From the NCBI GenBank assembly GCA_937867335.1, contig CALMKX010000322.1, positions 1-35,079 on the forward strand: a stretch of DNA of 35,079 nucleotides. The letters run 5' to 3'. Origin of the DNA: an uncultured Acidobacteriota bacterium. Its GTDB lineage: Bacteria > Acidobacteriota > Thermoanaerobaculia > Multivoradales > SZUA-115. The notes below the pieces were generated by a model, which was not told where the DNA came from, made no database searches, and saw only the letters and a program-made list of their open reading frames with translations. A program made the translations under genes and the position numbers. Shown piece by piece: positions 1 through 35,079 of this stretch (positions are counted from its first letter, which is position 1; each line of letters opens with the position of its first letter).

Positions 1-1848
1 GAGACCACTAGGGCGCAGCTCCCGCAGGCCGTCCGAGCGCCCTAGCACACGGCAGCGCAGGGGCTCGCGGCCACCGCCGGCGCGGGCGTCGAGAGCGGCC
101 CGGGCGAGGCCGAAGATGCCGCGGTTGGAGATCTGCCACAGCTCGTGCTGCCCGTCCTCGAGCAGCAACCAGCCGACGTCGTCGTACAGGCCGTCCGCCG
201 AAGAGAAGCGGGCGAGCTTCTCACCCTCCAGGCGGTAGAGCCCGCCACCCTCGGTGGCGAACCACAGCACTCCGCGCTCATCCTCGTGGAAGGCGGTGAC
301 ATTGCCGGTGGTGAGCCCTTCCTTCTCGGCCCAAGCCCGCACCCGGCCGTTGGCGAAGTGCATCAGGCCGCCACCGCTCGAGCCGAGCCAGAGTCCGCCG
401 TCCCGGGCGTCGGCGATGGCCGACACATACGGGCAGGTGAGGCCGTCCTGGACGCTCCAGGTGGTGAAGCCGCCCCCGTCGAAGCGGCTCAGGCCGCCGT
501 CCGTTCCGATCCACAATCGGCCCTGGCGATCGACGTGGAGGCTGTTGACGATGTCCTTGGGCAGCCCATCCTTCACCCGGTAGGAGCGGAAGCGGCCGTC
601 CCGGAAGGCGCTCAGGCCACCGGTGGTGCCCACCCAGAGGGTCCCGTCCGGCGTCTCGGCCAGGGAATTGATCCAGTCGAAAGCCAGGCCGTCACGCTGG
701 GTCCACACCGAGACCCGATCGGCGTCGAGGCGGGCGAGGCCCAGTGCAGTGCCGAGCCAGATCCGGCCGAGGTGGTCCTCGAGCAGGGCCGTCACGGTGT
801 CGTCCGGCAGCCCTTCCGGCTTGCCGTACACCACCAGCCGAGGGTCCAACAGCTGCTCGAGGCCGCCGTTGTCGGTGCCGATCCAGAGGCTGCCCTCGCG
901 GTCCACCAGCAGAGAGCGGGGCATCCGCCCGGCGAGGCCGTTGGTCTCGTTCACGCTCTCCCAGCGGCCGTCGTGGTGGCGGGCGAGGCCGGCGTCCCCA
1001 CCCACCCAGAGGTTGCCGTCGCGGTCGAGGGCGAGAGCGAAGACTCTCGGCATCGTGGCCTGGCGGCCCGCTCCGAAAGGCTCGAAACGGCCATCGCGGT
1101 AGCGGCAGAGCCCCCACCGCCCTCCCAGCACCAGCCCTTCTCCGGCGCTCTCCGCGAAGGCGAGGACCGAGCCCGCCAAGAGGCCGGCCGAGCCACTCAG
1201 GTTCTCGAGGCGCTCGCCCGTGAGCCGGGCGAGGCCCTCCCGGCAGCCGATCCACAGGGCGCCGGAGCGGTCCCGGTGGAGGGCCCAGACGACATCGGTG
1301 GGCAGCCCCTGCTCTCGCGTCCAGCTCTGCCCGCCGTGCGGGCCGAGGCGGATCAATCCGGCGCCCTGGGTGCCCACCCACAGCGTGCCATCAGGCTCGG
1401 CGAGGAGCGCGGAGATCACGCCCAGGGAGCGGCCTCCAGGCCCCGGCACGGCCTCGACACGATCGCCGCGCAAGCGGTAGAGGCCATCGACCGTGCCCAG
1501 CCACAGGCTGCCGTCCGTTCCGGGGGCGAGAACCCGGATGTCGTGGCTCCCGAGCTGTGGGGTGTTGCGGTGGTCCCAGAGCCGGAAGCGCAGGCCGTCG
1601 AAGCGGGCGAAGCCCTCGGCGGTGCCGGCCCAGAGGTAGCCCTCGGAACTCTGGGCGAGAGCCACCACCTGATTGATCGGCAGGCCGTCGTCCGTGGACC
1701 AGGAGCGATGGCCGTACTGGGAGAGAGCTTTCTGGGGGTCGAGAGCCGAAGCCGGGAGGGCGAGGAGAAGCAGAGCTCCTATCCCGAGCAACGCCCGCAG
1801 CCGGCTGCGGATCTCGAGCGGAGAGCTGAAGGGCAGAGGTCGAGCCAT
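1..1848 (-). CDS. Two-component regulator propeller (Reg_prop) sensor, N-terminal part, cut by window edge
   Basis: 616 codons are visible and the frame runs off the left edge. The start is the ATG at 1848, with GAGGG about 8 bases upstream. Residues 1-35 form a signal peptide or N-terminal membrane anchor (LLGIGALLLLALPASA). After it come about 13 beta-propeller strand repeats of the form DGL-x-V-x-G-x-LW-GT-x-GL, for example DDGLPINQVVALAQ, GYLWAGTAEGFARFDG and GRLWIGTDGGLSRFDGG. This is the periplasmic sensing region of the Reg_prop family. Family members usually have 14 such repeats (two seven-bladed propellers), then a Y_Y_Y domain, a membrane helix and a histidine kinase, GGDEF or DNA-binding output. 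The output domain is outside the window, so the signalling type cannot be stated. A long open frame on the opposite strand is a shadow. Confidence 0.9.
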   Translation of the reverse strand, partial: MARPLPFSSPLEIRSRLRALLGIGALLLLALPASALDPQKALSQYGHRSWSTDDGLPINQVVALAQSSEGYLWAGTAEGFARFDGLRFRLWDHRNTPQLGSHDIRVLAPGTDGSLWLGTVDGLYRLRGDRVEAVPGPGGRSLGVISALLAEPDGTLWVGTQGAGLIRLGPHGGQSWTREQGLPTDVVWALHRDRSGALWIGCREGLARLTGERLENLSGSAGLLAGSVLAFAESAGEGLVLGGRWGLCRYRDGRFEPFGAGRQATMPRVFALALDRDGNLWVGGDAGLARHHDGRWESVNETNGLAGRMPRSLLVDREGSLWIGTDNGGLEQLLDPRLVVYGKPEGLPDDTVTALLEDHLGRIWLGTALGLARLDADRVSVWTQRDGLAFDWINSLAETPDGTLWVGTTGGLSAFRDGRFRSYRVKDGLPKDIVNSLHVDRQGRLWIGTDGGLSRFDGGGFTTWSVQDGLTCPYVSAIADARDGGLWLGSSGGGLMHFANGRVRAWAEKEGLTTGNVTAFHEDERGVLWFATEGGGLYRLEGEKLARFSSADGLYDDVGWLLLEDGQHELWQISNRGIFGLARAALDARAGGGREPLRCRVLGRSDGLRELRPSGL

Positions 1849-1932
1849 GGCATCCCTCGGAACCGTTGGGCCCCCGCCCTCGACGCCGTCGCTCCGGAGA
1901 TCACCGAGAACCCGGAGAAACATGTCTTGCGC

Positions 1933-1941
1933 ATTATCACA
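1933..1941 (-). promoter_or_regulatory. Possible extended -10 promoter element for the propeller gene
   Basis: On the minus strand the sequence reads TGTGATAAT, an extended -10 (TG-N-GATAAT) about 85 bases upstream of the ATG at 1848. No convincing -35 hexamer lies 16-18 bases further upstream. This is a weak call based on one element. Confidence 0.3.
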
Positions 1942-2073
1942 TGAAATGCGAGCTGGCCGGCATGGGTCTTTTGTTCATCCTTTGGACCCCTGGGCCAGCT
2001 GGAAGGTACCCGAGACGCCGAGAGGGCTGGCACGGTGGCCTGCCCCCACGACCCTGGGACCGAGAACGGTGTA

Positions 2074-2103
2074 GGGGCGGCGCCCCGTGGCCGCCCGGGA
2101 CGG
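2074..2103. repeat. REP-like GC hairpin, copy 1
   Basis: GGGCGGC (2075-2081) pairs with GCCGCCC (2090-2096), followed by GGGACGG. A near-identical element lies at 3527-3556. Both copies sit just downstream of the 3' end of a minus-strand gene. No U-tract follows on either strand, so this looks more like a dispersed palindromic element than a simple intrinsic terminator. The rest of the roughly 300-base gap between 1848 and 2153 shows no gene. Confidence 0.55.
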
Positions 2104-2152
2104 CGCGCCCGGCCGACGCCGCCCGAAGGCGGGCAGGCACGGGGGCCTGCCT

Positions 2153-3415
2153 CTACTTGCCCGCGACTCGCCGGAGATCCTTGGCCAGCTCGCGGATCTC
2201 GGTCAAATCCCGCTGCATCTCGCTCCAGCCGTACCACAGGGCGTAATCCGGGCTGGCGTGGAAGGTGCCCTGGAACGTGCGCATGCGATGCTCGAGGAAC
2301 ATCACCCACAGCTTCTGCTCGATGGTCGAGCCGGCATCGTGGAAAGTGAGCAGATCGGGGAAGGCCGAGCTGTAGCCCTCGGGCTTGGCCAGCACGCCAT
2401 CCTTGTAGAGAGCGGCCACCGTGCGGATCGCTTCGGCCATCAGGTGGTCCGCCTGGCGGATCATCTCGTCGCCCTGCTTGAGCTGCTGGGTGGCGAAGGC
2501 CGAGGCATGGCACTGCGAGCAGGTGGCGAGCATCTGATCGCGCTCTTTCTGCCATGCCTCCTGGGTGAGCCGGGCCACGTCCGCCGCCTTCACCACCTCC
2601 AGCCGGCCGGTCGGCTTGCCGTCGGGGTCGAGCACGCCCAGGCCCTGCAGGATCGTCGCCCGGTCCGCGGTCCATTGGGCGTCTTCGGGCATCGGCAAGC
2701 GCACGGCGAGGAAGCCCCAGGCGGTGCGCACCTCGTGGTTGCCGTCTCGCATGTGGCAGGTCTGGCAGGTGGGAGCCGCCGCCGTCTCCGGCAGCACGCC
2801 GGCGCGCTTCAGGCCGTGGCGCACGCCGTGCTTCGATGAGGAGTACATCTCCCACTGCGGGTGGTCGAAGCCCATGTGGCAGGTCTGGCAGGCCTCCGGC
2901 TGTCGCGCTTCGGCCACCGAGAAGGTGTGGCGGGTGTGGCAGGCGTCGCAGGAGGCCACGCCGAATCCACCCGAGGCAGAGGCCAGGTCCCGGATCTCCT
3001 CCGGGCTCTTCAAGCCGATCTTGTGGCAGGCGCCGCACCCCTTCTGGCCTTCGGTCATCGCCATCGGCTGCCAGTGGGCGGTGGGCATCGCCTTCATCGC
3101 CGCCCAGGCGGCGGCGTGCTTGCCCTTCTTGAACTGGTCCACGCGATCGGGGTGGCAGGTGCCGCAGGTCTCCGGCGTGGGGATCGCGGCTTTGGCGAAG
3201 TCGGTCGCCGTCTGGTGGGCCGTGCCGTGGCAGTCGGCGCAGTCGACCTCCGCGGCCGCGTGCTTGGAGGCCTTCCAGTCCCCGACAATGCCGGGGCTGG
3301 TCTGGGTATGGCACTCGACGCAGCTCATCGACGGCTCTGCGGCGCGCGCGGCACTGGCTCCCAGCCCGAGGGCAAGGCAAAGAGTGGCAAGAACCAGTCT
3401 TGCTTCGAATCGCAT
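2153..3415 (-). CDS. Octahaem c-type cytochrome, hydroxylamine oxidoreductase-like family
   Basis: 420 residues from the ATG at 3415, chosen because a strong AAGGAGGAG lies 5-6 bases upstream and a signal peptide follows at once (residues 1-25, ending SAARAAE). An upstream in-frame start would add 37 residues without export features. There are exactly eight CxxCH haem sites, at C32, C59, C84, C127, C156, C176, C217 and C299. The first seven are packed in the N-terminal half; the eighth follows a gap of about 80 residues. The tail (residues 300-420) is helical, with DYALWYGWSEM near 390-400. Haem count, spacing and tail match the octahaem HAO family. That family oxidises hydroxylamine when a C-terminal tyrosine is cross-linked to the catalytic haem, and otherwise acts in reduction. 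Y391 and Y395 are nearby, but whether either aligns with the cross-linking residue cannot be judged by eye. Expected to be periplasmic. No quinol-oxidising NapC/NrfH-type partner is adjacent. Confidence 0.85.
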   Translation of the reverse strand: MRFEARLVLATLCLALGLGASAARAAEPSMSCVECHTQTSPGIVGDWKASKHAAAEVDCADCHGTAHQTATDFAKAAIPTPETCGTCHPDRVDQFKKGKHAAAWAAMKAMPTAHWQPMAMTEGQKGCGACHKIGLKSPEEIRDLASASGGFGVASCDACHTRHTFSVAEARQPEACQTCHMGFDHPQWEMYSSSKHGVRHGLKRAGVLPETAAAPTCQTCHMRDGNHEVRTAWGFLAVRLPMPEDAQWTADRATILQGLGVLDPDGKPTGRLEVVKAADVARLTQEAWQKERDQMLATCSQCHASAFATQQLKQGDEMIRQADHLMAEAIRTVAALYKDGVLAKPEGYSSAFPDLLTFHDAGSTIEQKLWVMFLEHRMRTFQGTFHASPDYALWYGWSEMQRDLTEIRELAKDLRRVAGK

Positions 3416-3526
3416 GGAACTCCTCCTTTTTTGCTCAGCCGAATCGGAGCTTGCTTTTCGCCGGAGTGTACCGCAGGCCGAAGCGCCGATCCGAGGCCTC
3501 AGGGCGCTCGGGCTGGAAAGATGCAA

Positions 3527-3556
3527 GGGCGGCCCCCTGTGGCCGCCCGGGAGGGG
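3527..3556. repeat. REP-like GC hairpin, copy 2
   Basis: GGGCGGCC (3527-3534) pairs perfectly with GGCCGCCC (3541-3548) around a CCCTGT loop, followed by GGGAGGG. It begins 4 bases past the stop of the small secreted protein gene on the minus strand and matches the element at 2074-2103. It may limit read-through between that gene and the downstream cytochrome gene. Confidence 0.55.
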
Positions 3557-3559
3557 GTG

Positions 3560-4039
3560 CTAATTCCAGCAGTTGGCCGGTTGGTCGTTGATGAACACCC
3601 AGAACCGGCCCGCGCCGCTCACGTTGCCGTAGGCCTGCCAGCCCCAGCCGCCTTGGCCATCGTGGAACTCGGCCATCCGGTAGCCGGGGCCGAAATTGGC
3701 GGCGCAGAGGGCGTTGGCATTGGCCAGGCTACCCAGCGTGCTGCCCACCACCGGAGGCGTGAGGTACACGAAGCCGCGGGCCCAGCCGTTGTAGAAGTTC
3801 ACCGGCACGCCCGGGTTGGGGGCGCCGTCCGCGTACAGGCAGAGCACGGGCAGAGCCTGGGCGCAGCTGGTTTCTCCGGCGTAGGCGTCGCAGCCGTTGC
3901 AGCCCACGGTGTCGGTGCTGAACTGGGCGTTGTGGCTGCTCTTCGACCAGGTCATGCCGTTGCGCACCTGGGCACTTACGGCATCGGGCAGGCAGAGCGA
4001 AGCGATCACGAGCCCTGCTAGGGCGATCCACTTTCTCAT
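3560..4039 (-). CDS. Small secreted protein, stand-alone copy of the protease's C-terminal Cys-rich domain
   Basis: 159 residues from the ATG at 4039, with GAGGAA about 9 bases upstream. Residues 1-23 are a signal peptide (LAGLVIASLCLPDAVSA). Residues 29-159 are collinear with residues 656-788 of the adjacent S8 protease, sharing GMTW, CDAY-GET, PNPG-PVNFY-GW, GSLANANALCA, MAEFH, GGWGW and the identical C-terminus RFWVFINDQPANCWN. All six cysteines are conserved between the two proteins (C47, C50, C59, C67, C112 and C157 here), suggesting three disulphides. It starts 26 bases after the protease stop, so the genes are probably co-transcribed. I do not recognise a named family. It may be a binding or adhesion module, a decoy, or a partner of the protease; none of these can be shown from sequence. 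Confidence 0.85.
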   Translation of the reverse strand: MRKWIALAGLVIASLCLPDAVSAQVRNGMTWSKSSHNAQFSTDTVGCNGCDAYAGETSCAQALPVLCLYADGAPNPGVPVNFYNGWARGFVYLTPPVVGSTLGSLANANALCAANFGPGYRMAEFHDGQGGWGWQAYGNVSGAGRFWVFINDQPANCWN

Positions 4040-4065
4040 GGCGGAAATTCCTCGGCCCGCGGGCC

Positions 4066-6432
4066 CTAGTTCCAGCAATTGGCGGGTTGATCGTTGATGA
4101 ACACCCAGAAGCGACTGGTGGCGGTGGAGAAGACGTTGCCGTGCGAGGACCAGCCCCAGCCGCCCAGCGGATGATGGAACTCCGCCATCTGCCAGCCCGG
4201 GCCGAAAAACCCGGCGCAGAGGGCGTTGGCGTTGGCGAGGCTGCCGATCGCGTCGCCCCGAATGGGCAGCGAGAGCCCCACGTTGCCGCCCACCCAGCCG
4301 TCGTAGAAGTTCACCGGCAGGCCCGGGTTGGGAGAGCCGTCCGGGCGGATGCAGAGGATGGAGTGAGCTTCGCTGCACAGGGTCTCGCCTTGGTAGGCGT
4401 CGCAGCCGGCGCAGTTGAAGCGGTCGGTGCCGAAAGCGAGGTTGTGATCGAGCTTCGCCCAGGTCATGCCGCGGCGGCCGGCGGGTCGGGGTTCCTGGAA
4501 CCAGGCCCAGCCCATCCATTTGGGGTTGGCGCTGCAGCGCGCCTTGCGCACCCGCAGCGTGTAGTTGCCCGTGGTGGCCGGAGTGAATTGCACCACCTCG
4601 TAAGTGTTGTCCCAGCTCGAGGAGGCGGCCACCGTGCGGCCGCTGGAGTCGAGAATGCGCAGATCGAGATCGGCGCTCGGCTGGCGGCGGTAGCGGATGT
4701 AGCTCGGGTTGGTGTCCCAGGCGATCACCACGCGGGCCGGCTGGCCGGCGACGAGGGCCAGCGAGGCGACGTCCTCGTTGCGGGAAGCCCGGCAGGTGTA
4801 GCTCCGCCCGCCGAAGCCTCCCGCCTCCCCGCGCAGCACGCGATCGGCCTGCGACACCACGATGCCGCCGGCGCCATCGGCCTCGCCCACCACGCCGTCG
4901 TTGTCCACCACGTCGTTCAAAGCGGTCGCCATCAGCAGGGACTTGACAATCTCCGGCCACACGCCGAGGACGTTGTTGCGCTGGATCAGGAGGGCCGTCG
5001 AGGCGGTCACCACCGGAGCGGCGGCGCTGGTGCCCGAGAAGAAGCCGAGCCAGGGAGCGGCCCCGCTGGGCGCCAGGATGTTGGAGCCGGGAGCCGAGAC
5101 CTCGGGCTTCTCGCGGTCGCTATGCCCCGAGCGTGGGTCCCGCCAGCTGGAGCAGTGGGCGATCTGGTCGTCGGCCCAGTCCACCGTGAAGCGGGTGTCG
5201 TAGTTGCCCACGGCCACCACGTTGTAGGCCACTGCCGGGCTGCCCACATTGCCGGTGCCGGTGGCCGAGGAGCCGCAGACGGCCGGCCCGTCGGCGTTGT
5301 TGCCAGCCGAGACCACGACCGTGCGCCAGCGGTTCTGCACCAGGTCGTCGTAGAAGCGATCGAAGCTGCCCAGGCGGCGATTCGAATCCGAGCCGAAACT
5401 GAGGTTCAAGGCTCTGGCTCCCCAGCCGACCGCGGCGTTCGAGCGCCGTCGCAGCTGCCGCGTGCGGCCCCGGCAGGAGCCGTAGGCCCGCAGCTCCACG
5501 CCGGGAGCGATGCCCACCTCGAAGAAGTGCCGGCTGGTGATGATGCCGGCCACGGCGGTCGAATGGTTGCTGGTCTCGGCGCAGATGTTCACCGTGTCCT
5601 GGGCGACGTTGCCGAGGAAGGGATTGGCGAGGTTCACCCGCCCGCCGACCTCCACCTGGGCCACCCGCACGCCCGTGCCGTCGATGCCGAGGCCGTGCAC
5701 CACGTCCGCCCCGATGGCCGGGCCGGTGATGTCGAGATCGGCCTGGGCGTCGGGATCGAAAGAGACGCGCTCCACCTCCGCGCTGCGTGCCCAGAAAGCC
5801 ACGTCCCCGGCCGCCACGGTGGCATAGACCACCGGCGAGTAGGAGTCCGCTTCGGCGTCGAGCCCGCTCGCCAGCAGGGTCTCCAGGAAAGGGGTGACAG
5901 CCGGCAAGACGGCGGCGCTGCGGGCGGTGTCCGCCGCCAGGTAGAGGGCGTCGAGGTCTACCGGTTGGCGTAGAGCGGGCGGCGTGCCGGAGTCCACGGC
6001 GGGTTTGCTCAGGGTGTCGTCGAGCGGCGCCTGGAGCCAGAAGGCCACGGCGAGGGGCTCGCCGGGTACGGCGGCAGCCACTCGTTCGGCGAGATCCTCA
6101 TCGAGCTTGCCGTAAACGGCCTGGTAAGCCTGCTCCTCCGCGAGCTCGAGACTCTCTTGATCCACTTCCAGGCCGCGGGAGTCGATCGCCACCTCGTAGC
6201 TCTCGCCGGTAGGGTCGTCGATCTTGAACACCTGCGCCTGGGCGCCGCTCACGGGATAGTCGCCGGTGGTCGCGGCGGCCACCGTGAGCTCGGTGGTCGC
6301 ATAGCCGGTGCGTGCCGAGACGATCGCCAGCGCCGAGTCGGCGGCGGAGATCGGTTTGGCAGCGTGGGCCTGGGCTGCCGCAAGGGCCCCCACCAGGGCG
6401 AGCGGCAGGGCCAACTTCGAAAAACATCGCAT
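4066..6432 (-). CDS. Secreted S8 (subtilisin-like) serine peptidase with C-terminal Cys-rich domain
   Basis: 788 residues from the ATG at 6432, which has AAGGAGGAG upstream and a signal peptide (1-24). Residues 26-235 look like a propeptide. The peptidase domain spans about 240-540: H290 in NHSTAVAG, oxyanion N378 in SAGNN, and nucleophile S469 in SGTSAAAP. The position normally held by the catalytic Asp (DTG/DSG) reads VEVGG, giving Glu (E261). Residues 555-633 resemble a PPC-type beta-sandwich (ADLDLRILDSSG, TGNYTLRVRKA). Residues 656-788 are a domain with six cysteines, repeated as a separate gene immediately downstream. It is likely exported and self-processed, acting on extracellular protein. 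The Asp-to-Glu change makes activity uncertain; the other active-site residues are intact. Confidence 0.9.
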   Translation of the reverse strand: MRCFSKLALPLALVGALAAAQAHAAKPISAADSALAIVSARTGYATTELTVAAATTGDYPVSGAQAQVFKIDDPTGESYEVAIDSRGLEVDQESLELAEEQAYQAVYGKLDEDLAERVAAAVPGEPLAVAFWLQAPLDDTLSKPAVDSGTPPALRQPVDLDALYLAADTARSAAVLPAVTPFLETLLASGLDAEADSYSPVVYATVAAGDVAFWARSAEVERVSFDPDAQADLDITGPAIGADVVHGLGIDGTGVRVAQVEVGGRVNLANPFLGNVAQDTVNICAETSNHSTAVAGIITSRHFFEVGIAPGVELRAYGSCRGRTRQLRRRSNAAVGWGARALNLSFGSDSNRRLGSFDRFYDDLVQNRWRTVVVSAGNNADGPAVCGSSATGTGNVGSPAVAYNVVAVGNYDTRFTVDWADDQIAHCSSWRDPRSGHSDREKPEVSAPGSNILAPSGAAPWLGFFSGTSAAAPVVTASTALLIQRNNVLGVWPEIVKSLLMATALNDVVDNDGVVGEADGAGGIVVSQADRVLRGEAGGFGGRSYTCRASRNEDVASLALVAGQPARVVIAWDTNPSYIRYRRQPSADLDLRILDSSGRTVAASSSWDNTYEVVQFTPATTGNYTLRVRKARCSANPKWMGWAWFQEPRPAGRRGMTWAKLDHNLAFGTDRFNCAGCDAYQGETLCSEAHSILCIRPDGSPNPGLPVNFYDGWVGGNVGLSLPIRGDAIGSLANANALCAGFFGPGWQMAEFHHPLGGWGWSSHGNVFSTATSRFWVFINDQPANCWN

Positions 6433-6563
6433 GGTCGTCTCTCCTCCTTGACTGCGTTGGTCGCCGGCCAGGCAGGGCCTGGCCCGGGCGGACTTCGACA
6501 ACGCGGAAAAGCGGGGAGAATCGGCTCAGGCGAGAGTGGGCGGCCCGGCTCGAGGCGCGTGGC

Positions 6564-6965
6564 TCAGGAGGATTTCTTCTTGCCTCGGGCGCGCGGTTGT
6601 GAGGCCTTGGCCAGAAGCTGGCCGGCGCGCAAACGGGCGATCTCGGCGATCAGGTCGTAGCGCATGGGCTCATCGAGCGGAAAGCGCAGATTGCCTTTCT
6701 CACCGGCGTAGGGCGCCAGGCGCGCCACCAGGTCCGGATCGCCGGAGACCGGCGGGAAGACGCCGATATGGTGCTTGAAGGCGCCGAAGTAGATCACCAC
6801 GCCGCCCAGCTTGAACACCGGCATGCGGTAGCTGATGCCCTCCGTGGCCTCGGGAACGGCGGCCTGCACGGTCTTGCGGATGGTTTCGAGAATCTCCTGT
6901 ACCGCCGGCGGATAAGTAGCGATGTACTCGTCGATCGAGGTAGGGGCTGCGGCGCTGGGCTTCAT
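6564..6965 (-). CDS. DUF1801 / YdhG-type protein
   Basis: 133 residues from the ATG at 6965, with GGAGG five bases upstream; a longer in-frame extension has no supporting site. The pattern SIDEYIATYPPAVQ, AVPEATEGISYRMPVFK, VVIYFGAFKHHIGVFP and GNLRFPLDEPM is characteristic of DUF1801. This is a small cytoplasmic domain related to YdhG and the frataxin-like fold; some members are described as iron-binding or as general stress proteins. The C-terminal 15 residues are a Lys/Arg/Ser-rich tail. The gene is divergent from exodeoxyribonuclease III with about 150 bases between starts, so the promoters of both should lie in 6966-7116. No functional link to the neighbours is evident. Confidence 0.85.
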   Translation of the reverse strand: MKPSAAAPTSIDEYIATYPPAVQEILETIRKTVQAAVPEATEGISYRMPVFKLGGVVIYFGAFKHHIGVFPPVSGDPDLVARLAPYAGEKGNLRFPLDEPMRYDLIAEIARLRAGQLLAKASQPRARGKKKSS

Positions 6966-7116
6966 GGTACCTCCGTGGCCGGATTCTCCCATTCGGCGCC
7001 CCCTCGCCGCCACGCCGTGCGGGCCGGCGAAGGTGGTCGCGGCCGTGGCGCTCTGGCTTGCGGTTAGACTGCGCTGGCCCGGGAGACTCGATCGTCCGGG
7101 CCGGGAGGAGGGGCCT

Positions 7117-7896
7117 GTGCGCATCATCACCTGGAACGTCAATTCGATCCGCACCCGGCTGGACCGGGTGACCGCCTTGCTCGCCCGGCATCAGCCGGAT
7201 CTGCTCTGCCTGCAGGAAACCAAGGTGGTGGACGAGGAGTTCCCCCGCGAGGCGATCGAAGCCCTCGGCTACCAGGCCGAGCTCTACGGCCAGAAGACTT
7301 ACAACGGCGTGGCCCTGATCTCCCGCCGGGGGCTTGCCGGGGTGGAGCGCGGCTTCGCCGGGGACCCCCTGCCCGAGCAGGCGCGGGTGATCTCCGGCGA
7401 GCTCGAGGGGTTGCGGGTGGTGAACCTCTACGTGGTGAACGGCGAATCTCTGGGCAGCGAGAAGTTCCCGCTCAAGCTGGCCTGGCTGGATGGCGTCGCG
7501 GAGTGGCTCGCGGGCCGCCACCGGCCGGAGCAGCCGCTGCTCCTGGTGGGGGATTTCAACATCGCTCCCGACGATCGCGACGTCCACGACCCCCGGCTCT
7601 GGCAGGGCAAGGTGCTCTGCTCCGAGCCCGAGCGCGAGCGCCTGGGCAGGCTCCTGGGCTGGGGCACCCGGGACCTGCTGCGCTGCCGCACCGAAGAAGG
7701 CGGCCTCTTCACCTGGTGGGATTACCGCATGGGCGCCTTCCACCGCGGCTGGGGCCTGCGAATCGACCTCGCCCTGGGGACCGCGGTGGTGGCCGAGAGA
7801 CTGCGCGAGGTCACCATCGACCGTGACGAGCGCAAGCCCACCGGCGGCGAGTCCAAGCCCAGCGACCACGCCCCGGTGATCGTCGACCTGGACTGA
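7117..7896 (+). CDS. xth: Exodeoxyribonuclease III (AP endonuclease)
   Basis: 259 residues, close to the usual length of the family. The start is the GTG at 7117: GGGAGGAGGG lies just upstream, and the protein then opens with the standard VRIITWNVNSIR. Upstream ATG codons in frame would add a non-homologous stretch. Catalytic signatures are N7 in TWNVN, E34 in LQETK, YNGVALISR near 62-70, D146/N148 in VGDFNIAP, and D250/H251 in SDHAPVIVD. These make up the Mg-dependent EEP nuclease active site. The enzyme cleaves at abasic sites and removes 3' blocking groups in base excision repair, in the cytoplasm. It stands alone and is divergent from the DUF1801 gene. Confidence 0.95.
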   Translation: MRIITWNVNSIRTRLDRVTALLARHQPDLLCLQETKVVDEEFPREAIEALGYQAELYGQKTYNGVALISRRGLAGVERGFAGDPLPEQARVISGELEGLRVVNLYVVNGESLGSEKFPLKLAWLDGVAEWLAGRHRPEQPLLLVGDFNIAPDDRDVHDPRLWQGKVLCSEPERERLGRLLGWGTRDLLRCRTEEGGLFTWWDYRMGAFHRGWGLRIDLALGTAVVAERLREVTIDRDERKPTGGESKPSDHAPVIVDLD

Positions 7897-7999
7897 GAGA
7901 AAAACCCTGAAGCCGAAGGCCGCTTCTTCCTCGCCGCCCCGGGAGCCCGGCCTCGAGCCCGCGGCCCTGGCTGAAGCGCACGCCCTGGCTCTCGATTTC

Positions 8000-9022
8000 G
8001 TGGCCCGGGGGGCGTTTCCCGGCGGGGTGCTGGCTGTGGGCCGGCGGGGCGAGGTCGCGCATTTCCTGCCCTTCGGCCGCCTGCGCTACGAGCCGGAGGC
8101 TCCGGCGGTCGAGGCCGACACGATCTACGACCTCGCCAGCCTCACCAAGGTGGTCGCCACTACCACCGTGGCGATGATCCTCGGCGAAGAAGGGCGGTTG
8201 GAGTTGGACCTGCCCGTGGCCACGTACCTGCCCGGCTTCGTCGGCCCGGGTAAGCGGCAGGTGACGGTGCGCCAGCTGCTCTCCCACTCCGCGGGCCTCG
8301 CGGCCTGGGCGCCGCTCTATCTCGAGGCTCGCGGGCCCTCGGCCTTCCTCGAGCGCATTCTGGCGATGGCGCTCGCGTACCCGCCGGGCAGCCAGTCGGT
8401 CTACAGCGACCTGGGCATCCTGCTGCTGGGCGAGATCCTCGAGCGCGCTTCGGGTACGCCGTTCCGTCGGCTGGTCGAGAGCCGGGTGCTCGAGCCGCTG
8501 GGCCTCACCGAAACCGGCTTCCTTCCCGGGCCGAGCCTGCTGCCGAGAATCGCCCCCACCGAGCTCGACTCGAGCTTCCGCCACCGCCTGCTGTGGGGTG
8601 AGGTGCACGACGACAACGCCTTCGCCCTGGGCGGCGTGGCTCCCCACGCGGGCCTCTTCGGCACCGCTCCAGACCTCGCCCGCTTCGCCACGATGATGCT
8701 CGAGGGCGGAGCCGATCCGGGTGGCCGACTGGTCTCGGCCGAGACCGTGGCGGCGTTCACCCGGAACGCCGGTGTGCCGGGCTCGAGCCGCGCGCTCGGC
8801 TGGGATACCCGGTCGCCGGAGGGTTCCTCCGCCGGCAGCCTCCTCTCCCTCCGCGCCTACGGCCATACCGGGTTCACCGGCACTTCGCTGTGGATCGACC
8901 CGGAGCGAGAGATCTTCGTGCTCCTGCTCACCAACCGTGTGCACCCCAGCCGCGACCGCGAGCTGATCCGCGAGGCTCGGCCGGCGCTGGCGGATGCTGC
9001 CGTCCGCACCCTCGAAATCTGA
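8000..9022 (+). CDS. Serine hydrolase, class C beta-lactamase / PBP-like family
   Basis: 340 residues from GTG 8000, but this start is doubtful. The frame is open back to 7880, and the residues before 8000 (AEAHALALDFVARGAFPGG) look like the usual N-terminal helix of the family. No ATG, GTG or TTG occurs there; a CTG at 7907, with GAGAG upstream, is the best alternative. Motifs: S47-L-T-K50 (nucleophile SxxK), Y135-S-D137 (YxN-type, with Asp instead of Asn), and H289-T-G (third box). The C-terminal IFVLLLTNRVHPS is typical of PF00144 esterase/peptidase members. The substrate is unknown and no signal peptide is visible. It lies 100 bases after xth on the same strand. Confidence 0.88.
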   Translation: MARGAFPGGVLAVGRRGEVAHFLPFGRLRYEPEAPAVEADTIYDLASLTKVVATTTVAMILGEEGRLELDLPVATYLPGFVGPGKRQVTVRQLLSHSAGLAAWAPLYLEARGPSAFLERILAMALAYPPGSQSVYSDLGILLLGEILERASGTPFRRLVESRVLEPLGLTETGFLPGPSLLPRIAPTELDSSFRHRLLWGEVHDDNAFALGGVAPHAGLFGTAPDLARFATMMLEGGADPGGRLVSAETVAAFTRNAGVPGSSRALGWDTRSPEGSSAGSLLSLRAYGHTGFTGTSLWIDPEREIFVLLLTNRVHPSRDRELIREARPALADAAVRTLEI

Positions 9023-9142
9023 AGCCTGGAGAGCATTCGGCGTTTTCCGGTCGAGCTCGGCTGCCTCGAAACACCGCCCGGCTGCACCTTTGGAGTAACG
9101 ACCTGGAGAATTCGCTCTGGGCCCAATCGGGAGACAGCCATC

Positions 9143-9469
9143 ATGTCGATCCATCCTCTGCCGAAGCTCGCCCGCCTTGGCCTCCTCAGCGTCGCGGTGC
9201 TCTTGATCGCGTCGACCGTCGCCGCTTCCGCCTGCGCTCTGCCGCTGTGCAACGCAAGGTTCTGCTCCGGTTTGTGCTCTCAGAAGTGCCAGCTGCTGGA
9301 TGGCACCAAAACCAGCTGTGGAGCGCAGTATCCGGACATTTGCATTCCGGCGGCCGCCTCGAGCGAGCTGGTCTGCAACGACGCAAGCACCGGGGCCGAG
9401 CTGCAAGCGAGCGTTTCGACCGCCTCGGCGCCGGAATCGCTCTCTACCGTGTCTTTCGATCACCCTTGA
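9143..9469 (+). CDS. Small Cys-rich secreted protein, unknown function
   Basis: 108 residues. A clear signal peptide covers residues 1-31 (LARLGLLSVAVLLIASTVAASA). The mature part carries eight cysteines after the signal region, mostly in an N-terminal knot (CALPLCNARFCSGLCSQKC), with others further along. GGGAGA lies about 8 bases upstream of the ATG at 9143. Its last codons run into the promoter of the leucine operon. I do not recognise a family. The cysteine spacing suggests a disulphide-stabilised exported peptide; no function is claimed. Confidence 0.6.
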   Translation: MSIHPLPKLARLGLLSVAVLLIASTVAASACALPLCNARFCSGLCSQKCQLLDGTKTSCGAQYPDICIPAAASSELVCNDASTGAELQASVSTASAPESLSTVSFDHP

Positions 9470-9494
9470 CAGCCCATCGTGAGTGATCTATTCT
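9466..9494 (+). promoter_or_regulatory. Sigma-70 type promoter of the leucine operon
   Basis: A perfect -35 TTGACA (9466-9471) is separated by exactly 17 bases from -10 TATTCT (9489-9494). Transcription would start near 9501-9504, at or just before the leader peptide ATG (9504), so the leader mRNA would be leaderless or nearly so. The promoter overlaps the last codons of the small Cys-rich gene. Confidence 0.75.
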
Positions 9495-9503
9495 CCGCCC
9501 ACC

Positions 9504-9650
9504 ATGTCGAGCGCCGCCATGCTTCTCGCTGATTCGCTCACGCCGCCCGCGCTCGGCGTTCGCTCGCTCGCCAACATCGCTGCCATTCTGCCGCTCCTGC
9601 TGATTCTGCTGGGCCTGCTGCTGGCCCTGGCCAATCCGGGGGCGACGTAA
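9504..9650 (+). CDS. Leucine-rich leader peptide of the leu operon attenuator
   Basis: 48 codons followed by TAA. About 15 codons are Leu, with 3 Ile and 1 Val. Codons 29-42 read L-P-L-L-L-I-L-L-G-L-L-L-A-L, so ten of fourteen specify Leu. The ORF lies directly downstream of a strong promoter, ends 30 bases before an intrinsic terminator, and precedes leuA. That is the arrangement of leader peptides controlling branched-chain amino acid operons by attenuation, such as leuL of enterobacteria (there about 28 codons with four adjacent Leu). No Shine-Dalgarno site is visible. ATG 9504 is almost at the predicted transcription start, suggesting leaderless translation. ATG 9519 (codon 6) is an alternative start. 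The hydrophobic stretch could also be read as a membrane helix, so a small membrane protein is the alternative reading. Confidence 0.7.
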   Translation: MSSAAMLLADSLTPPALGVRSLANIAAILPLLLILLGLLLALANPGAT

Positions 9651-9690
9651 ACCACCTGAACGAACACAAGGTTGTTTCCAAAGCCCCCGG
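9636..9690 (+). promoter_or_regulatory. Candidate antiterminator pairing in the leu leader
   Basis: CCGGGGGC at 9636-9643, within leader codons 45-47, is an exact copy of the terminator's 3' arm core (9699-9706). It is fully complementary to the 5' arm GCCCCCGG (9683-9690). A ribosome stalled on the Leu cluster (9588-9629) would leave 9636-9643 free to pair and block the terminator. A ribosome reaching the stop at 9648 would cover it and let the terminator form. Confidence 0.65.
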
Positions 9691-9715
9691 TCGAAAGGCC
9701 GGGGGCTTTTGTTTT
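9681..9715 (+). terminator. Intrinsic terminator (attenuator) ahead of the leu structural genes
   Basis: A ten-base perfect stem AAGCCCCCGG (9681-9690) / CCGGGGGCTT (9699-9708) around an eight-base loop is followed by a T-rich run (TTTTGTTTT). It lies between the leader peptide and the first structural gene on the same strand, so it must be regulated or leaky for the operon to be expressed. Confidence 0.85.
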
Positions 9716-9802
9716 GGCTCGAGGAGCCCAGCTGGAGCAAGAACGATCGCAAACTGAATCAGCGCCAAAGGCCACGGCGCACCGACAATCCGAGGATCTG
9801 TC

Positions 9803-10681
9803 ATGACGACCGCAAGGAACGTCCCGGAATGGGTGTGGCTCGATGGCGAATGGTGCGGTAGAAAACACGCAACCTTGCCGATCACCGCGTTGATCGATAC
9901 GGCGCGCTGCTTGCGCCAGAGAATTCCTTTCTTTTTCCATCCCGAAGGCGCCCGGATCTTCCGCCTGGCCGAGGCGCTCGCCGACCTCCTGCGCGCCGGG
10001 CGCCTCCTGGGAGTGCGCGCGAGCCCGGTGGCCGCGGCGCTGCTGCCGCAGGCGGCGATCGAAGCCGCGGCCCTGCACGGCGGCTCCTCGGGCTGGCTCG
10101 AGATACTGCTTCTCGCCCTGCCCGGCCTCGAGGGCGAGGAGCTTCCCCAGCTGGTGGTCTTCGCCCATTCCGCACTGCCCGGCAACGCGCCGGGAGGCCG
10201 CGGCGAGCCCCTCGACCTGGTGGTGGAGCCGCTCCCCGGCCGGAGCTTTCCGACCCAGCCCGGGGCGGAGGCCGCCTCGCCACGCCGGCGCCCCCTGGGG
10301 CCGGTCGAGCGCTGGGAGAACGACGAGGTGAGCTTCTGGCTGGAGGGGGACCGGCTCTGCACCGGGGCGGTCACCGTGCCGTTCCGGGCCCGGGTGCTGC
10401 GACAGACGCTGCTCGAGCTCGCCGCCGAGGCCGGGCTCGGCGTCGTGGAGGCGCCGCCGGAGCGCCATCGCCTGCTGCTCGCCGATGAGATCTTCGTGGC
10501 CGGCGGAGCGGCCGAGCTGCGACCGGTGGCGCGGGTGGACGGGCTGCCGCTCTCCGGGCCCTTTCCCGGCCCCTGGACCGAACGGCTCGGGCGAGCCCTC
10601 GAGCGGAGCCTGCTCGAGCCGGGGACCCACCGTGCCGAGTGGTGGACGCCCATTCCGCAGTGCGAAGGGGTGTGGGTGTAG
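9803..10681 (+). CDS. Class IV aminotransferase-like (IlvE-related) protein lacking the PLP lysine
   Basis: 292 residues; GAGGA lies about 6-7 bases before the ATG at 9803. The N-terminus (VWLDGEW, then ARIFRLAEALADLL) and the C-terminal half (FRARVLRQTLLELAAEAGL, LLLADEIFVAGGAAELRPV, GPFPGPWTERLGRALE) follow the branched-chain aminotransferase/ADC lyase fold. The central segment, which in active enzymes carries the PLP-binding Lys and the NY-x-LL stretch, is replaced by Pro/Arg-rich sequence. The only Lys in the whole protein is K21, near the N-terminus. It is therefore probably not a PLP enzyme in the usual sense. As first gene of the attenuated leu operon, three bases before leuA, it could be a regulatory or binding relative, or a degenerating ilvE paralogue. 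The frame is intact and codon use resembles its neighbours, arguing for selection. Confidence 0.8.
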   Translation: MTTARNVPEWVWLDGEWCGRKHATLPITALIDTARCLRQRIPFFFHPEGARIFRLAEALADLLRAGRLLGVRASPVAAALLPQAAIEAAALHGGSSGWLEILLLALPGLEGEELPQLVVFAHSALPGNAPGGRGEPLDLVVEPLPGRSFPTQPGAEAASPRRRPLGPVERWENDEVSFWLEGDRLCTGAVTVPFRARVLRQTLLELAAEAGLGVVEAPPERHRLLLADEIFVAGGAAELRPVARVDGLPLSGPFPGPWTERLGRALERSLLEPGTHRAEWWTPIPQCEGVWV

Positions 10682-10684
10682 GCC

Positions 10685-11881
10685 ATGGAAAGCGAGACGA
10701 TGGACCTCGTCCCGAGCACCGTTCGCATCTTCGACACCACACTGCGCGACGGCGAGCAATCCCCCGGTGCCAGCCTCACGGCGGCCGAGAAGCTCACCGT
10801 CGCCCATCAGCTCGCCCGCCTGGGGGTGGATGTCCTCGAGGCCGGCTTCCCGGCCGCCAGCCCGGACGACCTCGCCGCCGTGGCCGAGATCGCCCGCGAA
10901 GTGGGGGAGGAGGGCGGGCCGGTTATCGCCGCCCTCGCCCGTTGCGAAGAGCGGGACCTCGACCGCGCCTTCCAGGGCGTGCGCGAGGCGGCCCGGCCGC
11001 GCATCCACACCTTCCTCTCCACCTCGGACCTGCACATCGAGAAGAAGCTCCAGAGCAGCCGCGCGGAAGTGCTGCGACGGGTGGCCGCCGGCGTGGCCCA
11101 GGCCCGCTCTCTCTGCAGGGACGTCGAGTTCTCGCCGGAGGACGCCTCCCGCTCGGACCCCGGCTTCCTGGTGGAGGTGCTGGCGGTGGCGATCGAGCGC
11201 GGCGCCACCACCCTCAACATCCCCGACACCGTGGGCTACGCGGTGCCCTTCGAATACGCCGCGCTGATCGCCGAGCTGCGACGGCGCACCCCGGGAGCCG
11301 AGCGGGTGATCTGGTCCGTCCACTGCCACGACGACCTCGGCCTGGCCACCGCCAACACCCTGGCCGGCCTCGCCGCCGGCGCCCGCCAGGCCGAGGTGAC
11401 CGTGAACGGCATCGGCGAGCGGGCCGGCAACGCCAGCCTGGAGGAAGTGGTGATGGCGCTCGCCACCCGGCCCCGGTTCTACGGCTTGAGGACCGGCATC
11501 GCCACCCCCGAGCTCGCCGCCACCAGCCGGCTGGTGGCCGAGCTCACCGGCATCGAAGTGCCCCCCAACAAGGCGATTGTGGGCGACAATGCCTTTGCCC
11601 ACGAGGCCGGCATCCATCAGGACGGCATGCTCAAGGACCACCGCACCTACGAGATCCTCCGCCCGGAGAGCGTGGGGCAGAGCGGCAGCCGCCTGGTGCT
11701 CGGCAAGCACAGCGGCCGCCATGCCTTCCGGCGCCGGCTGGCCGAGCTCGGCCATGCCCTGGAAGGGGAGCGGCTCGAGCACGCCTTCGCCCGCTTCAAG
11801 GCCCTGGCGGATCGCCAGAAGCGGGTGGCGGAACCGGATCTGCTCGCCCTGGTGGAGGAGGTCGCCCATGCTGGCCGCTGA
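10685..11881 (+). CDS. leuA: 2-isopropylmalate synthase, short form without regulatory domain
   Basis: 398 residues. Condenses acetyl-CoA with 2-oxoisovalerate in the first committed step of leucine synthesis. [12 protein letters not shown] (17-28) is the HMGL-like signature with the metal Asp; H213-C-H215 in HCHDDLG and GIGERAGNA (242-250) complete the metal and substrate sites. [15 protein letters not shown] and [10 protein letters not shown] mark the linker subdomain. The protein ends shortly afterwards, so the C-terminal LeuA dimer domain (about 110-120 residues, where leucine binds in full-length 510-550 residue enzymes) is absent. It starts three bases after the aminotransferase-like gene, with only a weak ribosome site, so translation is probably coupled. 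Homocitrate or citramalate synthase are alternatives, but placement with leuCDB favours LeuA. Confidence 0.92.
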
Positions 11882-13292
11882 GCCGAGAACGCTGTTCGCG
11901 AAGATCTGGGACGCCCACCTCGTGGCCCGCGGGCAGGACGGCCTGCCGGATACCCTCTACATCGACCTCCACCTGCTCCACGAGGTCACCTCGCCCCAGG
12001 CCTTCGCCGAGCTCGCCCGGCGCGGGCTCGCCGTGCGCCGCCCGGAGCGCTGCCTGGCCACCATGGACCACGCGACTCCCACCGAACCGGGGCTCGATCT
12101 CGTGCGCCTGGCGGCGCGAGACAGCCAGGCCGCGGCCCAGCTCGAGACCTTGGCCGCCAACTGCCGCCGCCACGGCATTCCGCTCTTCGGCCTGGGCAGC
12201 GAGAGGCAGGGCATCGTGCACGTGATCGGCCCGGAGCTGGGCGCCACCCAGCCGGGCATGACGGTGGTCTGCGGCGACAGCCATACCTCCACCCACGGCG
12301 CGTTCGGCGCCCTCGCCTTCGGCATCGGCACCAGCGAAGTGGCCCACGTGCTGGCCAGCCAATGCCTGCTGCTCTCCCGGCCCCGCACGCTCCGCTTCTG
12401 GCTGGAGGGCCGGCTGGCCGCGGGTGTCACCGCCAAGGACTTCATCCTCGCCGCCATCGCCCGCTTCGGTGTGGACGTCGGCACCGGCAGCGTGCTCGAG
12501 TTCGCCGGGCCGGGCGCTGCCGCGCTGGACCTCGAGGAGCGCATGACGGTGTGCAACATGGCGATCGAAGCGGGCGCCCGGGCTGGCCTCTTCGCGCCGG
12601 ACGAGCGGACCTTCGCCTATCTCGAGGGTCGTTCTCTGGCGCCCAAGGGCGAGGCCTGGGAGCGCGCCCTCGAGGCGTGGAAGGCCCTGCCGAGCGACCC
12701 CGATGCGCGCTTCGACCGCGAGGAGAGGCTGGCCTTGGGCGAGATCGAGCCGATGGTCTCCTACGGCACCCACCCGGGCATGGCCGTGCCGATCTCCGGC
12801 CGGGTGCCGGAGCCGGGCTCTTTGCCCGAGGCCCGCCGCAAGGCCCTCGAACGGGCGCTCGCCTACATGGCTCTCGAGCCCGGGGAGCCCCTCGCCGGCC
12901 GGAGGGTGGACGTGGTGTTCCTCGGCAGCTGCACCAACTCGCGGCTGTCGGATCTGCGCCTGGCCGCGCGCCTCCTGGCCGGCCGCAAGGTCTCGCCGCG
13001 GCTGCGCATGCTCGTGGTGCCGGGCTCTCGCCAGGTGAAGCGCCAGGCCGAGGCCGAGGGGCTGGCCCGGACTTTCCTCGAGGCCGGCGCCGAATGGCGC
13101 GAACCCGGCTGCTCGATGTGCCTGGCCATGAACGGCGACCGCCTGGAGCCCGGCCAGTACGCGCTTTCCACCAGCAACCGCAACTTCGAGGGCCGCCAGG
13201 GGCCCGGCGGCCGTACCTTCCTCGCCAGCCCCGCCACCGCCGCCGCCACCGCCGTGGCCGGCCACATCGCCGATCCCCGGGAGCTGCTATGA
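11868..13292 (+). CDS. leuC: 3-isopropylmalate dehydratase, large subunit
   Basis: 474 residues, the usual length for LeuC. The start is the ATG at 11868, overlapping the end of leuA by 14 bases, with GGAGGAGG about 5 bases upstream. The aconitase-family [4Fe-4S] ligands are visible: C355 in GSCTNSR and C415/C418 in [10 protein letters not shown]. Other signatures are [36 protein letters not shown] and [11 protein letters not shown]. With LeuD it isomerises 2-isopropylmalate to 3-isopropylmalate in the cytoplasm. Homoaconitase is the nearest alternative, disfavoured by the leu gene context. Confidence 0.95.
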
Positions 13293-13924
13293 CTCGTCGC
13301 CCCTTGACCTTCGTGGAGAGCCCCGTGGCGACTTTGCGGGTGCCCGACATCGACACCGACCAGATCATCCCCGCCGCCTACCTCAAGGGCACCTCTCGCG
13401 AGGGCCTCGGAGTGGGCCTCTTCGCCCAGTGGCGCTTCGACCCAGCCGGCCGGCCGCAGCCGGACTTCGCCCTCAACCGGCCGGAGGCCGAGGCGGCCGA
13501 GATCCTCCTCGCCGGCCCCAACTTCGGCTGCGGCAGTTCGCGCGAGCACGCCGTGTGGGCCCTGGCGGACTTCGGCTTCCGGGTGGTGATCTCCAGCCGT
13601 TTCGCGGACATCTTCCAGAGCAACGCCCAGAAGAACGGCCTCCTGCCCCTCGAGCTGCCCGAAACCGAAGTGGCGGCCCTCGCCGCCGAACTCGAGCCGG
13701 AGCCCGCCGCCCTCGTGACGGTGGACATCCAGGCCTGCCGGCTGCGCACGCCCGCGGGGCGCGAGCTCGCTTTCAACCTCGATCCCTTCGTGCGGCGATG
13801 TCTGCTCGAGGGGCGGGATCCGCTCGATTTCCTGCTCGCCCAGGAAGAGGCGATTCAGGCTTTCGAGGTGGCTCATCCGGCCCGCTTCGACAGTCGCGAG
13901 CTCGGCGAGGAGGCCCGGCCGTGA
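13289..13924 (+). CDS. leuD: 3-isopropylmalate dehydratase, small subunit
   Basis: 211 residues, typical for LeuD. The ATG at 13289 overlaps the leuC stop (ATGA), so the subunits are translated in a coupled way. Signatures: [15 protein letters not shown] near the N-terminus, [17 protein letters not shown] (the swivel-domain loop that contacts substrate), [19 protein letters not shown] and [20 protein letters not shown]. It forms the heterodimeric isomerase with LeuC. Confidence 0.95.
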
Positions 13925-15003
13925 GCGCACCCGCCAAGAAGCCGCGCATCGCCCTGCTGCCGGGTGACGGCATCGGCCCCGAGGTGCTCGCCCCCGCCGC
14001 CCGCCTGCTCAGCGCGGCGGCCGCAAGGGAAGGCGTGGAGCTCGAGCTGGTGGAGGAGAGGGTGGGCGGGGCCGCCATCGATGCCACAGGGCAGCCGCTG
14101 CCCCCCGCCACCCTCGCGCTCTGCCGGGAGAGCGACGCCATCCTGCTGGGGGCGGTGGGCGGCCCTCGCTGGGCGGACCCGGCTGCGCCCGTGCGCCCGG
14201 AGCAGGGCCTCCTCGCCCTGCGCCAGGAGCTCGGGCTGTTCGCCAATCTACGGCCGGTGCGCGCGGTGCCGGCCTTGGCGGAGCTCTCCGCGCTGCGCCC
14301 GGAGCGGCTGGCCGGGGTGGATCTGCTGATCGTCCGCGAGCTCGCCGGTGGGCTCTACTTCGGCGCCCGCGGCGAGCAGGGCGAGGGCCACGAGGCTTTC
14401 GACACCCTGCCCTACAGCGTGGCCGAGGTGGAGCGGGTGGCCCGGGTGGCCTTCGCGGCGGCCCGGGGCCGCAGGGGCCGGCTTACCTCGGTGGACAAGG
14501 CCAACGTGCTCGCCACCAGCCGGCTCTGGCGCCGCACCGTGTCGCGGCTGGGCGGGGAGGAATTCCCGGACGTGGCCCTCGATCACCAGCTGGTGGACTC
14601 CTTCGCCCTGGCGTTGGTCTCGCGGCCGGCGAGCCTCGATGTGGTGCTCACCGACAACCTCTTCGGCGACATCCTGAGCGACGAGGCCGCCGTCGCCGCC
14701 GGCTCGCTCGGCCTGCTCCCCTCGGCCTCCCTCGGCCACGGCCGCCGCGGCCTCTACGAGCCCATCCACGGCTCCGCCCCGGACATCGCCGGCCGCGGCC
14801 TCGCCAACCCCCTGGGAGCCATCCTCTCCGCCGCCCTCCTCCTGCGCCAAAGCCTCGGCCTCGAGAGAGCCGCCGCAAGCCTCGAGCAAGCAGTAGAAAC
14901 TGCCCTCGACCAAGGCCACCGAACCGCCGACCTCACCCGGCCCGGCGAAGCGGCGGTCTCGACCGAAGAGATGGCCGCGGCAGTGCTGGCGGCGCTGGGC
15001 TGA
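13921..15003 (+). CDS. leuB: 3-isopropylmalate dehydrogenase
   Basis: 360 residues, the normal size. The GTG at 13921 overlaps the leuD stop (GTGA). Signatures of the isocitrate/isopropylmalate dehydrogenase family: LLPGDGIGPEV at the N-terminus, ELAGGLYFGARGE, LTSVDKANVLATSRLWR, DNLFGDILSDEAA (metal-binding Asp residues), and YEPIHGSAPDIAGRGLANP (NAD-binding loop). It oxidatively decarboxylates 3-isopropylmalate to 2-oxoisocaproate. It is the last gene of the operon. Conversion to leucine needs an aminotransferase that must be encoded elsewhere if the first gene of this operon is inactive. Confidence 0.95.
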   Translation: MSAPAKKPRIALLPGDGIGPEVLAPAARLLSAAAAREGVELELVEERVGGAAIDATGQPLPPATLALCRESDAILLGAVGGPRWADPAAPVRPEQGLLALRQELGLFANLRPVRAVPALAELSALRPERLAGVDLLIVRELAGGLYFGARGEQGEGHEAFDTLPYSVAEVERVARVAFAAARGRRGRLTSVDKANVLATSRLWRRTVSRLGGEEFPDVALDHQLVDSFALALVSRPASLDVVLTDNLFGDILSDEAAVAAGSLGLLPSASLGHGRRGLYEPIHGSAPDIAGRGLANPLGAILSAALLLRQSLGLERAAASLEQAVETALDQGHRTADLTRPGEAAVSTEEMAAAVLAALG

Positions 15004-15092
15004 GGGGTGGTGAGAGGCGCGAGCGAGCCCGCTGTAACGACTTCCGGCTCCGGGCGCCCAAGGCACCGAGGTACCGCGAGGAGTGCCCTGCC

Positions 15093-15664
15093 ATGGAACC
15101 CTACCTCTCTACACCGGTCCACGCTGCCGAAGCGGGCGCAGTCCAGGCTTCGGAGGCTCTTTTCGCAACGCTGTATCGGGACCTGCGCGGCCTTGCCCGC
15201 CGTGAGCTGGCGCGGGTGGGGCCGGGGGCGGCGCTGGGGGCGACGAGCCTCCTCCACGAGGCCTACCTGAACCTCGCCGAGCGCGAGAGCATGGCCTTTC
15301 CGGATCGCGCCCGCTTCTTCGGCTACGCAGCGCGGGTGATGCGGGGCCTGGTGATCGACGGGCTGCGGCGCCGGCACGCCCAGAAGCGCGGTGGCGGCCT
15401 CGAGATCACTTCGCTCGACGGCAAGGAGGTGGGGGCGGAAGCCCTCGCCTCTCAGGCCGAGGAGATGGAGCGGCTCGGCCGGGCCCTGGACGAGCTCGCC
15501 GCCCTGGAGCCGGAGCTCGCCCAGGTGGTGGATCTCAAGTTCTTCTGCGGCTTCACCTTCGCCGAGATCGCCAGCCACCGCGGCGTGACCGAGCGTACGG
15601 TGCAGCGCCACTGGGACAAGGCGCGGATCTACCTGCGGCGCAATCTCGGGGCGGAGCTTCCCGC

Positions 15665-15668
<4 letters not shown>
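15093..15668 (+). CDS. ECF-type RNA polymerase sigma factor, TIGR02999 (Sig-70_X6) type
   Basis: 191 residues from the ATG at 15093, with GAGGAG about 8-9 bases upstream. Region 2 spans roughly residues 20-95: FATLYRDLRGLARRELAR, ATSLLHEAYLNLAE, and FFGYAARVMRGLVIDGLRRR (-10 recognition). Region 4 spans about 125-185: LDELAALEPELAQVVDLKFFCGFTFAEIA followed by the helix-turn-helix VTERTVQRHWDKARIYLRR. There is no anti-sigma factor; instead the next gene, overlapping by four bases, is a Ser/Thr kinase. This family is commonly paired with such kinases, suggesting control by phosphorylation. TGTAACG at 15033-15039 upstream could be part of its own promoter, a weak suggestion. Confidence 0.9.
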
Positions 15669-18196
<2,528 letters not shown>

Positions 18197-18202
18197 CCCG
18201 CT

Positions 18203-18244
18203 CCGCCGCGCCGGGTTCCCGATGCGGCGGGAAAGAAGTCTTTC
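18203..18244 (+). terminator. Hairpin after the kinase gene
   Basis: CCGCCGC (18203-18209) pairs with GCGGCGG (18224-18230), with an inner CGGG-TT-CCCG stem, then a small GAAAG/CTTTC hairpin. There is no continuous U-tract, so termination is only plausible. Confidence 0.4.
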
Positions 18245-18339
18245 GATTCGCCTGTCGTCTTTTCCTCCGCCGATCCGATTGTCCAGGTGTCCGGATGATC
18301 CGGGCGCCCACAACCCGATTCGAAGCGAGGAAAAGAACC

Positions 18340-19590
18340 ATGAAGTTCCAACGGCATCCGTACTTCTCCGCGAGCGCTACCCGGGCCCTGGCCGTGGCCC
18401 TGATCCTGGCCCTCGGCCAGGTGGGAGCGGCCGCAGCCCTCGACCTGCCGGCCAGCGGCCAGACCACGGCCTACCCCGCCGACAAGAACGACGCCATCCC
18501 CGGCGCCGTGGCCGTGCCGGACGACGGCACTCTGCAGGCGGGGGCGAACCTCTCCTACGTCGACAACGGCGACGGCACCGTCACCGACCTCACCACCGGC
18601 CTGATGTGGGAGAAGAAGGGCGACAACGGCGGCCTCCACGACAAGGACAACGCCTACGCCTGGAGCGGCAGCGGCACCCAGGAAACCGTCTGGGACTGGC
18701 TCGACGACGTCAACGTCGAGGGCGGCACCGGCTTCGCCGGCTACAACGACTGGCGGATTCCCAACGCCAAAGAGCTCGAGAGCCTGGTGGACTTCCAGCA
18801 GAGTCCGCCGATGATCTCGGTTCCGTTCCACGCCGGCTGCGTGGCCGGGGTGAGCGCGCTCCAGGGCAGCTGCACCGCAGTCGCGGTCTACGCTTCCTCC
18901 ACCACCTGGGCGCGCAGCACCGGCATGGCCTGGGGCGTGTCCTTCTACGAGGGCCTGCTCTTTCCCTACGACAAGACCTCCGGCCTGCGGGTGCGAGCCG
19001 TGCGCGGCGGAGCCTCCGGCCCCGGCGGCTTCCCCGCAACCGGCCAGACCACGGCCTACACCGCCAACAAGAACGACGGCATCCCCGGCGCCGTCGCCGT
19101 GCCGGACGACGGCACCCTGCGAGCGGGCTCGCCGCTCTCTTTCACCGACAACGGCAACGGCACGCTGACCGACAACAACACCGGCCTGGTCTGGGAGAAG
19201 AAGGGCGACGGCGGCGGCCTGCACGACAAGGACAACTCGTACTGGTGGACCGGCAACGGTATTGAGGAGACCGTCTGGGACTGGTTGGACGACATCAACC
19301 AGGAAGGCTTCGGCGGCTTCGCCGACTGGCGCCTCCCCAACGCCCGCGAGCTCTTGAGCATTGCCAACTTCCAGAACCAGTGGGCCCTCCCCGCGGCTTT
19401 CAACAGCGGCTGCTCCCCCGGCGTCTCGCCGCTCTCCGGCAGCTGCGCCTTCCTCGGCTCCTACTGGACCTCGACCACCCGAGCTTCCTCCGGTTTCTCG
19501 GCCTGGTACGCGGACCTCTACGGCGGCCTGGCCCCCTACTTCAAGGCCACCAATTTCCGAACTCGAGCGGTGCGCGGCGGCACGCCGTAG
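18340..19590 (+). CDS. Secreted protein with two tandem DUF1566 domains
   Basis: 416 residues from the ATG at 18340, with GAGGA about 8 bases upstream and a signal peptide (to about residue 34, ending AAALDLPAS). Two halves repeat each other: about 37-228 and 231-416. Each begins with TGQTTAY-A-KNDxIPGAVAVPD, continues with GLxWEKKGDxGGLHDKDN, ETVWDWLDD, DWR-PNA-EL, and a Cys pair (GC-PGVS-L-GSC), and ends with R-RAVRGG. This is the DUF1566 (Lcl C-terminal) pattern, found in exported proteins of unknown role with a C-type-lectin-like or FGE-like fold. There is one Cys pair per repeat. A binding or adhesive surface role is a guess. Confidence 0.88.
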   Translation: MKFQRHPYFSASATRALAVALILALGQVGAAAALDLPASGQTTAYPADKNDAIPGAVAVPDDGTLQAGANLSYVDNGDGTVTDLTTGLMWEKKGDNGGLHDKDNAYAWSGSGTQETVWDWLDDVNVEGGTGFAGYNDWRIPNAKELESLVDFQQSPPMISVPFHAGCVAGVSALQGSCTAVAVYASSTTWARSTGMAWGVSFYEGLLFPYDKTSGLRVRAVRGGASGPGGFPATGQTTAYTANKNDGIPGAVAVPDDGTLRAGSPLSFTDNGNGTLTDNNTGLVWEKKGDGGGLHDKDNSYWWTGNGIEETVWDWLDDINQEGFGGFADWRLPNARELLSIANFQNQWALPAAFNSGCSPGVSPLSGSCAFLGSYWTSTTRASSGFSAWYADLYGGLAPYFKATNFRTRAVRGGTP

Positions 19591-19639
19591 CCCACCCAGT
19601 CGATCCCCAACTCAACTTGCGAACCACGAGGACAAGACC

Positions 19640-20353
19640 ATGAACACCCACAAGACCTTTGCCGCGATCGCGGCGTCGATCCTTACGCTGATGGCCTTTT
19701 CTGCCGAGGCCCAGGCCAACCCCCGAGTCGTCGCGCCGGGCGAGAAATGGGCCGGCCATTCCTATCCCGAACTCGCCAGCGCCTGGACCAACTGGCTGGT
19801 GCTCGAGCCGATCGCGACCAACCCGGCTTTCGATCCCGACGGCAGCTTCTGCGGCCTCAACCAGGAGGGCGACGTCTGGTTCCTGGCCAGCACCTTCGGC
19901 GGCGTGGCCGACCGCACCTGCGAGATTCCCGCCGGCAAAGGCATCTTCCTTTCGCTGGGCGGCGTCTTCGTGAGCTTCGCGCCCGAATTCCCCTCCCAGG
20001 GAGACCCTTGCCTCGCCCTGGGATCGACCGTCGAGCAGGTGCGCTGCGACGTGAACAACGACGTACCCGTGGCCCCGAACGTCGCCTTCTCGGTGACGAT
20101 CGACGGCCGGCCCCTCGAGGACCTCACCGCCTTCCGCGCCCAGAGCGAGCCCGGCGGCTTCACGCTGCGAGTCCCGGATCCCTCCTTCCTCACCGACCTC
20201 GGCCTGCCCGCCGGCAACCGCCACCCGGCGGTAGCGGACGGCTACTTCCTCTTCCTGAAGCCCCTCCGCCCCGGCACCCACTCGCTCCAGCTGCGGATGA
20301 CCAACCCTGATCAATCGGTTCTCGGGGTGAACTACACCTTGATCATCCCCTGA
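19640..20353 (+). CDS. Secreted protein of unknown function
   Basis: 237 residues from the ATG at 19640, with GAGGA about 8 bases upstream. Signal peptide 1-27 (FAAIAASILTLMAFSAEAQA). The sequence has WAGHSYPELASAWTNWL, NPAFDPDGSFCGLNQEG, DVWFLASTFGG, and DRTCEIPAGKGIFLSLGG. The combination of a W-x-W helix, DxxGxxC-xxQxGxVWFL and RxCxIPAGKxxFF is one I have seen in uncharacterised exported proteins of soil bacteria. No enzyme motif is apparent. Four cysteines could form two disulphides. Start and length look complete. Confidence 0.8.
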   Translation: MNTHKTFAAIAASILTLMAFSAEAQANPRVVAPGEKWAGHSYPELASAWTNWLVLEPIATNPAFDPDGSFCGLNQEGDVWFLASTFGGVADRTCEIPAGKGIFLSLGGVFVSFAPEFPSQGDPCLALGSTVEQVRCDVNNDVPVAPNVAFSVTIDGRPLEDLTAFRAQSEPGGFTLRVPDPSFLTDLGLPAGNRHPAVADGYFLFLKPLRPGTHSLQLRMTNPDQSVLGVNYTLIIP

Positions 20354-20354
20354 C

Positions 20355-20381
20355 CGAGCCTCGAGCCTCGAGCCTCGAGCC
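20355..20381. repeat. Short tandem repeat (CGAGCCT, about four units)
   Basis: The heptamer CGAGCCT occurs three times in full at 20355-20375, followed by a partial fourth copy, directly after the stop of the preceding gene. Confidence 0.8.
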
Positions 20382-20400
20382 CGGCCCGCCAGGGCCGGGC
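20379..20400 (+). terminator. GC-rich hairpin after the secreted protein gene
   Basis: GCCCGGCCC (20379-20387) pairs with GGGCCGGGC (20392-20400) around GCCA: nine perfect pairs. The 3' flank TTCCGCCTTT is only moderately T-rich. Likely a terminator or mRNA-stabilising hairpin. Confidence 0.55.
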
Positions 20401-20682
20401 TTCCGCCTTTCCCGGCTGCCTTTTCGAACTCTCGAGTGGGGGCGTCGGTTGCCGGTTGGGGGTGCTGGGTTTACCGGGTGCACCGATTCGGGGGAGGTCC
20501 ACCCACCGGCGCTCCGGCAACAGCGAGTCAGGTCGGAGGGCCGTGCTACGAGCCGCCGCCGAGTCCGAAGCTCGGGCTGTCGGAGCCCGCAACCCTCTAG
20601 CCCGGGCCACGTAGAAGAAGTCCATGGAATTCTCTCACCGATCGGGCCCGAGGCTTCCCCGCGCCTCGAGGAGGTTGCCGTG
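20401..20682. other. Intergenic region, no gene seen
   Basis: About 280 bases between the hairpin and the next start. I see no convincing ORF, tRNA or known riboswitch core. It should hold the promoter of the TPR-like gene; GAGGAGG near its 3' end is that gene's ribosome site. Confidence 0.5.
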
Positions 20683-21558
20683 ATGCGAACCTTTTCTTCT
20701 CTCGCCTTGGGTTTCGTCCTGCTCGTAGGTGGCTTCGCCGCTTTGGCCGCATCGCCGCCCAGCAAGCCTGGCCCGGGCCCAGAGACGACGGGCGCGGCGG
20801 GGGCTCCACCACTGTCGGAGCTGGTTCAGCAGATCATGACCGCCGACTACGCCGGAGATCGCGCGGCCCTCGATCGTCTCTTCGTGAAGGCCGAGGGCTA
20901 TCTCGGGCACAAGGCTGTGGAGTCCCGCGTGCGCTACTGGAGAGGTTTCGCCAAGTGGCGCCGATCGATCAACGGGGCCAACGAGACTCCCACGCCCACC
21001 GACCTCGTGTCCGACCTCGACCTCGCCGTCGTTGAGCTGCGGCGTTCGGGCGAACTCGATCCGAGCTTCGTCGATGCTCGCATCGGCGAGATGCAATGCC
21101 TGGGGCTGATCCTCTTCTTCGATCACGAGCGCGCGGCCGACGCGACGCTGGTCGCCCGGCTGCGTGCCCTGCTCGCGGAGCTCAAGGGCTCCGCGGCGGA
21201 CAACCCTCGCTACGTGTGGGCCTGGGGGATGGCCTACTTCAGCGCACCGCCGGAGCGGGGTGGAGGCCCGGCCAACGTCATCGCCGCCTACTTGAAGGCG
21301 CTCGAAGGCGTCCGCCACGGCGCCGGCAAGCCCACCACGGCGCTGGACCCGGCTTGGGGCGAGGCGGAGCTGAACGTCAACCTGGCCTATTCCTACCTGA
21401 ACCAGCCTTCGCCGGACCTGGCCTTGGCCAAGAAGTACGTCGACCAGGCCCTGGCCATCGTCCCTGACTGGCACTACGCCCGAGACATCCTGCGGCCCCA
21501 GATCGAGGCAGCCGAGAAGAAGGCGCAGACAGGCACCCCGGGATCGGGACGCAATTGA
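20683..21558 (+). CDS. Secreted or periplasmic TPR-like protein
   Basis: 291 residues from the ATG at 20683, chosen because GAGGAGG lies just upstream and a signal peptide follows (1-23, LALGFVLLVGGFAALA). A longer in-frame extension to 20449 has no support. The mature protein is helical, with TPR-like helices: DRLFVKAEGYLGHKAVESRV, DLVSDLDLAVVELRRSGELDPSF, VIAAYLKALEG, and LAKKYVDQALAIVPDWHYARD near the C-terminus. No catalytic motif is visible. It is likely a protein-interaction scaffold. It is the last plus-strand gene before the Rhs island. Confidence 0.8.
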   Translation: MRTFSSLALGFVLLVGGFAALAASPPSKPGPGPETTGAAGAPPLSELVQQIMTADYAGDRAALDRLFVKAEGYLGHKAVESRVRYWRGFAKWRRSINGANETPTPTDLVSDLDLAVVELRRSGELDPSFVDARIGEMQCLGLILFFDHERAADATLVARLRALLAELKGSAADNPRYVWAWGMAYFSAPPERGGGPANVIAAYLKALEGVRHGAGKPTTALDPAWGEAELNVNLAYSYLNQPSPDLALAKKYVDQALAIVPDWHYARDILRPQIEAAEKKAQTGTPGSGRN

Positions 21559-21791
21559 AAATCTTGTAAATTGGAGGGAAGACTTCCAATCAGCATGGAT
21601 CACTCCCCCGAGACCTCGTCACCCAGGTCGAGACATCCGTAGCGGAGTGTCCTGCAACTGCGATCCTTGGACCACGGCGGTGCGGCAGGAGCACCGGTTT
21701 AGCACCCAAAACTATCAGCGCCACTAGGCCCAAGCCCTCTTCAGTACGGCCAGGCCTGCAGCCACTGATCTCCTGCCAAGACGGCATCCTG
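21559..21791. other. Junction of the Rhs island, no gene seen
   Basis: About 230 bases between the TPR-like gene and the Rhs core fragment. Composition becomes less GC-rich here. I see no supported gene. It may contain degraded Rhs tip sequence continuing from the frameshifted fragment. Confidence 0.5.
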
Positions 21792-21930
21792 GTCCACCGA
21801 AAAAACCGCCCCAAGAGCGGGCTGTAGAACCTCGCGTGCATGTAGTCGAGGTCATCGGCCGCGCCTGCCGCGCTGGCGAGGTCTCTTTCGTGGCCGGTGA
21901 ACTCCATGGGTTCGGTGTCTTGGTTGAAGA
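21792..21930 (-). pseudogene. Frameshifted fragment of Rhs core, near-identical to 26061-26199
   Basis: On the minus strand this encodes NQDTEPMEFTGHERDLASA and MHARFYSPLLGRFF, the conserved end of an Rhs core, matching the intact Rhs gene almost base for base with only a few substitutions. One base is missing within the A-run near 21801, so SVDSA of the intact protein becomes RWTR and the frame is lost. There is no start and no DPxGL end. It is a remnant of another Rhs gene or of a displaced tip cassette. Confidence 0.8.
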
Positions 21931-21975
21931 GGGTTCTGGGGCAGAGCAGCGGCTGGCCCCCAGGCACCGCGGCCC

Positions 21976-22410
21976 TCACCCTTTCCGCCAGAACCGCCAC
22001 GAGCGCTTCTCGGGCTCCGCTTCGGCTGGCGGAAGGCTTGCGATCAGATGCACCACGTCGGCCACCGTCTTGGCTTCGAAGGCCGCCTCGGGCGTGGGCC
22101 GGGCGCGGCCACAAGTGTCGGCCAGGCCCTCGACGAGGTCGACATGATCTTCGTCGACGTAACCATAGACCTCTGCCAGGCTGTCGCCAGGCAGCACGGG
22201 AAGCGGGCGAGCCAGCGAGCTGTTCGAGATATCGTCGTAGACCACTTCGGCCACCTCAGTAAGCCCCGGTTCCGAGAAAGCAGAGAAGAAGTCCTCGCGT
22301 GTGACCCCCAAGCGTTTCCTCTTGAACCACCAATCGTGAACAAAGCCGTTGGCCAGACCCCACAGCAGGACCACCACTGTGCAGGCCAGTACGAGAAGAA
22401 ACGTCTTCAC
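21976..22410 (-). CDS. Candidate immunity protein for the displaced Rhs tip, membrane-anchored
   Basis: 144 residues. The GTG at 22410 overlaps the stop of the upstream Rhs tip (GTGA), a coupling typical of toxin-immunity pairs. Residues 1-22 form a membrane helix (FLLVLACTVVVLLWGLANG), followed by an acidic soluble domain (EPGLTEVAEVVYDD, EDHVDLVEGLAD) and a short basic C-terminus. I do not recognise the family. A membrane-located immunity protein would fit a membrane-acting toxin; this is inference from position and topology. Confidence 0.65.
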   Translation of the reverse strand: MKTFLLVLACTVVVLLWGLANGFVHDWWFKRKRLGVTREDFFSAFSEPGLTEVAEVVYDDISNSSLARPLPVLPGDSLAEVYGYVDEDHVDLVEGLADTCGRARPTPEAAFEAKTVADVVHLIASLPPAEAEPEKRSWRFWRKG

Positions 22411-23129
22411 CGGCGCCCTCCAGTTAAGGGGTCCCGCTGCCGGGCGCAGCGCCCTATCAAGGCTGCATCAATGGCTAGAACTGCGTCTCCAATGTAGGGA
22501 ATGGCTCTCCCTAGCGCGCCGCCGAGCGTTTTGGTCTTCGCTATGCTGCCAAGGAAGGTGAAGTTTCTGACTTGCCGCGGCAGCCTGAAGGGCAGGAGGT
22601 CTCGGAACACCACCGAGGCGATGGAAGTACCTCTGGTGGCACCGCCGAGTTTGGCTCGAGTTGGGACGAGTCTGGCGCCAGCAGCTTCAAGTGAGACGCC
22701 TGCTCCAGCAAGCCCATAGTAACTCTCCGTACGCTTCTTCACACACTCGGCAAACGAGTCAAACGCTGAGCAGTACTCTGCTTCGTCCTCCGCCGCCACG
22801 GGTTCAGCCGTGAGATCGCCCAGAAACTCGCGCTGCAGTTGAGCGCCGGTTCGTGGGTTTCGGATGTAGATCGGATTCAGAGTGATCTCGATGGTTTCGA
22901 TCTCCGGGGCCTTGGCGCTCGCTCCGGGTTCGTCCTGGCAGTGGAGGTTACCGCTGTCGTCCAGGGTGCACTGGAGCTGGAGGCCCTGTGGGTCGGTGTA
23001 GCGAAGCGGGCTCGCCTCCACGTAGGAGTACAGGTTCCAGGATCGGGGAAAATCCGGCTCTCTGTGGCCACCATACCCACCGCCGCCCGCCGAACTCCAT
23101 ACTTGGAGTTCCTCAATGGATGCTGGCAT
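22407..23129 (-). CDS. Displaced (orphan) Rhs C-terminal tip with toxin-like domain
   Basis: 240 residues from the ATG at 23129. Residues 27-50 are the terminal Rhs core (FPRSWNLYSYVEASPLRY then TDPQGL), homologous to SWNRYAYVMASPLRYADPTGL in the complete Rhs protein. The rest (51-240) is unrelated to the tip of the complete protein. It contains a Cys pair, a Gly/Ala-rich amphipathic stretch (YYGLAGAGVSLEAAGARLV) and, near the C-terminus, GRAIPYIGDAVLAIDAALIG, suggesting a membrane-associating helix. It has no signal peptide and no full core, so on its own it is unlikely to be delivered. It is probably silent until recombined onto a complete Rhs gene. Confidence 0.75.
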   Translation of the reverse strand: MPASIEELQVWSSAGGGGYGGHREPDFPRSWNLYSYVEASPLRYTDPQGLQLQCTLDDSGNLHCQDEPGASAKAPEIETIEITLNPIYIRNPRTGAQLQREFLGDLTAEPVAAEDEAEYCSAFDSFAECVKKRTESYYGLAGAGVSLEAAGARLVPTRAKLGGATRGTSIASVVFRDLLPFRLPRQVRNFTFLGSIAKTKTLGGALGRAIPYIGDAVLAIDAALIGRCARQRDPLTGGRR

Positions 23130-23167
23130 GGGCGGCCAACTGGCTCTTCACAGCAGATTCTGATGCC

Positions 23168-23662
23168 TTATCGGCTATTCGAGGCCCACAGCTGTAGCCA
23201 CGACTGCCCTGAGTAAACAGCGTCGTAGTCCAGGCAGGTTACCCAACGCTGGCAGCAGTCTCCCCGCTTGCCGTCTTGCCCAAGAGAGATGACGACGAGC
23301 TGCCCGGTCTTCGACTCTCGCTTGAAGAGCAGAGCGTGGCTCCATCTGTCGTTGGCCGACTCCTGTGGGCGGCGGTACTTCTTGAGAGTGCTGGCGACTG
23401 CGAGCGAGTTGACCTCTGGCGGGCTCTCGGCTTGTGTCAACTGATAGAGGTCAATCATCCGGGTAGCGGTTACATTGATTTGTAGGCTCCTCCTGATGGC
23501 GAGCCCACGAGAGGCAGCCCACGCTGCAGCGAGCACAATAGCGAGGGTAGCAGTGCCAAGGAGCCATCGTCGTTGGCGGCGAGGTGCCTCACTTGCAAGA
23601 GAGACAGTGGCTCTAAAGAAGCGGAGCTTGAGGGAAGCACCTCCAGGGGAGAAGAGCTTCAA
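23168..23662 (-). CDS. Small membrane protein with a GspG-like C-terminal region
   Basis: About 164 residues if the TTG at 23662 is the start; the frame is open only nine codons further, with no ATG or GTG. One membrane helix at about 32-50 (WLLGTATLAIVLAAAWAA). After it come a helix with MIDLYQLTQAESPPEV and then DRWSHALLFKRESKTGQLVVISLGQDGK, resembling the C-terminal beta-sheet of type II pseudopilins (DxWGxPL-Y, VxSxGxDG). The N-terminal prepilin cleavage motif is not present. Its place between toxin modules suggests an accessory or cargo gene; the role is unknown. Confidence 0.5.
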   Translation of the reverse strand: MKLFSPGGASLKLRFFRATVSLASEAPRRQRRWLLGTATLAIVLAAAWAASRGLAIRRSLQINVTATRMIDLYQLTQAESPPEVNSLAVASTLKKYRRPQESANDRWSHALLFKRESKTGQLVVISLGQDGKRGDCCQRWVTCLDYDAVYSGQSWLQLWASNSR

Positions 23663-23731
23663 CGCTGCGCAGACCGGCGTATTGTTCTACTGTTCATAGC
23701 CAGGGCAAAGAGCATTGAGAGTGAAGTGTTG

Positions 23732-24211
23732 TCAAGGCTCCTTAGCGCTATCGTGGGAGTCAGGAAGCAAGAGGCTTGTCGCCTGCTCGCGAATCGCGAC
23801 TTCCAAGGCTGGCCGGAAATCGGGCCGGTCCTCCCACTCGCTGGCCGCATAGATGAAAGGGTCGAGCTCGGGGAAGATCTCGGCCCTCGAGGCGCCGCAG
23901 AGCTGCCAGATCGCCCTCGCGCCCTGATAGGGAGTGAGAGCTCCCGACAGGATCTCACTCGCAGCTTGCCGGGCCAACAATAGAACAGCCTGCCGGTCAC
24001 TGGGTGGAAGGACCTTCAGCTCGGCGAGCACCCGCCCGAAGAGCGCTCTTGCCTCTCCGACTTCAATCGGAGTAAGGCCGGCGAGGATGCGTAAAGAAGG
24101 AGAGTCGAGCCCGTCCTCGAGGGCCTGGCACGCAACAGCCGGGAGGGACTCGGCCAGGAGAAGCCCCAAAGCGAGTTGGGCGGCCGTGATGGCCAAGTGG
24201 TGAACACTCAT
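23732..24211 (-). CDS. Hypothetical helical protein, possible orphan immunity protein
   Basis: 159 residues from the ATG at 24211; a GTG at 24298 in the same frame would add 29 residues, and neither start has an ideal ribosome site. All-helical, with LALGLLLAESLPAVACQALE, DSPSLRILAGL, and LTPYQGARAIWQL. This resembles small uncharacterised proteins found near polymorphic toxins. Function is unproven; candidate immunity is inferred from the island context. Confidence 0.55.
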   Translation of the reverse strand: MSVHHLAITAAQLALGLLLAESLPAVACQALEDGLDSPSLRILAGLTPIEVGEARALFGRVLAELKVLPPSDRQAVLLLARQAASEILSGALTPYQGARAIWQLCGASRAEIFPELDPFIYAASEWEDRPDFRPALEVAIREQATSLLLPDSHDSAKEP

Positions 24212-24338
24212 CGGAGTTGGAACGCCTCCCAAGAGATATACCAGGTCTATTCCGCGGTCGTTATCCTGGCGAGATGGGCCGAAGAAGCGGTCTGGCACGC
24301 GGAGCTCAGCGCCTCATCCACCAGAGCGCCACCGGCTT

Positions 24339-24857
24339 TCACCCATCGCCGTGACCTAGGGAAGGTTCCAGCAGCTCCTGCTGGTCAAGCGGCAGCTCCT
24401 CCTTGACGAGCACATTCTGGTTGAGCACCTGAAGGAAGGCCCGGGCGGCGTTGCTCGACTCGAGCTCGCTCAAGCAACCCGCAACTCCCCGTGCCGCTTC
24501 GGTCAGCAAAGAGCGCAGAGCCCGGCATGCCGCTTCGAAGTACGGCCTCCCCCGCGAGGGATTGTCTTGGTAGGCGTAGTAGTACCAGCCTAGCTCTAAG
24601 AGGGAGTCGATCGAGTTCGGGTTCAGGTCCAAAGCGGTGAGGAACGCCTGCTCAGCGTCAGCGAGTCCGAGGGGCAGTTTTTCAGAAGACAGAAGAACAG
24701 CTCTCCCCTTGGCGACCTGCTCGGTATCGCTCAGGCCTCTCTCGCTCTCTAGTTCTGACAAGCGAAGAACGGCCGCGTCGTACTGTGAACTCTCGAGCAA
24801 CTCTCGAACTTGCTTGGCCTCCCCGAGACGTCGCTCCGCGAAAGGGTATTGACTCAT
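24339..24857 (-). CDS. TPR-like protein in the Rhs island
   Basis: 172 residues from the ATG at 24857, with GAGGC about 9 bases upstream. Helical, with TPR-like segments: VRELLESSQYDAAVLRLSEL, AEQAFLTALDLNPNSIDSLL, LGWYYYAYQDNPSRGRPYF. No signal peptide. It may be an adaptor, chaperone or additional immunity protein of the toxin island; the sequence alone does not decide. Confidence 0.6.
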   Translation of the reverse strand: MSQYPFAERRLGEAKQVRELLESSQYDAAVLRLSELESERGLSDTEQVAKGRAVLLSSEKLPLGLADAEQAFLTALDLNPNSIDSLLELGWYYYAYQDNPSRGRPYFEAACRALRSLLTEAARGVAGCLSELESSNAARAFLQVLNQNVLVKEELPLDQQELLEPSLGHGDG

Positions 24858-24952
24858 TGTGGTGTGCCTCAGGCTTTCTCCGCAAGCTGAGTAGGAATGC
24901 TTTCGCCTTAATCTGGGTCGCGGAGTGAGCTCCAACCGCGAGGCTCAGTCAG

Positions 24953-25366
24953 TCAGGCAGGCTGGTCCGAAGCAGCTTCGAGCAGATTCCTCCAAAATAG
25001 AGCATTCTCGGGAGTGATCGGCAGGTTGATCTCAGGGCAGGCCCAGTCACTGAGTACGTCTGCCACAGCTTGACCGGCAGCGGAATCAGGATCCCACTCG
25101 AAGGTCTCTGACGCTAGCAGTGCAAAGGCGATCGCGCTCAACTGGGGCGAGAGTAGCTTCCCTGCAGCTAGGCCGTCACAGAGTAATAACAAGTGACTCG
25201 GCTGAACGTGAAAGGATTCGGGCATCTCTTCGATTCTGTAGCCGGTAGAACCTCCTTCACGTCGAAGCATGCTCGGTACTAGGAGAGCGAGCTCCTCGAT
25301 CGTGAGCTCCTGCAAGAAGAAGGATCTTAGGTCCAGTTCTCGAAGAGAACCGATGTTAGTAGACAT
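24953..25366 (-). CDS. Candidate immunity protein for the complete Rhs toxin
   Basis: 137 residues. The ATG at 25366 lies inside the end of the Rhs gene (11-base overlap with its stop at 25356), the usual arrangement for a cognate immunity gene. Soluble, acidic and leucine-rich: LQELTIEELALLVPSMLRRE, LLLLCDGLAAGKLLSPQLSA, ending in NALFWRNLLEAASDQ. No signal peptide or membrane helix, suggesting neutralisation of a cytoplasm-acting toxin. The family is not recognised; function is inferred from position. Confidence 0.65.
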   Translation of the reverse strand: MSTNIGSLRELDLRSFFLQELTIEELALLVPSMLRREGGSTGYRIEEMPESFHVQPSHLLLLCDGLAAGKLLSPQLSAIAFALLASETFEWDPDSAAGQAVADVLSDWACPEINLPITPENALFWRNLLEAASDQPA

Positions 25367-28300
25367 GGCGAATGGGTCCAGGCAATTTGAAGCCTCGATG
25401 GAGGAACTCGCCGAGCGCGTTGAAAGTGTCGTGGTAGAGCTTTATGGTTCGCCCCTCGGGAGTGACGACCTTGACCCACCTGGTATAGGAGCCTGCGACC
25501 CGCCCAGGGACGCTCAGGGAAAATTCCGTGAATCTGCCGATCTTGCGGGTTGCTTGATCGAATGCGCCCTTCTTGCTAAACGAGGCAAAGAACTTCGATC
25601 CCTTGAGCTCGATATAGGCGGCATTATCAAGCGGACCAGGGATAATCGCCATCGCTAGTTGCAGCCCTGCTTCACCCTCTCCGCTGGGGATAATCAGATC
25701 CAGCCCTGCTTGGTCAATGAGAGCGGCAAGATAGTTGCCTTGATCAATCTGGCTATCGAGGCGGTTCTGCATGTACTGGCGGAGTTCGGCGATCCAACTG
25801 GCCAACTGGCTCTGATTCCCCACCGTGGGGTCGCTGGCGGCGAAGCGGCTGCCGTAGCTCTGGCCCCAGAGGGTGAATTCGGCGAAGCCTCCGGGGATGC
25901 GGTTGATGTTGGTGTCGTTGGCGTGGGTGGTGATGCCCATGCCGTAGATGTAGGAGCCGTCCGGCTCGAGGCCCGTGGGGTCGGCGTAGCGCAACGGGCT
26001 TGCCATCACATAGGCGTAGCGATTCCAGCTCGCGGGCATGCGCCGGTTGGCCGCCGCGGAGTCCACCGAGAAGAACCGCCCCAAGAGCGGGCTGTAGAAC
26101 CTTGCGTGCATGTAGTCGAGGTCGTCGGCCGCGCCTGCCGCGCTGGCGAGGTCTCTTTCGTGGCCGGTGAACTTCATGGGTTCGGTGTCTTGGTTGAAGG
26201 GGGTGGCTTCTTCGCCATAAGGATAGTAGGCGTGGAAGGCCGTCCGCGTGCCAAGAAGGTTGGTGACGAGGCGGGGCGTGCCTAGGTGGTCGAGGTGGAA
26301 GTGGCGGGTGCCCTCGGTGGGGGAGAGGCTGGCCAAGAGACCGCCACCTCTCCAGACGTAGTCCTTCTCGAGCGAGTAGACATCCGCGCCGGAGACGAAG
26401 CGCTCGCGGTACACCCGCAGGGGGTGGCCGTCGAGGTCGCGCAGGGTGTAGAGCCGGAAGCTGCTGTTCCAGGAGAGGGAGAACACGCGCTCGCCGTCGG
26501 CGGTGTAGAGGTGGTACCAGTCCTCGCTGCCGTTCTGGGTGTTCCACACCTCGCCCAGGGCGCCGAAGCGGGCGGTGGCGCCGTTGGCGGCGGTGAGGTT
26601 GCCGCGGGAGTCGTAGACAGAGCCGGCGCTGGTGAGGCGGTTGGTGGTGGGGGAGGTGGGAGTGTTGCGACCCACCGTCCCTGTGGTGGTGAGCAAGTTC
26701 GAGAAGCCATCGTAGGTGTACGTCTGCATCACCTCGCCGGTCGAGCTCAGGGCGTCGGTCTTCACGTGCGCTTCGGTGAGCCTCGAAATGGCGTCGTAGC
26801 GGAAGGTGGAGCCGCCGATCTGCTTGGGGTTGCCGATGCCGTCGAAGGCGAAGCTGCCGCTGGTCCACAGGGTGTTGCTGCCGAGGGCGGCGGAGAGGGA
26901 AGCCGGCCGGGCGAGGCCGTAGGGGTCGTTGGCCTGGGTGTCCACCACGTTGTTGGCGTGCACCAGTTGGCTCCACAGGCCATTGGCGTGGTAGCGGATG
27001 GAGGTGGCGTAGGTGGGGATGGCGGTGAGCCAGCCGCGCTCGTAGCTGTAGGAAACGGTGGGCGGGCTGGCCGTGCCGGGGTCGTCGGTGCACTGGCTGT
27101 TGGTGCATTTGGGATAGACCTGGCTCGCCAGATCCCCCAGCGGCGTGTAGCTGAAGCTCTGTTCGAAGGTGGCCCCTGGCACCTCCGAGGAGATGCGGAC
27201 CTCGGTGGTGCGGCGAGAGACCCGCCCGCCCAGCTCGCCGTACTCGTAGCCCTCGATCACCCGGGTGCGATAGGCCGCGCCTCCGGGCACGGTGAGCTCT
27301 TGCCATCGCTCGGCCGTGATCAGTTTGCCGAGGGCGTTGCCGGCGCTGGCGCTGAAGGTGAAGCGCAGGAAGGGGCGAGTGGCATCCCCGGCGGCGCGCA
27401 CTTCTGTCAGGCGGCCGGCGCTGTCGTAGAGGCGGTCGAGCAGCACACCGCCATCGTCCTGCCGCCCGGGGTTGCCGAGAGGATCGAAGCTCGAGTAAGT
27501 GACGCTACCGTTGCCGGCGGCACCCTTCTCGGGGTGCTGCTCGGAAGTCAAGAAGCCGCGGCGATCGTGCGCGAAGTAGCGGTGCTGGGTGGCCTCGGCC
27601 ATGGTCTGGTCCACCTGGCGAAGGCGGCCACCGGCGTCATAGAGGTAGACCGTGGTGCCGTTGGCCACCTCCGGGCTGTCGGTCAAGCTGCTGTAGAGGG
27701 GCTCGTTGACGCGATAGAGCCGACCCTGGCGGTCGAAGACCTGGGTGGTGGTCTGTAGGGTCTCGCTCGCGCCGGTGGCGATGCGCACCCGACGCGAGAT
27801 CTTCTGCAGGCCGGCGTAGGTGAAGTCCACGGCGTGGGAGGAGCCGTCGGCGGGGGTCATGGCCGAAGGGCGGCCGTAGGGATCGAAGCCCGAGTAGGTG
27901 GCCCAGGACGGGGTCTCGCTCGCGAGCTTCACGGTGGTTTCGCCGGAGAGCCAGCCTTGTGCCGTGTAGGCGTAGCTCTTTCGGTTCCACACGGCGGGTG
28001 TGCCGGGCATCAGGCGTCCCTCCTCCGAGAGCCGCCCCAGGGAATCGAAGAACGAGCGGGTTTCGTCGTAGGAAACCGCGCTCGTGCCGGTGCCGGTCTT
28101 GCGCACGGTGGCCACCGCCGCCGGCTGGAAGCCGCCCACCGGAGTGGAAGCCACGGTGTAGGTGATCTCGGTTCGAGCCTCGCCGTCGGGAGCCACCAGC
28201 ACAGGGCGGCCGAGCGCATCGAAACTCAGGCTGGTAACCACACCGGAAGCATCCCGGCTGGCGCTCGGCAGGCCGGTGGCAAGGTCGATGGTACGGTCGA

Positions 28301-30416
28301 GGCTCTTCCAGCTCTGGCCGGCGAAGGTGCTGGTAGCCAGCACACCGCTGCTGTAGGTGTGGTCCAGTTGGTAGACAGGAGCCAGCCCGCCGGTCGCACA
28401 CTCCGAGGAGGTGCCGAGGTTCTGGCCGTCACCGCCGTAGTACTTCTCCTGGATGGGGAAGCCGCCGGCGTTCTTCTCATAGACCACCAGGACATCGTGG
28501 GCGCCGCGAGTGCTGCCGTTGGCGAGCACGCGGCGGCATTGCAAGAAGCCCGTGGCCGAATCGAGGGCCAGTTGCACGGTCTCCGTGGCCACACCGGGCT
28601 CGCTCTCGCTCGCGGATTGACTGGTGGCGATGCCCAGCACCCAGGCGCTGCTGGCCGGCAGCATGAGGAAGGTGTGGCGGGCGGTAGGCTGATCGGTCGC
28701 CGGGTCGATCTCGTAGCGGCCTCGGCCAGGGTTGTAGGTGGTGACTTCGGTGCGCTGGTTGGCGGCCTGGAAAGTGCCCTGAGTGCGCCGGGTGCGGTAG
28801 TGGCCCAGGCCGTCGAAGTCCTCGAGGATCTCCTCGGCGTACACCTCGCGGGGCTGATTCTGGGCGTCGGTGTAGGAGTCGTCGTGGAACACCGTATGCG
28901 AGGAGAGGAGGCGCCGGTTACGGTTCTGCAGGTCCGAAATGTCGGCCGGCCCTCCTTTCTGATCTCGTTCGAAGAGCAGGTAGGTGGAGCGCAGCGGAGT
29001 CGAGGAGCCGGCCAGGTAGACCTCCGAGGAGAGGTAGCGCAGCGTGCCTCCGGTTGCGGGAGCCTGGGCGAGGTTGGCGTCGAGGGTGACCGGCAGCCCG
29101 TAGTCCAGCCGGCTGCGACCGGCTTCGTTGCGGGCCGAGACCGTGAAGTAGCTCACCCGGCGATGGCCGGAGGGGTCGGTCACGGTGTTGCGCAGGTCCG
29201 TGGGCTTGGTGGCCCCGGGCGGAGTCGGCAGCAGCTCGGTGGCATAAGTCCAGGTTCCCAGCACCGTGCCGGTCTGGTCCTGGAGCGAACGGCTGGCCAC
29301 TCCCTGGAGGTCCGAGAGGTAGGGCTTCTTGTTGTCGTCCCGCGGAAAGTCGTAGTAGCGGTAGGTCCAGGCGATGAAGCCGAGAGTCGGCAGGCGCAGG
29401 CGGCGCAGGGAGCCTGGCCAGCGGATGAAGTCCGTGCTCGAGACCTGGTTGAAGTAGCCGGAATCCGGATCCACGCTATACCGGGAGCCATCCGGCAGGG
29501 TGAGGCTGGTGAAGAGCGGTACCGCCACGGAGGGGCTGGTCGCCGGGTCGTTGTCGAAGCTCGGCCGCGGCAGTGTTCGCACGCTGTAGCCGAAGGTGTA
29601 GGTTGCCGTCGCGCCTCCGAACGCCGAGAGCTCCACGCGATCCACCACCTTGGCCAGCGCCTGGGCCCCTGAGACGGTGGTGAAGCGCACGGTCTGGGTT
29701 CGGCCGAGGCTATCCGTGAGCACCCAGCGCTCTGGGCCGGTGGTGGGGTAGGAGACCGTGAGCTGGTTCTGCGCCGTGGTGCCGGAGAAGAAGCGGTCTC
29801 GCATTTTCACCAGTCGGCCGCTCGAGTCGAAGGTGAGCACAGTGCCGTCCGGCTCCTCGACGTCTGAGCCGCTCGTGCCGCGCAGGACCAGGCGCAGATA
29901 GCTGCCGTCTCGGCTGTAGAGCACGCTCTGGCTGGTGGCGGTATCGCCGGCGTCGTCCGCGTCGCCCTCGTGGAGAGTGTTGTAGAACGTGTGCTCGCCG
30001 CCGTCCGGGCTCACCAAGAGCCAGCGCCCCGAAGTGTTGCTGGTATCGGCGTTGGACAGCAGCCGGCCGAGCGAGACCATCCAGCCCAGGCCGGCGTTCG
30101 AGCGAGGTGCGGGTTCGGCGGCGATGCGGTTGGTGCCGTTCTGGGAGAAGTTCTGGAAGTCCCACACCCGGCCGTTGTAAGAAAGCTCCAAGCCATAGGA
30201 CAGGCTCGGGCCCAGCGGATAGCTCTGGCCGAGAGGTAGGGTCACCACCAGGGCCCCGGAAAGGCCCTGGATGCTATCCGGCCCGCCGGAGTTGACGGCT
30301 GCATCCGCCCGGAAGCCCTTGACGAAGGTCGGGTAGGTTTGAGCCGAAAGAGGCAGAGTCCAGGCAGCGGCCAGGAGCAGCGGTGCCAGCGTTCCGAGAG
30401 CGGTTCGGCGGCTCAT
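25356..30416 (-). CDS. Secreted RHS/YD-repeat protein with C-terminal polymorphic toxin tip
   Basis: 1686 residues from the ATG at 30416 (GAGGTGA upstream; the start overlaps the stop of the preceding gene as ATGA). Signal peptide 1-25 (LLLAAAWTLPLSAQ). A long beta-rich N-terminal region precedes many YD repeats (YDSAGRLTEV, FDALGRPVLV, YDAISRLTEA, YDSRGNLTA). The conserved core end is NQDTEPMKFTGHERD, ARFYSPLLGRFFSVD, and ASPLRYADPTGL near residue 1475. The final ~205 residues are the variable tip, whose last 75 residues carry H, D and R residues (KLYHDTFNALGEFLHRGF, PGPIRHVY) of nuclease-like appearance. I do not assign a toxin family. YD repeats form a cocoon shell around the tip. Delivery appears to start with Sec export; no T6SS gene is nearby. 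Confidence 0.9.
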   Translation of the reverse strand: MSRRTALGTLAPLLLAAAWTLPLSAQTYPTFVKGFRADAAVNSGGPDSIQGLSGALVVTLPLGQSYPLGPSLSYGLELSYNGRVWDFQNFSQNGTNRIAAEPAPRSNAGLGWMVSLGRLLSNADTSNTSGRWLLVSPDGGEHTFYNTLHEGDADDAGDTATSQSVLYSRDGSYLRLVLRGTSGSDVEEPDGTVLTFDSSGRLVKMRDRFFSGTTAQNQLTVSYPTTGPERWVLTDSLGRTQTVRFTTVSGAQALAKVVDRVELSAFGGATATYTFGYSVRTLPRPSFDNDPATSPSVAVPLFTSLTLPDGSRYSVDPDSGYFNQVSSTDFIRWPGSLRRLRLPTLGFIAWTYRYYDFPRDDNKKPYLSDLQGVASRSLQDQTGTVLGTWTYATELLPTPPGATKPTDLRNTVTDPSGHRRVSYFTVSARNEAGRSRLDYGLPVTLDANLAQAPATGGTLRYLSSEVYLAGSSTPLRSTYLLFERDQKGGPADISDLQNRNRRLLSSHTVFHDDSYTDAQNQPREVYAEEILEDFDGLGHYRTRRTQGTFQAANQRTEVTTYNPGRGRYEIDPATDQPTARHTFLMLPASSAWVLGIATSQSASESEPGVATETVQLALDSATGFLQCRRVLANGSTRGAHDVLVVYEKNAGGFPIQEKYYGGDGQNLGTSSECATGGLAPVYQLDHTYSSGVLATSTFAGQSWKSLDRTIDLATGLPSASRDASGVVTSLSFDALGRPVLVAPDGEARTEITYTVASTPVGGFQPAAVATVRKTGTGTSAVSYDETRSFFDSLGRLSEEGRLMPGTPAVWNRKSYAYTAQGWLSGETTVKLASETPSWATYSGFDPYGRPSAMTPADGSSHAVDFTYAGLQKISRRVRIATGASETLQTTTQVFDRQGRLYRVNEPLYSSLTDSPEVANGTTVYLYDAGGRLRQVDQTMAEATQHRYFAHDRRGFLTSEQHPEKGAAGNGSVTYSSFDPLGNPGRQDDGGVLLDRLYDSAGRLTEVRAAGDATRPFLRFTFSASAGNALGKLITAERWQELTVPGGAAYRTRVIEGYEYGELGGRVSRRTTEVRISSEVPGATFEQSFSYTPLGDLASQVYPKCTNSQCTDDPGTASPPTVSYSYERGWLTAIPTYATSIRYHANGLWSQLVHANNVVDTQANDPYGLARPASLSAALGSNTLWTSGSFAFDGIGNPKQIGGSTFRYDAISRLTEAHVKTDALSSTGEVMQTYTYDGFSNLLTTTGTVGRNTPTSPTTNRLTSAGSVYDSRGNLTAANGATARFGALGEVWNTQNGSEDWYHLYTADGERVFSLSWNSSFRLYTLRDLDGHPLRVYRERFVSGADVYSLEKDYVWRGGGLLASLSPTEGTRHFHLDHLGTPRLVTNLLGTRTAFHAYYPYGEEATPFNQDTEPMKFTGHERDLASAAGAADDLDYMHARFYSPLLGRFFSVDSAAANRRMPASWNRYAYVMASPLRYADPTGLEPDGSYIYGMGITTHANDTNINRIPGGFAEFTLWGQSYGSRFAASDPTVGNQSQLASWIAELRQYMQNRLDSQIDQGNYLAALIDQAGLDLIIPSGEGEAGLQLAMAIIPGPLDNAAYIELKGSKFFASFSKKGAFDQATRKIGRFTEFSLSVPGRVAGSYTRWVKVVTPEGRTIKLYHDTFNALGEFLHRGFKLPGPIRHVY
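26061..26199 (-). repeat. Rhs core segment repeated at 21792-21930
   Basis: This segment of the intact Rhs gene matches 21792-21930 in direct orientation with a handful of substitutions and one indel. The copies lie about 4.3 kb apart, flanking the immunity genes and the displaced tip. Recombination between them would delete or exchange everything in between. Confidence 0.85.
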
Positions 30417-31117
30417 GGCGTCACCTCGCCGAGCTGCACTGGAGCCAGGGTGAGAGCCTCCTGCCCCGAGTTGCCGGGGCTGGTGGCTACCACCTGAGCG
30501 GTGTAGAGAGCGAGACTCCCCGGGTCGATCACCACCACCCAATCTCCCGCCTGAGCCTTGGCGGGAGCAGTGCCGCTCGACCCCAGGGCGACGAGCGAGC
30601 CGAGGTCGACTCCGATCACACCATCGACACCCGTTTCCAGGTCCCCCTCGCCGCCGTCGCCGAAGCGGCCGGCCCACACTCCGAGGCCCGGCCGGGACCA
30701 CCAGACCTGGGCGTAGGGCAGCTGGATCACCAGTTCGTCGGCGGCCGGCTTCGCCACCAGGTCCACCGCCTTCGAGTCTGCCGCCTGAATCGAGAAGCCC
30801 GACGGCACGGCGGCTGTGGGCTCGGGAGTGGCGAGATCGAAGCCGAGCCAGACGGACTGCAGGGCCGGCTCGGCATCGAGCGCGTAGCTCACGGCGCCGT
30901 CGCCGTCGGTGTCGGGCAGGAGACCGTCGCGCACCACCACGGTGGCGATGCCCTCGGAAAGCTCCCGAGCCACGGCGATCAGCACGCCGGTGCCTCCTGG
31001 AGCAAGGCCCGTGATCGCCACTTCGTTGGTGGAGAGTGTTACCGCCGAGCCGGCGTACAGCTGGGGCACCCAGGCCAGTCCCAGAAGCCCTACCGTCCAG
31101 ATCCTCTTGCGAATCAT
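30413..31117 (-). CDS. Secreted protein preceding the Rhs gene, unknown function
   Basis: 234 residues from the ATG at 31117, with GGGAGGA about 7 bases upstream. Signal peptide 1-22 (IWTVGLLGLAWVPQLYAGSA). Beta-rich: a Ca-binding-like DTDGDGAVSY loop near residue 70 (dockerin or type 3 repeat style) and repeated hydrophobic strands. Its stop overlaps the Rhs start (ATGA), so the two are translationally coupled and probably function together, for example in anchoring, folding or release of the Rhs protein. No family recognised. Confidence 0.75.
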   Translation of the reverse strand: MIRKRIWTVGLLGLAWVPQLYAGSAVTLSTNEVAITGLAPGGTGVLIAVARELSEGIATVVVRDGLLPDTDGDGAVSYALDAEPALQSVWLGFDLATPEPTAAVPSGFSIQAADSKAVDLVAKPAADELVIQLPYAQVWWSRPGLGVWAGRFGDGGEGDLETGVDGVIGVDLGSLVALGSSGTAPAKAQAGDWVVVIDPGSLALYTAQVVATSPGNSGQEALTLAPVQLGEVTP

Positions 31118-31201
31118 CGTCGGTCCTCCCGTCGCCCTGTCAGCCACTTCTACGGAGGTTTCGAAAGTTCCGCCCAGGGCTCGTCAATTCTTGAGGCAAA
31201 A

Positions 31202-31230
31202 AGAATACAAGAACCATCAGTGAGTCACAA
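31202..31230 (-). promoter_or_regulatory. Possible promoter of the Rhs operon
   Basis: On the minus strand TTGTGA (31230-31225) and TATTCT (31207-31202) are separated by 17 bases, about 85 bases upstream of the ATG at 31117, in a locally AT-richer divergent region. The -35 matches four of six consensus bases. Confidence 0.45.
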
Positions 31231-31358
31231 TACTTCCTAAAGCGCCACCCCTTGCCACCCTCCCCCCGAGAGCCCCAAGATAGCGACAGCACTTTCGGGG
31301 CGGTCTTGGGACTTGTGGGCGATTTCTTGGGCTGGGCTCTGGCCCTGGGGAGGCTGGG

Positions 31359-34340
31359 ATGACGGCTGGCGGGCGTTTTGGGGTGGTAGTGGCTTTGGCC
31401 GGGTTGCTGGCCGTGGCTCCGGCGGCCTGGGCGGTGGGGTACGACATCGTCTACGTGCGCCAGCCGCGCTACGGGGACTCGGTGAACACGATCTGGCCGG
31501 AGGTGTTCCACCCGGCCCGGCTGGACCCGGGGGCGGACCTCATGCTGCTCCACCCGAACGGCAGCGAAGAGGTGCTGGTGGCCGGCGGCAACGGCGGAGT
31601 GACGGACCCGTTCGTGTCCTTCGACGGCCAGTGGGTGTTCTACGCCTACTTCTACGACCTGCGCCCCCAGAGCCTCAACTCGCAACGGGACAACCTGCCC
31701 CTGCTGGGCTCGGACCTCTACCGCATCCACGTGCCCACGCGGCGCATCGAGCGGCTCACCTTCGGCGAGTTCACCCCCAACACCGGTGCGGGCAACTGGG
31801 ACGAAACCAACCCGCTCAACCCGCCGCCGAGCTTCAACCGGCTGGGCTACGGCGTCCTGAACCTGGCGCCATGCCCCTTGCCGGGAGGGCGGATCGCCTT
31901 CGTCTCCAATCGCAACGGCTTCGAGCCGCCCAAGGGCTACACCAGCCCCACGCTGCAGCTTTTCGTGATGGACGGCGACGGCGGCAACGTCACCCAGATC
32001 GCGCCCATGAACCTCTCGAGCGCGCTGCACCCCACCGTGCTGGCGGACGGCCGCTTGATCTTCTCGAGCCACGAGGACCAGGGCCTGCGGGACACCCGGC
32101 TGTGGGGGATCTGGTCCATCTGGCCGGATGGGCGGCTGTGGGCGCCGGTGGTGAGCGCCTTCCACAGCCCCCAGGCCTTCCACTTCGCCACCCAGCTTTC
32201 CGGCGGCGACCTGGTGGTGGAGGACTACTACAACCTCAACAACAACGGCTTCGGCGCCCTCTACCGGCTGCCGCTCGCCCCGCCGCCGGGGGAGCCGCCG
32301 TTCTTCCCGGCCTTCGTGGACGAGAACCCGCCGATCGAGCGCACCGTGGGCGGCGGCTTCTCCTATCCGTTCCAGATGCCGTTCACGCCCCGCGGGCTGT
32401 ACTCGATCACCCCCTTCACCCACGGCGACGACGAAGCCGCCCCGATCGGCGCGGACGGCAGCACGCGAGTGGGCAAGTTCAGCCACCCCTCCGGCGCGCC
32501 GGGCGGCGATCTGCTGGTGGTGTGGAGCCCCGGGCCGGCGAACGACCTCAACCGCCCCACGCCTCTGCCGTACTACAACGCCGGCCTCTACCTCCTGCCC
32601 GGCGGCAACCCGATCACCAGTCCCAGCCAGCTGGTGCTCTTGAAGAACGACCCGGCGTACAACGAGGCCTGGCCTCGAGCCCTGGTGCCCTACAGCGCGG
32701 TGCACGGCGTGGCCGAGCCGGCGGACCTCCCCTGGTTGCCCAACGACGGCACCGTGCACCCGGCGCTGCCGGCGGGCACGCCCTTCGGCCTGGTGGGCAC
32801 CAGCAGCTTCTACAAGCGGGAGAGCTTCCCGGGCTTCGTGGTGCCGTGGGCGAACAGCTTCGACGGCCTGGACGTCTTCAACACCAGCGAGAACGAGCAG
32901 AGCAGCAACTGGGCCTGGCAGGGGGCGGAAGCCGGCAAATACGCCAGCGCGGACGTATGGGCGGTGCGCGTGCTGGCCATGGAGCCCAACACCCACCGCA
33001 GCTACGGCCCCCACGAGGGGCGCCACTTCTTCTCCCACGCGAGCGAGAGGCTGCGCATCCTGGGGGAGATCCCCCTGCGCAAATTCGATGGCCAGGGCCA
33101 GCCGATCCTCGACCCCGAGGGCAACCCGGACACCAGCTTCCTGGCCAAGATCCCGGCGGACACGCCCTTCACCTTCCAGACCCTCGACCGCCGCGGCCTG
33201 GTGCTCAACATGGCGCAGACCTGGCACCAGGTGCGCCCGGGCGAGATGCGCGCCAACTGCGGCGGCTGCCACGCCCACAGCCAGCAGCCGCTGGCCTTCG
33301 AGAGCACCTACGCCGCGCGGCCGGAGTACTCGATCTACGACCTGGCGAAGGACACGCCGCTCCTGACCGTGGACGGCCAGGGCCAGCCGGCCGTGCGGGT
33401 GGTGCACCAGAGCGTGGTGGACGTGGAGTTCTATCGGGACATCCGGCCCCTCTTGCAGCGAAGCTGCGTCTCCTGCCACACCGCCGCCAACCCCACCCCA
33501 CCCGGCCGCCTGGTGCTGGACGACACCGCCCTCCACGGCGGCCTGCCGGGGGACTACCTGCGCCTGGCCAACGACCCGGGCGCGCAGTGGGGAATTCCGC
33601 CGGTCGTCGCCAGCCACAGCTGGCGGCAGACCAACGCCAGCCGCTACGTACGGCCGTTCCAGAGCCGGCGCAGCCTCCTGGCTTGGAAGGTGTTCGGCCA
33701 ACGCCTGGACGGCTGGACCAACGCGAGCCATCCCACCGAGAGCGTGCCCGGGGACCCCGCCACCCTGCCCCCGGGGGCCGACGCCAACGCCGCGGACCTC
33801 GACTACACCGGCACCGCCATGCCGCCGCCGGGCAGCAGCGTGCCGCCTTTGAGCGAGGATGAAAAGCGCACCTTCGCCCGCTGGATCGACCTCGGCTGCC
33901 CGATCGATACCGCCCGAGACGACGGCAACCCCGGCTACGGCTGGTTCCTCGACGACTGGCGGCCCACCCTCGCCCTGAGCCTGCCGCGGCCGGGCTTCAA
34001 CGCCGGGCCCGTCACCCAGCTGCGCCTGGGCGTGGCGGACGCCGCGAGCGGCATCGACCTCGCCTCGCTCAGCATCCGGGCGGACTTCGCCGTGCGCGGC
34101 CGAGCCGCCGGGGCCGAACTCGCGGACCTCGCCACCGAAGCCGGAGACGGCATCTACACCCTGGACCTCGGCGGCCCCCTGCCACCGCTCTGGCAGAAGC
34201 ACTTCCGCGCCGCGGTGAAAGACCACCAGGGCAACTGGACCCGCGTCGACCGCCAGTTCTCGACGATCGAGAGCGGCCTACTCTTCGCCGACGGCTTCGA
34301 AAGCGGCAACCTCGCCGCCTGGGCGGCGGTGGTGCCGTAG
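31359..34340 (+). CDS. Di-haem c-type cytochrome, HzsA-related family, with C-terminal GFESG tail
   Basis: 993 residues; GGGGAGG lies about 7 bases before the ATG at 31359. Signal peptide 1-25. Residues about 28-480 contain TolB/WD-like propeller motifs (LYRIHVPTRRIERLTF, GRIAFVSNRNG, LFVMDGDGGNVTQIAP, DGRLIFSS). The middle domain has FQTLDRRGLVLNMAQTWHQV followed by PGEMRANCGGCHAH with haem site C634-H638. A C-terminal cytochrome domain carries VEFYRDIRPLLQRSCVSCH (C703-H707) and ends with DEKRTFARWIDLGCPID. Propeller, middle haem and C-terminal haem match the alpha subunit of hydrazine synthase and its many relatives in non-anammox bacteria, whose reaction is unknown. The last residues LFADGFESGNLAAW look like a C-terminal sorting-type tail. 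No hzsB or hzsC is present, so hydrazine synthesis is not implied. Confidence 0.85.
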   Translation: MTAGGRFGVVVALAGLLAVAPAAWAVGYDIVYVRQPRYGDSVNTIWPEVFHPARLDPGADLMLLHPNGSEEVLVAGGNGGVTDPFVSFDGQWVFYAYFYDLRPQSLNSQRDNLPLLGSDLYRIHVPTRRIERLTFGEFTPNTGAGNWDETNPLNPPPSFNRLGYGVLNLAPCPLPGGRIAFVSNRNGFEPPKGYTSPTLQLFVMDGDGGNVTQIAPMNLSSALHPTVLADGRLIFSSHEDQGLRDTRLWGIWSIWPDGRLWAPVVSAFHSPQAFHFATQLSGGDLVVEDYYNLNNNGFGALYRLPLAPPPGEPPFFPAFVDENPPIERTVGGGFSYPFQMPFTPRGLYSITPFTHGDDEAAPIGADGSTRVGKFSHPSGAPGGDLLVVWSPGPANDLNRPTPLPYYNAGLYLLPGGNPITSPSQLVLLKNDPAYNEAWPRALVPYSAVHGVAEPADLPWLPNDGTVHPALPAGTPFGLVGTSSFYKRESFPGFVVPWANSFDGLDVFNTSENEQSSNWAWQGAEAGKYASADVWAVRVLAMEPNTHRSYGPHEGRHFFSHASERLRILGEIPLRKFDGQGQPILDPEGNPDTSFLAKIPADTPFTFQTLDRRGLVLNMAQTWHQVRPGEMRANCGGCHAHSQQPLAFESTYAARPEYSIYDLAKDTPLLTVDGQGQPAVRVVHQSVVDVEFYRDIRPLLQRSCVSCHTAANPTPPGRLVLDDTALHGGLPGDYLRLANDPGAQWGIPPVVASHSWRQTNASRYVRPFQSRRSLLAWKVFGQRLDGWTNASHPTESVPGDPATLPPGADANAADLDYTGTAMPPPGSSVPPLSEDEKRTFARWIDLGCPIDTARDDGNPGYGWFLDDWRPTLALSLPRPGFNAGPVTQLRLGVADAASGIDLASLSIRADFAVRGRAAGAELADLATEAGDGIYTLDLGGPLPPLWQKHFRAAVKDHQGNWTRVDRQFSTIESGLLFADGFESGNLAAWAAVVP

Positions 34341-34342
34341 CA

Positions 34343-34368
34343 AGAGGGCCGCGGCGCTCCGGCTCTCT
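34343..34368 (+). terminator. Weak hairpin after the HzsA-related gene
   Basis: AGAGGGCCG (34343-34351) pairs with CGGCTCTCT (34360-34368) with one G-T wobble, three bases after the stop. There is no U-tract. Confidence 0.35.
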
Positions 34369-34429
34369 GGCCAGGTTGGCCGGGGAGAGGAGCGCCGGGA
34401 GTTCCTCGCCAGGTCCACCCGGGGACCTG

Positions 34430-34894
34430 ATTCCAGAGCATCAGCCCCCGCGCCTCCGCCGCCGTGCCCCCTTTCGCCATCATCGCTTGCCAGTCTTTCA
34501 AAAACGGATAATGGCGTGGCGTCCGTTCGAGAAAGCGCAGCCAGCGTTGCATCAATTCGTAATCGAGTTTGTTACGCTCGACTGCGTCAATCAGGTCTGT
34601 TTTCGGCTCGCCCTTCACACTCCAAACGGCCTGCATATATTTCGCGGCTTGCAGCGTCAAGCTTTCGGCGAGTTGCTTGCCTTCGTAGTCCACTTTGCAG
34701 ATATCTTCAGGCTTCAAATAACCTTTCGACACCATGGTCGGCGTGCAGAGGACTTCGTTCTCGCCGACACGATACGAGATGTTCCCGTCATTCGCAGCTG
34801 CGAAGCCCTTGTTGTAGACCCGGCGACCGATCTCGCAGATCCAGTCCTTGATGTCTTTGGCTTCGGCAGTGTTGAATAGCGGGTGATAGTTCAT
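34430..34894 (-). pseudogene. Chimeric ORF: class II aldolase N-terminus joined to a DUF1549-like fragment
   Basis: From the ATG at 34894 the first ~76 residues are the N-terminus of a class II aldolase/adducin-type protein: GRRVYNKGFAAANDGNISYR, LCTPTMVSKGYLKPEDIC, KVDYEGKQLA. In family members the zinc-binding His segments follow. Here the frame instead continues at about nt 34665 into LQAAKYMQAVW, KLDYELMQRWLRFLE, and YPFLKDWQAMMAKGG, which resembles part of DUF1549-type planctomycete cytochrome (PSD1) proteins. Beyond about 34430 the frame carries no recognisable protein and runs antisense into the HzsA-related gene, stopping at 34154. Base composition is clearly less GC-rich than the rest. 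No ribosome site is visible. It is either a broken, transferred segment or an assembly junction; an expressed protein is unlikely. Confidence 0.6.
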
Positions 34895-35079
34895 AAGAAG
34901 GGTCGAGGGTCTAGAGTCCAGGGCGAGTGTTTGCTGATGGCTGCAAGCAGCAAACAGCAACAAGTGAGTGCCAAAAATTGAGGGGTGATGGTGCTGTCAT
35001 CTATCACAGACAACACGACGCAAACGGCCTCAAACGCGGCGATGCCCAAGCTGAATACTCGGCGGGTTTGCCGGGGCAA
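34895..35079. other. Right-end sequence, no gene seen
   Basis: AT-richer sequence upstream of the chimeric ORF, without a supported gene. It has the look of intergenic DNA of a different composition from the main part of the window. A minus-strand frame stays open to the edge but has no recognisable content. Confidence 0.4.

Follow-up and report, generated by a model that had tools for sequence, protein, structure and literature searches.

Upstream of its leucine genes, an uncultured Acidobacteriota bacterium carries what we interpret as a ribosome-mediated transcription attenuator that senses charged tRNA-Leu, a reading to which we give a probability of roughly 0.92. The element lies in the window, the whole 35,079-nucleotide stretch of DNA analysed here. 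Every defining feature of classical attenuation that can be tested in sequence is present: a promoter followed by a short leader ORF in which codons for the operon's own amino-acid product abound, an intrinsic terminator between this leader and the first structural gene, as ribosome-mediated attenuation requires, and a mutually exclusive antiterminator that shares the terminator 5' arm and is kept in relatives. A preliminary description of this DNA had proposed a ribosome-mediated leucine attenuator, and the parts, their geometry, their conservation and covariation, and the match between leader residues and downstream operon all support that proposal. The bacterium very probably switches off its leucine genes in this way when leucine is plentiful. 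The features of the locus are as follows.

9466–9494, + strand: sigma70-type promoter TTGACA-N17-TATTCT (TTGACA 9466–9471, 17-nt spacer, TATTCT 9489–9494)
9504–9650, + strand: leader peptide ORF, 48 codons plus TAA (ATG 9504, stop 9648–9650), predicted leaderless
9588–9629, + strand: Leu control cluster, codons 29–42, 10 Leu; Leu/Val/Ile clusters are similarly placed in relatives
9636–9643, + strand: antiterminator strand CCGGGGGC, inside codons 45–47 (Pro-Gly-Ala), pairing with 9683–9690
9680–9709, + strand: intrinsic terminator hairpin (5' arm 9680–9692, 3' arm 9697–9709), T-rich tail to about 9715
9803–10681, + strand: degenerate IlvE-like class IV aminotransferase, first gene, PLP lysine and further core motifs missing
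10685–11881, + strand: leuA, 398 aa, without the LeuA_dimer allosteric domain
11868–13292, + strand: leuC, putative start ATG 11868
13289–13924, + strand: leuD, putative start ATG 13289
13921–15003, + strand: leuB, putative start GTG 13921

Direct reading recovered the promoter where it had been proposed, and it is the sole sigma70-like site within 8500–11000, a region in which shuffles expect 0.1. The leader peptide, MSSAAMLLADSLTPPALGVRSLANIAAILPLLLILLGLLLALANPGAT, is likewise exactly as claimed, with 15 Leu in 48 codons and ten of them inside codons 29–42. This is the densest Leu run in the window (10 Leu in 14 codons), the runner-up among 380 ORFs of at least 14 aa having 7. Directly 5' of the leu promoter, a 108-aa ORF, Cys-rich and signal-like at its N-terminus, occupies 9143–9469 and matches no family.

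The terminator sits in the expected place, about 93 nt ahead of the first gene, and is slightly longer than the 10-bp stem attributed to it: a terminator scanner assigns 13 pairs, including one G-U, followed by a broken T-run. The copy of its 3' arm core noted earlier in the last leader codons, CCGGGGGC at 9636–9643, is indeed able to pair with the 5' arm, showing 8-bp complementarity to GCCCCCGG at 9683–9690. We folded the window RNA assuming a ribosome edge 12 nt downstream of the A-site codon and a polymerase just past the 5' arm. The antiterminator could form for stalls at codons 29–40 and was impossible from codon 42 through the stop. With this assumed footprint, folding bears out the proposed geometry, in which a stalled ribosome frees the copy and a ribosome at the stop masks it. 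Once the RNA is full-length, the terminator equals or exceeds the antiterminator in stability, and antitermination must therefore be kinetic; known attenuators likewise switch kinetically. The G-run also pairs upstream as a 1:2 protector in the window fold (P=1.0). Across 42 members, this pairing was not conserved above codon-shuffled leaders (0.89 versus 0.90), and no selected protector pairing was found.

From this arrangement we infer ribosome stalling and leucine-dependent read-through. The transcript would begin at the leader ATG or a few bases earlier, letting a 70S ribosome load at its 5' end while synthesis continues. When Leu-tRNA is ample, the ribosome would cross the Leu cluster, reach the stop and cover CCGGGGGC in codons 45–47; the terminator 5' arm would then pair with the 3' arm, and RNA polymerase would stop near 9710–9715. 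With scarce Leu-tRNA, the ribosome would stall in the cluster, its A site at codons 29–40 leaving 9636–9643 free. That strand would pair with 9683–9690 ahead of 3' arm synthesis, pre-empting the terminator and allowing the operon to be transcribed.

Downstream, leuA, leuC, leuD and leuB follow in the order first reported, although the operon opens with a degenerate ilvE-like ORF. No internal terminator was found within 9720–15200. Family matches were above cut-off for leuC, leuD and leuB, and for leuA with one of its families. Alignment to intact IlvE of relatives showed that the first ORF lacks LHYGSSVFEG, EGAGENLF and the lysine of PLGKIGGQY, yet it is still open over 292 codons despite these losses; in one relative (G334, locus L069), an intact ilvE occupies the same slot. 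The window LeuA is ~145 residues shorter at its end than most relatives' LeuA, and the LeuA_dimer domain absent from it was found in both relatives scanned (L039 and L046). Another short LeuA was seen in L064. Right behind leuB, 15093–18196 encodes an ECF sigma factor (Sig-70_X6) and then a Ser/Thr kinase that includes a TPR-like region.

In this organism's own genome (97% complete), ilvD and ilvC were not found and ilvB was not above cut-off, while 14 of 14 control genomes were positive; ilvC was absent from all three genomes of family f1. The genome keeps leuACDB without the valine/isoleucine pathway that feeds leucine synthesis, and we infer that imported valine, or the corresponding keto acid, would serve as the source of leucine. 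Given the missing ilvC and ilvD, the lack of a true ilvB, the degenerate ilvE and a LeuA devoid of its allosteric domain, this genome may rely mainly on the attenuator to sense leucine.

The operon aminotransferase failed as bait for relatives because it is degenerate. Searching through LeuA identified a close homologue in 41 genomes of the class. A Leu-rich leader and terminator occur upstream of leuA in seven class families (f1, f2, f4, f5, f7, f11 and f90). In leaders read upstream of leuA operons, the stop-to-stem distance is 21–37 nt, and the paired G-run mostly ends 6–13 nt ahead of the stop codon's end. Families f3 and f9 have Leu/Val-rich leaders ~4.5–5.2 kb upstream of leuA, where they head ilvE- or ilvD-led operons. 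The preliminary description had staked its reading on relatives conserving the leader ORF and the pairing; both are kept across the seven leuA families, and the pairing co-varies with the terminator.

A covariance model built from 17 branched-chain leaders gave matches at E<=0.01 in 82 of the 147 genomes of the class, some of the weak ones being plain terminators. Within the class it added members before ilvB, ilvD, ilvE, argG, thrA and proB. In other classes of the phylum, leaders were found before ilvB (f50, f88), ilvD (f61, f75), leuA (f88), ilvA (f36) and cimA (f50). Leader lengths across members span about 22–70 codons. Many weak matches covering only model positions 74–114 proved to be plain terminators, such as C21 of the organism's own genome, and were left uncounted. 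Five phylum members (L211, L212, L214, L220 and L221) were read by eye and left out of the statistics after automatic extraction failed. Two unusual arrangements were also observed: a tandem pair of branched-chain attenuators ahead of a single ilvD (L125 and L126, genomes G368 and G334), and three near-identical attenuator-like stretches ~1.5 kb apart in genome G184 (L085, around 421, 1952 and 3596 of the reversed locus), the latter excluded from counts because their leader frame is unclear.

Covarying stems in relatives had been suggested as a check, and they were found. In an arm-swap test of 44 members with 5000 permutations, the last leader codons scored a mean of 20.0 in duplex with their own terminator arm and 17.6 with other members' arms (p=0.0002); windows shifted by 30–60 nt scored just 10–11. 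The GGGGGC (leader)/GCCCCC (arm) pair co-changes to GGGGGT(T)/(A)ACCCCC in L062, L070, L071, L077 and L081. Counting against the attenuation reading, the uninterrupted duplex is short in L059, L063, L079 and L083.

Leader composition follows the operon. Leu:Val is 90:21 in leuA leaders versus 148:128 in ilv leaders (Fisher 3e-7), and the top residue is Arg (25%) in argG leaders (n=3), Thr (32%) in the thrA leader (n=1) and Pro (20%) in the proB leader (n=1). Leaders are enriched in rare codons: CTT accounts for 29.5% of their Leu codons but for 7.8% of those in downstream genes (p about 1e-19), and ATT for 49% and 11% of Ile codons, respectively. The window leader uses mainly CTG, a common codon; the CTT enrichment of relatives is absent from it, which counts against our reading. 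Conservation of the control codons, another check suggested at the outset, was apparent in genus g3, where across 15 distinct leaders these codons interchange almost solely within the set Leu, Val, Ile and Met. The second codon position differs at just one of 17 codons, and CAG GGG GCT AAC TAG is invariant.

In genus g217 (L194, L135 and L138), argG is preceded by an Arg-rich leader whose start is near-leaderless and by a terminator, and these are candidate arginine attenuators; among the argG upstream regions read across class genomes, such an element occurred only in these three genomes of one genus. The L133 leader is a candidate threonine attenuator before thrA, which encodes a bifunctional aspartokinase/homoserine dehydrogenase, and the Pro-containing L148 leader is perhaps a proline attenuator before proB. 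Judged by leader composition, relatives very probably apply the same design to leucine, valine/isoleucine, arginine, threonine and perhaps proline genes.

These patterns bear on what else the locus could be. If the leader ORF encoded a small hydrophobic membrane protein with a function of its own, the hairpin would be just its terminator, and the Leu/Ile-rich run LPLLLILLGLLLALA could pass as a transmembrane helix. Among relatives, however, leader length and N-terminal sequence vary freely while the Leu/Val/Ile codons are kept, as is the stop-proximal G-run, and the same architecture bears non-hydrophobic Arg-, Thr- and Pro-rich leaders before argG, thrA and proB. We consider a membrane protein very improbable. 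Control of the terminator by something other than a ribosome, whether a metabolite-binding RNA, a T-box or an RNA-binding protein, is no less improbable, even though leu and ilv leaders elsewhere in bacteria use T-boxes, riboswitches and other elements (PMC1262725, PMC10272879). Covariance models of the Rfam amino-acid leader families and the T-box gave no match above gathering score, nor did any Rfam family reach cut-off; the best weak match by score was His_leader (25.7 bits versus 49), itself a leader-peptide attenuator. Conservation, moreover, falls on the control codons and the antiterminator copy, not on an aptamer.

It is also conceivable, with a somewhat higher though still small likelihood, that the locus is a relic: a formerly functional attenuator, now dead as the valine/isoleucine pathway has been lost and the first gene decays. 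The genome's lack of ilvD, ilvC and a true ilvB, together with the degenerate ilvE inside the operon, fits such a history. Decay has nonetheless spared the promoter, the Leu cluster, the 8-bp antiterminator and the terminator, all of which are intact and score well, and it has spared leuC, leuD and leuB, which exceed their family cut-offs, and leuA, which matches one of its families. A working leucine attenuator remains the reading we prefer.

The leader start is predicted to differ from the textbook arrangement. In the window, the ATG lies 9 nt past the -10 box, a space too short for a Shine-Dalgarno site, in agreement with the near-leaderless start first remarked upon. This placement is conserved: a good promoter (at least 9/12 matches) was found in 38 of 49 members, and in 31 of those 38 the first in-frame start falls 7–13 nt past the -10 box, most often 9–10, against a rough chance expectation of ~7%. 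We predict from this spacing that the leader peptide is translated from a leaderless start.

Accounts of leader-peptide attenuation come chiefly from Proteobacteria, Actinobacteria and Firmicutes. The classical examples, leuL of Escherichia coli and Salmonella and the trp, his, thr and ilv attenuators, combine a leader ORF rich in product codons with a terminator and an alternative antiterminator. The present system resembles these enteric attenuators in its short control-codon leader and its terminator/antiterminator pair, with rare control codons in many relatives. It departs from them in its predicted leaderless start, theirs being Shine-Dalgarno-led, in using the final sense codons ahead of the stop as its antiterminator strand, and in matching no Rfam leader model; the conserved protector (1:2) pairing of trp-type attenuators was not found here.

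Closer parallels exist in Actinobacteria. The Corynebacterium glutamicum ilvBNC attenuator (ilvB-II motif) has a 15–17-codon uORF before ilvB and an H1 hairpin acting as anti-antiterminator (PMC11857589, PMC10272879), and has been discussed in terms of leaderless mRNA initiation (PMC11857589). It shares with our system a leader rich in branched-chain amino acids and a terminator/antiterminator, but belongs to another phylum; here, leaders of ~22–70 codons serve several operons and several amino acids. The actinobacterial LEU element similarly has a run of Leu codons in an ORF upstream of leuA, but is a candidate pseudoknot in which the leuA Shine-Dalgarno site takes part (PMC1262725), whereas in the window an intrinsic terminator lies about 93 nt ahead of the first gene.

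The suggestion that such control is little described in Acidobacteriota agrees with our literature search, which returned no description of attenuators of this kind in Acidobacteria, with priority uncertain; a 2010 survey notes that hardly any attenuator predicted there had a function assigned to it (PMC2965389). The leaderless variant is apparently undescribed in this phylum, and the phylum-wide family is more interesting than the single locus. We see an even chance that the members form a hitherto undescribed class of leaderless three-segment attenuators that spans the phylum, its codon content retuned to Leu, Leu/Val/Ile, Ile, Arg, Thr and Pro. Leaderless initiation would then need neither the Shine-Dalgarno site nor the protector hairpin of trp-type attenuators. 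Together, these analyses assign a putative attenuator function, with specificity, to many Acidobacteria operons, and turn their start sites and control codons into testable predictions. They also raise a testable mechanistic question, namely how attenuation may operate if the leader ribosome loads at the extreme 5' end of an RNA that lacks a conserved protector hairpin.
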